64,000 nt of DNA from Candidatus Nanoarchaeia archaeon. Lineage in GTDB: Archaea; Nanobdellota; Nanobdellia; Woesearchaeales; UBA525. Position numbers and translations under genes: made by a program. This document shows positions 1 through 64,000 of this stretch, piece after piece (the first letter of the stretch is position 1; the number at the start of each line of letters is the position of its first letter). The stretch spans positions 68,501-132,500 of the forward strand of contig JANQNB010000011.1 of assembly GCA_028279755.1 (NCBI GenBank), written 5' to 3'. Under the pieces are notes generated by a model, which saw nothing but the letters and a program-made list of their open reading frames with translations, was not told the DNA's origin and ran no database searches.

Positions 1-528
1 CAAGCGCCGATCTGGAGAGTCGATCCTGACAAAATACGGTCCGAATGCGAGCCTGCCCTGGTACGGCCAATTGTGCGATCGTTCGATCATCGTCACTTCG
101 AAGAGCTCGCCAGGCCTGTTTTCCGGTGTCCTGTTGTCGCCGCCGCGTTGCTTATCGCCCGGCACCCTGCCGGTCGAGACCGGGTGTCGCATCACTTCGC
201 GCAAGCCGAACTGGTAGACGCGTTCTGACTGGTCTTCTGGGTCAACTATTGGAATGTATTGACCGTATTCGAATGTCATATCCTGAAGGTGTGATTCGAT
301 GCCTGAAGGAATCTCTTGCTCTGTCTGGATATATACTGGTTCTTGCACAACTGTGACGCGTTCTGGCGGTTTGTGCAATAGGACACCCAAGGCAAGTCCA
401 AGACCAGTGTATGCGAGTGCTCGACCAAGCTGTCCCCGAGTAGGAAGACCACAAAACAGTTTCCATTGCTCCTGACATGCTGTTTTGTAAGTGGTGATGG
501 CTTCGTACACTGTCTCGAGCGTTCTCAT
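1..528 (-). CDS. YkuD (L,D-transpeptidase)-like protein, N-terminal part only; runs off the window edge
   Basis: Not in the ORF track because it has no stop in the window. Reading the minus strand from ATG at 528 gives MRTLETVYEAITTYKTACQEQWKLFCGL...VSTGRVPGDKQRGGDNRTPENRPGELFEVTMIERSHNWPYQGRLAFGPYFVRIDSPDRRL, open to base 1. ATGA overlap with the upstream gene. Shares the TGRVPG(D/N)KQR.GDNRT motif with it. Confidence 0.65.
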   Translation of the reverse strand, partial: MRTLETVYEAITTYKTACQEQWKLFCGLPTRGQLGRALAYTGLGLALGVLLHKPPERVTVVQEPVYIQTEQEIPSGIESHLQDMTFEYGQYIPIVDPEDQSERVYQFGLREVMRHPVSTGRVPGDKQRGGDNRTPENRPGELFEVTMIERSHNWPYQGRLAFGPYFVRIDSPDRRL

Positions 529-2021
529 CGTACTGGTCGTGCGCTGTGCTCGATGATCGCCACGCCGCGATTGAGGCCATGCTCTTGCGCGTAACGGACG
601 ATCTTGACAGCATCGCTGTTGTTGAAGACCACGCCGCCGTTCGTGACATCCCTTCCTGCGCGAATGGCGTCTTCGCGGGCTGCCATGCCGGTGCCGGCTA
701 TCTGCATCCCTGGAAAGGGATCGTCGGCGAGGTTGAGGAACGCCTTGCCGTAGAGCTCGCCGAAATTCCCGATCGCGCCGCCGTCGAAATAGAACACACC
801 TTCCTGCGTGCGGTTATCGCCGGAACGCTGCTTGTTGCCAGGCACGCGGCCGAAGGTGCATCTGGCGCGAAAGACTTCTCGCGGACTGCCGCTTGTGAGG
901 TCGTAGACGATGCCCACGCGTTCATCGCGATCGAGGTAGAGTGCGTACGTGAGTTCACCATATTGCCGCTTCATTGCGGCTGTGGTTGTGACTGATTGTG
1001 GTTCCGCTACTGTGGCTGTTGGGATTGCTGTATGAGTCTTTGGAATTGGTGTTGTAGCTGAGATTGGATATTGCTGAATTGGCGTCGGTGTGGCTGTCTG
1101 TACTGCTACGCTATGATTGCTCTTCTTCCATTCCTCGAGCACTTGCGGGATATAGATCGCGAGCTTGATGCCGGCGAGGGTAAGCAAGGCGCCGCCTGCG
1201 ACAAAAGCAGCCCTTCGTATGAGTTTCTGCTTCCAATGCGTGCGTGTCTGCTGATACAGTTCAGCGACGTGGTGCTCGAGGCTGTTCGCATCCTGCACCA
1301 GGCGATTGCTCGCCTCGAGCAGTTCCGGCTCTTCATGTCGCACTGTCTTCTCTTCAAAACGCTGGACGAGGACGCCATAAGCGTTCACCTCCTTGAGCAG
1401 TTTCTTGAAACGCTTCTTCCCTTTGCTGGCTGTGATATCCCCGGAGGCGTTCATGAACTCTTTTTCCAGCACGTCATAGCGCCCTTGCAGCTGTGCGAAT
1501 TCTGCTCCGAGCTTCTCGTCGCGGTCTTGCTTGTGCACCCGTTCCTGAAATACTCTTGCGACCCTGCCGGTCGCGTCGTTGATCATGTCTCGCAAGGTCG
1601 CTGCGGCTTTGTCCCTGCCTGCTGCCAACAGTTTCGGCTCTTCGCTCGCGAACAGGTGTTTCGCAGCTTCCAGTCCCTGCTTGCCAGGACTGTCGCCGAG
1701 CCGTTCCTCAAGTTCATGATACAACAATGCTTCATAGAGACTGAGTTTATGCTCTGCCGTGCGGAGGCTGTGCTCGAGCGCCTGCAGCTGTCTGACTGCA
1801 CCTTGCACACCCGGAAAAGAAGACTGTGCCAGGAGGTGCGCATCGCCCATGATGTTGCTGTATGTGTCCCGCACATGTGCATAGTGTGTTGCATCCTCAA
1901 CAGTGATCTGATCGTGGAATGCGCCGGTGAGCCACGCTGTTTCTGCGACAATTGCTTCGAGATCAAGACGTCGTACCCTGTCTGCAGCCCTGATCTGGGT
2001 TTGGAGCGAATCTCGGTTCAT
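525..2021 (-). CDS. Coiled-coil + TM + C-terminal YkuD-like domain protein
   Basis: 498 aa; TM segment AAFVAGGALLTLAGIKLAIYI; C-term CTFGRVPGNKQRSGDNRTQEGVFYF...IAGTG...VTNGGVVFNNSDAVKI resembles YkuD fold but lacks catalytic His/Cys. Confidence 0.65.
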   Translation of the reverse strand: MNRDSLQTQIRAADRVRRLDLEAIVAETAWLTGAFHDQITVEDATHYAHVRDTYSNIMGDAHLLAQSSFPGVQGAVRQLQALEHSLRTAEHKLSLYEALLYHELEERLGDSPGKQGLEAAKHLFASEEPKLLAAGRDKAAATLRDMINDATGRVARVFQERVHKQDRDEKLGAEFAQLQGRYDVLEKEFMNASGDITASKGKKRFKKLLKEVNAYGVLVQRFEEKTVRHEEPELLEASNRLVQDANSLEHHVAELYQQTRTHWKQKLIRRAAFVAGGALLTLAGIKLAIYIPQVLEEWKKSNHSVAVQTATPTPIQQYPISATTPIPKTHTAIPTATVAEPQSVTTTAAMKRQYGELTYALYLDRDERVGIVYDLTSGSPREVFRARCTFGRVPGNKQRSGDNRTQEGVFYFDGGAIGNFGELYGKAFLNLADDPFPGMQIAGTGMAAREDAIRAGRDVTNGGVVFNNSDAVKIVRYAQEHGLNRGVAIIEHSARPVR

Positions 2022-2187
2022 AGCCTTGCTATGGTTCTCTGTCTTAAAGGCGTCTTCGCCGGTTTTCCTGGAAAGAATTCAGGCATTGTGGAAAATTGTT
2101 CAGGAAGCGCTTGTTATTCCGGAATCCCCGACGATAACAGGTCCGAGCACTAGCTTTATAAGGCAACCACTGCTTGCGCTGTTTTGT

Positions 2188-2210
2188 GCCGTAGTCGCAT
2201 ACTCGGTAAG
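2188..2210 (+). repeat. Partial duplicate of tRNA-Ser 5' end
   Basis: GCCGTAGTCGCATACTCGGTAAG resembles GCCGCAGTCGCATAGCCTGGTA at the start of the tRNA at 2259. Confidence 0.45.
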
Positions 2211-2258
2211 CACAGCTTCCCGGTCGCGCCCGCGGCCCTCAGTCGTAAACTCCTTCGT

Positions 2259-2382
2259 GCCGCAGTCGCATAGCCTGGTATTGCGCAGGATTGGAAACTT
2301 GCGAGCCTGGGAGTAAGTCCTGGGCGCGAGTACAGATATCCTGTTCCTTCGGGAATCCCCGGTTCAAATCCGGGCTGCGGCG
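2259..2382 (+). tRNA. tRNA-Ser(GGA) with ~41-nt intron (about 2297-2337)
   Basis: Acceptor GCCGCAG/CTGCGGC; anticodon stem CAGGA/TCCTG with loop TTGGAA|..A; long variable arm TTCC-TTCG-GGAA; T arm CCCGG TTCAAAT CCGGG; intron helix ACTTGCG/CGCGAGT; 83 nt after splicing. Confidence 0.85.
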
Positions 2383-2453
2383 TTAAGATCGTTGTCACTA
2401 AATAGTGAAAATAAATCAGAAAATTTATAAAAATCTCAGGTTCACCTTTCTTC

Positions 2454-3008
2454 ATGGTTGATGCACCTGAAATCGGTTACTTCCTTGAAGCTCCTCCGCA
2501 AAAATTACTTGCTCGTGTACTTGATAATTATCTCAATTGTGAACCTGATGCCATTGTAATCTCTGCCTATGATTCAGGTATGGTAGCTGACCACTTGATC
2601 TCTCCTATCCAGAGAGCAAGTGAACGGGGAATTGCAGTATTTGGAATTCGCGCCACACTATTTGACACTGTTTATTACGAATTGACTCGTGGTAGAGAAC
2701 CGCTAGACAACGAGTTTTTCATGCAGCCAGAGATGATTAAGGCTGGTTATATTCCTCTTCAAGGGTATCCATTGTATTTATTGGAGATTGCGGAGATGGT
2801 GAGGAAGATGTGTGATTTGGCTCCTGAACTACCTGTTGATAGCATACGGGCTCAAGTGGATGGAGACAAGTTGTTTAATACATTCACTGCCGGTTTGCAG
2901 GAAATCTTTGTGCAACATTCGACATATGATGATAGAATCGCAGAAGCAAGAAGGAGATTCTCAAGTGAGCAATTCAACGCAAGAATTGACGAAATATTAT
3001 CAAGCTGA
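2454..3008 (+). CDS. Possible stand-alone asparaginase/GatD C-terminal-like domain protein
   Basis: 184 aa; DAIVISAYDSGMVADHLISPIQRASERGIAVFGIRATLFDTVYYE...MIKAGYIPLQG resembles the C-terminal lobe of asparaginase family; low-GC gene. Confidence 0.4.
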   Translation: MVDAPEIGYFLEAPPQKLLARVLDNYLNCEPDAIVISAYDSGMVADHLISPIQRASERGIAVFGIRATLFDTVYYELTRGREPLDNEFFMQPEMIKAGYIPLQGYPLYLLEIAEMVRKMCDLAPELPVDSIRAQVDGDKLFNTFTAGLQEIFVQHSTYDDRIAEARRRFSSEQFNARIDEILSS

Positions 3009-3012
3009 CCTT

Positions 3013-3531
3013 TTACACCTTCATCAACTTCTTCGTCAGCCTCAGCTGTTTTTCAATCACAATCTTCTCCCCTTCTTCTAAATCAACCAAAGCAAGCCTC
3101 GTCTTCGTGCAATCCTGGACGAGCTTGTGGACTTCAACCTTAAACCCTAATTTTTGGAGTTTCTGGATGCAGATCTTCTGTCCTGGTAAGAGTTGTTCAT
3201 GCCCGAGCTTGCACTCGACAAACAAGAATTCTTTGTTCCGAAAACAGAGAAAATCAGGAAGACCGTGATGAACAGCACAGTAATACTCTAACAACTCAAA
3301 ATGATGGGGGTGATGGTCTTGAAGCAGTTCTTTGAGAATCTCATACTTGCGCCGCACGTTTGGATACAGTTCATCGCGTCGCAGGATATTGATCAAGGCA
3401 CCACGCCAGACTGTCCAGCCCTGGCGCTCGAGCCGCTTTCGAAGCTCGCGTTCAGACATGCCTTTGCGGCGATAGCCGGGCGCGTTTTTGCAATGGTCTG
3501 GCAAGGGATAATAGCGGAAGACGACAGGCAT
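3013..3531 (-). CDS. VRR-NUC-type nuclease-like protein
   Basis: 172 aa; GLPDFLCFRNKEFLFVECKLGHEQLLPGQKICIQKLQKLGFKVEVHKL fits PDxxx..E.K.....L...Q......L. Confidence 0.55.
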   Translation of the reverse strand: MPVVFRYYPLPDHCKNAPGYRRKGMSERELRKRLERQGWTVWRGALINILRRDELYPNVRRKYEILKELLQDHHPHHFELLEYYCAVHHGLPDFLCFRNKEFLFVECKLGHEQLLPGQKICIQKLQKLGFKVEVHKLVQDCTKTRLALVDLEEGEKIVIEKQLRLTKKLMKV

Positions 3532-3628
3532 AGAACGAATGAAAAGCTGCGTGTTTAAGAGCGCTGCGTGAGGATGTCCAGTGCACGAAGTGCGCTGGGC
3601 ATGGAACGTGAGTGACTATGCCTGGTGG

Positions 3629-4153
3629 TCACCACCTGGGTGTCGTCCAGGAATGCATTGGTTTTGTTTCGGTGAGTGGAAATGATGTTACGAACATCGC
3701 TTTGGATGCAAGAGGAGGGGTCAGACTGACGCTGATACGCTCGCGAGTCAGGCTGATATCGGTGTCGAAGATGCTTCCCATGTAATCGAACAGGATTGGG
3801 ATGCCTTCATCTGCAAGAACTTCGCGCGCTTCTGCTGCCATCATTTCGACGAATTCATCGTTTTCATCCATGCATCCGAGCAATCCGCCAAAGAGCATGG
3901 TTGAGCCTGCTGCGCGCAGTTTTGCCGCGAGCTGTACAACGCCTTGTCGTGGAGTGAGGTATGTTCCTTCAAGCATATTTGCCTGTGTAAGCTCTGTTGG
4001 AAGCGTCGCGTGCGCTATGCCGGCCTCTCTTTCCGGTTCATAGAGGACCACGCCGCAGCAGGTTGAAAGTCCTGCACGGAGGGTGTGATACCGTTCTGTT
4101 ATTTCGATTTCGCGCTGGAGAACAGCCCGAGAGCTGAATCCGTAGTAGGTCAT
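3629..4153 (-). CDS. CheD-like (chemoreceptor glutamine deamidase family) protein
   Basis: 174 aa; LRAGLSTCCGVVLYEPEREAGIAHATLPT matches CheD GLGSCVAV.L.D....G.AH.MLP with Cys and His retained. Confidence 0.6.
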   Translation of the reverse strand: MTYYGFSSRAVLQREIEITERYHTLRAGLSTCCGVVLYEPEREAGIAHATLPTELTQANMLEGTYLTPRQGVVQLAAKLRAAGSTMLFGGLLGCMDENDEFVEMMAAEAREVLADEGIPILFDYMGSIFDTDISLTRERISVSLTPPLASKAMFVTSFPLTETKPMHSWTTPRW

Positions 4154-4211
4154 GTTGGTGAAAAAGAAGCACTCATATATAAATATTAACTATTCAAGAG
4201 TGATTACAAAT

Positions 4212-4520
4212 TTAGATCATCTCGATCTCGATCTGCAGGCCTTCAGGGATCGGCACACGCATGACCAAGCGAAGCGCGCGCTCGTCAAGGCCGAGATCGA
4301 TCAGTCGCTTATGGATACGCATCTCGTATCTTTCCCAGGTGGCCTTGCCTTCGCCATCTGGAGAACGTCGTGTGGTGATCTTGAGGCTTTTTCGCGGCAG
4401 CGGCACTGGTCCTTTCATCACAACGCCAGTCTTCTCTGCGATCTCACGGATGTAATCACACACCTGATTGATCTTGTCAATGTCGGTACTCGCCAGTTTG
4501 ATTCGTGCTCGCTGTTGCAT
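4212..4520 (-). CDS. rps10: 30S ribosomal protein uS10
   Basis: 102 aa; [54 protein letters not shown]. Confidence 0.95.
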
Positions 4521-4593
4521 TGTCTGCCTCTCTGCGCGGTGAACGCGCCCTGTTTCACCACGGGATTGCTCCCAGTGAAAATAAAAATGGGTT

Positions 4594-5889
4594 TTACTGC
4601 ATCGGCTTCTTCACAAGCTCAGTGCACATGCCAGCAGCCACAGTGGCTCCTGAATCCCGGATCGCGAAGTTCGCCATCTGCGGGATGTCGCTCTTCTTCT
4701 CGATCACAAGCGGCTGCACCGGCTTGATCTTCACGATAGCTGCGTCGCCGTTCTTGATGAAGTCAGGGTTCTCCTCAAGCACTTCACCAGTTGCAGGGTT
4801 GAGCTTCTTCTCAATCGCTTCGATCCTGCAGGCAACCTGTGCAGTGTGGATGTGGAACACCGGCGTGTAGCCGACAGTCATGACGCTCGGGTGGTTCAGC
4901 ACGACGATCTGTGCGGTGAACTCTGAAGCCACAGTCGGAACGTTGTCTGCGGTGCCGAGCACATCGCCACGGGCAACGTCCTTCTTGCCGAAGCCACGGA
5001 TGCTCAAGCCGACGTTGTCGCCAGGCTCAGCCTGCTGCATCTGCTCGTGGTGCATCTCAATGCTCTTGCACTCGCCAGGAACGCCCTTGCCTTCGCGTCC
5101 AGGGACAGCGATGACCTTGTCGTTCACCTTGAGCACGCCAGTCTCGACACGGCCCACTGGCACGACGCCGATTCCTGTGATGTTGTACACGTCCTGGATC
5201 GGGCAGCGCAGCGGAAGCTCGGTCGGCTTCTCAGGCGCCTTCAGATCGTTGATCGTGTCGAGCAGAGTCTTTCCAGACCACCAGCTCAGCTTCTCACCCT
5301 TCTTCACGACATTGTCGCCAGGAAGGCTTGCGATCGGCACGATGGGGATGTCGTCAGTCTTGAAGCCGACGCTCGCGAGGAGCTTGGTCACTTCGTCCTT
5401 GACTGCGGTGAACTTCGCCTCTGCGTAGTCCACACCGCTGATGTCCATCTTGTTGACTGCGACGATCATCTGCTGCACGCCGAGCACCTTGCTCAGGTAC
5501 GCGTGCTCGCGGGTCTGTGCGTTGACGCCGTCGTTCGCCGCGACCACGAGGACTGCTGCATCAGCCTGGCTTGCGCCAGTGATCATGTTCTTGATGAAGT
5601 CCTTGTGGCCTGGAGCGTCGATGATGGTGAAGTAGTACTTGTCAGTCTCGAACTTCTTGTGTGCAAGGTCGATCGTGACGCCACGCTCGCGCTCTTCTTT
5701 CAGATTGTCCATGACATAGGCGAATTCGAAGCCGGACTTGCCGAGTTCTGCTGCCTTGTCCTTGAGCTTGCGCAGCTGCTGCTCTTCGATATTGCCGCTG
5801 TCAAAGAGCATGCGGCCCACAGTCGTGCTCTTGCCGTGGTCCACGTGTCCGATGAACACGAGGTTAATGTGTGTCTTGTCCTTTGCCAT
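4594..5889 (-). CDS. tuf: Translation elongation factor 1-alpha (aEF1A)
   Basis: 431 aa; [21 protein letters not shown]; preceded by GGAGGG ribosome-binding site. Confidence 0.98.
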
Positions 5890-6040
5890 AGGGTTCCCTC
5901 CTATCGAGCATTATATGAATGCTAGTGCCCGCGGAAAACTTCAGGTGCTTTTTAAAGATATCGGTGGCAGGCTTGTGTTTTTGCCGTGAATATCGCGAAT
6001 TTCCGCCATATTTGGGAAGGAGGTGAATCCACACATACTA

Positions 6041-6058
6041 GTATACATTTATGTATAC
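6041..6058. promoter_or_regulatory. Inverted repeat in the divergent aEF1A/ftsZ intergenic region
   Basis: GTATACA-TTTA-TGTATAC perfect 7-bp arms, next to ATACTAGTAT palindrome. Confidence 0.4.
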
Positions 6059-6155
6059 AAATAGAAACATTTATATATTAGTAGCTTTTATAAATTATCA
6101 GAATCGTGGGAAGGGACACTGCTCCTTTCTAGCGTTGCGACAAAGGTGGTTATTC

Positions 6156-7184
6156 ATGGCAGACAATCTCGAAGTAGGACAAGCCCACATCTCAGTGATC
6201 GGTTGCGGCGGCGCAGGCTGCAACATGACCAACTGGCTCTACAACAAGGGCGTGCAAGGCGCAGACATCCTCGCCTGCAACACAGACAAGCAACATCTCG
6301 ATATCACAGCTGCTGACCAGAAGGTGCTCATCGGCCAGAACGTCACGCGGGGCCTCGGCTGCGGCGGCTATCCAGCGAAAGGCGCGGAAAGCGCCAAGGA
6401 AAACCTGCAGGAACTGAAACAGGCATTGAGCAGGGCAGACATGTGCTTCATCTGCGCAGGCATGGGCGGCGGCACCGGCACAGGAGCGAGTCCAGTCGTT
6501 GCGCAAGTGGCCCGTGATGCCGGCGCTATCGTCATCGGCACTGTGACAATGCCATTCAAGATCGAACGCGCACGCATCGACAAGGCGGAAGAAGGATTGC
6601 AGCAACTGCGCCAGGCATGCGACACAGTCATCGTGGTCGACAACAACCGCCTCGTGCAAATCGCAGGCAACCTGCCAGTCGAGCAAGCATTCGCAGTCGC
6701 GAACGAACTTGTGGCGACAATGATCAAAGGCATTGTCGAGATCATCGCCGTGCCCAGTCTCGTGAACCTTGACTATGCAGATGTCAAGGCAGTGATGTCC
6801 AGTGGCGGAGTAGCGGCCATCGGTGTCGGCTCGAGCGACACGAACAACCGCGTGGAGGAAAGCGTGAAAGGCGCGCTCGCCAATCCACTCCTGGAGATTG
6901 ACTATGCAGGCGCGAGCGGTGCGATCATCCACATCACTGGCGGCCCGGACATGACCCTCGATGAGGTCGCGAACGCTGGCGAACTCGTCACTGAAGAGAT
7001 GGACGCTGATGCCAATGTCATCTGGGGCGCGCGTGTCGACGACGGCATGCAGGGAAAGATGACAGTGATGACCATCATCACTGGCGTGAACTCGCCCTGG
7101 CTGCTCGGCAAGGAAAGCCCTGAAGAAAAAGTGAAAGCACGCCAGGAACTCGGCAGCAATCTCGGCATCGACATTGTTGAATAA
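6156..7184 (+). CDS. ftsZ: Cell division protein FtsZ
   Basis: GCGGAGCNM, NTDKQHLD, GMGGGTGTGASPVVA tubulin signature; start chosen at MADNLEV with GGTGG upstream. Confidence 0.95.
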   Translation: MADNLEVGQAHISVIGCGGAGCNMTNWLYNKGVQGADILACNTDKQHLDITAADQKVLIGQNVTRGLGCGGYPAKGAESAKENLQELKQALSRADMCFICAGMGGGTGTGASPVVAQVARDAGAIVIGTVTMPFKIERARIDKAEEGLQQLRQACDTVIVVDNNRLVQIAGNLPVEQAFAVANELVATMIKGIVEIIAVPSLVNLDYADVKAVMSSGGVAAIGVGSSDTNNRVEESVKGALANPLLEIDYAGASGAIIHITGGPDMTLDEVANAGELVTEEMDADANVIWGARVDDGMQGKMTVMTIITGVNSPWLLGKESPEEKVKARQELGSNLGIDIVE

Positions 7185-7194
7185 GGCATGAACC

Positions 7195-7935
7195 ATGGAC
7201 TCCGACAGTATCGTGATGCGGAAACTTGTCAACGAGATGGCAGAACGCTCGCAGAAAGTCTTCGAACGCCAGGCTTCGCGACAAGAACTCGACGCCTCTG
7301 TACGACACCTCCTGCCGCTCGTCTTCGAGAAAGGGCTTGAGAACGTCGACCTGACCATGCTCAGCCCCGAACAGCGCTGCCAGATCACCAACGCGGTCGG
7401 CGACGAACTGTTCCGGAAAGGCAAGCTGAAAGACGCATTGAACGCGTACGTGCTCAGCACAAATCGCGAACGCATCAGCGAGGTCGGCGAACAGTTCGAA
7501 CTCCACGGACAACTCTCGGAAGCGATCAGATGCTACAAGCTCGCGGCAGACGAGGAGCATCTCCTCGCTTTGGGGATGAAATGCCTCTCAAAATCACGGT
7601 TGAAAGAAGCGATGAAGGCCTTCCATCTTGTGGACGACAAGGAAAGCCTTGAGCAAGTCGGCGAGCAATGCCTTGACCGCGGAAAGTTTGACCTGGCTGT
7701 CGAGATCTTCGCCGCTTCCGGCAACGCTGAGAAGCTCGTCACAGCCGGCGACCTCTGCGTCAAGGAGCGGAATTACCAAGTAGCGTATCAGGCCTATGCA
7801 AGCGCGCAGGACTACGAGCGGCTCAACGCCCTCGCGTCCTTATGCGTCCAGGCAGGCAATCACCAATTAGCGGCACGCTGTTATGACGCGACCGGGAACC
7901 AAGCGATGGTCGCGTTCCTGCAAGAGAATACATAG
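7195..7935 (+). CDS. TPR-like helical repeat protein in ftsZ operon
   Basis: 246 aa; repeating A..Y..a...E.L...G..cl....y..A...Y units; 10 bp after ftsZ. Confidence 0.7.
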   Translation: MDSDSIVMRKLVNEMAERSQKVFERQASRQELDASVRHLLPLVFEKGLENVDLTMLSPEQRCQITNAVGDELFRKGKLKDALNAYVLSTNRERISEVGEQFELHGQLSEAIRCYKLAADEEHLLALGMKCLSKSRLKEAMKAFHLVDDKESLEQVGEQCLDRGKFDLAVEIFAASGNAEKLVTAGDLCVKERNYQVAYQAYASAQDYERLNALASLCVQAGNHQLAARCYDATGNQAMVAFLQENT

Positions 7936-7944
7936 GGGGTTACG

Positions 7945-8316
7945 ATGTTGCAACAAGAAGAATTATACGCTCAGAAAGTCGAGCTCTTGCTCGAGATGCA
8001 GAAGAAGAAGTTCCTGACAGAGATAGACGCGCTGCGCGCAGAAGTCGACGCACTGAAAGAAACAGTGGCTGGCTTGAAACGAGCGAGCGTGCAAGCAGCG
8101 CCAGCGCAACCAGCAGTGGCGGTTGCTGCGGCGACAGAAGCGCCTGCACAACCTGCGCCAGTGGAACAGGCAGCTGCAGAGCCAGTAGTCCCTGCTCCAC
8201 CTGAAGCTGCGCCTGTTGAACAAGCGGCACAGCCAACAGCGAAGCCCATCGATCGCAACAACGTCGCGCCGAGCGATGTGAGCATCGAGAAGATCTTCTA
8301 CTTCGGGCAGAAATAA
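7945..8316 (+). CDS. Coiled-coil, Ala/Pro/Gln-rich small protein in ftsZ operon
   Basis: 123 aa; N-terminal coiled coil then low-complexity APAQPAV..., conserved-looking C-term VSIEKIFYFGQK; GGGGGTT upstream. Confidence 0.65.
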   Translation: MLQQEELYAQKVELLLEMQKKKFLTEIDALRAEVDALKETVAGLKRASVQAAPAQPAVAVAAATEAPAQPAPVEQAAAEPVVPAPPEAAPVEQAAQPTAKPIDRNNVAPSDVSIEKIFYFGQK

Positions 8317-8343
8317 AGAATGGAAACATGTTTTGAAGTTTTC

Positions 8344-8688
8344 TTATAATCCTGGCCGCTGCGGCGGTACGCCCGGACTCGGTGACGGACTTGGCTGCGG
8401 CTGACTTGGCGGCGCCTGTGGAGGGGGCTGACTCGGTGCTTGAGGCTGCGGTGTCGGTTGCGGGCTTGGCTGCGGCGCAACTTCTTCCTCGTCGTCATCC
8501 TCATCCTCGTCTTCAGCCTGGATATCCTCAGTCTCCGCGTCAAGCTCGTCCTGCGTGATCACGCCCTTCTTGACCAGCAGCTCGATTAACGCACTGATGA
8601 GCACTTGGTTGCTCTCAGCAAGATCTTCAACATCCATGTCTTCTTCGTCATGGACTTCTTCATGCATTTCAGGTTCCATAAGGTCCAC
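8344..8688 (-). CDS. Acidic small protein with Pro/Gln/Ser-rich tail
   Basis: 114 aa; LISALIELLVKKGVITQDELDAE then (P-Q-P-S/T) repeats. Confidence 0.6.
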   Translation of the reverse strand: MDLMEPEMHEEVHDEEDMDVEDLAESNQVLISALIELLVKKGVITQDELDAETEDIQAEDEDEDDDEEEVAPQPSPQPTPQPQAPSQPPPQAPPSQPQPSPSPSPGVPPQRPGL

Positions 8689-8718
8689 CTCACCGATAAT
8701 TGCGAAAATGAAAAGGTT

Positions 8719-10881
8719 TTACTCTTGCTTCAGGCCTTTCCTGTCGCGGATCTGCTTGACGATCTTGCCCTGCAGCTCGTGCGGCAGGAGCTCGAAGTTC
8801 TGGTCGACGACAAAGCTCGAGCCGCGGCCACCGGTCGCTGAACGGAGGTCGCTGCTCATGCCGAACATCTCGCCGACCGGCATCTTACCGATGACAGTCA
8901 CAGACGCGCCTTCCTGCTGCATGTCGAGCAATTGCCCGCGTTTATTGCTGATAAGCTTGCTGATCTCGCCCATGTACTCAGCAGGCGCTTCGAAACGCAA
9001 GGTCTGGATCGGCTCGAACAGGACCGGGCCTGCAAGCCGGTACGCCGCTCTGATACCGTCACGTACTGCAGGATACATCTGCGCCGGACCACGGTGAATC
9101 GCGTCCTCGTGCAGTTTCGCATCCACCAAGCGGACGATGACATTCATGCTCGGCTCGTTCGCAACCGGCCCTTGTTTCATCACGTCCTCGAACATGTCGT
9201 TCACAAGCTCCATGATCTCGCCGATCTGAACGATACCACGCGTGTCGTCGAGGAGCATGTTGCCGTTGAACACGTTCTTGACATTGCGCGCCTCTTTCGT
9301 GTCCATGCCGCACTCGCGGAGAACTTCCCACAAGCCTTCGTCTTTCTTCTTGACACGGCCCTGGTGGATGCGCTTGTCCTTGAACGCTTGCTTCAAGGCG
9401 TCGCTCATCGGCTCGACCGTGAAATACAAGCGGTTGTGCTTGTTCGGCGACTTACCCTCCTGCTGCTCAGGCGTCTTCTTCGTGACGGTTTCACGATAGA
9501 CAACAACAGGCGGGGTCGTCGAGACTTCAACGCCCTTCTCTTTCACGATCCGGTTCTCGATGATCTCGAGATGGAGCTCGCCCATCCCGCTCATGAGATG
9601 CTCGCCGGTCTCCTGGTTGATCTCGACCTTGATGCTCGGATCTTCTTTCCCGACCTGGACAAGCACTTCGATCAGCTTCGGCAGATCGCTTGGCTTCTTC
9701 GCCTCGATCGCTTTGGTAATGACAGGGTCGAACAGGTGGCTGATCTCCTCGAACGGATCCTGCTCGCCGATGGTAACGGTCTCGCCAGGGTACGCGTCCT
9801 TGAGTCCGCCAAGGCCGATGATGTTCCCTGCCGGGACGTTCTCCACGATCTCCTTCTTCGCGCCGTTGTAAATGTACACTTGCTGCGTCCGAACATTCTT
9901 CTTCGCACGGTTCAGCCAGGCCTCGATGCCTTTGTTCATCGTGCCGCTGAACAATCTGCCTGCGGCAATCTCGCCAGCTTGCGGATCGACCACGACCTTG
10001 ATCACGCAAAAAGCGAGCGGTCCGTTCGGATCTCCTTTCAGCAGGCTCTGCCCAAGCGGGCTTTCCAGGTCGCCGTGCCAGATCTTCGGGATACGATACG
10101 CAGCCGATTCCAGAGGATTCGGGTGATGTTTGATCACTGCGTTGAGCAGGACCTCGTGCAACGGAGCCTTCTTGCCCAGTTCCTTCCATGTATCCTGTTC
10201 GTACGCGTCGATGATGTCCTTGAAGCTGATGTTCTTCTCCTGCATGTAGTCGAGGCTCATCGCCCAGTTGTGGAACGCACTGCCGAAGCACACGCTGCCG
10301 TCCTGCACATTAACCTGCCACTTGTCACCGTATTCTTCTTCAGCAATGTCGCTGATCTTCTTGTTCACTTCCGCGATGATCTTCACGAATCGATCCTGCA
10401 TCGCTTCTGGCGTGAGCTTCAGCTCTTTGATGAGTCGATCCACCTTGTTGATGAACAGGATCGGTTTCACTCGTTCCTTCAAGGCCTGCCGCAGCACGGT
10501 CTCGGTCTGGGGCATCATGCCTTCCACAGCACACGAGAGAACGACAGCGCCGTCAACAGCACGCATCGCGCGCGTCACATCACCGCCGAAATCGACGTGG
10601 CCCGGCGTGTCGATCAGGTTGATCAAGTGGTCTTCGCCACCGACGGTGTGCACCATCGAGACGCTTGCCGAGTCGATCGTGATGCCACGCTCTGATTCGT
10701 CGTCGTGGAAATCGAGCACGAGCGCCTTTCCGGCAAGCTCCTCGCTCATCATCCCGGCGCCTGCCAGCAGGTTATCGCTGAGCGTGGTCTTGCCGTGGTC
10801 GATGTGCGCACAGATCGCGATATTTCGAATCCTCTCCGGGTTGCTCATGACTTCCTTGACCCGGTCTACCATCTTTGCCAT
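8719..10881 (-). CDS. fusA: Translation elongation factor 2 (aEF2)
   Basis: 720 aa; AHIDHGKTTLSDNLLAGAGM, DTPGHVDFGG, diphthamide-region LHEDAIHRGPAQ. Confidence 0.98.
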   Translation of the reverse strand: MAKMVDRVKEVMSNPERIRNIAICAHIDHGKTTLSDNLLAGAGMMSEELAGKALVLDFHDDESERGITIDSASVSMVHTVGGEDHLINLIDTPGHVDFGGDVTRAMRAVDGAVVLSCAVEGMMPQTETVLRQALKERVKPILFINKVDRLIKELKLTPEAMQDRFVKIIAEVNKKISDIAEEEYGDKWQVNVQDGSVCFGSAFHNWAMSLDYMQEKNISFKDIIDAYEQDTWKELGKKAPLHEVLLNAVIKHHPNPLESAAYRIPKIWHGDLESPLGQSLLKGDPNGPLAFCVIKVVVDPQAGEIAAGRLFSGTMNKGIEAWLNRAKKNVRTQQVYIYNGAKKEIVENVPAGNIIGLGGLKDAYPGETVTIGEQDPFEEISHLFDPVITKAIEAKKPSDLPKLIEVLVQVGKEDPSIKVEINQETGEHLMSGMGELHLEIIENRIVKEKGVEVSTTPPVVVYRETVTKKTPEQQEGKSPNKHNRLYFTVEPMSDALKQAFKDKRIHQGRVKKKDEGLWEVLRECGMDTKEARNVKNVFNGNMLLDDTRGIVQIGEIMELVNDMFEDVMKQGPVANEPSMNVIVRLVDAKLHEDAIHRGPAQMYPAVRDGIRAAYRLAGPVLFEPIQTLRFEAPAEYMGEISKLISNKRGQLLDMQQEGASVTVIGKMPVGEMFGMSSDLRSATGGRGSSFVVDQNFELLPHELQGKIVKQIRDRKGLKQE

Positions 10882-10900
10882 GTGTATTCACCCTTGAATC

Positions 10901-11569
10901 TTATTTGATCTCTTCGATCGTTTCGGTTTTCCCCTCGAGGAACTCCTTGATCTTGCCGATCATCTGCTCCTTGATCTCAGTGATCGGCTTGTTGATCACG
11001 ACCTCGACGAGGAGCCCTTCGTTCGTGTAATGATCGATGAGCGGCGCAGTCTTTTCCCGATAGACGTCGAGCCGTTTCTGCACCGCTTCAGGCTTGTCAT
11101 CGTCGCGCTGATAGAGATCGCCGTCGCACTTGTCGCATTGGTTCTCTCGCTTTGGCTTGTTCCCGGTCTTGTGGAAGATCGTGCTGCATTTCTTGCACAC
11201 GATGCGGCCTGACAAGCGCTCGATGATCACTTCGTCGTTCGCTTTGAAGTTGAGCACGTGCGAGATCTCGATGAGCTCGTTGAGTTGCACTGCCTGGTTG
11301 CTGGTCCGCGGAAAGCCGTCGAGGATGAAACCGTTTTCGCAGTCGTCCTTGACGATGCGCGCTTCGATCACTTTCAGCATCTTCTCGTCAGGCACAAGCC
11401 CGCCTTCGTCCATGATGCGCTTGATCTCATTGCCGAGCTCGCTGCCAGTCTTTGCTTCTTCCCGCAACAGGTCACCTGTAGAGATGTGCGGGATCTCGAG
11501 CACGTCAGTGAGCACCTGGGCATACGTACCCTTGCCCACGCCTGGCGATCCTAAAAAGAGGAGTTTCAT
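10901..11569 (-). CDS. adk: Adenylate kinase with zinc-type LID
   Basis: MKLLFLGSPGVGKGTYAQVL, GFPRT, CKKC...CDKC; start at 11569 overlaps ndk stop. Confidence 0.95.
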   Translation of the reverse strand: MKLLFLGSPGVGKGTYAQVLTDVLEIPHISTGDLLREEAKTGSELGNEIKRIMDEGGLVPDEKMLKVIEARIVKDDCENGFILDGFPRTSNQAVQLNELIEISHVLNFKANDEVIIERLSGRIVCKKCSTIFHKTGNKPKRENQCDKCDGDLYQRDDDKPEAVQKRLDVYREKTAPLIDHYTNEGLLVEVVINKPITEIKEQMIGKIKEFLEGKTETIEEIK

Positions 11570-12144
11570 CAGTGCATCACGTTCCAATCCTTGCGCGTCC
11601 ACTTGTGCAGCTCATCTGCGGTGAACCAGAGATTCACTTCGTTCGCTGCTTCGGCTTCTGTGCCTGAGGCGTGGACGAGGTTGCGCACCGGGCGTTGCTT
11701 CTTGTCGCCGATCTCGTACGAGTCGACAGTGAAGTCGCCCCTGATCGTGCCAGGCGGCGCGTTCTTCGCGCTCGCTGTGCCGACAAGCTTCTTGCCGATC
11801 TCGATCGCGTGGAAGCCTTCCCACACCATCGCAACGACCGGTCCCTCAGTCAGGTATGCTTTGAGCCAGCTATTGATCTTGGAGCAGATCTCCTCGTCGC
11901 TCTCGTCGAGCTCGATGCCCTTGGCTTTCCACGCCTTGCGCGTCGTCGCTGCAGTGTTCTTCACCCATTCCTCAGTCATGGGATAATGCTTGACTGCGAG
12001 ATCCTCGCTCGGGTGCACCATCTTCAGGCCGCAGAGCCGCAAGCCCCGCTGCTCGAAGCGCTTGATGATCTCACCCACGAGTCCTCGTTGCACGCCGTCG
12101 TGCTTGACAGCGATGAATGTTTTTTCGAGTAATTCTTCCACCAT
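11569..12144 (-). CDS. ndk: Nucleoside diphosphate kinase
   Basis: MVEELLEKTFIAVKHDGVQRGLVGEIIKRFEQRGL..., PGTIRGDF, RNLVHASGT. Confidence 0.95.
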   Translation of the reverse strand: MVEELLEKTFIAVKHDGVQRGLVGEIIKRFEQRGLRLCGLKMVHPSEDLAVKHYPMTEEWVKNTAATTRKAWKAKGIELDESDEEICSKINSWLKAYLTEGPVVAMVWEGFHAIEIGKKLVGTASAKNAPPGTIRGDFTVDSYEIGDKKQRPVRNLVHASGTEAEAANEVNLWFTADELHKWTRKDWNVMH

Positions 12145-12154
12145 GTGATCCACC

Positions 12155-12409
12155 TCATTTCTTGGCTGGCTTTTTCGTCGTTGCGGTTCCCTTCTTTTCC
12201 TCAGCCGCACGTTTCGCTGCTGCCTGATCTGCCTTTTTCTGCGCACGCGCTTCTGCTGTCCATCGGACATTGCGCGGCTTGCGCTTCAGCTTGAGAAAGT
12301 TCTTCTCGCACTTGCTGTTCAGGAACCACAGGACCTTGCCGTCCTTCTTGACGAACATGATGCCGGTTCCTGGAGGAATGTCCTTGCCGGAAAAGCTGCA
12401 TTTTGGCAT
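12155..12409 (-). CDS. rpl24e: 50S ribosomal protein eL24
   Basis: [37 protein letters not shown]; clustered with eS28/eL8/ndk. Confidence 0.9.
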
Positions 12410-12414
12410 GGTGT

Positions 12415-12666
12415 TCACCTCCCGCCGCGGCCAGCTCGGTTGAGCGGCCGGGCCTCGATCTCGGTCTCGCGCAGCATCAGGATGTCGCCGATCTGCACCG
12501 GACCGCGGACGTTGCGTCGGATGATCTTGTTCTCATCACGGCCAGCAAGCACTTTCACACGGACCTGGATCGCTTCGCCGCGTGTTCCTGTGCGGCCGAC
12601 AATTTCCTCGATGCGGCTCGGGACAGCTTCGCTGAACTGGACGCCGCCCTTGCTTTCTTCTGCCAT
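12415..12666 (-). CDS. rps28e: 30S ribosomal protein eS28
   Basis: [50 protein letters not shown]. Confidence 0.95.
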
Positions 12667-12671
12667 CAGAT

Positions 12672-12980
12672 TCACCCGAGTCGCTTGATCAGCTCAGCTG
12701 CCTCGCCGAGTTCTGTCACTGCAACAGCGGCTGTGCCGAGCGGCAGGCCTGCAGCAGCGCCGAGTTCTTCCTTCTTCTCGACTTCGATGTACTGCACGTC
12801 CTTCTCCTTGCTCAGGAGCGGAAGGTGCATGATTATCTCCTTCGGCTGCGTGTCTTTCGCCACGATGACGAGCTTTGCCTCGCCTTTCTCGAGCGCTTTC
12901 GTAACCTCGTTGCAGCCCTTGCGGAGCTTCCCTGTCTTCTTGGCCACTTCGATGACCTCATAGACTGATTCATCACTCAT
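12672..12980 (-). CDS. rpl7ae: 50S ribosomal protein L7Ae (eL8)
   Basis: KTGKLRKGCNEVTKALEKGEAKLVIVAKDTQP...LPLLSKEKDV. Confidence 0.95.
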   Translation of the reverse strand: MSDESVYEVIEVAKKTGKLRKGCNEVTKALEKGEAKLVIVAKDTQPKEIIMHLPLLSKEKDVQYIEVEKKEELGAAAGLPLGTAAVAVTELGEAAELIKRLG

Positions 12981-13154
12981 TTTCAATGCCTCCAGGAACA
13001 GAAGTTCCCTCATTCGGTTCCGAGAAGCGCGCTTCCCGAAACGTCATCAATCATCGGTATGCCTTGCGACTAAAGGGTTGTTTATAAAGCTTTCGTGGAG
13101 GTCTGTTATAAACAAACTCATGGATTTAAGTAAGACGTTTAGTTTCTGATTTGT

Positions 13155-13397
13155 ATGTCAGATCCGAGACGCAGAGGATTACCACCAGTACACACTCAAG
13201 AGACTGGCCCTCCATACGTGTTCATTCGGACAGCAGACGCCAAAAAACTACACCTTTTAGCATTCCCTATTTGTAATCCCGGGGAGCTTGATAGATACAA
13301 ACAGGATGGTTTAGAAACCTGGTCAGGTAACCCCGAGACTGAAAAAGAATTGGGTAATGATGAAGATTATGTTAGAATTATGATCAAAGGGAATTAG
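13155..13397 (+). CDS. Hypothetical protein
   Basis: 80 aa ORF in otherwise empty interval, no antisense competitor. Confidence 0.45.
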   Translation: MSDPRRRGLPPVHTQETGPPYVFIRTADAKKLHLLAFPICNPGELDRYKQDGLETWSGNPETEKELGNDEDYVRIMIKGN

Positions 13398-13420
13398 CGC
13401 CCTTCTTTCCAACCCAAAAC

Positions 13421-13430
13421 CTTTAAATAC
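13421..13430 (+). promoter_or_regulatory. TATA-box-like element upstream of ferredoxin
   Basis: CTTTAAATAC preceded by purine-rich stretch AACCCAAAAC, ~50 bp before start. Confidence 0.45.
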
Positions 13431-13474
13431 CCCTGTCGTGCATTCTCGCTCATAACGCTCAGAGGTGGATCACA

Positions 13475-13723
13475 ATGGCAAAGAAGTATCGAGTGGTGTT
13501 CAACCGTGAGACCTGCATCGGCGCACTCGCGTGCAACGCCGTGGCTCCTGAAGTATGGGAGCTCGCTGATGACGGCAAGGTCGATCTTAAAGGCGGCACA
13601 AAGCGCGAGGACGGCAAGTTCGAGCTGATCATCGACGAAGCCCAGCTCGGCCAGAATAAAGAAGCTGCGGATTCCTGCCCAGTCTACGCGATCGTCATCG
13701 AAGAGGTTGAAGAAGGCGGCTGA
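13475..13723 (+). CDS. Single-cluster ferredoxin (3 Cys ligands visible)
   Basis: 82 aa; CIGALACNAVAPEVWEL...DSCPVYAIVI. Confidence 0.8.
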   Translation: MAKKYRVVFNRETCIGALACNAVAPEVWELADDGKVDLKGGTKREDGKFELIIDEAQLGQNKEAADSCPVYAIVIEEVEEGG

Positions 13724-13730
13724 CCAAATC

Positions 13731-13740
13731 TTTTTAAATA
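13731..13740 (+). promoter_or_regulatory. TATA-box-like element upstream of the HIT-like gene
   Basis: TTTTTAAATA 22 bp before ATG at 13762. Confidence 0.45.
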
Positions 13741-13761
13741 CCCTTTCTAGGTTCTGCAAGC

Positions 13762-15045
13762 ATGGCTGAAGAGATGAGCCAGGAACAGATGCTCGAGCAG
13801 CAAAAGGCGAATTGCATCTTCTGCAAGATCATCAAGGGCGAGATGCCCAGCAAGACGGTCTACGAAGACGACAAGATGGTCGCGATCCTGGACATCAGGC
13901 CAGCAGTGAAAGGCCATTGCCTGGTCATGCTGCGAGAACACTATCCGATCATGCCGCTCATCCCGCCAGAGGAGTTCGCGCACCTCTTCGGCACGACCGC
14001 GGCGTTCTCCGGCGCCTTGCGCGACGGCATGCTCGCGCAACGCTGCACGACCTTTATCGCGAACGGCGCTATTGCCGGGCAGCAGAGCCCGCACTTCCTC
14101 TTCCACATGATCCCGCGAGAAGACGGTGATGGCCTGCAGAAATTCGATATCCCACAGAAAGGTGTGGAGCAGCAGGACATCGTCGGCCTGCTCCAGCAGA
14201 ACCTGAGCGCGATCATGCAGCAGCACTTGCAGAAGACAGGCAAGTCAGCGCTGGGAGCAGCGCCAGCTCCTGGACCGAGTCAACCTCCTCCACCAAACAC
14301 TCCAGAACCTGAGGACGTGCCAAGCCAGCCAGCTGAACAACCAGCTCCGCAGCAGATCCCGGTTGATCGGCTCGCTGCGATCATCGAACAGAATCCTGAA
14401 CTCAAAGCATTGCTGATCAATAATCCTGAGAAGCTCGAAGCGATCGTCGAGCAGAACCCGCAATTTAAGCAGCTCTTTGCCGGCGTGGATCTCAAGAAAC
14501 TCGGACACCAATTGCAGAAGATATACCTGGACAAACAGGAAGCACAAGCATCTGAACCAGAAATGGTCCCTGAGCCCGAACCTTCACCAGAACCAAGTCC
14601 AGAACTTCATGAACCAGAACCTACTCCTGAGTTTGCAGCACCTGAACCAACTCAGCAGAACAACGACGATGTCAAGCCAGCTATGGAAATGACCATGCAG
14701 GAACTCTTCGCGTACATCGACCAGAAGCCGAGACTGCGCAAGCTCATGATCGAAGCGCCGAGCGAGCTGAAACGAATGATTCCTGACAACGACCGGTTAA
14801 GCAAGTTCTTCGCTGGCTGCAACCTCAACGCGATCATCCAGGCCTACCAGGAGCACGCGAAAGCCAACCATGGCGTGCGCGTCACGATGGAGCCGGGCGA
14901 TGCGCCTGTGGAAGAACCTGTCGAGCAAGTACGCAAGCCGAAAGGCCCGTCGCGGGAACAGAGCCAGGACGCCTGGGATGAAGTCCGGGGCATGGACGAA
15001 ACCAGGAGGAAGCACCTCGACCGGATCGGGAGGCTGTTCAAATGA
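13762..15045 (+). CDS. HIT-like domain protein (triad nucleophile replaced) with two C-terminal helical repeats
   Basis: CIFCKIIKGEMPSKTVYEDDKMVAILDIRPAVKGHCLVMLREHY...SPHFLFHMIPRE; linker rich in P/E; repeats of ~50 aa. Confidence 0.85.
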   Translation: MAEEMSQEQMLEQQKANCIFCKIIKGEMPSKTVYEDDKMVAILDIRPAVKGHCLVMLREHYPIMPLIPPEEFAHLFGTTAAFSGALRDGMLAQRCTTFIANGAIAGQQSPHFLFHMIPREDGDGLQKFDIPQKGVEQQDIVGLLQQNLSAIMQQHLQKTGKSALGAAPAPGPSQPPPPNTPEPEDVPSQPAEQPAPQQIPVDRLAAIIEQNPELKALLINNPEKLEAIVEQNPQFKQLFAGVDLKKLGHQLQKIYLDKQEAQASEPEMVPEPEPSPEPSPELHEPEPTPEFAAPEPTQQNNDDVKPAMEMTMQELFAYIDQKPRLRKLMIEAPSELKRMIPDNDRLSKFFAGCNLNAIIQAYQEHAKANHGVRVTMEPGDAPVEEPVEQVRKPKGPSREQSQDAWDEVRGMDETRRKHLDRIGRLFK

Positions 15046-15533
15046 CCGTGCTCTACGAAGACAAGGTGGCGCGCGCACTTCTAGCAGAGAATGCGGCAGC
15101 GCACGGTCACGTGCTCGTGCAGCCAGTGAAAGAGGCGCGCAAGCTGAGCGATCTGAGCAAGGACGAGAGCGAGCATTTCTTTCTCGTGGCGAGCTACACC
15201 GCAGCCATCCTGTTCCAAGGCCTGCAGGCCGAGGGTACGAACATCATCATCAACGAGGAAGAAGAGCAATTGACCGCGCATGTCATCGCGCGCAAGAGCG
15301 ACGACGGCCTTGACTTCCAATGGGATCCCCAGGAGATCGAGGAAGGCGTCATGACCGAAGTGCAGGACCGGATCAAGGACAAGACCTTCATGCTGGGAAA
15401 AACATCAGAGGAAATACCAAAGGATGACAAGCCTCAGGATGGTGATCGTCCAGATGACGCTCCGAAAGATGAGATCAAACAAGCTGAGGAAGAGGAGAAT
15501 TACCTGATCAAGCAGCTCATACGCACGCCTTAG
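15042..15533 (+). CDS. Second, more degenerate HIT-like domain protein
   Basis: VLYEDKVARALLAENAAAHGHVLVQPVKEARKLSDLSKDESEHFFLVASYTAAILFQGLQAEGTNIIINEEE..LTAHVIARKSDDGL; ATGA overlap with upstream gene. Confidence 0.75.
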   Translation: MTVLYEDKVARALLAENAAAHGHVLVQPVKEARKLSDLSKDESEHFFLVASYTAAILFQGLQAEGTNIIINEEEEQLTAHVIARKSDDGLDFQWDPQEIEEGVMTEVQDRIKDKTFMLGKTSEEIPKDDKPQDGDRPDDAPKDEIKQAEEEENYLIKQLIRTP

Positions 15534-16369
15534 AGCAGCGCGTACACATACGGACCGACAAACCAGAGAAGGAGATAGCCGATCAGGAAGCTCGGCACGA
15601 ACGGGATGCCTTCTTTCACCATGACTTTCTTGACTTTGAGTTTCTTCAGCTGTGCGATCTGCGCTTTCGTGATACCCAGGTCCTTGGGCCCGCAGATGTG
15701 CTTGCCGCGCACTTTGACTTCTTCATTGATCCAGTCGCCTTCTGTTAATTTGCTGACTGGATAGGACTTGATCAGGATGCCCTGTTCGACTGCTTTGACA
15801 AAGATCCAGGCGTAGAACAGGCCGTAGATCGCGATCACGAGGAGGATGAGAAGGGCCTTCTCAGCCATGGGCGCGAGCAGGATGAGCACCAGGAGGAGAA
15901 AGCAGGACGCGAGGACGATGATGCGCAGCCGCTTCACTCTGGGCTCTCGGATCAGCGCGACAAAGCGTTGTTTGAATGCCTTCCTGTGCTTGATGACGAG
16001 CACGAGTGTGTACAGCAGGCCGTAGGCTGCTCCTGCGAAGAGCATGAAGATGAGGAAGAGGATTGCGTCCCAGTTGCCGAAGCCCAGACCGAGCAGGGCG
16101 CCGAGGCCGAAGAGCAGCTTTGAGTCAGCACCGCCCCACTGCCCGGTGTAGAAAAGCAGGAGTCCAAGCGCGAGCATCACGCCAAGACCGATACCCATCT
16201 GCGCAAGCGGCAGCCAGTCCCATTGCACGATCGCGGCGATGGTCGGATAGGCGATGCCGAAAAGGAGCAGGCCATAACTGAGCAGGTCAGGCACTTCCCG
16301 CGTGCGCAAGTCATGCCACGACGCTGCAGCAAGGAAGAGCGTGCCGACGACAAGCGCGATATACTCCAT
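15530..16369 (-). CDS. Type IV prepilin peptidase, A24 family
   Basis: 279 aa multi-TM; SWHDLRTREVPD and GQWGGADSKLLFGLGALLG (catalytic Asp pair). Confidence 0.85.
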   Translation of the reverse strand: MEYIALVVGTLFLAAASWHDLRTREVPDLLSYGLLLFGIAYPTIAAIVQWDWLPLAQMGIGLGVMLALGLLLFYTGQWGGADSKLLFGLGALLGLGFGNWDAILFLIFMLFAGAAYGLLYTLVLVIKHRKAFKQRFVALIREPRVKRLRIIVLASCFLLLVLILLAPMAEKALLILLVIAIYGLFYAWIFVKAVEQGILIKSYPVSKLTEGDWINEEVKVRGKHICGPKDLGITKAQIAQLKKLKVKKVMVKEGIPFVPSFLIGYLLLWFVGPYVYALL

Positions 16370-16411
16370 CGCTCTGCATGACGCGAGAAGTCTTAATAAA
16401 ACTATTGACTG

Positions 16412-16547
16412 GGTCAGCCCTGAGGCAAATAGTGCTCCCTTGGCGGCCTCTAAGAAACTCTAGCAAGGAAACCGAATCTGATACACGTCGATAGTAACGT
16501 GAGATGGACGCCGGAGCACAACCATTTGCCTCAACGCTGCGCTGACC
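16412..16547. ncRNA. Candidate structured RNA or leader element, strand undetermined
   Basis: GGTCAGC(16412-16418)/GCTGACC(16541-16547), TGAGGCAAAT(16421-16430)/ATTTGCCTCA(16524-16533), GTGCTCC(16432-16438)/GGAGCAC(16513-16519): 24 nested perfect pairs. Confidence 0.5.
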
Positions 16548-16548
16548 A

Positions 16549-17223
16549 TCAAACCTGACTGAAGAGCAAGCCAGGGCTGATCTTCGTGAAGTCATCGACG
16601 ACGAGATCAGCGCCCATGCCTTCCAGCGCTTCTCGCGTTGTCGTGGTGAGCACGCAGACGCAGTAGCAGCCAGCACGCTTCGCCGCGATCACGCCTGGCA
16701 CGCTGTCTTCGAACACGACGCACTGTTCAGGCGGGAGGCCGAGCTTCTTGGCTGCAAGGAGATAGACTGCCGGATCTGGCTTGAGCTTGCCGACCTCGTC
16801 AGCCAGGACGCGTCGCTCCTCTGTCAATTTGAGGATCTGGAGCGACAATTCGACATTCTCCGGCTCGGCGTTCGTCGCGATGATGCTCGGCACCTGCAAT
16901 TCCTGCAGCTGATCGAAGAAGCGGGTGAAACCCTTGACCGGCACGAGCTGCTGCATCGCCAGGTCCTTGAACAAGGCGCGTCGCTGATCCAGCAAGTCCT
17001 GAACCTGCAGCTTGCCGAGCAGTCCGTGCTTGGTCAGCACGTCCTCGAAGATGTAGCGCGCGCCTGTCCCTTCATAGACGTGGAACCATTGATCGCGCGT
17101 GATGACGATATTATGCTCCTTGAGCGTCTCGTTGAATGTTGCGAGGTGCAGCGCCGGCGAATCAGTGATCGTGCCGTCGAGATCGAAGATCGCGGCGCGG
17201 AAACGAGTAGCATTTTTATCCAT
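16549..17223 (-). CDS. HAD-superfamily phosphatase (beta-phosphoglucomutase-like)
   Basis: AIFDLDGTITDSPALH, VVFEDSVPGVIAAKRAG. Confidence 0.9.
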   Translation of the reverse strand: MDKNATRFRAAIFDLDGTITDSPALHLATFNETLKEHNIVITRDQWFHVYEGTGARYIFEDVLTKHGLLGKLQVQDLLDQRRALFKDLAMQQLVPVKGFTRFFDQLQELQVPSIIATNAEPENVELSLQILKLTEERRVLADEVGKLKPDPAVYLLAAKKLGLPPEQCVVFEDSVPGVIAAKRAGCYCVCVLTTTTREALEGMGADLVVDDFTKISPGLLFSQV

Positions 17224-17285
17224 TCTTTTTCACCAATCGTGTTTTGAGCGCCAACTTTTTAAATCCTCTGTTGGATGAAGAGTGT

Positions 17286-18425
17286 ATGACCGTTCTTGTC
17301 AAGCAGCCAGTCACCCTCAACTCTCGTAGCATACGCCTTGTTATTGAGCGAAGGGATCCTTCAATGGCAAATTTGCCACCCCCAATGAGGGAGACGCCTC
17401 CGGATCGCATAAATTATTACATAAATGAAACAACTCTCAAAGTGTTTCATGATAACTTCGAAGAGTTTCGGAGTGCTATTGAAAGAAGGTCATTTGATGA
17501 TCTTGCTCGGTTTGTCGCACCCTTTCTTGTACAAACTGCCGAAGAGGCGATTCTGCAAACTCCTGATTTCTTCCGTTATGCTTCTTTTCCACTTAGTATT
17601 GTAATATTATTGGTGAAACCGTCTTTCGGTACAAATTTCATTCAATCGAATTCTAAAAAAAGCAATTGTATCATTAGTGTTGACTTTCTTCTCCTTATCA
17701 TCTGCTATCTGATCGAACGATACCAGTCTGATAAGCAGAAAAGAAACTTACTTCAGAGAATTTTTCATGAAACACAATCTCTCAGGGACTTACCAGGCCG
17801 TCGAAATCAGAACCTGCAGGAAGCCATGGTACACGAATTCAATCATTTTGTTCATTTTTGTGCTAATCCTCGCGTTTTCAGGGAAGAAACTTGGTGGGAT
17901 CGTAATCCGTATAGTCTCCAATTAGAAGCAGTTACCATGTTGTATGATTTTCGTGAGACGCCATTCATTGTCTATCCGAGAAGAGATAAATTTGAAGCGA
18001 CAAGCCATACATCAAGAAGCAGTGGGCAATGGCATCCGCATGCGTTCTTCATGGGGTACTTCATTGGTTTGGCGAGAATGAAAAAACATCATCAGAGTGA
18101 GTTTGAACAGCTCTCTGTTCAGAGGAGAGAAAAAGGAAAATGGGTGAAAATTGGGATGAAATGGGTGAATTTCGCAGATATCCTCCAAGATGAGAACCGC
18201 CCATTCTATCTTCAAAACCTACCTCCTGCTACTACGGACCAAATCATTGCGGATATTCGTCAGATGAGTTTTAGGAAATATCTCAGGACATACTATCAGG
18301 CAGCGAGGACATTGGGGATTCCAGAGCAGCAATTGCTGGTGCGCAAAGACCCCTTGCTGAGACGGTTTCGACGAACACGAGAGACGGCAAAGAAACCCCT
18401 CTCCCAATTTCGCTTCTCCAGCTGA
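17286..18425 (+). CDS. Putative gluzincin-like metallopeptidase, otherwise uncharacterised
   Basis: EAMVHEFNHFVHF...LQLEAVTMLYDF (HExxH plus downstream Glu). TATA-like CTTTTTAAAT at 17255-17264 supports start at 17286 rather than 17244. Confidence 0.55.
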   Translation: MTVLVKQPVTLNSRSIRLVIERRDPSMANLPPPMRETPPDRINYYINETTLKVFHDNFEEFRSAIERRSFDDLARFVAPFLVQTAEEAILQTPDFFRYASFPLSIVILLVKPSFGTNFIQSNSKKSNCIISVDFLLLIICYLIERYQSDKQKRNLLQRIFHETQSLRDLPGRRNQNLQEAMVHEFNHFVHFCANPRVFREETWWDRNPYSLQLEAVTMLYDFRETPFIVYPRRDKFEATSHTSRSSGQWHPHAFFMGYFIGLARMKKHHQSEFEQLSVQRREKGKWVKIGMKWVNFADILQDENRPFYLQNLPPATTDQIIADIRQMSFRKYLRTYYQAARTLGIPEQQLLVRKDPLLRRFRRTRETAKKPLSQFRFSS

Positions 18426-18466
18426 ACGCAACCCTTTAATATGCCCTTGCCGTCCCAGGCATTCCC

Positions 18467-20170
18467 ATGACTCTGCCGGATGAATACCTTGCGCGCTTCC
18501 TGGATTTCCTTCGCTTGAACGAGCATGAAGTCTCGAAAGACGCGATCGCGCAGGAGAAAAAGCGACTATGCAAGGCGCTCGCGATCAAAGAGGTGCCGAG
18601 CGATATCACGGTGCTCATGCACCTTGACGGCGAAGACTTGGAATTCGCGAAAAAGCTCTTGATGACCAAGCCGATGCGCAGCCAGAGCGGCGTCGCTGTC
18701 GTTGCGCTGATGTCCCGTCCCAGTCGCTGCCCGCACGGCCGCTGCACGTATTGTCCAGGCGGCCCCGGCTCGGTCTTTGGCGACGTGCCGCAGAGCTATA
18801 CCGGCCACGAGCCAGCAACAATGCGCGGCAAGCGCGCGAACTACGACGCATATGTCCAAGTCTTCAACCGACTCGAGCAGTACCTCGTGGCGGGCCACGA
18901 CCCGCAGAAGGTCGAGCTCATCATCATGGGCGGCACCTTCCCGCACGAGGATCCGAAGTATCAAGAGCAGTTTGTCACAGATGCATTCCAGGCCTTGAAT
19001 GATTTTTCTCAGGGATTTTTCAAGGATGGTGTTCTTGACATTGATACCTTCAAAGAGTTTTTTGTCCTGCCTGGCAGTGTGAAGGATGAGGAACGAACGA
19101 AAAAAATCCGAGCGAATATCATGGCTGTCAAGGAAAGGAGACGTCAATCCCTTGAGGAAAGCCATGCTGAGAACGAAGGCGCGCGCATCCGGAGCGTCGG
19201 CCTGACTATCGAGACCCGGCCGAGCCATGGCAAGCTCAAGCACGGCAATGACCTGCTCCGCTTGGGCTGCACCCGGGTCGAGCTTGGCATCCAGACCCTG
19301 CACGACGACGTGCTGCAGGCTGTGCATCGCGATCACACGGTCCAGGACAGCATCGACGCCATCGCAGACCTGCGCGACCTGGGCTTCAAGCTGAACTTCC
19401 ACATCATGCTCGGCCTGCCCGGCATGACGACAGAGGCGGACGTGACAGTGGCCAAGCAATTGTTCGAGAACGAGGATCTCCGTCCTGACATGCTCAAGCT
19501 CTACCCGTGCATGGTGATGCCAGGCACGCCCTTGTACAACGACTACAAAGAAGGCAAATTCACACCCATTACTACAGACGACGCTGCCGACGCCATCGCT
19601 GACATCATGGGATTGCTCCCACGCTATTGTCGGGTCATGCGCGTGCAGCGAGACATCCCGACGAAAGTGACAGAAGCCGGGGTTGACAAGACAAACCTGC
19701 GACAGCTGGTCGAACAGCGCATGCAGGAAAAGAAGATCATGAGCCAGGACATCAGGGCGCGAGAAATCGGCGCACGCACGATCAACAAGGCAGTCTTGAA
19801 CGTGGTTGGCTTCGATGCAAGCGGCGGGGAAGAGTTCTTCATCACGATCGATGATCCAAGCCAGGACGCGCTCATCGGCTTCTGCCGCCTGCGGCTGCCG
19901 ACAAGACAAGTGCGGGACGAGTTCGACGTCAGGACAGCGATCGTGCGCGAACTCCATGTCTATGGCAAAGCGACAGGCATCGGCGTTGTCGGCGTCGAAG
20001 GAAGCGCGCAGCACCGCGGCTTTGGCAGCCAGTTGATGCATGTTGCCGAGCGCATCGCGCGCGAACAAGGCAAGAAGAAAATGCTTGTGATCAGCGGCGT
20101 GGGCGTGCGCAAATATTATGAAAAGCTGGGTTACAAGAAAGAAGGGCCGTACATGGCAAAGGAGTTATGA
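18467..20170 (+). CDS. elp3: Elp3 family tRNA U34 acetyltransferase (radical SAM + GNAT)
   Basis: SRCPHGRCTYCPGGPGSVFGDVPQSYTGHEPATMRG...ETRPSHGK...GSAQHRGFGSQLMHVAERIARE. Confidence 0.95.
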   Translation: MTLPDEYLARFLDFLRLNEHEVSKDAIAQEKKRLCKALAIKEVPSDITVLMHLDGEDLEFAKKLLMTKPMRSQSGVAVVALMSRPSRCPHGRCTYCPGGPGSVFGDVPQSYTGHEPATMRGKRANYDAYVQVFNRLEQYLVAGHDPQKVELIIMGGTFPHEDPKYQEQFVTDAFQALNDFSQGFFKDGVLDIDTFKEFFVLPGSVKDEERTKKIRANIMAVKERRRQSLEESHAENEGARIRSVGLTIETRPSHGKLKHGNDLLRLGCTRVELGIQTLHDDVLQAVHRDHTVQDSIDAIADLRDLGFKLNFHIMLGLPGMTTEADVTVAKQLFENEDLRPDMLKLYPCMVMPGTPLYNDYKEGKFTPITTDDAADAIADIMGLLPRYCRVMRVQRDIPTKVTEAGVDKTNLRQLVEQRMQEKKIMSQDIRAREIGARTINKAVLNVVGFDASGGEEFFITIDDPSQDALIGFCRLRLPTRQVRDEFDVRTAIVRELHVYGKATGIGVVGVEGSAQHRGFGSQLMHVAERIAREQGKKKMLVISGVGVRKYYEKLGYKKEGPYMAKEL

Positions 20171-21135
20171 CGATGGCGAAAGGTGAACCGAAAGCCATTC
20201 CCCAAGACATCGAGTTCAAGAAGGAATTCGAAGAACGCTACAGGGAACTCTTGGGAAAAGAATATGACAAGTACAAAAAATTCTCCTCCTCATACATCAG
20301 GAAATGCATTCGTGTCAATACGCTGAAGATCTCTGTTGCTGCACTCAAGAAGCGGCTTGAGAAGGAATGGAAACTCGAACCAATCCCCTGGTGCGAGGAG
20401 GGTTTTTGGATTACCAAAAAAGGTGAAGAACGGTTTGATATTGGTAATTTACCTGAGCATCAATTGGGTTTTATCTACATCCAGGAAGCTGCGTCGATGA
20501 TCCCACCTGTGGTGCTTGCGCCGACGCCTGGCGAACGCGTGCTTGATCTCTGCGCCGCTCCTGGCAGCAAGACGACACAATTGGCAATGTACATGCAAAA
20601 CCAGGGCGTGCTGGTCGCGAACGACGTCGACTGGACGCGCCTGAAGCCGCTCGGCCTGAACCTGCAGCGCTGTGGTGTCACGAACACTGTTGCAGTGCTG
20701 AAGTCGAACAGACGGCTCGAGAAGGAGTCTTATGACAAAGTTCTTGTTGATGCGCCGTGTTCTGGAACCGGCACGATCAGGCGCTCGTTGAAGACCATGC
20801 GCATGTGGTCGCCAGGACTGGTGAAGCGCATGGCACGTGACCAACGGCGGCTGGTCCAGCAGGGCTTTGACCTGCTCAAACCAGGCGGCACGCTCGTGTA
20901 CAGCACGTGCACGCAGGAGCCAGAAGAGAACGAAGCAGTCGTGTCCTGGCTTCTGGAAAAGAACGACAATGCCGAACTCCGGGACATTAATCTGAAGATT
21001 CAACGGCAGGACGCTGTGACTGAGTGGGAAGGGAATACGTTCCACAAGGACACATCGAAATGCCTTCGTATCTACCCCCAAGACAACGACACAGAAGGGT
21101 TCTTTGTTGCGAAAATCAAGAAACTATCTCCCTGA
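20167..21135 (+). CDS. NOL1/NOP2/Sun family RNA m5C methyltransferase
   Basis: YIQEAASMIPPVVLAPTPGERVLDLCAAPGSKTTQLA, VDAPCSGTG, YSTCTQEPEENE. Confidence 0.93.
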   Translation: MTMAKGEPKAIPQDIEFKKEFEERYRELLGKEYDKYKKFSSSYIRKCIRVNTLKISVAALKKRLEKEWKLEPIPWCEEGFWITKKGEERFDIGNLPEHQLGFIYIQEAASMIPPVVLAPTPGERVLDLCAAPGSKTTQLAMYMQNQGVLVANDVDWTRLKPLGLNLQRCGVTNTVAVLKSNRRLEKESYDKVLVDAPCSGTGTIRRSLKTMRMWSPGLVKRMARDQRRLVQQGFDLLKPGGTLVYSTCTQEPEENEAVVSWLLEKNDNAELRDINLKIQRQDAVTEWEGNTFHKDTSKCLRIYPQDNDTEGFFVAKIKKLSP

Positions 21136-22275
21136 AATGTAGATCCTGTCTCGGCCATCCTCTTTGGCTCTTGTAAGAAGCTGGGATGCGTATTGTCGCA
21201 ATTCTGATTGTGTTCTTGGAGCGCGATATGCGCTCACGATGCCTGCGCTGAATCTGATTGGGAGTTTACACTCCAGACCCAATACCTCAGGTATTGTTGC
21301 GACTGTTTCGCGTATGCCATATAATCGTTCTGCTACTTTGTCAGGACTCATGCCCTTTAATCCAACGATGAATTCGTCGCCACCAAACTGGATTACAGAA
21401 TCTGAAGGCCGGAATGCACTATTGAGCACAGATGCAAACTGGAAGAGAATTTGATCTGCATGATCGTATCCATATGCATCGTTTACTGGTTTGAATTCGT
21501 CCAAGTCAAGGAAAGCCATACTAAACGGAACGTCTTCATGAGTAGATTGAGCCCGAATTTGGCTGAGAACGTGTACGCCTTTATTGAAACTCAACGCATT
21601 CTTCATTTTTGCGTATTTGCCATCAATAAGATCGATTCGGGTACCCAAAGCTCCCTGATAGTCTCCGACGATGGATCCTAGTTGATGTTGCTGCGCCTGA
21701 TCGATACTTTCAAGTCCGTGGCGACAAAGCAAAATGGCGCCGATGGGTCCTTCAGCTCTGCTTTCTGGAGAGACTAGGGGATGAATCATCACAGAGTACT
21801 CGTCACTTGGCGTCAAAATCGCCTCTTTTGGCATAGTCGCAACATTCAAGATACAGTCCCTCGTTGGGACTGGCAAGTACACAGGAGCTTCGTTTTCGAT
21901 GGCTCGCGCTCCCCTGTTCACACCTAATTGAAAGAATCGTCCAAGAAAACGTCTGTACGGTGGATTCAGCGCGCCGATAACATGCATCTGGGCAGGCTCA
22001 CCGTTCGGTTGCCGTACCACTCGCAACAAAGCGAGCGTATCAAGAGGATTGCCATATCGTCGGAACTCCGCATCCAGAATTGCCAATGCCTGACTGGGCG
22101 AGGCCCCTTCGACGATTCGTTTGTAGCTTCTTTGCTGAGCTTGTACACTTCCTACCTGCTGTGTGAGAGTGCGATTTAAGATTTCTAGTCTTTGAAGTTC
22201 ACTAACTCCTTCAGGAAAAACTGTATTGCCGGAATCAGCAGATTCCCCTCGTTTAGGTTGTTCAGGATCACTCAT
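21124..22275 (-). CDS. GGDEF domain protein with N-terminal sensor-like region
   Basis: FLDLDEFKPVNDAYGYDHADQILFQFA...FRPSDSVIQFGGDEFIVGL...SAGIVS; DNA at ~21365-21400 re-read and confirms GGDEF and RxxD. Confidence 0.9.
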   Translation of the reverse strand: MSDPEQPKRGESADSGNTVFPEGVSELQRLEILNRTLTQQVGSVQAQQRSYKRIVEGASPSQALAILDAEFRRYGNPLDTLALLRVVRQPNGEPAQMHVIGALNPPYRRFLGRFFQLGVNRGARAIENEAPVYLPVPTRDCILNVATMPKEAILTPSDEYSVMIHPLVSPESRAEGPIGAILLCRHGLESIDQAQQHQLGSIVGDYQGALGTRIDLIDGKYAKMKNALSFNKGVHVLSQIRAQSTHEDVPFSMAFLDLDEFKPVNDAYGYDHADQILFQFASVLNSAFRPSDSVIQFGGDEFIVGLKGMSPDKVAERLYGIRETVATIPEVLGLECKLPIRFSAGIVSAYRAPRTQSELRQYASQLLTRAKEDGRDRIYISGR

Positions 22276-22348
22276 AACCACTTAAAAGTAGTTACTATTT
22301 ATAAGTATTCGTGTTTTATTTATAAATGAACGAAGAAAATTGAGAAAA

Positions 22349-22786
22349 TTACTTCCTCGCCTTCTCGATCTTGCCCTTGAGCAAGGCCTTCAGGCTCTGG
22401 TCATTCACCTTGATGACCTGCCAGCGCACGCCAGGAATGTCGCCTTTCGAGCGCCCCATCTTGCCGCCGATGCACTCGACCACGACCTCGTCGTGCTCAT
22501 CCACAAGCTTTGTCGCGCCATCGCCAGGCAGGAAGGCCGTGATCTGCTTGCCGTTCTTCACCAGCTGCACGCGAGCGCACTTGCGCATGGCAGAGTTCGG
22601 CTGCTTCGCTTCACGCTGTACTTTTTCGAGAACAATACCTTTTGCTTGCGACGCGCCTTCAAGCGGATCGCTCTTGACTTTCAAGCCCAAGACTTTCTTC
22701 GCATACCACTTGTACAGCTTGCGCGAGCGTGCGCGTCGCGCCTTGAGCTTCTTGGCTGCGTTCACTCCTGAGCTTTTCTTTGCCAT
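22349..22786 (-). CDS. rps12: 30S ribosomal protein uS12
   Basis: [37 protein letters not shown]. Confidence 0.97.
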
Positions 22787-23229
22787 TATACGACCTTGAT
22801 TTCCTTGACATCCGGAAAGTATTTCTGGACAACACGCTCGTAGAAGCGCAGATTCTGGGCCTTTGCCCCGATTATTAAGCCTTTCGTTTTCATGTCGTCG
22901 TCGTACAGCGTGACGATCCCTTCCTCAGGATCGTTCACTTCTGTCCGAGCGACTTTCAACGGATGGATCAGGTTTCGAATAAACAACTTGATATCAGGAT
23001 TGAACTCCGAGATCTTCAAACGCCTGTTCAACTGCTGGCTCAGCTTCTTGACGTTCGCGCCGTCCTTGCCCAATGCCTTCATCAGGCCGCCGGTCTCGAT
23101 GATGAAGAACAAACGGTCGTTATGGTCGTAATAGTCCTTGACTTTCACATGGGTCAATTTCTCGAAGTGCCCGATGATCTGCAGGGTTTCCGTATCAAAG
23201 ACTTGTTTTTCAGGAGTTTCCATTTTCAA
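22786..23229 (-). CDS. nusA: Archaeal NusA-like KH protein
   Basis: 147 aa; [30 protein letters not shown]; between eL30 and uS12. Confidence 0.9.
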
Positions 23230-23486
23230 GCGAGAATTGCGATTGCTGCTATTGAGAAGGGCTTCTTGCAGAGCGTTCCAAGCTCGTCGTTCGGCATCTC
23301 TGCGTCCTCGAGCGCGAACTTGACGCCCAGTCCGTGATACCGGTTGAGCTGTTCGCGGAGCTCGTCAGGGGCGTTGCTGGCGAGCACAACCTTGTTCACA
23401 CTGCCTTGCCGCACAGCCTTGAGCACGCGGTCTGAGCCGATGACGAGTTTGTCGCTGCCGAGGAGCTTTCTGATCTCTGCTTTCAT
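23226..23486 (-). CDS. rpl30e: 50S ribosomal protein eL30
   Basis: GSDRVLKAVRQGSVNKVVLASNAPDELREQLNRYHGLGVK. Confidence 0.9.
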   Translation of the reverse strand: MKAEIRKLLGSDKLVIGSDRVLKAVRQGSVNKVVLASNAPDELREQLNRYHGLGVKFALEDAEMPNDELGTLCKKPFSIAAIAILA

Positions 23487-23523
23487 TGTGCGTCACGAAT
23501 TACGGTTTCTTTATAAATATTGC

Positions 23524-24660
23524 TTACTGTTTGACTTTCGTAATCAGTCCGGGCAATCCCGTACCGACAGGCACCGGCTGGTTGAGCATGACGTTCTCGA
23601 TCACGCTGTTCAGCGGGTCTCGCTCGCCGATCATCGCCGCGTTGAAGATGTGGCGCAGGGGCGTCTCGAAGCTGGCGCGCGCGAGCACGCTTGGCTTGTC
23701 TTTGACAATGCCGTAACGCGAGATGCCCTGGACATGGCCTGCCATGGTCATCGCGTCTGCCACGAGCAGGATGTGCCGGATGTCGATGCTGATACCTTGC
23801 GCGTCGAGGACCTTGATGACTTCGCGGATCGCCTGTTCCCGCACCGCTTCGATGCCGAACACTTCCTCGACCTCGTAGAGGTCGTTGCTCACCGTCCTCG
23901 TGGTGTCGACCTCGTCCATCTTGAGCACTGCTTTCAGGTTCGAGCCTGCAGTGGCGATCATGTATTCCTCGCCGCGCTTCACTGGCAGCACCTGCGTGAC
24001 GCCGCGGACGCCGTTGATGTAGATGGTGCGGATCTTCTCGCGCAGGCGATAGACTTCCTTGAGCGGTTCGTCTTTCGAGTTGCTCTTGATCTCGAGGATG
24101 TCTTCCCCTGTCTTCTTGAGGGTGAATCCTTTCAGGCTCTTGCTGAGCACCTTCATCAAGCGGTCGATCTTGATGTCCACGAGGTCCATCCGGTCAGTGT
24201 TGAGCGTCACGGTCATCGTGCTCTCGACCACGTCGATCGTGACTTCCTTGATGTATTCCTCGAACTTCGTCTCCTTGATCTTCTCAGCCACCTTCTTGAT
24301 GTCCTCGCCGTGCTTGTACGGCTCTTTCAGGTAGACTTCCATCATCGGGCTCTTGATCGTCTTGCGCGCGTCGAGGATCTCGATCAGCCGCGGCAAGCCT
24401 GTCGTGACGTTCATCTCAGACACGCCAGCGAAGTGGAACGTGTTCAGTGTCATCTGCGTGCCCGGCTCGCCGATGCTTTCAGCGCAGACAAGGCCGACGC
24501 ACTCGCCGGAATCGACGACAGCCGCGTCGTATTCCTGCTGGACTTCTTCCAGGATCTTCTTCAGCTTCGCGTCGGTGATCTTAGCTGGCAGGTTCTCCTT
24601 CACCTCGTCGAGGAGCTGTTGTGGGATCTTGCCTTCGTATTGTTTGAAGATAGTTGACAT
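23524..24660 (-). CDS. rpoA2: RNA polymerase subunit A''
   Basis: [41 protein letters not shown]. Confidence 0.97.
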
Positions 24661-24669
24661 GAGGTTCAC

Positions 24670-27252
24670 CTACGTATTCGATTCGATGATCGCTTTCACG
24701 TTGATCTTGCCGCCTTCGCTTCGCGAGACATCGATCTTGTCTTCTCCGTAATTGTACTGGACGATCTTGCCGGCTGCATCACGGGTGGTCTCGTCGTACT
24801 CGACCTTGAGATCCTGGAGCGCGTTGGCAAGGCGCCGGTAGAGATATCCTGATTTCGGCGTACGCAGGGCAGTATCCATCATGGAGTCACGCCCGGTCAT
24901 GGCCATGAAGAACATCTCGTGGGGCTTCAGCCCTGACTTGAAGCTGTTCATGATAAAACCGCGCGCTGCACTCCCGAGGTCGCCACGCTTGAAGCAGCTC
25001 AGGGTGCGGCCGTTATAGCCCTTGTCGATACGACCGCCGCGCATGGCCTGCTGGCCCACGACAGCGCTCATCTGCGCCACCTGGATATTGCTTCCTCGCG
25101 CACCGGAATTCACCATGATCATCAGGCCGGTGTCGTCCACGCCTGAAGTCAGCACAGCGTTTCCTGCGGCGTTTCGGGCCTCGTTCAATCGTTCGAGGAT
25201 GCGGAGCTCGAGGGTCTCTTCCGGACTGCGGCCAGGCAGTGGTTCGAGCGAGCCGTCCCGGTACTTGCCGATCAGTTCCTGAACAGTATCGCGCGCTTCG
25301 CCGAGCAAGGTCGAGATCGCCTCTTGGGTTTCCTTGTCCAGGTCAGTGTCGCTCAGGTACATGGTGAAGCCGAAGCGGAGCAGGACATTGATGCCGAGCT
25401 TGTAGATCCGGCCGAGGATCTTCACTGTCTCGTCCGGGCCGTAGCGCTTGTGGATCGTACGCAAGAGCAGACCTTTCCCGCTTCCCAGATTGTTCTTGTC
25501 CAGCGTGCCTTTGAGCAGCATGCCATTCTTGATCTCCACAGCCGCTTCTACGTGCTCTGGCTTTGCGCTGCGCGGCTTGCCCTTGAAGGAGAAATCCTTT
25601 GGCAAGACCATGCTGAAGATTTCATGGCCAGTGAGCGTGTCCTTGTTCGGGAGCCGCGAGAAGTCGGTCACGCCGACGCCTGCGAGCAGGTCGACCGCCT
25701 TGTTCCGCGGCAGCTTCAGGTACTTGGTAAGGATGTAGTTGCCAGTGATGGCATCCTGGTTGCAGCCGATGATGCTCAATCCGTAGCGAGGGCTGACGAT
25801 CTGTGTCTGCACCTGCAGCAAGATCTCTGCTTCTGCCCGCGCCTCTTCTGTCTGCGGAATGTGCAGGTTCATCTCGTCCCCGTCGAAATCAGCGTTGTAC
25901 GGCGTACACACAGCCGGATTCAGGCGAAGCGTCAAGCCCGGGAGCACGCGTACCTTGTGGCACATCATGCTCATGCGGTGCAGGCTGGGCTGCCGGTTGA
26001 ACAATGCGATGTCGCCGTCGAGCAAGTGGCGCTCCACGAGGAAGCCGGGTTCGATCTCTTCGAGCAATTGCTCTTTGGTCTCGTCGGTGATGCGCTTGCG
26101 CTTCCCATCAGGCCGGACAATGTAGTTTGCGCCCGGGTATTCGCCCGAGCCTTTCTTGACGAAATCCTTCAGGTACTGCATGTTCCATTCGGTCACACGC
26201 TCTGGCACGGTGAGTTTCATAGCCATGACTTTCGGCACGCCCACTTCGTTGATGTCAAGACCAGGGTCAGGGCTGATGACTGTGCGCGCGCTGAAGTTGG
26301 TGCGCTTGCCTGCAAGGTTGTGACGGATGCGTCCTTCCTTGCTCTTGATGCGTCCGCTGATTGTCTTCAAGGGCTGGCCGCTGCGATGCCGTGCTGGCGG
26401 CAACTGGCTGACGTCGTTGTCGAAGAAGGTCGTGACGTGATACTGCAGGAGGTCCCACAGGTCTTCGATGATGATCTCTGGCGCGCCTGCGTTGATGTTC
26501 TCGAACAATCGCTGGTTGATGCGCACGATGTCGCCGAGCTTGTGCGTCAGGTCGTCCTCTGAACGTTCGCCGCTTTCGAGCGTGATGCTCGGTCGCATCG
26601 TCACTGGCGGGATCGGCAACACAGTCAGAACTGCCCACTCAGGGCGCATCGAATCGGGCTTGATGCCGAAGATGACGAGATCCTCGTCGGTGATGCGTTC
26701 CAAGCGCGTGCGGATCTCGATCGGGCTGATGCGACGCTCGTCCTCAAGATAGGTGGTCGGCTTCTCAAGCGTGATCTTCTTCTGCTTCGCGCTGCAGCTC
26801 GGGCATTTGCTCACAGTACGGAGCTCTGACACGATCTCTGCGATGCGCGCTCGCCGTTCCGTATCTCCAAGCGTGTCGCTGATCTTGTCAAGCTCTTCCC
26901 TGAACTTGTTGACTTGCTGCTTCGGGATCAGGATCTTGCCGCAGGTGCTGCACGTGCAGCGGAGCAGGTCCAGGACAAGGCGCACGAACTGGATGTGCAC
27001 GACGGGGCGTGCCAGTTCGATGTAGCCGAAATGGCCAGGGCATTCTTTCAGCCGCTGTCCGCAGGTCTTGCAGCGCAGTCCTGGGTCGATGACGCCGAGG
27101 CGGATGTCCATCAGGCCGCCGTCGACTGGATAGCCTTCCTTATCGTAGAGTTCCGGGGTCACGATCTTGGCCGCAGCCATCTCCTTGACGAATTTGGGAC
27201 TCATGATCGAGAACTCGATCTCGCACACCTTTTTTGCAACAGGGATGTCCAT
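24670..27252 (-). CDS. rpoA1: RNA polymerase subunit A'
   Basis: NADFDGDEMNLHIPQ; zinc sites CKTCGQRLKECPGHFGYIELARPV. Confidence 0.97.
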   Translation of the reverse strand: MDIPVAKKVCEIEFSIMSPKFVKEMAAAKIVTPELYDKEGYPVDGGLMDIRLGVIDPGLRCKTCGQRLKECPGHFGYIELARPVVHIQFVRLVLDLLRCTCSTCGKILIPKQQVNKFREELDKISDTLGDTERRARIAEIVSELRTVSKCPSCSAKQKKITLEKPTTYLEDERRISPIEIRTRLERITDEDLVIFGIKPDSMRPEWAVLTVLPIPPVTMRPSITLESGERSEDDLTHKLGDIVRINQRLFENINAGAPEIIIEDLWDLLQYHVTTFFDNDVSQLPPARHRSGQPLKTISGRIKSKEGRIRHNLAGKRTNFSARTVISPDPGLDINEVGVPKVMAMKLTVPERVTEWNMQYLKDFVKKGSGEYPGANYIVRPDGKRKRITDETKEQLLEEIEPGFLVERHLLDGDIALFNRQPSLHRMSMMCHKVRVLPGLTLRLNPAVCTPYNADFDGDEMNLHIPQTEEARAEAEILLQVQTQIVSPRYGLSIIGCNQDAITGNYILTKYLKLPRNKAVDLLAGVGVTDFSRLPNKDTLTGHEIFSMVLPKDFSFKGKPRSAKPEHVEAAVEIKNGMLLKGTLDKNNLGSGKGLLLRTIHKRYGPDETVKILGRIYKLGINVLLRFGFTMYLSDTDLDKETQEAISTLLGEARDTVQELIGKYRDGSLEPLPGRSPEETLELRILERLNEARNAAGNAVLTSGVDDTGLMIMVNSGARGSNIQVAQMSAVVGQQAMRGGRIDKGYNGRTLSCFKRGDLGSAARGFIMNSFKSGLKPHEMFFMAMTGRDSMMDTALRTPKSGYLYRRLANALQDLKVEYDETTRDAAGKIVQYNYGEDKIDVSRSEGGKINVKAIIESNT

Positions 27253-27265
27253 TTGTTCCACTCTC

Positions 27266-29068
27266 CTAGTACTTGCCGGTCAATTGCAGCTTCGGGTAGA
27301 TCGTGAGGCTCTTCAGCTCGTCCAGGAGGAGCTTGAATGCGTAGCTCATCTCGATCGGGCTGACTTCGGCATGTTCGCCACACTGCTGGCAGTGATATTG
27401 ATCGCGTCGCGCGTCGTAGACTGCGACGAGTCCGCAGTCCTCGCACACCGGCACGACGACGTGGTCGCTGTCGAAGCGTTCCTTGAGCAATAAGGACGCG
27501 CCGTGCGCCACGAAGGTGTCTTTCTCCATCTCTCCCAGGCGGAGACCGCCTTCTTTCGCCTTGCCCTCGGTCGGCTGCCGTGTGAGCAGCTGGATCGGGC
27601 CACGGGCGCGGCTGTGCACCTTGTTCTTCACCATGTGCTTCAGGCGGAGGTAATACTGGTTGCCGATGAAGATCTCGGTCATGAGGGGTTCGCCGGTCTC
27701 GCCGTTGTACATGAGTTCGATGCCGTTCTCGCGGAAACCCATGCGGAGCAGCTCGTGGCGGATGTCCTCTTCCTTCTCAGCGTTGAAGATCGTCGCGTCG
27801 ACGGTGCGGCCTGACATCGCGCCGGTCTTCCCTGCGACCAGTTCGATCATATGGCTGACTGTCATTCGGCTGGGAAGCCCGTGCGGGTTGAAGATGATGT
27901 CTGGCTTGATGCCTGACGCGCTGAACGGCATGTCGTTCTCCGGCACGACCAGGCTGATCACGCCTTTCTGGCCATGTCGGCTCGTGAACTTGTCGCCGAT
28001 GGTCGGGATGCGCTGGTCGCGCAATCGGACTTGCACCAGCTTATTGCCTTCCTCGTTCTCTGTCATGAGCACGAAGTCGACAACGCCTTCCTCGCCGTGC
28101 TTCAGGCTCATCGAGCTCTCGCGTCGATAATTGGTCGCGAGGTTGTACTCATCCATCGCGCTGAGGAATCTCGGCGGAGAAGTCTTGCCGATGACCACGT
28201 CGCCTTCCTTGACTTTCGCTTCCGGATAGATCAGGCCGTCCTCTTCGAGGAGGCGGTAATCATGCTCTGTGCGGTAGCCTTTCGTGTCCTTGTCTGGGAT
28301 GCCGACCTCGTCGACGAGGCCACCGCTGTAGCGCAGCTCTTCCGCGTTGACAGGCCGGTAATAGGTGGCGCGTGCGAGTCCGCGTTCGATGCTCGCCTTG
28401 TTCATGATGATCGCGTCTTCCATGTTATAGCCCTTGTAGGCCATGACGCCCACAACTACGTTCTGCCCGAACGGGTGCTCTTCTGTGTTGATCACCTCGT
28501 TGATGAGCGTGCGCACGATCGGCTCTTGCGGATAGTGCAGGAGGTTGACGTCCATGTCGAGTCGCGTATAGTAATTGGCTGCGTAGAAGCCGATGGCCTG
28601 CTTCTGGTTCTTGCTCCCTTGCATCAGGCGGGCTCCTTGGTTGTGGTGCGCGAATGGCACGAGGCCGGTCGTGATGCCCACGAGATCGACGCTGCTCACT
28701 TCAAGGTGCGTATGCTCAGGCGTGAGGTCTTCAGGCTCGAGCGCGACAAAAGCGTTCTCTTCTTCTGCTGCGTCGAGGAATTCGATCACTCCCTGCTTGA
28801 CCAGGTCGCTCCACGCGATCTCGCCTTTCTGGAGCTGCTCTGCATGCCGTTCTGTCAGTGTCGGCTTGCCTTCTTTCACCACGATGAGCGGTCGCGAACC
28901 GCGGCCAGCCGCTGTTTCGAGGAAGAGCTCGTCCCGGTTCTGGCTGTAGAACACGTTGAGCTGCTCTGGGAGCTTGCCTAAGCGTCGTTCCTCGATGATT
29001 TGTTGGCGGAATTCAGCCCCGTCCGGGACCGAGCCGATGAATTTTGAGTTCATGTACACATCTGTCAT
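27266..29068 (-). CDS. rpoB1: RNA polymerase subunit B'
   Basis: NVVVGVMAYKGYNMEDAIIMNKASIERG, GDKFTSRHGQKGV. Confidence 0.97.
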   Translation of the reverse strand: MTDVYMNSKFIGSVPDGAEFRQQIIEERRLGKLPEQLNVFYSQNRDELFLETAAGRGSRPLIVVKEGKPTLTERHAEQLQKGEIAWSDLVKQGVIEFLDAAEEENAFVALEPEDLTPEHTHLEVSSVDLVGITTGLVPFAHHNQGARLMQGSKNQKQAIGFYAANYYTRLDMDVNLLHYPQEPIVRTLINEVINTEEHPFGQNVVVGVMAYKGYNMEDAIIMNKASIERGLARATYYRPVNAEELRYSGGLVDEVGIPDKDTKGYRTEHDYRLLEEDGLIYPEAKVKEGDVVIGKTSPPRFLSAMDEYNLATNYRRESSMSLKHGEEGVVDFVLMTENEEGNKLVQVRLRDQRIPTIGDKFTSRHGQKGVISLVVPENDMPFSASGIKPDIIFNPHGLPSRMTVSHMIELVAGKTGAMSGRTVDATIFNAEKEEDIRHELLRMGFRENGIELMYNGETGEPLMTEIFIGNQYYLRLKHMVKNKVHSRARGPIQLLTRQPTEGKAKEGGLRLGEMEKDTFVAHGASLLLKERFDSDHVVVPVCEDCGLVAVYDARRDQYHCQQCGEHAEVSPIEMSYAFKLLLDELKSLTIYPKLQLTGKY

Positions 29069-29073
29069 TATGA

Positions 29074-30564
29074 TCACCTGGCGACATTGAGGCCCATCTT
29101 TTTCACTTCGCGCAGCACGAGTTCCTCATCTGCACCTTGGCTGGGCTTGCTCAGGAGGGCGAGGTTTTTCCTGAGGCCGATGTTGCCTCCTTCCGGCGTC
29201 TCGCTCGGGCAGAGGCGTCCGAGATGGGTTGCGTGCAGCGTCCTGGCTTCGAAGTTTTCCTGGCTGCTCGACAATGGAGAGACGACACGCTGCAGGTGGC
29301 TGAGCGCCTGCAGGAAGTTGAGGCGTTCCATCCGCTGGCACACGCCGGTGCGGCCGCCGACCCAGGTGCCGGTTGCGAGGCTGCTGTACACTTTCTGGGT
29401 GAGCAGCTTCTCCCTGATGATGACCTTGATGCTGGGGAACTTGCCGCGCTTCACGATGCGCTGGAAGTTGTAGAGCATGTCACCGATCAGCACTTTCATG
29501 TTCACCCTGAAGAGCTCTGCCAGAAGTTCGCCGCTCATCTTCAGGCGCTTGTTCATGTAGTGGTCCTTGTCATCCACGACCAGGTCGCCGTTCGAGACCC
29601 TGATGTAATGCTTGAGGTACTTGCACAGGTTGTACGCCTTCATCAAGCGATCTTCTGGTTTCATGCCGACGTGCGGCAAGAGATACTTGTCCAGGATTTC
29701 GGCCATGCGTTCGAGTCGGATCTCTCTCGTCTGGCTGATCCCAACCTTCTTGCTGATGAAATCCAGCGCCTCTTCTTCGTTCTTCACGTCGACGAAGTCG
29801 TAGAGATTGATGATGACCTCGCTGTTTTCCTCGAGCCCGATCATCTGCATGATCTCCTCGTCCTTTGTCAGGCCCAGCGCTTTCACGACCGGCACGAGCG
29901 GTATGCGCTTCACGCGGGTGAACGTCAAATAGAAGATGCCGTCCTTGAGCTTCTCGATCTCGTGCGGGATCCGATAGGAGCCTTGCTCGCTGAAGATCTT
30001 GCCGCTGTACGGGCTGATGCCTGTGGTTTTCTTCTCGACGATGAAGCGGTTGCTCGCCAGGTCTTCGATGTCGATGATCGCCTTTTCCGTGCCGTTGATG
30101 ATGAAATAGCCACCCGGGTCTTCCGGATCTTCCCCTTGCTGGATGAGCTCTTCGCGGCTCAAGGCGTGCAGGTGGCAGTTCTTGCTCTTCAGCATGATTG
30201 GCAAGCTGCCAATCTGCGTTTTGAACGATTCTCGCTGCACTCCATTGATGTGCGCGCTCACTTCGAGGAAGATCGGCGCAGCATAGGACAGTTTGCGCAT
30301 CCGCGCTTCTGTCGGGTAGATCGGCCGTGTCGAACCGTCCGCTTCGGTGATCTCCGGCTTGGTCACCCAGATCTTGTCCAGGCTGATCTTGAACTCGTCC
30401 ACATTGCTCGGAATGATCGTGGGCTCGATGATCTTGTTCTCCTCAAGAATCTTCTGCAACACGTTTTCGATGAAATTGTTGAAACTCTCGATATCCGCCT
30501 TGATCAGGCCGTTCTCCTCAAAGTACTTCTTGATGAGCAATTGGCCTTTCTGGTAATCATTCAT
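29074..30564 (-). CDS. rpoB2: RNA polymerase subunit B''
   Basis: IGSLPIMLKSKNCHL, CPSETPEGGNIGLRKNLAL. Confidence 0.97.
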   Translation of the reverse strand: MNDYQKGQLLIKKYFEENGLIKADIESFNNFIENVLQKILEENKIIEPTIIPSNVDEFKISLDKIWVTKPEITEADGSTRPIYPTEARMRKLSYAAPIFLEVSAHINGVQRESFKTQIGSLPIMLKSKNCHLHALSREELIQQGEDPEDPGGYFIINGTEKAIIDIEDLASNRFIVEKKTTGISPYSGKIFSEQGSYRIPHEIEKLKDGIFYLTFTRVKRIPLVPVVKALGLTKDEEIMQMIGLEENSEVIINLYDFVDVKNEEEALDFISKKVGISQTREIRLERMAEILDKYLLPHVGMKPEDRLMKAYNLCKYLKHYIRVSNGDLVVDDKDHYMNKRLKMSGELLAELFRVNMKVLIGDMLYNFQRIVKRGKFPSIKVIIREKLLTQKVYSSLATGTWVGGRTGVCQRMERLNFLQALSHLQRVVSPLSSSQENFEARTLHATHLGRLCPSETPEGGNIGLRKNLALLSKPSQGADEELVLREVKKMGLNVAR

Positions 30565-30832
30565 CGACGACACCTCGGTAAAACACTGTCTCGCCGGCAG
30601 TGCGGCTTTTCCGCGTGATCCTGATGATATCGCCGGCCTTGACGCTCAGCGGGCGAAGCGCCGGCTCGTTGATGTAGATCTTCGGCAACTCCTTCATGGT
30701 CGCGTGGTATTTCTCAAGGAAAGCTTTCGCCTCCTTGTCGCTCAGCTTTTCGTGCTTCGGGACGAGCTCGTGCGCGCTGGGATCGAAAACGCTGAGTTCA
30801 TCCTCTTTCTTGCGAGAACGTGATTTTGCCAT
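30557..30832 (-). CDS. rpoH: RNA polymerase subunit H
   Basis: HELVPKHEKLSDKEAKAFLEKYHATMKELPKIYINEPALRPLSVKAGDIIRITRKSRTAGETVFYRGV. Confidence 0.95.
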   Translation of the reverse strand: MAKSRSRKKEDELSVFDPSAHELVPKHEKLSDKEAKAFLEKYHATMKELPKIYINEPALRPLSVKAGDIIRITRKSRTAGETVFYRGVVDE

Positions 30833-30879
30833 GTGATATTCCCTCCTGCCTCCAAATTGGTTTTCCGGCCGATGCGGCC

Positions 30880-30891
30880 CGATGGGCCGTA
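30880..30891. repeat. Duplicate of tRNA-Lys 3' end
   Basis: CGATGGGCCGTA identical to 30936-30947, which covers the tRNA-Lys 3' acceptor strand. Confidence 0.45.
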
Positions 30892-30938
30892 GGCAGCCTC
30901 ACGCCATTCGGCGTTCGGAGCCCCCTCGACTTCGTCGA

Positions 30939-31012
30939 TGGGCCGTAAGGGATTCGAACCCCTGACCTTCGGATTAAAAGTCCGCTGCTCTACCAGGCTG
31001 AGCTAACGGCCC
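30939..31012 (-). tRNA. tRNA-Lys(TTT)
   Basis: Acceptor GGGCCGT/ACGGCCC; anticodon arm CGGACTTTTAATCCG; 74 nt. Confidence 0.95.
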
Positions 31013-31035
31013 ATGTTTCCCTTTGACCCGATATA

Positions 31036-31109
31036 CGCCCCGACCGGGATTCGAACCCGGGTCGCAGCCTCGACAGGGCTGCATGATAGGCCGTCTACAC
31101 TATCGGGGC
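31036..31109 (-). tRNA. tRNA-Asp(GTC)
   Basis: Acceptor GCCCCGA/TCGGGGC; anticodon arm CAGCC CTGTCGA GGCTG; 74 nt. Confidence 0.95.
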
Positions 31110-31272
31110 ACAGCGTCATGGCTATCGCGACGATTGATGTGAGCCCAGAATCTTAGCTCCAACCCGATATGACGCCCAGCACGCACTTTTCACTCGCGAG
31201 AAAAACGAGCCCTTTTTAAAAGTATCGGTGGGAATCGTCTGAAACAGCCTGAAATCCTATAAAAACACCTGT

Positions 31273-31836
31273 TCAGCGCTTGAGGAAGAGGATGGCGCCC
31301 GCGACCGCGCCGATGAAATTCGCGACGATGTCGATGGCAGTGTTGGTGTAGCCGCCCACGCCCTGGTTGTTGAGGAAGATGACCATTCCGAACTCGATGA
31401 TCTCGTTGATCGAGCCGATGCCGGCAGCGGCGAGCGCGATGAGCGTGCCAAGGAGCCAGGGAGAGGTTTCTTTCTTTGCTGCGAACAGGACGACACTGCC
31501 GAGCAGGAGCGCCATGACGACATAGCAGTAGAAATGCAGGAATTGGTCGTATTTGAGCACAAAATATGGATCTCCGATCAAGGGGATGAGGATGAGATCG
31601 TACAAGCGCGTGTCGCCGATCATGACCAGGCCGCCGCAGAGGTGCAGGAGCATCCAGGCGACGAATCCCCAGAGCGCGAGCGGGCTGTATGAGAACCACC
31701 TGTCAGTATAATGGAGCAGGATGAGGAAGGGCACGATGAATAATGCGTAGCCGACGAATTCATAGTTCTGGCGCAGCAATGAAAGGATGACGAAGAGCGC
31801 CACGAGAATGTACCCTGCCCAGAATTCCTTGCGCAT
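31273..31836 (-). CDS. DUF2238/YjdF-like membrane protein
   Basis: Multi-TM; YDLILIPLIGDPYFVLKYDQFLHFY...GSINEIIEFGMVIFLNNQGVGGYTNTAIDIVANFIGA; start re-assigned to MRKEFW. Confidence 0.75.
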   Translation of the reverse strand: MRKEFWAGYILVALFVILSLLRQNYEFVGYALFIVPFLILLHYTDRWFSYSPLALWGFVAWMLLHLCGGLVMIGDTRLYDLILIPLIGDPYFVLKYDQFLHFYCYVVMALLLGSVVLFAAKKETSPWLLGTLIALAAAGIGSINEIIEFGMVIFLNNQGVGGYTNTAIDIVANFIGAVAGAILFLKR

Positions 31837-31959
31837 GCGCTGCTGCTGACATGAGTGCGATTTAAAGGTATCGGAATCTGCTGTGAAATCGTATATGCAG
31901 GAGGCTTCTCGCACCAAGGTCATCGATAAGCTTATATAGCTACAATTCCCTGGACACGC

Positions 31960-32088
31960 ATGATGGCAACAAAGTGGTGGATTCTCCTTGCCCTCATTGT
32001 TGTGCTCCTGTTTCTCCTCTGGTTCTTCGGCTTTGACGGGAGTGAGAACCTGTTCGGGAAACCTGTCGTCATCATCAGGCCGAGCTGA
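31960..32088 (+). CDS. Small single-TM protein (42 aa)
   Basis: MMATKWWILLALIVVLLFLLWFFGFDGSENLFGKPVVIIRPS; TATA-like CTTATATAG ~30 bp upstream; absent from ORF track (length cutoff). Confidence 0.5.
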   Translation: MMATKWWILLALIVVLLFLLWFFGFDGSENLFGKPVVIIRPS

Positions 32089-33454
32089 GTGAATCTTCTT
32101 TGATGATGCGTACGACACCATTGGTCGCATCGACTTCGACAAGATCGCCAGTCTTGATAATCTTGGTGGCGAAATGCGTGCCGATGACGCAGGGAACGTT
32201 GCATTCCCGCGAGATGATGGCTGCGTGGCTTGTCACGCCGCCTTCGTCTGTGATGATGGCGCTGGATTTATGGCAGAGATGCGCGATTTGCGGCCGTGTC
32301 ATGCCAGTTACGAGGATTTCGCCTTTCTTGAAGGCGGCGACCTGTTTGTGGTAGTCATCACTGGCAAAGCTGATGATGCGTGCTCTGCCCCGGACCTTTC
32401 CTGGATTGGCGATCTTTCCCGTGAACTGGTCAGTGTCTGGAATCTCCTCTTGAGCAGCGTCAAGATAGGGTTGAGCATCCTTTCCTGTGATCAAGGCTGG
32501 CTTGCCGTGTTCGAGTTTCGCGATATAGCCTTGTTTCCGAGCAGCGATAAGATCTGTGTAATCTGTTGTCTTTGCACTCGCCGCTTCAGGCACAGTGAGG
32601 TAGAGCATATCTTTCCTGTTCCAGCGCCGTCCGAGCTCTTCAAGACAGAGCCTGATGCAATAGCGCATGCTCATACCATGGTAGCGTCCCCAGAAACGGA
32701 TGTTTCCTAAGCGCGCGATGAATTGTCCGAGTTCTCTCACTTCGTCCGGCACATCAATCGAGGTGATGGCCGTGTGTTCCTCAGGTTGGTTCAGGATTTC
32801 CTGCTCGTAATGCGCCTCGTCATACGGCGCTTCTCCTTCGATGCCCCCAAACCAGCCGTATGTAGTGACAAGATGCTGGAGTGCATCTATGCGTTCCTTC
32901 TCTGACATACTTGCCCATTGCTTGCGCAATTCCGCAATCTCGTTCAGCTCGTCATCAAATGGCAATGGCAAATCACACGTCGTGATCGCGCTGATGACTT
33001 TGTTCGGATCGTCATGGTCTGCAAGAAGCTCACGAAGCCGTGTCTCGATCGGCTCGACATGCTGCGGATTTGTGATAAAGATGTAGCGGAACGGGCTCTT
33101 GGCTTCAATCTCCTGCATCATCGCGATGATCTCGTCGTCGCTGAGCTGCTTCCAATCAAGGCTGAAAACCTCTTTCCGACGCTTGTCAGCCTCAGCGTAG
33201 AACGCTTCAGTGAAGTCGAAGAATTTGTTGCGCCAATCGCTGAACCATTGCTTTGCGAAGTGCCTTGTGGACGCTGCCATCTCTGCTTCGCTGAAATACG
33301 ACGCTGCGTGACCATGCTCGTCAATCGTAAAGAAAGTCTTTGTGTACTCGAATCCTGTCAATTCTTTGAATTTGGGTCCGAGCATCTGGATGTGGATCGC
33401 AGCCCAGTACGGGCGATGGCCTTTCGCTTCCCACATACGGCGATGCTTGTCCAT
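32075..33454 (-). CDS. Helical domain + C-terminal PEP-utilising-enzyme swivelling (phosphohistidine) domain protein
   Basis: FTGKIANPGKVRGRARIISFA...EILVTGMTRPQIAHLCHKSSAIITDEGGVTSHAAIISRECNVPCVIGT; start placed at MDKHRRMWE because ORF 5' extension overlaps a tRNA. Confidence 0.85.
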   Translation of the reverse strand: MDKHRRMWEAKGHRPYWAAIHIQMLGPKFKELTGFEYTKTFFTIDEHGHAASYFSEAEMAASTRHFAKQWFSDWRNKFFDFTEAFYAEADKRRKEVFSLDWKQLSDDEIIAMMQEIEAKSPFRYIFITNPQHVEPIETRLRELLADHDDPNKVISAITTCDLPLPFDDELNEIAELRKQWASMSEKERIDALQHLVTTYGWFGGIEGEAPYDEAHYEQEILNQPEEHTAITSIDVPDEVRELGQFIARLGNIRFWGRYHGMSMRYCIRLCLEELGRRWNRKDMLYLTVPEAASAKTTDYTDLIAARKQGYIAKLEHGKPALITGKDAQPYLDAAQEEIPDTDQFTGKIANPGKVRGRARIISFASDDYHKQVAAFKKGEILVTGMTRPQIAHLCHKSSAIITDEGGVTSHAAIISRECNVPCVIGTHFATKIIKTGDLVEVDATNGVVRIIKEDSLSSA

Positions 33455-33478
33455 AAGGAGTCTCCGGAAAAAGTAAAG

Positions 33479-33607
33479 TCCCCCCTCCCAGACTCGAACC
33501 GGGGATCTCTCGGTAACGGCTGGGTGGTTTTCATCCGGAACCGCGAAAGCGGGTGTCGTCAACCACCATCTACAGCCGAGCGCTCTAGCCAGCTAAGCTA
33601 AGGGGGG
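33479..33607 (-). tRNA. tRNA-Tyr(GTA) with 55-nt intron after position 37
   Basis: Acceptor CCCCCCT/AGGGGGG; anticodon stem CTCGG/CCGAG with CTGTAG|A; T arm CCCGG TTCGAGT CTGGG; intron helix GGTGGTT/AACCACC; 74 nt spliced. Confidence 0.9.
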
Positions 33608-33686
33608 CTACCCGTCGAGAGGCCATAGGGCCTTTAAAAGCTTTTTGTAGCGGAAAAACTAAAAACCAACCTTTGCTCACCCTTGC

Positions 33687-34703
33687 ATGGACATCGATCT
33701 GAACGATTATGATGATGCTGCTCGAGAGATTCCCTTCTGGCTGGTTGAGTACCTGCTGCCGAGTTATCAGGATATGGGAGACTATGTTGGATACGCATTC
33801 TCCCACACGATCATCTATCGAGAAGGAAATATCAATCATTTTTTCAGGCCAAAAGCTGAAGTGGAAAAGATATTGATGCAGGTGCAGACTGGACTGCAGA
33901 AGCATCAAGAACATTATCTGGCAGCATTCAAACAACTCACCGCGGTCGAAGCGCGTTTACGGGACTTGATGAATGGAGACTGCAAGAAATTGTTTACAGA
34001 ACTCCAAACAGCGTTACGTGAATATTGGGGGCTCTATGTTGGCTGTGCTTATATTGTCCATGGGCTTGGTGATGTTTTCAGTAGCCTTGACCAGGATCTT
34101 AAAGATGCCATGGCACACTACAAGCGCACAGCCTTCTGGAGCGATCTGTGGGAGCATGCTCAACAAGCGCTGCAGTCAGAGGAGTTCAGCAGCGACCTGA
34201 ACGGAATGACCTGCCAGGAGATAGTGTCGGCATTGGAGAAACAAGATTATGATAAAGAATTGCTCAAAGAGCGTTTGAGTGTATTCTACGATACTCGAGA
34301 GAAGAAGATCCTGCTTGGAAAAGAAGCGCGTGATCGTTATGAAAGCATACGTGTCGAGCTGGAAGTTGATGCTGTCGATCAGTTGAAAGGGCGCGGCGTC
34401 ACTCAAGGCACAGTGCGTGGCCCAGTTCGTGTTGTCTTGTCAAGCGATTCCTTCGCTGCATTCAAGGAGGGGGAAATACTTGTGGCTCGCATGACGAGCC
34501 CGTATTACACGCCGATCATGAAGAAAGCGGCAGCGATCGTTACTGACGAGGGTGGCATGGCAAGCCATGCAGCGATCATTGCGCGGGAACTCGCCAAAGT
34601 CTGTCTTGTTGGCACAGAGAAGGCGACTCGTGTCTTCAAAGACGGCGACGTTGTTGAAGTCGATGCAGAAAAAGGCATCATAAAGAAGGTTCACTCTTCG
34701 TAA
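33687..34703 (+). CDS. Helical domain + C-terminal PEP-utilising-enzyme swivelling domain protein
   Basis: GVTQGTVRGPVRVVLS...EILVARMTSPYYTPIMKKAAAIVTDEGGMASHAAIIARELAKVCLVGTEKAT. Confidence 0.85.
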   Translation: MDIDLNDYDDAAREIPFWLVEYLLPSYQDMGDYVGYAFSHTIIYREGNINHFFRPKAEVEKILMQVQTGLQKHQEHYLAAFKQLTAVEARLRDLMNGDCKKLFTELQTALREYWGLYVGCAYIVHGLGDVFSSLDQDLKDAMAHYKRTAFWSDLWEHAQQALQSEEFSSDLNGMTCQEIVSALEKQDYDKELLKERLSVFYDTREKKILLGKEARDRYESIRVELEVDAVDQLKGRGVTQGTVRGPVRVVLSSDSFAAFKEGEILVARMTSPYYTPIMKKAAAIVTDEGGMASHAAIIARELAKVCLVGTEKATRVFKDGDVVEVDAEKGIIKKVHSS

Positions 34704-36109
34704 TGCGTGTTCTTCGTGTACGTTACTCGTTCCTTGCCGTGCTTGGTCGTGAAATGTATCTTTCCCGACGGCAGTCGCAGCTTGCCCACTATCTTCAATT
34801 TGCTGTCAAGACCATAACTCAGGATGCGCTCTTCGAAGGGCTCGAGAATGTCGAGTTCCCATTTGAGCACTGTGCCTTTCTTCGGCGACTTCACGACTTT
34901 TGTCGGGCTCACTGTGCCAAGCGTCTCTTGCTGCGCGTACTTGCCGATGCTCGGCACGCGATCGATCACGCTGACATTGCTCAACTGCTTGCTCGTCCGG
35001 TTCTTGACGAACAGGCGCACTTTCAACGAACTGCTGCCTTCTTCCCCTTCTTCCCGGAGAGAAATGACTTCTTTGACAGCGATGACTGGCGAGCGTGTGA
35101 GATAGTACACGAGGACGCCGGCAAGGATCAAGACAATGACCAGCGCGAGCAAGCGGTAATTCTCAGAACGTTCCACCACGAGCACTTCCTGCGGTTCGAG
35201 GGTGACGGTCCAGACATGATACGCTTCGCCCGCCACCCGTGTCAAGGACACTTTCGGCTCTGTCGTGGAGAAGAGGTTGCGGAACCAGTTGGTTGGCAGC
35301 TTCGCGTCGTACTCGGTCTCGACATTGCCCTTGTTCTCGAGCGTCAGGGTGCTGACATAGCGAAGCAGGCCGCCGCTGTCTTCCAGGCTTTCCGCGACGT
35401 TCTCGACTTCCGCAACGCGGATCGTCTTCGCGCCTTCATTGATCGTGTCGTTCAGGTACACGAGCACTGCTCTGATCGGATATTCGCCTGGTTCCTGGTA
35501 CGGGTCAAGATCAAAGGTCAATTCCGCGCTCTTCTCGCCGCGCGGTCCCAGCTGGGTCGTGAACTCTTTCATGGCGAAGAGCGGGCTGACGACCTGGACT
35601 GTCATCTCGGTGATATTGAGGAAGTTCCTGTTGCGATAGTTGACCGTAACCCCGAGGGGCTCGTTCGGGTCGTGATCAGTCGGCGCGTTCACGATCAATT
35701 GCACGCTGGGCGCGTACACGCCAGGCTGGCGATTCGGGTCGCGGACATGCACGATCAGGCTCTCCTGGCTGATGATCCTATCCCGCAGCTGCTTGATCAT
35801 GACAGTGATGCCTTGTGTACCGAAGCCTGCGGAACGCTTGGGCTTGACCCAGAGCTTGTGCTCTTGGAGCGTGTCTTCTGGCACAGCAGTCAATGGCGGG
35901 TCTAAGCGCAATACCCAGTCGGTGTCGAACGTGTAGACCTGGAAGCGTTGCTCGACATCGTCAAAGTTCGTGATCTGGAGCTTGAACAATGCGCTTTGGT
36001 CAGGCAATATCGACGTGTTGACCGGGTCGATGCTGATCTGGTAATTGGATGCGCTCACGATGCTTGCGAGAAGGAGCACTGTCAGACCTAGTATTACTGC
36101 CAAACGCAT
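34691..36109 (-). CDS. Exported/membrane-anchored beta-sandwich protein
   Basis: Signal peptide MRLAVILGLTVLLLASIVSA; TM LLALVIVLILAGVLVYYL; cytoplasmic tail with conserved-domain-like KVRLFVKNRTSKQLSNVSVIDRVP. Confidence 0.65.
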   Translation of the reverse strand: MRLAVILGLTVLLLASIVSASNYQISIDPVNTSILPDQSALFKLQITNFDDVEQRFQVYTFDTDWVLRLDPPLTAVPEDTLQEHKLWVKPKRSAGFGTQGITVMIKQLRDRIISQESLIVHVRDPNRQPGVYAPSVQLIVNAPTDHDPNEPLGVTVNYRNRNFLNITEMTVQVVSPLFAMKEFTTQLGPRGEKSAELTFDLDPYQEPGEYPIRAVLVYLNDTINEGAKTIRVAEVENVAESLEDSGGLLRYVSTLTLENKGNVETEYDAKLPTNWFRNLFSTTEPKVSLTRVAGEAYHVWTVTLEPQEVLVVERSENYRLLALVIVLILAGVLVYYLTRSPVIAVKEVISLREEGEEGSSSLKVRLFVKNRTSKQLSNVSVIDRVPSIGKYAQQETLGTVSPTKVVKSPKKGTVLKWELDILEPFEERILSYGLDSKLKIVGKLRLPSGKIHFTTKHGKERVTYTKNTHYEE

Positions 36110-36231
36110 GGAATTCCACCCTGTACGCGTAGTTTCGCCTGAGAAGCGGCAGTTTATAAATGTTTCTCTTGGAAAAATAGGGCTGGGGAGATCCTCAAGC
36201 AGGGCTTTCGGGCTCCCACCCCCATTGCAAA

Positions 36232-36329
36232 TGGGACTGGGGAGATTCGAACTCCCGATCTCGCGGCCCCCAGCCGCGAATCATAGTTGCTCCAGCGCGT
36301 TGACGCTGTCCAAGCTAGACCACAGTCCC
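36232..36329 (-). tRNA. tRNA-Pro(GGG) with ~23-nt insertion in the D loop (about 36287-36309)
   Basis: Acceptor GGGACTG/CAGTCCC; anticodon arm CGCGG CTGGGGG CCGCG; T arm GGGAG TTCGAAT CTCCC; insertion ACAGCGTCAACGCGCTGGAGCAA with CAGCG/CGCTG hairpin; 75 nt without it. Confidence 0.82.
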
Positions 36330-36369
36330 GCAGAATTTCTCGCAAACTAGAAGTGCTTTAAAAACGTTT

Positions 36370-36858
36370 CTAGCTGCTCACAGTCGCGAGCATCTCCCCA
36401 TACAATGGGTGTGCGTAGGCGCCACTTGATTTCGTATAATTGCCGTAGATCTTGACTTTCGCGCGCTCACCGACAACGACATTGGGCACAGTGGTAAAGG
36501 CGTCACAGACGACCTGGCCGCTCTCGCCCGGAGCGATCGGCGCGATGGCAGGCCCACCTACAGAAGCCAGGCATTGCTGCGACCGGCTCTTATCTTCGAA
36601 TTCAGCGGCGAATTCCAGGTTGGTCATGGTCTCGCCGATATTGTTCGTGATGTAGAAGTGCACGGCGCGGCTGCCGCGTCCTTGGTTGTCGATCATGAAG
36701 TCCTTGCACGTCACTTCCTGCTGGAAGATGCATTTCTCAGGCAAGAATCGTGTCGGGTTAATCACACCGAAATATGCCAAAGCGCCGATCATGACGAGCA
36801 CGACAAGGATGGCCCACCCGTACGTTGTCAGGAATTCCAGTGCTGCTTGGCCGCGCAT
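36370..36858 (-). CDS. Archaeal type IV pilin-like protein
   Basis: MRGQAALEFLTTYGWAILVVLVMIGALAYFGVI, class III signal peptide style. Confidence 0.75.
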   Translation of the reverse strand: MRGQAALEFLTTYGWAILVVLVMIGALAYFGVINPTRFLPEKCIFQQEVTCKDFMIDNQGRGSRAVHFYITNNIGETMTNLEFAAEFEDKSRSQQCLASVGGPAIAPIAPGESGQVVCDAFTTVPNVVVGERAKVKIYGNYTKSSGAYAHPLYGEMLATVSS

Positions 36859-36975
36859 GGAGCCATTTTTGCGTTATGTCTTTTTAAGCTTTTGCTCAGA
36901 ATCCGGTAATTCTGTTTTCACTACCAAGGAGAAATTGTCAGAAGATTATTAAACATCAGGTGAGCAGCGGCTCGT

Positions 36976-37968
36976 ATGGCGTTCACTCGACGACGTTTTG
37001 TGCAGGGTGCAGGTCTGACAGCAGCGAACCTGGCAATCGCAGCAGCAGGGCTTGCCAGGCCTAAGACAACAAAACCGTGCATTGACATCTATTTCTCGCC
37101 GCTCGACCAGTTCTACACCCGATGTGCAGAGCAGATTGCAGCAGAGGTTCAGAAGTTCTACGCTCATTATGGCATTGCCCTCGATATACATCCGTTGTTC
37201 TTCCCGGCAGCATCCCCTGAACGCCAAGCCAAGGCCGCTTTGGAATTCCAACGCCAGTTTCTGGAAACGGAATATGACCACCAGACCCATTTCGGCGTGT
37301 TTTGCGAGTCAGAGTTCGAACGGGAGCACAGGGAGCGGGAGCAGGGTGTCACTTTTGGCAGGCAGTTCTGCGGTTTTGCAGACACAGCCAAGGGACGAGC
37401 GTATGATTGGCATCGATCCTATATCACCCTCGGCCCAGGCGGTCCAGATGACTATATGGGTTTGCGCGATCTGGAACGAATGGTGCACGCATGGGAAGAT
37501 GATATGAGTGTTCTCGGCCCGACGGTGATGACGATCGCGCACGAACTCGGCCACCTCTTCTCGCTCTGGCACACCCACTATGAAGCGCAGTTTGACGAGT
37601 ACTGGACGATGCCTGACGATCCTGATCACTTGGAGGCGTGGCGACAGAAACGACCGATGCCGTGGGCCTTACGCCCGAAATTCATGGGTGCTGAAGACGT
37701 CGTGCCAGAGTTTGTCGCAGAAAGCGTGCCCAATCTGATGAGCTGGAAATCGCCAGGCATGGAGACGCAAGAACATCCCTGGGGTTTTGGGTTGAATGGC
37801 TATCAAGTGGACGTGGTCAATGACTATCTCCAAGGCGGGATCACGTTCCATTTGATGAAGAAGCACGGCTTCCGGCTCTCGCGCTACGTCAATCACGAGC
37901 CACTCTTCTATCTCCGGATTATCCATGGAGACCTGCCGAGCTTTCATGGCCGTCCTTCTGGATCCTGA
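36976..37968 (+). CDS. Tat-exported metzincin-like metallopeptidase
   Basis: TRRRFVQGAGLTAANLAIAAAGLA twin-Arg signal; TIAHELGHLFSLWHTH (HExxHxxxxxH) and VPNLMSW Met-turn-like. Confidence 0.7.
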   Translation: MAFTRRRFVQGAGLTAANLAIAAAGLARPKTTKPCIDIYFSPLDQFYTRCAEQIAAEVQKFYAHYGIALDIHPLFFPAASPERQAKAALEFQRQFLETEYDHQTHFGVFCESEFEREHREREQGVTFGRQFCGFADTAKGRAYDWHRSYITLGPGGPDDYMGLRDLERMVHAWEDDMSVLGPTVMTIAHELGHLFSLWHTHYEAQFDEYWTMPDDPDHLEAWRQKRPMPWALRPKFMGAEDVVPEFVAESVPNLMSWKSPGMETQEHPWGFGLNGYQVDVVNDYLQGGITFHLMKKHGFRLSRYVNHEPLFYLRIIHGDLPSFHGRPSGS

Positions 37969-39985
37969 TGACCTTGTCGACATAGCCTTCCATTTGCTGC
38001 TCATGGCTCACGATGACTATCTGCTGCAGCTTCAATTGGTCGAGGACTTCGCGGACGCGGTCGAGCTGTTCGCTGGAGAAGCCATCAGTCGGCTCGTCGA
38101 GGATCAGCAAATCACGAGTGTTAATATGGCTGAGGAACTCGTTGATCACTTTGTTCAGGCTGAGACGGTACGCTAATGCAATACTTGTCTTCTCGCCGCC
38201 AGAGAGGTGCTCAATGCTGGTCTCATAGCCGTTCTGCACGATAATCGGTGCGAAGTCTGCATCGAGACGCACAGTGATCGTCTCGTCTTCCATGAGCATG
38301 CCGAACCATTCCTTGAAGTACTCGTTGAACAGGCCGTAGATGTTGGTGAACAAGGCTTTCTCGATGGTGTGGCTGACAGCGAGCAATTGTTTATTGAGCC
38401 AATGCAGCTCTTGTTGCTTCTTCTTCAGGTCCTGTTCGTAGTTCTGCTTCTCTTTTTCCTGTTTCTGCGCACGTTCGAGATCTTTCTCCAGATTCTCGAT
38501 GTCTTTCTTGGTCTCGGCGAGTGTGACAAGCAATTGTGAAATCTCGTCTTTCTTCTCATCGATCTTTCTCTTGAGTACACCATACTGTTTCTCGTCGACA
38601 GCATCATGCTTCTCGACTTGTACGGTGAGTTTCTTGAGCTTTGCTTCCTGTTCTTTCCGCTGCTCAGCAAGCGTTGCCAGCGTCTCAGTGATCGTCTTGA
38701 GATGGTCTTTCTGGTCCTGCAGCGCTTTCAGCTTCACTTTGTTCGCTTCGATGAGCTTCTCTTTCTGCAATATCTCTTTCTTTTTATCCTCGAGCTGCAG
38801 CCGTTTCTTCTCGAGCTCTGGCTTGAGGCTGGTGAGATGCGCGAGCCGCTCCTTCGCAGCCTTGATCTTGCGTTCCTCTTCTCCAGTGATTGTTGCTTTG
38901 TGCTGTCCGTCGACATCCTGCTTGCAGGTCGGGCAGTGTTCGAGCGTAGCGATCTTGTCCATGACGCCATTGGCATCCTTGATGACAGATTCTTGCTGCG
39001 TCTCTTGCTTCAGCATCTCTTCTTCTTTGGCATGGATCTTCTTTTCTGCTTCAATAAGGATCTTGTGCTTTGCCTCTAGGTCTTTCTCGTCGACATCAGA
39101 TTCCTTCAAGTCAACGGCCTTGATCTGTTCCTCGACGCGCTGCTTGTCCTTGGTGACCTGCTCTTGCCGTTCCTGCAGGTTTGTGAGCGAGTGCTTGGCC
39201 AATGCTTCCTTACGTTTGAGATCCTCGAGCGCGAATCGCTGCTTCTCGAGCTTGTTCAGCTCTTTTTCTTCATCCGCGAGCGTCTTTTTCTCGCCTTCAA
39301 TCTTTTTCTTGGCATCGTTTTCTTTTTTTTCAAGGCCCAATAACCGCATTTTGATCTCATCGATGTCGACCTTTTCCTGGGAAAGCTGATCGATACGTGC
39401 CTTGAGATCAGTTTCTTCCTTGCGCAGTTCCCTGATGAGCGGGATGGCGTTCTCGCGCACGCGCTTGTACTTATCGATGTCGAAGAGCCTGCGCAGGGTA
39501 TCGAGGCGCTCGTCCGCTTTCTCGTAGATGATCGCTTTCATCTCTTCCTGCGGCGTGTACACTGTATAGCGGAAGAGCGGCCGTTTCCCCTTGGAGAGCA
39601 GGCTCTGCGGATAATTGAGCAGCTCGAGGACTTTCGCTTTCAGTTCCTGCGCTGTCCCTTCTGTCTTGATCCCGTCGATGACGATGCTGCCGGTGTCCTG
39701 GACAATCCCGGTGCTGCTCTTCTTCAACGCTCTGGTGATCGTGACGAGTTTGCCCGAGATTTCCACGTCAAGACGGACTTCTCCGCGTTGCGCACCGTGC
39801 CGCAACAAGGAAGCGCCTGAGAGCTCGCCCCGCTGGATGCCGAAGAGCGCGAACTCGAGCGCGAGGAGGATGCTTGACTTGCCGCTGCCGATATCGCCAG
39901 CCAGCAAGGTCATCCCGGCAGAGAATTCGATGCGTTCACGCGTGTAGGAGCGGATATTCTCCAGACTGAGGGCTTTGAGGAGCAT
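37919..39985 (-). CDS. rad50: DNA repair ATPase Rad50
   Basis: GDIGSGKSSILLALEFALFG; zinc hook LEHCPTCKQDV; HLSGGEKTSIALAYRLSLNKVI...LLILDEPTDGFS. Confidence 0.95.
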   Translation of the reverse strand: MLLKALSLENIRSYTRERIEFSAGMTLLAGDIGSGKSSILLALEFALFGIQRGELSGASLLRHGAQRGEVRLDVEISGKLVTITRALKKSSTGIVQDTGSIVIDGIKTEGTAQELKAKVLELLNYPQSLLSKGKRPLFRYTVYTPQEEMKAIIYEKADERLDTLRRLFDIDKYKRVRENAIPLIRELRKEETDLKARIDQLSQEKVDIDEIKMRLLGLEKKENDAKKKIEGEKKTLADEEKELNKLEKQRFALEDLKRKEALAKHSLTNLQERQEQVTKDKQRVEEQIKAVDLKESDVDEKDLEAKHKILIEAEKKIHAKEEEMLKQETQQESVIKDANGVMDKIATLEHCPTCKQDVDGQHKATITGEEERKIKAAKERLAHLTSLKPELEKKRLQLEDKKKEILQKEKLIEANKVKLKALQDQKDHLKTITETLATLAEQRKEQEAKLKKLTVQVEKHDAVDEKQYGVLKRKIDEKKDEISQLLVTLAETKKDIENLEKDLERAQKQEKEKQNYEQDLKKKQQELHWLNKQLLAVSHTIEKALFTNIYGLFNEYFKEWFGMLMEDETITVRLDADFAPIIVQNGYETSIEHLSGGEKTSIALAYRLSLNKVINEFLSHINTRDLLILDEPTDGFSSEQLDRVREVLDQLKLQQIVIVSHEQQMEGYVDKVIRIQKDGHESSAGLHG

Positions 39986-40060
39986 GAGACAGGGCAATGG
40001 AGCTTTCTATAAAAAATGCGCTGCAAAAGTATAAAAACAAGGCAGTGCTGAAGCCCTCGC

Positions 40061-40936
40061 ATGGATGAGGAGAAGGTCTTTCCGAAAATCGCGGGGCTGC
40101 TGCATTCGTGGGGTATTGAAGCCAACGATTGGTTTGTTGTCGGAAAGCTTGCGCGCCGTCTGGCTGGATTCACCGTGCCCGAGCGAGGCTTGCATGTCAA
40201 TGTCGCGATCAATGTGAAGAAACTGCCCTGGCGCGTCGAGCACGTCAATTATGTCGAGGCCATCCCGCCCAAAGGCTCGGAGTATCTGAAGCAATACCTG
40301 AAATTCATCACAGAAACCGGCTGGGAGCTCGATCTCAAGCCGATGGATAAGAAGCTGTATGAGAGTGTCAGCAAGGAAGTGACAGCCATCGGAGGCGCGA
40401 CAATCCAGTACGCGCATATTCTCGATAATATCCGGATCAACGAGCTGAGCGTATCGCATCATAGCATGAAGCAGTTAGGACCGACAAAAGCGCGGCGCTT
40501 ATTGCTCGGTTTGCAGAACCTGCGGAATGCGGCTGATCCAGAAGACGCGCCAGAAGTGATCAAGGCTTGCGACGCGGTGTTAAAGAAATACGCTTCGGTA
40601 CTGGACGCGCAGCCAGACGCAGATGCCTTGGAAGGCACGCCGATTGGCAGGGGTAGCGTTACTGGCAAAGTCTTGCTGATGACTGATGATTTTCAGGGCG
40701 CAGAATCCCCTGTCATCCTTGTCGCAAAGGAATTCTCGACCAAACTCGTGGCGTATCTCCACAATGTCGTCGGGATCATCTCTGAATCCGGCGGCTTGTT
40801 GTCCCATCAAGCCATTATTGCGCGCGAATGGCACATTCCGGCAGTGCTGAACGTGCATGGCGCGACGAGGTTGCTGGAGAATGGCGATGAAGTTGTTCTT
40901 GACCTGGCACTTGGACGGGTAACAAAACTCGATTGA
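40061..40936 (+). CDS. Nucleotidyltransferase-fold-like N-term + PEP-utilising-enzyme swivelling domain
   Basis: NDWFVVGKLARRLAGF...; TPIGRGSVTGKVLLMTDDFQGAESPVILVAKEFSTKLVAYLHNVVGIISESGGLLSHQAIIAREWHIPAV. Confidence 0.75.
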   Translation: MDEEKVFPKIAGLLHSWGIEANDWFVVGKLARRLAGFTVPERGLHVNVAINVKKLPWRVEHVNYVEAIPPKGSEYLKQYLKFITETGWELDLKPMDKKLYESVSKEVTAIGGATIQYAHILDNIRINELSVSHHSMKQLGPTKARRLLLGLQNLRNAADPEDAPEVIKACDAVLKKYASVLDAQPDADALEGTPIGRGSVTGKVLLMTDDFQGAESPVILVAKEFSTKLVAYLHNVVGIISESGGLLSHQAIIAREWHIPAVLNVHGATRLLENGDEVVLDLALGRVTKLD

Positions 40937-41039
40937 TCCGACGCGAATAAGCACTACATATATGTATTATATATCCAAAAGATATAAAACTGACAGAGCG
41001 AGGTTTTGCACTCCATAAAACTTTTATAAAAAACGTTAT

Positions 41040-41759
41040 TTGTTGATAGTGATGACGATGACAGGAGTGCCTGCTGAATCGCTCCCCTGTTTCATCCCCT
41101 ATGATGTGGGGCGAAGAAATAACCAGATAGAGGGAGAGCCTGCAGCGTGGCAATTTCGATTGGTTCTGATCTCAGGTCCGAATGGTGTTGGCAAGGATAC
41201 GCTCATCAATGCGATGATGAGCAATGTTGCAGATGACGGTCCGACACTAAGGCGGATACCGCGGACAACCTCTCGTTTGCCTCGCCCTGGCGAGGAAGAT
41301 GGTATTGATTATCGTTTTCGGACAGAAGAGGAGATTGTCGCCGACGCTGATCGCTACTTGGGCATTACTCGTTATCCGGGAAATGATTGCATCTACGCAC
41401 TTGACCGTGCGGACTATGAAGGCCTTGAGGATGGCTGCATTGGTATCTCAACTGCAGGGATCGAGTTCATCGGGACACTTCGGAGCATGTATCCTGCTGC
41501 ACGTTCAATCTATATCTTGCCACCCTCTGTTCCGGCTCTGGCTGCACGCTTGCGAGGTCGAGGACGGAGTGAAGCTACATTCAAAAATCGCCTTACTGCA
41601 GGATTGAACGATTGGATGCGAGCACAGTCGATGAATGGCCTTTTTGACCTCCAGCTTACGAACAATTCATTGCACCTTGCCTTAATGGAATTCGCTATAT
41701 TTATCCTGGGCCAGGAGGAAGGAGATAAAGTTTGTCAAAGATACAGGTCTCGAACATGA
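41040..41759 (+). CDS. Guanylate kinase-like protein
   Basis: LVLISGPNGVGKDTLINAMM...RRIPRTTSRLPRPGEEDGIDYRFRTEEE; exact start uncertain. Confidence 0.75.
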   Translation: MLIVMTMTGVPAESLPCFIPYDVGRRNNQIEGEPAAWQFRLVLISGPNGVGKDTLINAMMSNVADDGPTLRRIPRTTSRLPRPGEEDGIDYRFRTEEEIVADADRYLGITRYPGNDCIYALDRADYEGLEDGCIGISTAGIEFIGTLRSMYPAARSIYILPPSVPALAARLRGRGRSEATFKNRLTAGLNDWMRAQSMNGLFDLQLTNNSLHLALMEFAIFILGQEEGDKVCQRYRSRT

Positions 41760-42277
41760 GCGAGAAGGAATGCGTTGACGTCGTGGATGAACAGGACCGT
41801 GTTCTTGCTCAGGAAGAGAAGGAACGCTGTCACGAACTCGGAAAACGTCATCGCTGTGCAGTTGTCTACGTGCTCCGTCCTGGCAAGAAGGTGCTTGTCC
41901 AGATCAGAGGAGAGGGAGAGCGGACCTGTCCTGGCAGATACGATCATTCCGCAGCAGGCCATGTGGATGCCGGAGAGACGTATGAAGACGCTGCGCGTCG
42001 GGAACTGGAGGAGGAGCTCGGCATCGTCGCATCACTCACTCGCATTGGTAAAACATATGCAGAGGAGCGACACGGCAATCTGATTGATCGTCAATTCTTC
42101 GAAGTCTTCCTCTGCTCGCACACAGGAGCAATCGTTCCTGACCCTGGCGAGGTGGGCGCAGTCGACGAGATGACACTCGAAGCCATAGAACAGCTCTTGG
42201 CGAAAGAACCGGAGCGGTGCGCAGGCGGTTTCCACGCAACCTTTCCGCTGCTCAAGAAGCATCTTTCTCAGCATTAA
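41756..42277 (+). CDS. NUDIX hydrolase (IPP-isomerase/YfcD-like)
   Basis: VDVVDEQDRVL...HRCAVVYVL...GHVDAGETYEDAARRELEEELGI; ATGA overlap with upstream gene. Confidence 0.9.
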   Translation: MSEKECVDVVDEQDRVLAQEEKERCHELGKRHRCAVVYVLRPGKKVLVQIRGEGERTCPGRYDHSAAGHVDAGETYEDAARRELEEELGIVASLTRIGKTYAEERHGNLIDRQFFEVFLCSHTGAIVPDPGEVGAVDEMTLEAIEQLLAKEPERCAGGFHATFPLLKKHLSQH

Positions 42278-42304
42278 GTGATGAAAGGTGTTTAGAGGTT
42301 CTGC

Positions 42305-42559
42305 CTATTCGGTGTAGGCAGCACATCCGCTACGCTCGCAGACACATTGTCCGGTCCCGCTCACATCGCAGCAACAATCGACATACCCGCAAATATATTT
42401 AATGCCCAAAAAGTAACCAAAAAACACCGTCGAACTACATTCCCAATCGGCGGCGCTTACAGGCTGTGCAGTGCTCACAATCACGCCTACAAATCCCAGT
42501 GCGACCATCATCACAATGAGAACCATTGCTAGAAACTTCTTTGTTTTGGTATTTCTCAT
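42305..42559 (-). CDS. Secreted Cys-rich mini-protein
   Basis: MRNTKTKKFLAMVLIVMMVALGFVGVIVSTAQPVSAADWECSSTVFFGYFLGIKYICGYVDCCCDVSGTGQCVCERSGCAAYTE; GGAGG just upstream of ATG. Confidence 0.65.
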   Translation of the reverse strand: MRNTKTKKFLAMVLIVMMVALGFVGVIVSTAQPVSAADWECSSTVFFGYFLGIKYICGYVDCCCDVSGTGQCVCERSGCAAYTE

Positions 42560-42647
42560 TTTATAACCTCCACCCACTTTATTGTACTTAACAAGAATGA
42601 CAAATAAATCTGCCTGATAATAATAATATTAATGAGGCTCTTGAGGA

Positions 42648-42740
42648 TAGCCCCGCCCGGATTCGAACCGAGGTCCTCAGATGTCTCCAGCGTTAGCCGC
42701 TGCCAGAGTCTGAGATGATTGGCCGCTACACTACGGGGCT
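42648..42740 (-). tRNA. tRNA-Gln(CTG) with ~20-nt intron after position 37
   Basis: Acceptor AGCCCCG/CGGGGCT; anticodon stem TCAGA/TCTGA with CTCTGG|..A; intron CAGCGGCTAACGCTGGAGAC (CAGCG/CGCTG); 73 nt spliced. Confidence 0.85.
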
Positions 42741-42795
42741 GTGTGAGCTTGGAGGAAGGAGAACGCTTTTAAAGCTTTCTTCATCGCTAGACACC

Positions 42796-43314
42796 ATGGA
42801 CATCGTCCTGGGAACCCTTATCCTGATAGCGCTGACCTTTATCCCAGCCTTGGAGCTCCGTTTCAGCATTCCAGTTGGCATCCTGGCAACAAGCCTGCAT
42901 TTGCCATTCTTCGGCCAGGTGCAGGGTTTCAGCATGCCGTGGTGGTATGTCTTCATCGTTTGCGTGCTGGCGAACATCTTCTTGGCATTCATCTTCTATC
43001 ATTTCCTGCATTTCATTGTCCATGGCTTCCTGGTGAAGCATTGGGGATGGTTTGCGAGATTCTACCAAAAACGTGTAGAGAAAGCGCAGAAAAAGATCCA
43101 TAAGCATGTCGAGCGTTGGGGTTGGCTTGGTCTTGCCTTATTCATTGCAGTTCCCTTGCCGGGAAGCGGCGTCTATACTGGTGGTGTTGCGGGTTACGCA
43201 CTCGGTTTCAGCTTCAAGCGTTTCATGTATGCAAGCATCATCGGCGTCGTCATTGCAGGGATTGTGGTGACATTGGTGACACTTGGTGTCGTGAATGTCA
43301 TAGAATTTTTCTAG
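42796..43314 (+). CDS. COG2426-type small multidrug export-like membrane protein
   Basis: TFIPALELRFSIPVGI...LFIAVPLPGSGVYTGGVAGYALGF; start re-assigned to avoid tRNA. Confidence 0.8.
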   Translation: MDIVLGTLILIALTFIPALELRFSIPVGILATSLHLPFFGQVQGFSMPWWYVFIVCVLANIFLAFIFYHFLHFIVHGFLVKHWGWFARFYQKRVEKAQKKIHKHVERWGWLGLALFIAVPLPGSGVYTGGVAGYALGFSFKRFMYASIIGVVIAGIVVTLVTLGVVNVIEFF

Positions 43315-43358
43315 GATTCAAGCAAAGGTATTTAAGCAAGTAGGCATCGAAGCGCGCC

Positions 43359-43604
43359 ATGAAACTGACATTGTACCAGTTCGAACAATGCCCGTATTGC
43401 GCAAAGGTTCGAGCCTGGCTCGACGAGCACGGCAAGGAATACGCGAAAGTGAATGTCGCGAACGATCGCGATGATCCGCAGCGGAAAGAGTTGGCAGAAA
43501 AAAGTGGTGTAGCAACTGTACCGGTATTGAAAGTTGAAAACGACGGTACAGAGATCTATATCGGCGAGAGCGCAGACATCATTGCCTGGCTGGAATCCAG
43601 CTAG
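43359..43604 (+). CDS. Glutaredoxin-like protein
   Basis: YQFEQCPYCAKVRAWLDEHG...VATVPVLKV. Confidence 0.9.
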   Translation: MKLTLYQFEQCPYCAKVRAWLDEHGKEYAKVNVANDRDDPQRKELAEKSGVATVPVLKVENDGTEIYIGESADIIAWLESS

Positions 43605-43855
43605 GCTGTCAACTTGTACACGACGTCGTGCTCGCGAACCTTCTCCGGCACCTTGAAGCCGACATCATCCCCAGGCTTGCCTTCCTCGATGTCTTCGCGA
43701 TTGATCTGCATCGAGTCGACAGTGCAGGTGAAATCCGTGGTGTTGCCTTTCACATGGATCTCGTCGCCTTTCTTCAGGCCTGCTTCGAGCTTCACAGCAG
43801 CAACACCGACTTTGGAGAAGTAATGCTCTACCAGACCGATCTTTTCTTCAGCCAT
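43601..43855 (-). CDS. Stand-alone EF-Tu domain-2-like protein
   Basis: GLVEHYFSKVGVAAVKLEAGLKKGDEIHVKGNTTDFTCTVDSMQI...GDDVGFKV. Confidence 0.75.
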   Translation of the reverse strand: MAEEKIGLVEHYFSKVGVAAVKLEAGLKKGDEIHVKGNTTDFTCTVDSMQINREDIEEGKPGDDVGFKVPEKVREHDVVYKLTA

Positions 43856-43985
43856 ACAACCACCCCGGAGCGTGTAGAGGCTTCAGGCGTTATATATTTT
43901 ATGGAAATTGATGGTAGTGCAACTATTATGCACAATCATTCACAAGTCCGCTAACGATATATAAAAGTATGATTCTACGGTTGTC

Positions 43986-44528
43986 ATGGCATACGGAATG
44001 GTGATTCCTGGACTGGAAATCGACGGCAAACCCGCAAACTACGGCGTAGTCAACGAACGCGACACCCGCGCAGGCGCAGGTCTGATGCTTGTTATGGGTA
44101 TTGCTGCATTCACCGCAGCGTTTTTCCTCAAATCATACACGCTGTTGATGGTCACTGTGGGATTGTTCACACTTGAATTCATTATCAGGGTTATCAACCC
44201 TCACAAAGCACCGTTCTACGCGCTCGGACGATTGATCGTCAAGCGCCAGAACCCTGAGTATAGTGGTGCGGTGCAGAAACGATTTGCATGGTCGCTTGGT
44301 CTCGCGATGGCGCTCTCAATGATACTCATTGCGATAGTGCTCCAGATACGCGGACCGCTTCCCTTCGCGATCTGCGGGATCTGCCTGTCCTTGCTCTGGC
44401 TGGAATCCGCTTTCGGCATCTGTGTCGGTTGTAAGATGTATTATGGTCTCATGAATCTGGGCCTGATCAAGAAACCAGAAGTAGCACCTGCCTGTCCGGG
44501 CGGTGTGTGTCCTATGAAGAAGCCATAA
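43986..44528 (+). CDS. DUF4395-like membrane protein
   Basis: VNERDTRAGAGLMLVMGIAAFTAAFF, TM helices, CVGCKMY. Confidence 0.7.
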   Translation: MAYGMVIPGLEIDGKPANYGVVNERDTRAGAGLMLVMGIAAFTAAFFLKSYTLLMVTVGLFTLEFIIRVINPHKAPFYALGRLIVKRQNPEYSGAVQKRFAWSLGLAMALSMILIAIVLQIRGPLPFAICGICLSLLWLESAFGICVGCKMYYGLMNLGLIKKPEVAPACPGGVCPMKKP

Positions 44529-44560
44529 ACTATTAAAACACATTCACTAGAAATGACTGT

Positions 44561-45232
44561 ATGTGCTTCGCACCGTACATCTCGCTCGCGACTTTCACCA
44601 TTGAGTTTCTCTTGGCATTGTATTTCTTCTTCATGAAGCCGAAGGATCGCTTGCACCAGATCATCGCAGTGATCTCCTTCCTCCTGGGCTACTACCAGCT
44701 CAATGAGTTCCTGATCTGCCTCACAGAACAAGTGGTGTTCACCAAGCTCGCGATGATCACGACAGCGATCCTGCCAGCACTGGCTGTCAGCTTCGCTCTG
44801 ATCATGGCACGAAAGAGATTACGCTATTACTGGCACATCCTGATCTACGCGCCAGCCGTGTTCTTCAGCACGATGTTCGCGCTCCCATTGTATTACAGCG
44901 AATCAGCCATATGCCAGACGATCTTCATCGAGTACCCCACAGCCGGCATTCTTGGCAATCTCTACGGCCTGCACTACATGGTGTACATCGTCGGCGCTGG
45001 CGTCCTGTTCTACTTCTTCTCGCAATTCGCGAAGACAAAGCACGAAAAGGTGCTCCTGAACCTGGGCATGCTCAGCATGCTCGTCTTCACCGCGCCAACG
45101 TTCGTCTTCCTCATCTTCCTGCCGCAGTTCTATCCCCAATTCCCCAGCGTGCTCTGCGAATTCGCACTGCTCTTGGCGATCGAACTGATCATCCTCCTCT
45201 GGTACAAGAACAGGCACGGAATCAAATATTGA
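44561..45232 (+). CDS. Multi-TM membrane protein, unknown
   Basis: 223 aa, ~7 hydrophobic segments. Confidence 0.65.
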   Translation: MCFAPYISLATFTIEFLLALYFFFMKPKDRLHQIIAVISFLLGYYQLNEFLICLTEQVVFTKLAMITTAILPALAVSFALIMARKRLRYYWHILIYAPAVFFSTMFALPLYYSESAICQTIFIEYPTAGILGNLYGLHYMVYIVGAGVLFYFFSQFAKTKHEKVLLNLGMLSMLVFTAPTFVFLIFLPQFYPQFPSVLCEFALLLAIELIILLWYKNRHGIKY

Positions 45233-45280
45233 CCTTCTGGAACAAAAGCATATAAAAACCATTATACACTCGCCGCAGGT

Positions 45281-46720
45281 ATGGGATATGGCTTCATGTG
45301 GCGCAGCACAAACCCGCTCGCGATGCAAGAGAACAACTTCCAAGGCCCATTGTCCTTTCCAGAGCTTGAATGGAACTATCTGACTGACGCCATCAAGTAC
45401 ATCAAGGACCTGGAAACAAGCCTTTATTACTCTGACGAAGATCTTGAACAACAACGCAAATTAGGGAAAAAGTTTCTGGATCACGAATACACCGAATCCT
45501 TTGTCAAAGAGCTGCTTGCAGAAGTCAAGAAGAACTGGAAATTCTTCGCATCGCTGCGCGATCAGGATTTCGCAGCAATGGATAACAAGACGCTCTATTC
45601 TTGGATCAAGAAAGTAGATCTCGCGTGGCAGAGAATCTACACCTATCATCGAGGAAGCCAGGAAGCCTGGCTGAATGCGATGTACAACGAGCTCCTCACA
45701 GCGCTTAAGCAACATGTCGACGAGGACGAAGCACAATCCATTATCGCGACGCTCAGCACTCCAGCAGAGCTTGATGAGATGAAGAAAGAAGAGTTAGATA
45801 TGATTAAGTTATGTCTGGCAAATGCTGAACTATCTGACGAACTAGGAGAACAACACAACAAGAATTATCCCTGGCTGTTCGTCAATCACTTTACTCGGGA
45901 AGATATCAGAGCCACAATACAGAAACGCTTCAATGAGTTCAAGAAAAAAGGGGATGCCTGGCTCAGCGAACGACAGGCAGAAATCAAGAACCACCTCACA
46001 CAACTGAAAAAGGATCAGGAAGCGATATATGAAAGATTCCACGACGAGAAAATAGAGTTTTACGGAACAACGCTCGCCACCTTCGCCCTGAACCGCATTC
46101 TGGAAAAAACAGTGTGGTGCGGGCAAGATTATTGTGCGGTTGACCTCTTTGTCGAAGTGGCTCGGCGAAGTGATGTCGACGTGCACACTCTCACAACCTA
46201 TTATCGGGAAGTCGAGATGGGTGAGTTGCTCCTTGATAACAAGAAGCTTAGCGTCGACGAAATAGAACAACGAAAGCGTGTTCAAGTATTGTGGTTAACG
46301 GATGGTGAAGTCCGTTATTACAGTGGAGAAGAGGCTGAAGAAGTGGCAAAGAAACAACTTGGTTCTCTCCTGACTCCTGAAGACGCAGAATTCACCGGAC
46401 TCATAGCCAACCCTGGCAAAGCGACTGGCACGGCACGCATTCTGTTGATCAACGATCTTGAGAATGAAGCAAAAGTCCGCAAAGAATTCAAGAAAGGGGA
46501 CGTTCTCGTCTTGGGCATGGTACAGCTCGGCATGACAGACATTGTCAGCAAAGCCGGCGCACTGGTGACAGACGAGAGCGGCATCATCAGCCACGCAGCA
46601 GTGCTCGCCCGCGAATTCGGCATTCCCTGCATCGTCGGAACAGGAATAGGCACGCGTGTTCTCAAAGACGGCGACACAGTGCTCGTGGATGCACGCAAAG
46701 GCAAGGTCAAGAAGCTCTAG
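45281..46720 (+). CDS. Helical domain + C-terminal PEP-utilising-enzyme swivelling domain protein
   Basis: FTGLIANPGKATGTARILLIND...DVLVLGMVQLGMTDIVSKAGALVTDESGIISHAAVLAREFGIPCIVGTGIGT. Confidence 0.87.
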   Translation: MGYGFMWRSTNPLAMQENNFQGPLSFPELEWNYLTDAIKYIKDLETSLYYSDEDLEQQRKLGKKFLDHEYTESFVKELLAEVKKNWKFFASLRDQDFAAMDNKTLYSWIKKVDLAWQRIYTYHRGSQEAWLNAMYNELLTALKQHVDEDEAQSIIATLSTPAELDEMKKEELDMIKLCLANAELSDELGEQHNKNYPWLFVNHFTREDIRATIQKRFNEFKKKGDAWLSERQAEIKNHLTQLKKDQEAIYERFHDEKIEFYGTTLATFALNRILEKTVWCGQDYCAVDLFVEVARRSDVDVHTLTTYYREVEMGELLLDNKKLSVDEIEQRKRVQVLWLTDGEVRYYSGEEAEEVAKKQLGSLLTPEDAEFTGLIANPGKATGTARILLINDLENEAKVRKEFKKGDVLVLGMVQLGMTDIVSKAGALVTDESGIISHAAVLAREFGIPCIVGTGIGTRVLKDGDTVLVDARKGKVKKL

Positions 46721-47427
46721 CGTCCTTGCATCATCGCGCCGTACATGCTCAGCATGTTCGGGAAAGCGATTGTCGATTGCTCACGAATAGCGCGATCAGG
46801 CCTTGTTCCGTAAAGATAGACGAAATCAGTTGCAATGCCTCTCTTCCTGACTGCTGCAGCGAACTTCGCATCAGTCATCGTATCGCCAAACATCACAGCG
46901 CGCCGAATCCGACGCTCAGGTTGCAGATCCGCGATAAGACGATCATACGCTTCGGGATTCGGTTTCACCGGGCGGCCATCATCATTGACAATCACATCAA
47001 ACATCGCTCGATTGATTCCATGTATCTGCAAGGCACCGAGAGCGCATGCAAGAATCCTGGGTGCCATGCCTGTGACTGCTGCGATGTGTTTGCCTTGTTC
47101 GGAAAGATGCTCCAGAACGTGCTTCGAGCCCCAATAGACCTTCACTGGCAGTCGTTTCTCTGCTTCGAGAAATTGTTCCTCGTATTTGCGAATGGCCTCT
47201 TCATAGGGCATGATACCGCTGAGATGCTGTTCCCAGGCAGTTCTGACTGCGTTCGAGTGGATCGCTCGCTTGATGACTTCTTTGTGAGGCAGACCGTTCA
47301 GCAGCGGATCATCTTCGACAAAATGCTCAATAGCAATGTTATGCGTCGGCATGGATTCGAGCACTGTACCATCTAGATCAAACATGGCGAGATCTGCACT
47401 GCGTACTAAGGTCGCAATATTTGTCAT
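46717..47427 (-). CDS. HAD-superfamily hydrolase
   Basis: LAMFDLDGTVLESMPTHN, VMFGDTMTDAKFAAAV. Confidence 0.88.
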   Translation of the reverse strand: MTNIATLVRSADLAMFDLDGTVLESMPTHNIAIEHFVEDDPLLNGLPHKEVIKRAIHSNAVRTAWEQHLSGIMPYEEAIRKYEEQFLEAEKRLPVKVYWGSKHVLEHLSEQGKHIAAVTGMAPRILACALGALQIHGINRAMFDVIVNDDGRPVKPNPEAYDRLIADLQPERRIRRAVMFGDTMTDAKFAAAVRKRGIATDFVYLYGTRPDRAIREQSTIAFPNMLSMYGAMMQGR

Positions 47428-47495
47428 ACTGTGAAGAAAGGCAGGTCATTTATAAATATTTATAATTTTACTACTATATAATAACTAATAAAATA

Positions 47496-48887
47496 TCAAG
47501 GCAGGGCATTAATCTCTTCTTCGATTGCCTGCGCCACTGCAAGCTCGTGGTCTAATTCCATGGCCGTCGCGTCGAGGATCTCGCCCAGGTAGTTGTTGTA
47601 ATCGCACCAGAAGGCGATATATTGATCAACAGGCGGCTTGGCGTCCGCAGGAGCGCTATTCAGCTTGCTCATGGTGTCGACGAGCTTATCTGTCCAGTCG
47701 CCGAAATACCCTGCTGCATCGGTGCCGAACTGCTTGGTGAACTCATAGCTCGGCTTGGTCACCGTGGTGAACTTTCCACCAGAGTACTTAATGGAGGTTG
47801 TCGAGGAGACAATGCTTGAGCCGCTCTTGAGATAGCCCGCACCTGCAGAGGCAATAGAGCCTAACTTGACTGCATTCTCGATGATGAACTTGTTGGTCAC
47901 GTCAGCCAAGGCGTTCAAGCATTTCTTGTTGGCATCAAGCTTGAGCGTGTTCACTTCTTGCCTGTACGCGTTGATGTTCTTCACGTTCTGCGAGATCTCG
48001 TCCTGGAGCGCCTCAAGCTCCGCCTTGGTCGCGTCAATCGCTGCCTGGTTCCTGACACATTCTCCTGCAGCGCAGGTCATAGGAAACTCAGTCCCGGCAA
48101 AATTCTCTATCTCCTCTCGACAATCATAATCAAAGGTCTTTTCGCATACGCCTTCGCGCGGATTGCAGCCCATCGCCCATTTGATCTCTCCTTCACAGAT
48201 GCTGTCGCATTCGCTGTCATACTGGCATTTGCCAGGTTCAGGAGTCAGCGATTCAACATTTTCCAAGCATTCTTCCCGCACCTTCTTCTTCTCGATCTCT
48301 TCGCAGAGCGTCTGATCCTGGTTCATCACCGCCAATTCTGAACGGCATTCATCGCGATACTTCTTCTCATTCAGATCTTCGCATAATTCACGATTATTAT
48401 CCTGTACCGCAAAGTGCAAGTAGCATTCATCGCTCTCATCATCCTTCTCAGGGATCAGAGCGCAGGCATCGAAATCGCCTGTGTCTTCGGCATACTCTTT
48501 GTAGCATTCATTGGCTCTGCCGCCATCCAGATTCTCACAGAGAGAGGGATCGGCCTTATTGACCGCAATATCAGTATAGCAATCGCCTTTGTCATTCTTG
48601 TCATCTATTTCGTTACAGAGGGTTTCGTCATTGAGATCGACAGCGACATCTTCATAGCAAGAGTCACGGTAATAGCCAGTTGCTGCTGCACATGCATCTG
48701 GATCGTCTTGGCGCATCCCGACATATTCATAGCATTCCTCAATCCGGTTCTTGTTCTCGCTCGTGTCAAGCGATGCACAATCAGTGTAAGTGCCATCGCT
48801 GGCTATTGCCAGGATCTCCTCATCGTCCATGAAGAACCCGCAAGCTGTCAATAGCAAAGCAACAATAAGCAATGTAAGTACCTTCAC
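47496..48887 (-). CDS. Lipoprotein with tandem Cys-pair repeats
   Basis: Lipobox LLLTAC; units such as DETLCNEIDDKNDKGDCYTDIAVNKADPSLCENLDGGRANECYKEYA. Confidence 0.75.
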   Translation of the reverse strand: MKVLTLLIVALLLTACGFFMDDEEILAIASDGTYTDCASLDTSENKNRIEECYEYVGMRQDDPDACAAATGYYRDSCYEDVAVDLNDETLCNEIDDKNDKGDCYTDIAVNKADPSLCENLDGGRANECYKEYAEDTGDFDACALIPEKDDESDECYLHFAVQDNNRELCEDLNEKKYRDECRSELAVMNQDQTLCEEIEKKKVREECLENVESLTPEPGKCQYDSECDSICEGEIKWAMGCNPREGVCEKTFDYDCREEIENFAGTEFPMTCAAGECVRNQAAIDATKAELEALQDEISQNVKNINAYRQEVNTLKLDANKKCLNALADVTNKFIIENAVKLGSIASAGAGYLKSGSSIVSSTTSIKYSGGKFTTVTKPSYEFTKQFGTDAAGYFGDWTDKLVDTMSKLNSAPADAKPPVDQYIAFWCDYNNYLGEILDATAMELDHELAVAQAIEEEINALP

Positions 48888-49001
48888 TCATATCCCCCTT
48901 GGAAAGAGAGCATTTCTGGCATTATATAAAAATTGCGGAAAAGTTCATAGCACTGGCCAAAAGGCCGAAAAATATTAATCCTAACCGCCCTTTCTCGTCT
49001 C

Positions 49002-49514
49002 ATGGCGAAGAAGAAGGGTTTATGGTCAAGAGTGCAAGATTGGAGTAAAAAATGGAACAAAACACTCTCTATAGCCACATCATTCATTTTCGTATTATTA
49101 GGTATTCTAGCCTATCTTGACAATCAAGAAGCTAACAAAATGTCGGGCTTAGCAGTCTTGGAAGTTCAGAACGCAAATGAAGAGAAGCAACGCACAAATG
49201 ACTTGAGAGAAAAAGAATTGGAACAAGAAGAATGTGAACAAGTTTACAGCACACTGAAGATTAACCCAGAAATTGATCCTGTGACGCGATTGAATGTGTC
49301 AAATATTTCTCTTTATAACTGTACTAAAGCCAAGAAAGTACTATCAGGTGCTGTCGCTGATGAAATGGAGAGTCTACAGAAAGAGAATCTACTAACCGGC
49401 GACGTGACTGGTGCAGCTGTTGGCGGCGGTGCAATGGGCAGCCTCCTCTGGCTGTGGATCTTGCTCGGCCTGGTTGTCCTGATCGGCGGCGTCTGGTACT
49501 GGCTCAAGAAGTAA
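49002..49514 (+). CDS. Two-TM protein, unknown
   Basis: 170 aa; N-terminal and C-terminal TM segments, basic ends. Confidence 0.6.
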   Translation: MAKKKGLWSRVQDWSKKWNKTLSIATSFIFVLLGILAYLDNQEANKMSGLAVLEVQNANEEKQRTNDLREKELEQEECEQVYSTLKINPEIDPVTRLNVSNISLYNCTKAKKVLSGAVADEMESLQKENLLTGDVTGAAVGGGAMGSLLWLWILLGLVVLIGGVWYWLKK

Positions 49515-49523
49515 GAAAAAGAA

Positions 49524-49627
49524 TAGCCCCGCCCGGATTTGAACCGAGGTCGCCAGCTCCAAAGGCTGGAATGAGATGCCTTCACAACCATTCTGTGCTG
49601 CAAAATTGGCCGCTACACCACGGGGCT
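49524..49627 (-). tRNA. tRNA-Gln(TTG) with ~31-nt insertion in the D arm (about 49574-49604)
   Basis: Acceptor AGCCCCG/CGGGGCT; anticodon arm CCAGC CTTTGGA GCTGG; T arm CTCGG TTCAAAT CCGGG; removal of TTTGCAGCACAGAATGGTTGTGAAGGCATCT restores GTG-TAGCGGCCAAT-CAT as in tRNA-Gln(CTG) and gives 73 nt. Confidence 0.85.
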
Positions 49628-50257
49628 ATAAAAGCGATGATATCGGCGTTTGTGCTTTGGGTTGCTGAACCCAATTTCTTTATAAAACTTCTGGATGTGA
49701 GCTTTTCGGGAGATATAGACCTTGTTGTGAGTAATGCGAGATGCATAGAACCCTAAGCTTAATAGAGATTCACGGAAATCTACGAGGAGTTTTTTGTTGA
49801 AGTTCTTGAAGCAAATCTGAACCCACTTATCCATTCGATAGATCGAGCCATCAGTGTCTATGAGGCCTCGTACACATGCTCTCAAATACGTCTCATTCTC
49901 ACGGATCCAGCAAGGTATGGTGCATTGGCTCTTTGTTTTGGAACCGGGTCTCAATCCATGCTTTTTAAAGAACTCAACGTACATCTTACCGCAGAGAATC
50001 ACAAACATTTCTTTTCTATCCTTATGAAGATACTTCTTTGGCTCGTCCAGAAACAATTCTCGACATAAAGGTATGATGTAATTTTCGTAATAGTCTGATT
50101 CTTCCGAGTGACCGGTGATCCGCACCGCGTAATAAGCGACTCCTTTTCCAGCTTTCACGAATTCTATAAGGTTGCCATCCCCGAGAATTATGCCGATCAG
50201 TTCCGCGAGCTTTGCTGAATGTTGTGGGAACCGTATGCGCTTTACTCTGGACTTCAT
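49613..50257 (-). CDS. LAGLIDADG homing endonuclease
   Basis: LAELIGIILGDGNLI and LRACVRGLIDTDGSIY motifs; last codons read through tRNA-Gln 5' end (FYSPVV*). Confidence 0.85.
   Translation of the reverse strand: MKSRVKRIRFPQHSAKLAELIGIILGDGNLIEFVKAGKGVAYYAVRITGHSEESDYYENYIIPLCRELFLDEPKKYLHKDRKEMFVILCGKMYVEFFKKHGLRPGSKTKSQCTIPCWIRENETYLRACVRGLIDTDGSIYRMDKWVQICFKNFNKKLLVDFRESLLSLGFYASRITHNKVYISRKAHIQKFYKEIGFSNPKHKRRYHRFYSPVV
49614..49631. repeat. 18-bp direct repeat copy A (tRNA-Gln 5' end)
   Basis: TACACCACGGGGCTATAA. Confidence 0.85.
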
Positions 50258-50350
50258 AATGCTATGTGGAAGTCCGGAGTTAAAAGCGCTACGGGTACCT
50301 GACCAGTGCAAAGCGAAAAATGAACGAGAAAAGCGGAAAAACGACTAAAA

Positions 50351-50368
50351 TACACCACGGGGCTATAA
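50351..50368. repeat. 18-bp direct repeat copy B (outer flank of endonuclease ORF)
   Basis: TACACCACGGGGCTATAA, identical to 49614-49631; overlaps palindrome CTATAAGCTTATAG at 50363-50376. Confidence 0.85.
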
Positions 50369-50413
50369 GCTTATAGGGCTCGAAGACAAGAATTCCTTTA
50401 TAAAGCTATGTGC

Positions 50414-51076
50414 TCAGAGCAGATCCTGGTAGCAGATGCCGCGCGCTTCGAGGTCCTGGATCTGGTCGCAGATGCTGCTGTCATCCAAGCCCGAAGCCAC
50501 GTTAAGCAGACAGAAACCGCGCTGCTTCACATCGCTGACTTCCAGGCAGGTCTCGGCATTCAAGGTGCCAATGCTCAACGACAAGATGCACGCATCGCGT
50601 CCTTCGTTCTCCTCGCTCAGTTCGAGGCAGCCATAAGCATCACGGCTGGCACGGCTCACGCTTTCCAAGCATTCTTCCTTGTAGTCCAAGACCTCTATTT
50701 CCAGACAGTGGGACCACTCGCCAAGTGATGCGGCAAAATGGTTATAGCAATCATCGTGTGCTGCACCAGTCACGAGCTCGCATCCTGCTACGTCGCCACG
50801 TTCGATCAGGATGTCTCTCTTGCAATACTGGATTCCGCGTTCGTCAGCGATCTGCTCGCACACGTCAGGGTCGTCGGTGGCGTTCGCGACGCTGTTCAGG
50901 CACCAGACGCCGAACGATTCCAGCAAGACATGCTCGCACAAGGCAGCATCGCCACGCTCAGTCGCGAGATTCAGGACGCAGAGATCGAAATCGTCTTCTG
51001 TCAGGCCGCGGCATTCAGGCACAGGACTGCACGCAGCGAGGAAGACTAAGCCCAGGATGATCAGTATGGTTCTCAT
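50414..51076 (-). CDS. Lipoprotein with tandem Cys-pair repeats, paralogue of 47496-48887
   Basis: Lipobox FLAAC; DPDVCEQIADERGIQYCKRDILIERGDVAGCELVTGAAHDDCYNHFA. Confidence 0.75.
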   Translation of the reverse strand: MRTILIILGLVFLAACSPVPECRGLTEDDFDLCVLNLATERGDAALCEHVLLESFGVWCLNSVANATDDPDVCEQIADERGIQYCKRDILIERGDVAGCELVTGAAHDDCYNHFAASLGEWSHCLEIEVLDYKEECLESVSRASRDAYGCLELSEENEGRDACILSLSIGTLNAETCLEVSDVKQRGFCLLNVASGLDDSSICDQIQDLEARGICYQDLL

Positions 51077-51138
51077 GGCGTTTTGCACATCATTCATTTT
51101 ATTTAAGGATTATGAAAAAGAAAAAAGGTTGAAAGGGT

Positions 51139-51756
51139 TTACACGCAGGTAAAGCTGTACACTTCTTCGATACCTGGTGTGTCGATGAACAAGTGGTTCT
51201 TGTTCTGGAACTGGTCTTCCTGCTTCAACGGTACAGGCTCGAGGCTGCACGTCGTGCTCTCGCCAGGCGCGAGCACTTCGACGCCGCCGCAGTTGTCGCT
51301 GAACCGCTCGTTCGGACCGAAGTAGGCGTCGCCAGTGTCGACATCATAGTATGTCTTGTGGCCGTTCGCCTCGTAGTTGTTGACAAAGAACTTCAGAGCA
51401 GCCATCCCGATTGGTGGTGGGAAGGGCACTTCCTGGTTCATTTGCCATTCCTGGTCGTCCATGTTGGTCAGCGTGAAGCTGAGCTTCCGTCCTTCAGCAG
51501 TGCAGCGCACGTCCTCGATAGCCAAGACATGCTCACGCGTGTCCTCACCACCCAGAATCTCGCCTGCTGCTTCTTCTACTGGTTCGGCTTCATCAAGGCC
51601 TGTGTCCTCAGGTTCTTCCACTGCCGCTGGCGGTGGCGGAGGAGGAGGCAGGTCAGCCGGTACATCAACTGTGTCTTCAGGCTCTGTCTCTTGGCCGCAT
51701 GCAACGACCGCGAACAGCACTGCTAAGCACAGTATCACTACGCATAGTTTTCTCAT
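51139..51756 (-). CDS. Lipoprotein with Pro-rich linker and globular domain
   Basis: MRKLCVVILCLAVLFAVVACGQE; start re-assigned from 52680, where the ORF runs antisense to EndoQ. Confidence 0.7.
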   Translation of the reverse strand: MRKLCVVILCLAVLFAVVACGQETEPEDTVDVPADLPPPPPPPAAVEEPEDTGLDEAEPVEEAAGEILGGEDTREHVLAIEDVRCTAEGRKLSFTLTNMDDQEWQMNQEVPFPPPIGMAALKFFVNNYEANGHKTYYDVDTGDAYFGPNERFSDNCGGVEVLAPGESTTCSLEPVPLKQEDQFQNKNHLFIDTPGIEEVYSFTCV

Positions 51757-51855
51757 GTAGGCACCCCCACGAGCTTGTTGACGAAAGTTGTAGAGAGTGC
51801 ATTTATAAAACTTGTGCCCAAAAAGTTCATAAAGCAGGCGTATCCCACCGACTCC

Positions 51856-53139
51856 ATGCGTTTCATCGCCGATCTCCATCTCCACAGCCGATACGCCCAA
51901 GGCTGCAGCCGCGACATCTCGATAAAGCAGCTGGAGAAATGGGCGAAAGTGAAAGGCATCGACCTGCTCGGCACTGGCGACTTCACGCATCCGGAATGGA
52001 GCAAGGAGTTGAAGGACGAACTTGTCACTGAAAAGAATGGCATCTATTACACAGCGACAGGACAGGCATTCATGCTGACAACAGAGATCTCGCTTGTCTA
52101 TACGCAGGAAAAAGGGCGGCGTATTCACCTGGTGGTGTTCGCCCCGAGCTTTGACGCTGTCGACAGGATCACGCAATACCTTCTTACTCACGGTCGTGTC
52201 GACTATGATGGCAGACCGATCTTCAAGATTCCGGCATGGCAGTTTGTCAAGGACCTGAAAGCGATCAGCGAGGACATCGAGATCATCCCAGCGCATGCGT
52301 GGACGCCCTGGTTCAGTCTCTATGGGAGCAAGAGCGGCTTCGATTCCCTGCAGGAATGCTTCAAAGAGCAGACAAAGCACATCTTTGCGATCGAAACCGG
52401 CTTGAGCAGCGACGTTGAGATGAACGACCGGCTCGACCAGTTGAAAGACATCCGTTATGTCTCGTTCAGCGACAGCCATAGCTTCTGGCCCTGGCGCCTC
52501 GGTCGTGAAGCGACGATCTTCGAGCTCGACGAGCTCAGCTATACGAACATCATTGCAGCCATCAGGACAGGCAAGGGCTTCTGGGGTACGATCGAAGTCG
52601 AGCCGAGCTATGGCAAGTACCATGTCGACGGGCACCGGAACTGCAATGTCATGATGGAACCTGCTGAGACAAAGGAGCACAAGGGCATCTGCCCGGTTTG
52701 CAAGAAAGAACTCACAATCGGTGTCTTATATCGAGTGGATCAGCTCGCTGATCATCCCCAAAAAGAAGATAACCACTCACAAAAATTTTTCAAATTACTC
52801 CCTTTACATGAAATCTTATCGCTTGTCTTGGGCAAAGGCATCGCGACAAAGACAGTGTGGAACGATTACTGGAAGATCCTCAAAGCAGCTAAACACGAGT
52901 ACGAGATACTCATGGAAACGACAAGAGAACAACTCCTTGCCGTCACGTCGCCAGAGATCGCTGACGCGATCATAGCTGTACGAGAAGGGAGAGTGGCGTT
53001 CACACCAGGATACGATGGCGTGTATGGGGTTCCGAACTTTCCTGGCAAAACAGAAAGCTATATGAAACAGAAAGCTGTGCAGAACGCAAGCAAGAAACCA
53101 AAAGCGCAGAAAGGATTGAACGAATTTTTCGGTGCATAA
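51856..53139 (+). CDS. PHP-domain endonuclease Q (EndoQ/TIGR00375-like)
   Basis: MRFIADLHLHSRYAQGCSRDISIKQLEKWAKVKGIDLLGTGDFTHPEWSKEL...IIPAHAWTPWFSLYG...SDSHSFWPWRLGRE...CPVCKKELTIGVLYRVDQLADHP. Confidence 0.88.
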   Translation: MRFIADLHLHSRYAQGCSRDISIKQLEKWAKVKGIDLLGTGDFTHPEWSKELKDELVTEKNGIYYTATGQAFMLTTEISLVYTQEKGRRIHLVVFAPSFDAVDRITQYLLTHGRVDYDGRPIFKIPAWQFVKDLKAISEDIEIIPAHAWTPWFSLYGSKSGFDSLQECFKEQTKHIFAIETGLSSDVEMNDRLDQLKDIRYVSFSDSHSFWPWRLGREATIFELDELSYTNIIAAIRTGKGFWGTIEVEPSYGKYHVDGHRNCNVMMEPAETKEHKGICPVCKKELTIGVLYRVDQLADHPQKEDNHSQKFFKLLPLHEILSLVLGKGIATKTVWNDYWKILKAAKHEYEILMETTREQLLAVTSPEIADAIIAVREGRVAFTPGYDGVYGVPNFPGKTESYMKQKAVQNASKKPKAQKGLNEFFGA

Positions 53140-53140
53140 G

Positions 53141-53743
53141 ATGGGAGCATTATGGATAGAAGTCCGGAGAAAACTTGCGCATTTCGTCTGGGCAGCCCTG
53201 CTCGCGGTTCTCTACTGGATGGACCTGGCTGACTGGCGCACCTTCGCGGCCTTGCTCGGGATCTCACTGATTGTCATCGTTGGCTACCAACTCTCTCGCC
53301 ACTGGCGCTATCCAGCCTTTGCCATTATCTTCGACCTCATGGAGCGCAAGAAAGGCAAGACCGCACAACTGCCTGGACTCAGTGCCTTCTACTACCATCT
53401 CTCCTTCCTGCTCATCGTCCTCGTCTTCCCGAAAGAAGCGGCGATCGCCGGCATGATCGTGCTGGCGATCGGGGACACGCTCGCGCTCTGGTGGGGCGTC
53501 TTTCTCGGCCAGATTCCTGTGCCGTGGAACAAGAAGAAGGACCTTGATGCGCGAATTATTGCAGCAATAGCCTGCACGCTCGTGCTCTTGCCGGTCCTGC
53601 CATGGTGGCAAGGGCTGATCGCCAGCCTGGTCGGCATGTTCGTGGAATCCTTCGATTACAAGCGCGGCCTCATCCTGATCGATGATAATTTCCTCGTGCC
53701 GATCGCGAGCGCCCTGGCAGTGTATATCATATTCCTGTTTTGA
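53141..53743 (+). CDS. Polyprenol/diacylglycerol kinase or CTP-transferase-like membrane protein
   Basis: [19 protein letters not shown]...[17 protein letters not shown]. Confidence 0.65.
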
Positions 53744-53783
53744 GCCTTCAACACAAGGCTTATCACCCGGATTTATCCTCACA

Positions 53784-54923
53784 ATGCGTATGAAAACCCT
53801 GATTATACTGTCGCTCGTGCTGCTCGCTGCATGCACTGCGCGTACTGCCGAGCCGATACCAGCGGATACAGAGCCTCCGGAGATGCCCACTGAGGTCGCT
53901 ACAGCCACGTTTGCCGGCGGCTGCTTCTGGTGCATGGAAGCAGCGTATGAGACCGTCCCGGGCGTGATCGAGGCTGTGTCGGGCTATGCTGGCGGTGAGG
54001 TCGAGGATCCAAGCTATAAAGAGGTCCTGACCGGCACGACCGGCCATGTCGAAGCAGTGCAGGTGACGTATGATCCAAGCGTGATCAGCTATGAGGAATT
54101 GCTGGATATCTACTGGCGGCAGATCGATCCCACTGATGCGGGTGGCCAGTTCGCAGACCGTGGCAGCCAGTACCACACCTGCATCTTCTACCAGAACGAG
54201 GGCGAGAAACAGGCTGCTGAAACATCAAAGCAACAGCTTGCTGACAGCGGCTTATTCGATAAGCCGATCGCGACTGAGATCAGAGCCTTCACAAACTTCT
54301 TCCCGGCAGAGGAAGAGCATCAGGATTACGCGCAGAAGCGCACGCTTCGTTATGAAGCCTATAAGAAAGGCAGCGGCCGCGCTGATTATATCAAGGATAC
54401 CTGGGAGGACGTGCCATCACTAGTGCCGGATAGTGAGGAGAACGCAGAGGATGAAGAAGAGCTTGCAGCATGGGATGGCACTATTTTTACCAAGCCCAGC
54501 GACGAGGAACTCAAAGCCTTGCTGACGCCAATGCAGTATGCGGTGACGCAGGAAGAGGATACTGAGCCAGCGTTCGATAATGAGTTCTGGGACGAGAAGC
54601 GGGACGGTATCTATGTTGATCTTGTCTCAGGCGAGCCCCTGTTCAGCAGTCGCGACAAGTACGATTCCGGCACTGGCTGGCCAAGCTTCCACACCGCGCT
54701 CGAGCCTGAGAACATCGTCGAGAAAGCAGACTATAAGCTCCTGATCAGACGCACAGAAGTGCGGAGCTTCCGGGCTGACAGCCACCTCGGCCATCTCTTC
54801 AAAGAAGACGGCAGTCCCACAGGCGAGCGCTACTGCATCAACAGCGCAGCGCTCCGTTTCGTCCCGAAGGAAGACATGGAAGCAGAAGGGTATGGGGACT
54901 ATCTTGATCTATTCTCTTCCTGA
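53784..54923 (+). CDS. msrAB: Exported MsrA-MsrB fusion methionine sulfoxide reductase (lipoprotein)
   Basis: Lipobox [25 protein letters not shown]...; [11 protein letters not shown]...SHLGHLF...[11 protein letters not shown]. Confidence 0.92.
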
Positions 54924-54925
54924 TA

Positions 54926-55642
54926 TTAACTATTTACAATTAATTGTATGTGGTCAAGATCTGCGAGAAAGAGTCGACCAATTCCATCTTTTGTTCGAAG
55001 GAGGTGCATTCGTTCAATTGCTTTTCGTGCCGAGTTGCCTTCTGCAGATTTATGCCCCCCACCTATTCGTATACGGTATGCTTCATTCCTGCCATTGAAT
55101 CTCATGAGATTCTTCACACAGCACGTTAATTGACTTCTCACTTCATCCGAGTTGTCCAGATCAGCTATTCTCTCTTGACTGACGTCAGTAACCTCGTAGC
55201 GTCCGTTTGCAGTGAGATCTGGAGTGATAACAAATTCACTTCCAGGACTGAGAGTGGCTGCGCCATTCTTCATACTACATCCGATATAATAATGAGGGAG
55301 GTGGCGTATTCCAAGTTTTTTCAAGGTCCTTGGTAATGCCGATGTAGCGACGCTATAGCCGAGTACTACGCCATGCGTGCTCAGAGCGGGTTCGAAATGC
55401 GTCTTTGCCACCCAATTATTATCAAGGCGAAAAACGAATTGGTGGGTTCCGCGAGACATGAATTCAGGCATATCAAAACCAAGATAGAGGCTACCGAGAG
55501 CCTCTTCGTGATGGAAGTCTTTCTGCCGTGGGAATGTCTGATTCAGGTATGTTTCATACTCTCTGATTACAGCAGCGATGTCTTGCTGTTCACGTGTAAC
55601 GATGCTGAGAAGCGCTTGTATCGGTGCGGCTATTCGCCTCAT
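54926..55642 (-). CDS. Hypothetical protein, possibly kinase-like fold
   Basis: RGTHQFVFRLDNNWVAKTHFEPA...EFVITPDLTANGRYEV...LFLADLDHIQ; start at MRRIAAP; lower GC. Confidence 0.5.
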   Translation of the reverse strand: MRRIAAPIQALLSIVTREQQDIAAVIREYETYLNQTFPRQKDFHHEEALGSLYLGFDMPEFMSRGTHQFVFRLDNNWVAKTHFEPALSTHGVVLGYSVATSALPRTLKKLGIRHLPHYYIGCSMKNGAATLSPGSEFVITPDLTANGRYEVTDVSQERIADLDNSDEVRSQLTCCVKNLMRFNGRNEAYRIRIGGGHKSAEGNSARKAIERMHLLRTKDGIGRLFLADLDHIQLIVNS

Positions 55643-55677
55643 GGAATCACCGTAATGAGGAAAAAAGAAACAGGGTT

Positions 55678-56859
55678 TTACGCCGGCACGACAAAGACTG
55701 GCGGCCGGTTGCGGTCGATGACTGTCACGTGCACGACCTGGCTGTCCGCGTGCTGGCCGTCGCTGACTGTCACCTTGACAGTGTACGTGCCTGCATCGTC
55801 GTACGTGGTCGTGTAAGTCGTGCTGGTCATCCATCCGGAGATCGTGGTGATCAGCTCGTCATCTTCGCGGTCAGTCGCTGAGACATCGATGCGGACCGTC
55901 TCGCCTTCGAAGACCGTCACGTCTGGGATGCGCTGCAGCACTGGTGCGGTGTTGAGCATGCCAACGCTGACTGTGACGCGTCGCTTGGTGCTGAGGCTGC
56001 CATCACTGGCAACGACATCCACCGGGTACTCGCCGCTCTCGCCCAGATCGCTTGCCCAGACGCCGTCATCGCCGAATGGCGTGCTGAACGTCACAGTGAC
56101 AGCATCGCCGTCAGGATCGTAGATCTCGCTCGTATCGATCGCGAAGACATCGCCTTCATCGCCGATGAGCTCGTTCGGGAAGTCGATCGGGAACACGGGT
56201 GCGCGGTTGACATTCTGCACAATGACCTGGACGCGCTCTTCTGCAGTGAGTCCTGCCTCGTCCATGGCCTTGACTGTCACTTCGTGCTCGCCCGCATCTT
56301 CGTAACTGGTCGTGTATGATTCGTCGATCATCCAGCCGAAGTAGGTCAGCACGATGCTTTCCATCTCTTCGTCGTTGGCTTCGCAGCCGAGCTCGACTGT
56401 GTCGCCTTCCTTGACAACAATCCGGTCTGGACAGTTGAGATACGGCGCGCGGTTCGCGTGCTCGATGATCACGAGGATGCCTTCTGTGGTGCTCGCGCCC
56501 TTGGTATCTGTCGCGGTCACAGTTACAGTGTACTCGCCAGCATCACCGTAGCTGGTCTGCCAGCGTCCCTGAGAATCAAACGGCGCGGTGAATGCGTAGC
56601 TCACTGCGTCGCCATCCGGGTCGATCGCTTCAGGCGCCAAGAGAACAAGGTCGCCCTCGGTTTTCGTGATGATGAATCTGCTTGGCTCGATCTGGACGTC
56701 CTCGCCCGGCTGTTCAAGCTCGAGCTCGCCCTCTTCGAGCATGGTTTCCAGCTCGTCAAGCATTTCGAGCTCTTCATCCTGTTCGCCCAGGAGGCTCTGT
56801 TCACAGGCTGCGAGCAGCAGGATGCTGATCGTGAGAATGGTTAGGATGGCGTACTTCAT
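55678..56859 (-). CDS. Lipoprotein with four Ig/PKD-like repeats
   Basis: Lipobox ILLLAAC; DPDGDAVSY..., YGDAGEYTVTVTATD, YEDAGEHEVTVKAMD, LGESGEYPVDVVASD, YDDAGTYTVKVTVSD. Confidence 0.8.
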   Translation of the reverse strand: MKYAILTILTISILLLAACEQSLLGEQDEELEMLDELETMLEEGELELEQPGEDVQIEPSRFIITKTEGDLVLLAPEAIDPDGDAVSYAFTAPFDSQGRWQTSYGDAGEYTVTVTATDTKGASTTEGILVIIEHANRAPYLNCPDRIVVKEGDTVELGCEANDEEMESIVLTYFGWMIDESYTTSYEDAGEHEVTVKAMDEAGLTAEERVQVIVQNVNRAPVFPIDFPNELIGDEGDVFAIDTSEIYDPDGDAVTVTFSTPFGDDGVWASDLGESGEYPVDVVASDGSLSTKRRVTVSVGMLNTAPVLQRIPDVTVFEGETVRIDVSATDREDDELITTISGWMTSTTYTTTYDDAGTYTVKVTVSDGQHADSQVVHVTVIDRNRPPVFVVPA

Positions 56860-56947
56860 GGTATCCCCCACATGATTCTAGGGGTGCGGAAGCAAGGATT
56901 CTTTAAAAAGCTTGTTATTAGTAGTTATTCTCCAGTAGAGACAGAAT

Positions 56948-58078
56948 TCACTGCTTGAGCTTCTTCTTGAGCCGCTCCAGCAGGCTTTTATGCGGTTCTG
57001 CGCGTTCGCCGAATTCCTTGGCAAGTTCCTTGAGCAGCTTTGATTGCTTGCGTGAGAGCCGTTTGGGCGTCTCTACGTGGACTGTGACAAGCTGGTCGCC
57101 TTTGCCCCGGTGGTGGAGATGCGGCACTCCTTTCTCCCGGAGGCGGAAGACTGTGCCGCTCTGCGTGCCTGCAGGCACTTTCATCTTTGCCTTGCCTTCC
57201 AGGGTCGGCACCTCGATCTGCGCACCGAAGACCGCCTGGAAGATGCTGATCGGGCATTCTAAGAGGATATCGTCGCCGTGCCGTTCGAACAGATCGTCTT
57301 CAGCAATGCTGAGGAAGACGTAGAGGTCGCCTGTCGGCCCGCCTTTCGGGGCTGCTTCGCCTTCTCCAGACAAGCGGAGCCTGCTGCCATGCGCCACGCC
57401 TGCCGGGATCTCGACTTCCAGCTCTTTCTGCTCAGTCTGGACGCCTTCGCCACGGCACGCACGGCATTCTTCGACGATACGGATGCCTTCGCCGCGGCAT
57501 GTGGGGCAGGGCCCCGTACTTTGGAAGATGCCGAACGGCGTCCGCCGTGCTTGCCGCACCATGCCCTGGCCATGGCAGGTAGCGCAGGTCTCGGTCTTCG
57601 TGCCACCCTTGCCGTCGCATTTCGGGCACACGCCTTGTTTCCTGATCTTGATCTTTTTCGTGACGCCGAAAGCAGCTTCGTGCAGTGTCAGGTCGAGATC
57701 GTAGCGCAAATCAGTGCCGCGTCGCCGTCGTCCGCCCCTGCTGCCGAAGATGTCGAAGCCGAAGATGTCGCCAAGGTTGTCGAAGATGTCGCCGAAATCC
57801 GATCCTGCGCCGAAGCCGCTGAAGTCGAAGCCGTTGAATCCGCCGCCACGGCTGCCTTGGGAGAATGCGTCGTGGCCCATTCGATCGTATTGGCTGCGTT
57901 TCTCGTCGTCGCCGAGCACTGCAGCGGCTTCGTTGACCTCCTTGAATTTCTTCTCAGCTTCCTTGTCGCCTTTGTTCAGGTCTGGATGGTACTGTTTCGC
58001 GAGCTTCTTATAGGCTTTCTTGATCTCGTCGCGTGACGCGCTTTTCGGGACACCGAGGGTGTCGTAGTAGTCAGTCAT
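56948..58078 (-). CDS. dnaJ: Chaperone DnaJ
   Basis: J domain [30 protein letters not shown]; four CxxCxGxG. Confidence 0.97.
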
Positions 58079-59985
58079 TTCTTCTCGTTGTCTGCTTTGT
58101 CAGTATTCTCGGCTTTCTTGTCGTCCTTGACTTCTTCGAATTCTGCATCGACGACCTTCTCGTCCTTCTTCTCTTCTGCCTTCGGCGCTTCGCCACCTTG
58201 CTGTGCCGCTTGTTCCTGCGCGACCTTCTGGTACATCTCCACGCTCAGGTCCTGCACCTGCTTCTGGATGCTCTCAACCTTTGCCTTGATCGCCTTGATG
58301 TCCTTGTCCTGGGGCTCGAGCAGCTTCTTGAGCTCGTCAAGCTCTTTCTTGACCGGCTCCATCTTGCTTTCGTCCACCTTGCCCTTGATGTCCTTGAAGA
58401 GATTATCCGCTGTGTACACGAGCGTATCGGCCTGGTTCAGCACTTCTGCAGATTCCCGTCGCTCCTTGTCCTCTTTCTCGAACTTGGCTGCGTCCTGCTG
58501 CATGCGTTCCACTTCGTCTTTGCTCAGGTTTGTCGAAGCAGTGATCTGAATACTTTGTTCTTTGCCAGTACCAAGGTCTTTGGCATTGACATGCACGATG
58601 CCGTTCGCGTCGATGTCGAATGTCACCTCGACCTGCGGGATGCCGCGTGGCGCTGGCGGGATGCCGACCAGGTCGAACTGTCCGAGCAGCTTGTTGTCTG
58701 CTGCCATGGCACGCTCGCCCTGGAACACGCGGATCGTCACTGCAGTCTGGTTGTCAGCCGCGGTTGAGAACACCTGGCTCTTCTTGGTCGGGATGGTCGT
58801 GTTCCGCTCGATCAGGTGTGTCATCACGCCGCCGAGGGTCTCGATGCCCAGGCTGAGCGGGGTCACGTCGAGGAGAAGCACGTCCTTGACCTCGCCTGCA
58901 AGCACGCCGCCCTGGATCGCGGCGCCAAGCGCGACGACCTCATCAGGGTTGACGCTCTTGTCCCCGTCCTTGCCAGTGAGGCTCTTCACGAGCTGCTGCA
59001 CTGCCGGGATGCGCGTGCTGCCGCCGACAAACACGACCTTGTCAAGCTTGTCAGACCCGACCTTCGCATCCTTCATCGCCTGCTGTGTCGGCCCTTTGAG
59101 GCGTTCGATGATCGGCTGGATGAGCTTCTCGAACTCTGCGCGTGTGAGCGTCATGTCGAGGTGCTGCGGTCCTTTATCAGATGCTGTCACGAAGGGCAGG
59201 TTGATCTTCGTGCTCGTCTTGCTTGAGAGCTCGATCTTCGCCTTCTCTGCCGCTTCCTTGAGCCGTTGCAGGCTTGTCCGGTCTTCTCTGAGATCGACGC
59301 CCTTGTCTTTCTTGAACTCTTCAGCCATCCAGTCGATGAGCAGTTCGTCGATGTCGTCGCCGCCAAGGCGATTATCGCCGCTTGTCGCCTTCACTTCGAA
59401 GACGCCGTCGCCGAGCTCGAGCACACTCACATCAAAGGTGCCGCCGCCGAAATCGAAGACGAGAATGGTGTGGTCATGCCCCTTGTCCAGGCCATAGGCC
59501 AGGCTTGCCGCTGTCGGCTCGTTGATGATGCGCAGGACTTCGAGGCCTGCGATCTTGCCTGCGTCCTTTGTCGCTTGTCGTTGCGCGTCCTGGAAATAGG
59601 CCGGGACAGTGATGACCGCTTTCTGGACTTTCTGGCCCAGGTACGCTTCTGCATCCGCCTTCAGCTTCTGCAGGATCATCGCGCTGACTTCCTGGGGCGT
59701 GTAGTCCTTGTCCCAGATCTTGGTCTTGAAATCCTCGCCCATGTGGCGCTTAATGCTGCGCGCAGTGTGCTCAGGATTGGTGATCGCCTGGTTCTTGGCT
59801 ACCTGGCCCACGAGGCGTTCGCCTTCTTCTGTGATGCTGACAACGCTCGCTGTCGTGCGTGCTCCTTCTGCGTTGGGGATGATCGTGGCTTTGCCGCCTT
59901 CCATCACCGCGACTGCGCTGAACGTTGTACCGAGATCAATACCGATTACTTTTTCCATCTGTTTGTCTGCTTTCTTGTCTGCCAT
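58075..59985 (-). CDS. dnaK: Chaperone DnaK
   Basis: [33 protein letters not shown]. Confidence 0.98.
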
Positions 59986-59989
59986 AATA

Positions 59990-60451
59990 TCACCTTGCGA
60001 CTTTGACTTTGCTTGTGCGTATGACTTTGCCGTTCATCTCGTAGCCTTTCTGCATGACTTCGAGGATCGTGCCTTTCTTGGCTTTCGCGTCTTCTGCCAG
60101 CATTGCCTCGTGCTTTTCCGGGTTGAATTGCCCTTCAGCCGGAATCTCGACCACGCCGTGGTTCTGCAGAAGTTCCTTCAGCTGCGCGTAGATGAGCTCC
60201 ACGCCGGTGTACAGGCCGTCTTTCTGCGCTGCTGGGACGTTCTGGAGTGCGAGCTCGAAGTTGTCCATGATCGGGATGAGCTGGCCCAGCACCTGGCTGG
60301 TGGCGAAGCGCATGAATGCCTCGCGTTCCTTCTCTTCCCGCTTCTTGTAGTTCTCGAATTCTGCTTGGAGGCGTTGGAGTTGTTCCAGCACGTCCTGTTT
60401 CTGTGGCTTTGGCGTGCCTTTCACTGGCTTTTTCAGTTTTGTCATATACAT
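59990..60451 (-). CDS. grpE: Nucleotide exchange factor GrpE
   Basis: [16 protein letters not shown]...[11 protein letters not shown]...HEAM; upstream of dnaK. Confidence 0.92.
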
Positions 60452-60539
60452 TCACCAAGAGTTCGTTGATCTTAAATCGACAAGTGCTGGTTAAAATGAA
60501 CTAATATATAAATCTTTGCTTTTGAGAATTATGAGGGTG

Positions 60540-61991
60540 TTATTGGAGCTCTTTCTCAACCAGCTCTTCGTCCCAGCCGGCGTTGATGAGCGACGCCTTG
60601 ATCTCGTCGCGGCGCTTGCCACGCGCCCCCTCAGTCTGGATGAACGCGCGGAGCTTGGAGAGCGAGCTCTCGGTGTACTTGCCGCCGCCTTCGTGCAGCT
60701 CGGCGAAGAGATCATCAATCACTTTGGCGTCCCAGCCGATCTTCACCAGGCTGTCCTTGATCGTCTGCTCGTTATAGCCCAGGTCGAGCTTCTCCTGCAG
60801 GAAAGCCAGGAGTTTCTGATGGTCGTCATGCGGTTCCATGCCACGATCGGCCAGATAATTCGTTGAGAACTCGTTCAGGACGTTGTTCACCACGTCTTCA
60901 GGCCAGCCGTGTTCGCGGAGCTTGTCAGCGATCTGCTCGCGCGGAAAGCCCTGGCGCAATTCCCTGTCCACATAGGTCCGTAATTGGTCCACTGGGTCCT
61001 GCAATGCCTCGTCCGGGATGTCAGCAATGCCCATCATCGCCTCTACAGGTTTCTCTTCAGGAACAGCAACATCTGTTTTGCCTGGCTGCGTCTTCTTCCG
61101 GTTCTCGATGTAATAATACGCGCCCAGCGCGCCGCCGATGACCACGACGATGAGGATGCTGATCCAGGAGAAGCCACGCCGCTTGGTCTTGCTGCTGTCG
61201 ACCGGGACATGCTCGGTCGTGCCGCTCGTGTTCCCGGTCTGGTTCTGGTCCTGCGGGCCGCCGGTGACGTCGCCGGTGATCTGGTCATCGCTTGGATCAT
61301 CGCCTGTGTCTGGCGCTGGATCATCGTCACCACTGCTCTCTTGCGCTGGCGTGGCGATGGCGAACATGCTCAGGCCCGGGCTCTCGACAGTGTAGTACGC
61401 GAACAATATGCTGCTGTCGAGATAGGTGGTGGGCAGTTCCACCCAGTTGGAATCGACATAGCGCAGCAATCGGACGCTTGCAGGGTCAGCGCCGTCAAGA
61501 TCCTCAAGCTTGACCGTGAAGTTGATCTCAACGTCAGCGATCTGGTCTGGCAGGATGCCGATATAATCAATGCGTTCATACCCGACTGCGTCAAGCTCGG
61601 TGCTCAGGCTTGGGATGGTCTCGCATTCGATGTACAGGACGTGCGTGAGCGTCACTGTCGAGGTGTCGGTGATGTCTTCTGTGACAGCGAAGCTGACAGT
61701 GTCGATGAGGAACTGCTCAGTATGCGAGCGTATCGTGTACTGGTTCCCAGCGACCATCGTGTCGTACTGGTGGCTTGTCGACGGGTTGGGCGCAAGGCAG
61801 ACATTCGCTTCCCCGCCTTCTTCGCCGCCGCCAGCGCCGGATTCCCCCCCGCCACCGTCAGAATTGAACGTTACGGTGATCGTGCCGTCGTGCGCGCCGT
61901 GCACTGTGATGTTCCCTGTATTTTCGACGATCGGCGCTGCTATCACGCAGGGCAGGGTGAGACAGATCAGGGCGAGGAGCAGGACTTTCAT
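60540..61991 (-). CDS. PGF-pre-PGF-type surface protein with C-terminal triple UBA-like helical repeat
   Basis: Signal peptide; IDYIGILPDQIADVEINFTVKLEDL...VRLLRYVDSNWVELPTTYLDSSILFAYYTVESPGLSMFAI; TM; three GxxxxxI...L...GW repeats. Confidence 0.8.
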   Translation of the reverse strand: MKVLLLALICLTLPCVIAAPIVENTGNITVHGAHDGTITVTFNSDGGGGESGAGGGEEGGEANVCLAPNPSTSHQYDTMVAGNQYTIRSHTEQFLIDTVSFAVTEDITDTSTVTLTHVLYIECETIPSLSTELDAVGYERIDYIGILPDQIADVEINFTVKLEDLDGADPASVRLLRYVDSNWVELPTTYLDSSILFAYYTVESPGLSMFAIATPAQESSGDDDPAPDTGDDPSDDQITGDVTGGPQDQNQTGNTSGTTEHVPVDSSKTKRRGFSWISILIVVVIGGALGAYYYIENRKKTQPGKTDVAVPEEKPVEAMMGIADIPDEALQDPVDQLRTYVDRELRQGFPREQIADKLREHGWPEDVVNNVLNEFSTNYLADRGMEPHDDHQKLLAFLQEKLDLGYNEQTIKDSLVKIGWDAKVIDDLFAELHEGGGKYTESSLSKLRAFIQTEGARGKRRDEIKASLINAGWDEELVEKELQ

Positions 61992-61995
61992 GGTG

Positions 61996-64000
61996 TCACC
62001 CGAACGCGCCGAAACCATACGAGCCGGTGTAGGTGCCGGGTACGAGCGTTGAATACGGTTGGAGGATGAGGGTGAGGTTGCCGGCCCGCACGAGGCCTGT
62101 TGCGACAAGGTTCATGGTGACGTAGTCTGGTTCGCTGGTGATGCCTTGCAGCGTGACATTGCCCGCGTTGCTGTAATCAGTCTCAGGCGTTGTGGCTACC
62201 AATACCGAGCCGTTGGACAATCGGGCGAAGCCAGTGTTGTATTCTTGGGCGCCATTGGTCAGATTGATGTATGACTTGATAGTATCACCGGCGCTCTTGA
62301 TGAACAATGCGAAGGTGAAGGTCGCGTTGGCTCCATTGATCGTCGCGCTTTGGCTGCCGGCGCTTGTGAGCGTGGTCGTCATGGCCGGGATGCTCATGTA
62401 TGTGTGCGTCACACTGCGCTGGACTGTGCCGTTGTCAGCAGTCACGTTGAGCGTCCACGTCCCTGCAGGCAGGTAGATGCTGTTGAAGCTGTATTGGAAC
62501 GCGTAGTCTGAGTCGTTCAGCTCTGTGGCGTTCGACGAGTTGAGGCTCCAGGTTGTGCCGCTGCTGTTCGCGATCGCATAGCTCGACGTGTTTGTGTCGT
62601 TGCTGAAGCTCACGTTGAAACCGAAGGTGCCGGAACTGACATTGCCTTGTGTGGGGGTGAGCACGATGAACGGGCCAGTGCCTTGCACGCTCCAGTTGAT
62701 CGGCGTGTCGTTCAATAGGGTGAGCTCGTTGTATTGGCCGCCGAGCCCTGGCAGGTAGAGATAGAAGGTGTCGTCGTACGTGCTGCTCGTGTAGGTCAGG
62801 TTGGGTTCTGCGTAGCCGTTCGCGTCGGTCAAGCCTGTCCAGGAGTAGCTGCCCGGGCTTGCGAGGCTGGCGATCACCGTGACGTTCGCACTCGCGATCG
62901 GAACGCCGCTTTCGTTCACCAGGTAGAACGGGTAGACGCGGAGGATGTTGTACGTGCCGCTATAGCTCACTGGCGTGGCTTCGCCGAAGGTGACATTGCC
63001 GGTCATCGTGAGGTTTGCGGTGACGCTTGCCGCGCCGAGCGTGATGTTCGCGATGTTGTTGATCTGGAGGAAGGTGATGGTGTAATTGCCGTAGAATTCC
63101 GCGTTGGTGACTGTCCAGTTCCTGGCTTCGATGGTTGAGCTGTTCGTCGCGCTCATCGTGTCAAAGTCATGCAGTGTCACATTCGTGAGATACAGGGTTT
63201 GTCCTGCACCTGAAGGATCTGCGTCGAGCTCGCCGACATTCGCGTTCGTGAGCCGCACTGTGGCGTTGTCCACGCCGATGATCGTGATGTTCGCGTTGGT
63301 GATATTGACTTCGCCGGTTTCTGCGTTGATGTAGGTCTGATTGCTCGTGATGGTCGTGAATGTTCCGCGCGTTGTTGCTGTTTCCGCGATAGTCGTGCTG
63401 AAGGTGTTTGATTCGTTCGTGAAATCGTCGAACTGATAGCTGTAATTGTAGAATGTCACCTGCAAGCTCAGGAAATTCGTATTGCCTGCCGTGATGTTCA
63501 TCGTGCCGGTGCCGTACGTGAACGTGGTCGATGCGAATGTCGAATCATTGATGTAGACATTGTCTGCAAGGCTCATGCTGAGGGAGTAGTGGGTGGCGTT
63601 GACGTTGTCAAGCGTGACATTGATGCTCCGGTCTGTGCATGACGAGAAGACAAAGATAGAGCGTGGTGTTGATCCGTTCGTCATGTTCGTATTGCGTAGT
63701 GTCACGACATTATCGCACGTCGGGACAATGTCGCCGTTGTATGTGGAGTCTTCTATGAATATCGTCGACGCGTTGTACGCCCAGGTGCCTGCGAAAAGCG
63801 TGTTGTCAAAGGTGATGCTGCTCAGCGTGATGTTCAGGCTTGCGCTTTCCTGCAAGGTAAGGGTGTTATTGAGGTGCATGGAGAGATTTTCAGCATAGAT
63901 CTGCGAAGTGCCATTGGCTTTGATCTGCGCAGTCGAGAATGTCGTGTTGGTAAAGCGCAGGATGCCGCCGGTCATGTTGAAGTTGCCGGAGAGGTTGCCG
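61996..64000 (-). CDS. Very large N-glycosylation-sequon-rich surface (S-layer-like) protein, 5' end outside window
   Basis: Open frame continues upstream of the ORF-track Met to base 64000 (GNLSGNFNMTGG...); dozens of NxT/NxS. Confidence 0.8.
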   Translation of the reverse strand, partial: GNLSGNFNMTGGILRFTNTTFSTAQIKANGTSQIYAENLSMHLNNTLTLQESASLNITLSSITFDNTLFAGTWAYNASTIFIEDSTYNGDIVPTCDNVVTLRNTNMTNGSTPRSIFVFSSCTDRSINVTLDNVNATHYSLSMSLADNVYINDSTFASTTFTYGTGTMNITAGNTNFLSLQVTFYNYSYQFDDFTNESNTFSTTIAETATTRGTFTTITSNQTYINAETGEVNITNANITIIGVDNATVRLTNANVGELDADPSGAGQTLYLTNVTLHDFDTMSATNSSTIEARNWTVTNAEFYGNYTITFLQINNIANITLGAASVTANLTMTGNVTFGEATPVSYSGTYNILRVYPFYLVNESGVPIASANVTVIASLASPGSYSWTGLTDANGYAEPNLTYTSSTYDDTFYLYLPGLGGQYNELTLLNDTPINWSVQGTGPFIVLTPTQGNVSSGTFGFNVSFSNDTNTSSYAIANSSGTTWSLNSSNATELNDSDYAFQYSFNSIYLPAGTWTLNVTADNGTVQRSVTHTYMSIPAMTTTLTSAGSQSATINGANATFTFALFIKSAGDTIKSYINLTNGAQEYNTGFARLSNGSVLVATTPETDYSNAGNVTLQGITSEPDYVTMNLVATGLVRAGNLTLILQPYSTLVPGTYTGSYGFGAFG

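Follow-up and report, generated by a model that had tools for sequence, protein, structure and literature searches.

LAGLIDADG endonucleases occur inside archaeal rRNA bulge-helix-bulge (BHB) introns and inteins, and collaborative homing was reportedly described by Zeng et al. in 2009 for cyanophage psbA. In collaborative homing, a free-standing endonuclease and a group I intron devoid of an open reading frame share one target (PMC3984707). Non-canonical archaeal tRNA introns are known from Thermoproteales, Nanoarchaeum and ARMAN (PMC4090602, PMC4033280, PMC8450103); the mechanism of tRNA intron transposition was called unknown in a 2014 review (PMC4090602), and splicing endonucleases of the alpha4 type are held to cut canonical BHBs only (reviews; PMC4033280).

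Here we analysed a 64,000-nucleotide stretch of a Woesearchaeales genome (hereafter the window), in which a tRNA-Gln(UUG) gene carries an insertion in its D loop. Like the known non-canonical introns, those described below are BHB introns outside position 37/38, D and T arms included, with up to three per gene; they differ in belonging to Woesearchaeales, in having near-canonical BHBs and, next to the tRNA, a gene for a homing endonuclease, and in coexisting with an apparently single-subunit splicing endonuclease without the Crenarchaea-specific loop. The locus resembles collaborative homing in its free-standing endonuclease beside the gene, in a specific intron site that varies with the lineage of the endonuclease, in an intron without a reading frame (31 nt here) and in an endonuclease gene that is outside the intron but linked to it, overlapping the tRNA 5′ end. 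It differs in that the introns are archaeal BHB introns, predicted to be protein-spliced, in cellular tRNA genes, and in that the endonucleases, whose cleavage is predicted, are of the LAGLIDADG type. With the LAGLIDADG proteins of rRNA BHB introns and inteins our endonuclease shares the protein family and two motifs, but it is encoded beyond the intron, by a gene that overlaps the tRNA on its 5′ side. Taken alone, the intron is another case of the known non-canonical tRNA introns; the association with a tRNA-linked homing endonuclease is the new part.

Results

A BHB intron in the D loop of tRNA-Gln(UUG)

The tRNA-Gln(UUG) gene (positions 49524–49627, minus strand; A1 = 49627, A73 = 49524) is 104 nt long and consists of AGCCCCGTGGTGTAGCGGCCAA, 31 further nucleotides and TCATTCCAGCCTTTGGAGCTGGCGACCTCGGTTCAAATCCGGGCGGGGCTA. 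Taking out the 31 nt leaves a normal 73-nt cloverleaf tRNA-Gln(UUG) with all mature stems intact, and a Gln-specific model, self-trained on the genome's two Gln tRNAs (this gene and its CTG sibling), scored the gene at 91.4 bits with 73/73 mature positions aligned. The generic Rfam tRNA model gave 27.1 bits, with the 5′ half misaligned and the 3′ half aligned well, and ARAGORN did not detect the gene; genes with D-arm introns were missed or misaligned by these two tools. A second UUG gene, which if intact would by the initial annotation mark this one as a pseudogene, was not found among the genome's 44 tRNA hits (1.49-Mb, 24-contig, 93.7% complete assembly). The sibling tRNA-Gln(CTG) gene (42648–42740, minus strand) has an uninterrupted D arm and is 93 nt long because of its own 20-nt anticodon-loop insertion. 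The earlier statement that removal of the 31 nt restores the length of the sibling holds for the mature molecules, both of 73 nt, provided that the sibling's insertion is removed too. Just outside the window, two tRNA genes at most about 300 bases apart read as His(GUG) (G000:C7:66699-67073).

The D arm is without insertion in all eight same-family genomes that have a Gln(UUG) gene, two of these genes being intronless and the others having an anticodon-region insertion instead. Together with the cloverleaf obtained on removal, these orthologues bear out the D-arm intron that had been proposed. We place this intron at 49575–49605 (minus strand), between A21 and U22. One base of the boundary is ambiguous, with a gene-strand T at both 49574 and 49605, and therefore the boundaries 49574–49604 given initially yield the same spliced product as ours; the BHB fits 49575–49605, one base over. 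With the cut after A21, the motif reads GGCC AA↓U (UUUGCAGC loop GGUUGUGAA) GGCA UC↓U (arrows, cuts), in a 3-4-3 geometry: a bulge of 3 nt on either side of a central helix of 4 nt, and an inner helix of 8 pairs. The central helix, in the register supported by a scan of 20 orthologous introns, joins G18 G19 C20 C20a of the exon strand (49608–49611, minus strand) to GGCA of the intron strand (49577–49580, minus strand) in three pairs plus a G.A, and the inner hairpin (49581–49604, minus strand) has eight contiguous pairs, 49604–49597 with 49588–49581.

Dinucleotide shuffles reached a 3-4-3 BHB at the boundary in 0.0002–0.0006 of trials (P 0.0005 as the best of two registers), and P was 0.00015–0.0002 for both BHB helices at fixed register. 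At 37 °C the minimum-energy fold of the precursor is not the BHB, which is less stable by 3.6 kcal/mol, so that the case for the motif is comparative and not energetic. This comparison favours the near-canonical 3-4-3 motif over the different, "relaxed" BHB with TGC/GCA and CACA/TGTG pairs suggested at first. On the comparative evidence, the only tRNA-Gln(UUG) found in the genome has a genuine D-loop BHB intron in these 31 nt, and its removal by the archaeal splicing endonuclease is predicted.

D-loop and T-loop introns in the genome and the order

Scanning with a Gln(UUG) pattern that allows a gap in the D loop revealed D-loop introns in 20 of 344 Woesearchaeales genomes, representing 13 families, and a reversed control pattern had no match in the same genomes. 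Across the 20 introns, 86% of the pair cells were standard in the predicted register, compared with 45–60% when it was slid by 1–3 bases. Inner-helix pairs 2–5 each showed three to five standard pair types, i.e. covariation, and at least three of the four central-helix pairs were present in 17 of the 20. Among genomes at least 90% complete, 12 had a D-loop intron, 87 had an uninterrupted UUG gene and none had both. T-loop insertions after GGTTCGAA were found in eight of the 20 tRNA-Gln(UUG) genes (L157, L158, L159, L160, L166, L168, L169 and L170), with a complete TTCG/CGAA central helix in seven of the eight. Several relatives' tRNA-Gln(UUG) genes carry D-loop, anticodon-loop and T-loop insertions all at once.

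The source genome also has D-loop introns with complete 3-4-3 motifs in Pro(GGG), Val(GAC) and Ile(UAU). That of tRNA-Pro(GGG) (36232–36329, minus strand) occupies 36287–36309, between G19 and C20, and its complete 3-4-3 BHB (4/4 central and 6 inner pairs) was matched by 0 of 20000 shuffles; no endonuclease of the PF14528 family lies beside this gene. Outside the window (L043 and L020), tRNA-Ile(UAU) combines D-loop and anticodon-loop insertions, and the BHB of the D-loop intron in tRNA-Val(GAC) is complete. The view that D-arm introns are known mainly from Thermoproteales needs widening, since they recur in Woesearchaeales and in three more tRNAs of this genome.

The splicing endonuclease

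The closest relatives of the source genome's splicing endonuclease are woesearchaeotal, with 88% identity to a protein of isolate DPANNHV_H2.bin.48. By these relatives the genome belongs to Woesearchaeota, in line with the DPANN-like context recognised earlier. It has one PF01974 gene, and each of 27 other genomes at least 90% complete (one of them a single contig) has one over the cut-off, with frames of 175–266 aa. Unlike Nanoarchaeum equitans (NEQ205/NEQ261; PDB 3iey), whose catalytic subunit ranks among the nearest relatives of known structure, neither the source genome nor any of the 27 others has a second subunit gene over the PF01974 cut-off; a sub-threshold second match of 12–13 bits was seen in three of the 27. 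By alignment, EndA has Y162, H172 and a K in STKKR, and it is without the insertion of about nine residues that PDB chains 3p1z_B and 3ajv_B, which we take to be from Aeropyrum pernix, have before LSLIESLYL; this insertion is presumably the Crenarchaea-specific loop. The splicing endonuclease of the order looks single-subunit, with the gene pattern expected of the alpha4 type, one gene having a core of about 180 aa and no structural paralogue. Most of these introns are canonical or near-canonical, and therefore no conflict with alpha4 specificity need be supposed. At its N-terminus the source genome's enzyme (L042:1474-2157, minus strand) is extended by some 30 residues rich in lysine and alanine, a tail that is not common to all relatives.

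A LAGLIDADG endonuclease gene beside the tRNA

Immediately adjoining the tRNA gene at its 5′ end, on the same strand, is a gene of which the initial annotation made no mention, predicted to encode a free-standing LAGLIDADG homing endonuclease (49613–50257, minus strand; 214 aa from the ATG at 50257). The frame 49613–50311 (minus strand) matched PF14528 with an E value of 7.5e-11, or 5.7e-11 when taken from the ATG at 50257, and the source genome has no other PF14528 match. The stop codon TAG (49615–49613, minus strand) is T13-A14-G15 of the tRNA, in its D loop. The two genes overlap by 15 nt (49613–49627, minus strand), the endonuclease codons S-P-V-V-stop coinciding with tRNA A1-G15, and the same ending is found in L160, from another family. 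Both LAGLIDADG motifs, GIILGDGN and RGLIDTDG, are invariant in four aligned proteins, acidic residues included, and the protein would be expected to cleave DNA site-specifically. A single-sequence AlphaFold model was poor (mean pLDDT 42.9), and comparison with solved structures gave weak matches only, among them two V-ATPase PDB chains that are probably inteins.

Homologues of the endonuclease adjoin tRNA genes

Three other Gln(UUG) genes with D-loop introns, from other families, are likewise directly preceded at the 5′ end by homologues 42–46% identical to this protein. A four-sequence profile gave LAGLIDADG matches in 150 of the 359 genomes of the order, and we analysed 90 loci having the best profile matches, or nearly so, by aligning their flanks to mature tRNA templates with an intron-permitting aligner and calling a tRNA at a score of at least 40. 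A tRNA gene adjoined 79 of the 90 homologues, at a median distance of 17 nt, compared with 3 of 80 control windows flanking splicing-endonuclease genes (Fisher P 4e-32, kinship ignored); four of the 11 homologues without a tRNA neighbour are at contig ends. At least one long insertion was present in 72 of the 79 tRNA neighbours. Isotype labels come from a limited template set and introns common to neighbouring loops may be misplaced by the aligner; the Gln cases were read by eye. Internal stops interrupt several of the homologues, a state that a homing cycle would lead one to expect.

Within the class but outside the order, a tRNA, in most cases Gln or Glu, borders 20 of the 21 top homologues. 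Seven of these tRNAs (five tRNA-Gln and two tRNA-Glu) are uninterrupted, as is the tRNA-Gln adjoining L220 inside the order, and therefore the intron is not always present. The linkage of the endonuclease to tRNA genes is firm; its association with one particular intron holds strongly in the order, without being universal. At L301 and L319, in other orders of the same class, endonuclease frames beside Gln and Glu tRNAs contain internal stops, as expected of decay. At L226, L246, L247, L258, L261 and L269 the endonuclease faces the tRNA tail to tail, in opposite orientation, in clades with Trp and probable Phe tRNAs; the same arrangement is seen at Phe-labelled loci, e.g. L243, L259 and L293, where the tRNAs are probably Phe.

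Endonuclease clades follow isotype and intron site

The tree of the 90 proteins contained separate clades for the endonucleases linked to Gln D-loop introns (value 92), to Gln 10/11 introns (99, starred), to Pro (100, starred), to Gly (99, starred) and to Trp in opposite orientation (99, starred). Labels combining isotype and orientation required 25 changes on this tree against a shuffled mean of 52.2 (0/200 shuffles as low), and intron site within Gln required three changes for four states, the minimum. The window's clade has 15 members with known neighbours, and 13 of these stand on the 5′ side of a tRNA-Gln that is interrupted by an intron in the D loop; the remaining two comprise one anticodon-stem intron and one intronless gene. 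Set against the 12 interrupted and 87 uninterrupted UUG genes of genomes at least 90% complete (about 12%), 13/15 gives a binomial P of 1e-10, uncorrected for relatedness. The second Gln-linked clade contains 10 loci from several host families with the intron at 10/11 and a complete 3-4-3 BHB in nine of the 10, and its endonucleases are about 115–140 nt from their tRNA.

Host families are mixed within clades, and the nearest partner of the window's endonuclease in the tree comes from another family (98, starred) and is not that of the same-family relative G009, which suggests horizontal movement. In a class-wide joint tree, intron site took 10 changes (minimum 3) against a shuffled mean of 21.8 (0/200 as low); intron sites in this tree are clustered, without strict concordance. 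Val-linked and several Gly-linked introns occupy the same D-loop site as the source genome's Val(GAC) intron; the genome has no other such endonuclease, and its Val intron may be a relic.

Discussion

We consider it rather probable that these BHB introns, linked to free-standing LAGLIDADG endonucleases beside the tRNA, spread by collaborative homing, of which the whole scheme would be an archaeal BHB counterpart. The endonuclease would recognise an intact tRNA gene and cut at or near the intron site, whereas an intron-bearing allele would be uncleavable, its tRNA still being made via splicing. Repair from an intron-bearing donor would carry over both the intron and, from a few bases' distance, the endonuclease gene, and once the site is occupied the endonuclease would decay while the intron persisted. 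That tRNA-specialised LAGLIDADG clades drive the gain and horizontal spread of BHB introns, as resistance alleles moving with the endonuclease, in Woesearchaeales and other orders, is a proposal that we consider as likely as not. If true, the endonuclease family would explain how tRNA introns transpose, and the pairing of endonuclease and intron would be a concrete, testable mobility agent for archaeal tRNA introns at many positions.

The intron might instead be an ordinary archaeal tRNA intron in an unusual position, with endonucleases merely gathering at tRNAs as conserved insertion points, unrelated to introns. Archaeal introns at 20/21, 22/23, 59/60 and elsewhere are indeed known (PMC4090602), intronless tRNAs adjoin some endonucleases, and most D-loop introns have no endonuclease beside them: 16 of the 20 found by pattern are without one of the window's subfamily, so that endonuclease loss must be invoked for collaborative homing, and the source genome's three other D-loop introns have no such neighbour. 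We nevertheless regard this explanation as unlikely, since intron position in Gln goes with the endonuclease clade and the 13 D-loop introns among 15 neighbours of the window's clade far exceed the frequency at large.

Alternatively, in intronless homing, a known pathway (PMC3984707), the endonuclease would target the tRNA 5′ region and its own gene at the boundary would destroy that target, the introns being separate, e.g. spliceable repair scars. In the window, L160, L156 and L213 the reading frame extends into the 5′ end of the tRNA; this, and the intronless tRNA neighbours outside the order, would fit such a process, which by itself makes no prediction of one D-loop clade and one 10/11 clade and does not suit the distance of the latter from its tRNA; we hold it to be improbable. 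Finally, a pseudogene, an assembly error or retention of the 31 nt in the mature tRNA is hardly credible: an intact second copy could be missing from 24 contigs at 93.7% completeness, but we rejected the pseudogene and retained-insert readings because the mature stems are all intact, this is the only UUG gene found, and the same insertion site and BHB pairing are conserved in 19 other genomes, never with an intact copy in those at least 90% complete.

Whichever way they were acquired, introns at unusual positions coexist here with an apparently single-subunit splicing endonuclease without the loop thought to permit them, and the near-canonical geometry of the BHBs would be a simple explanation. 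In the D-loop intron the conserved G18-G19 form part of the central helix, as does the conserved TTCG in the T-loop introns. Conserved exon bases would in this way provide half of the splicing signal, which may explain the survival of spliceable insertions at these places.
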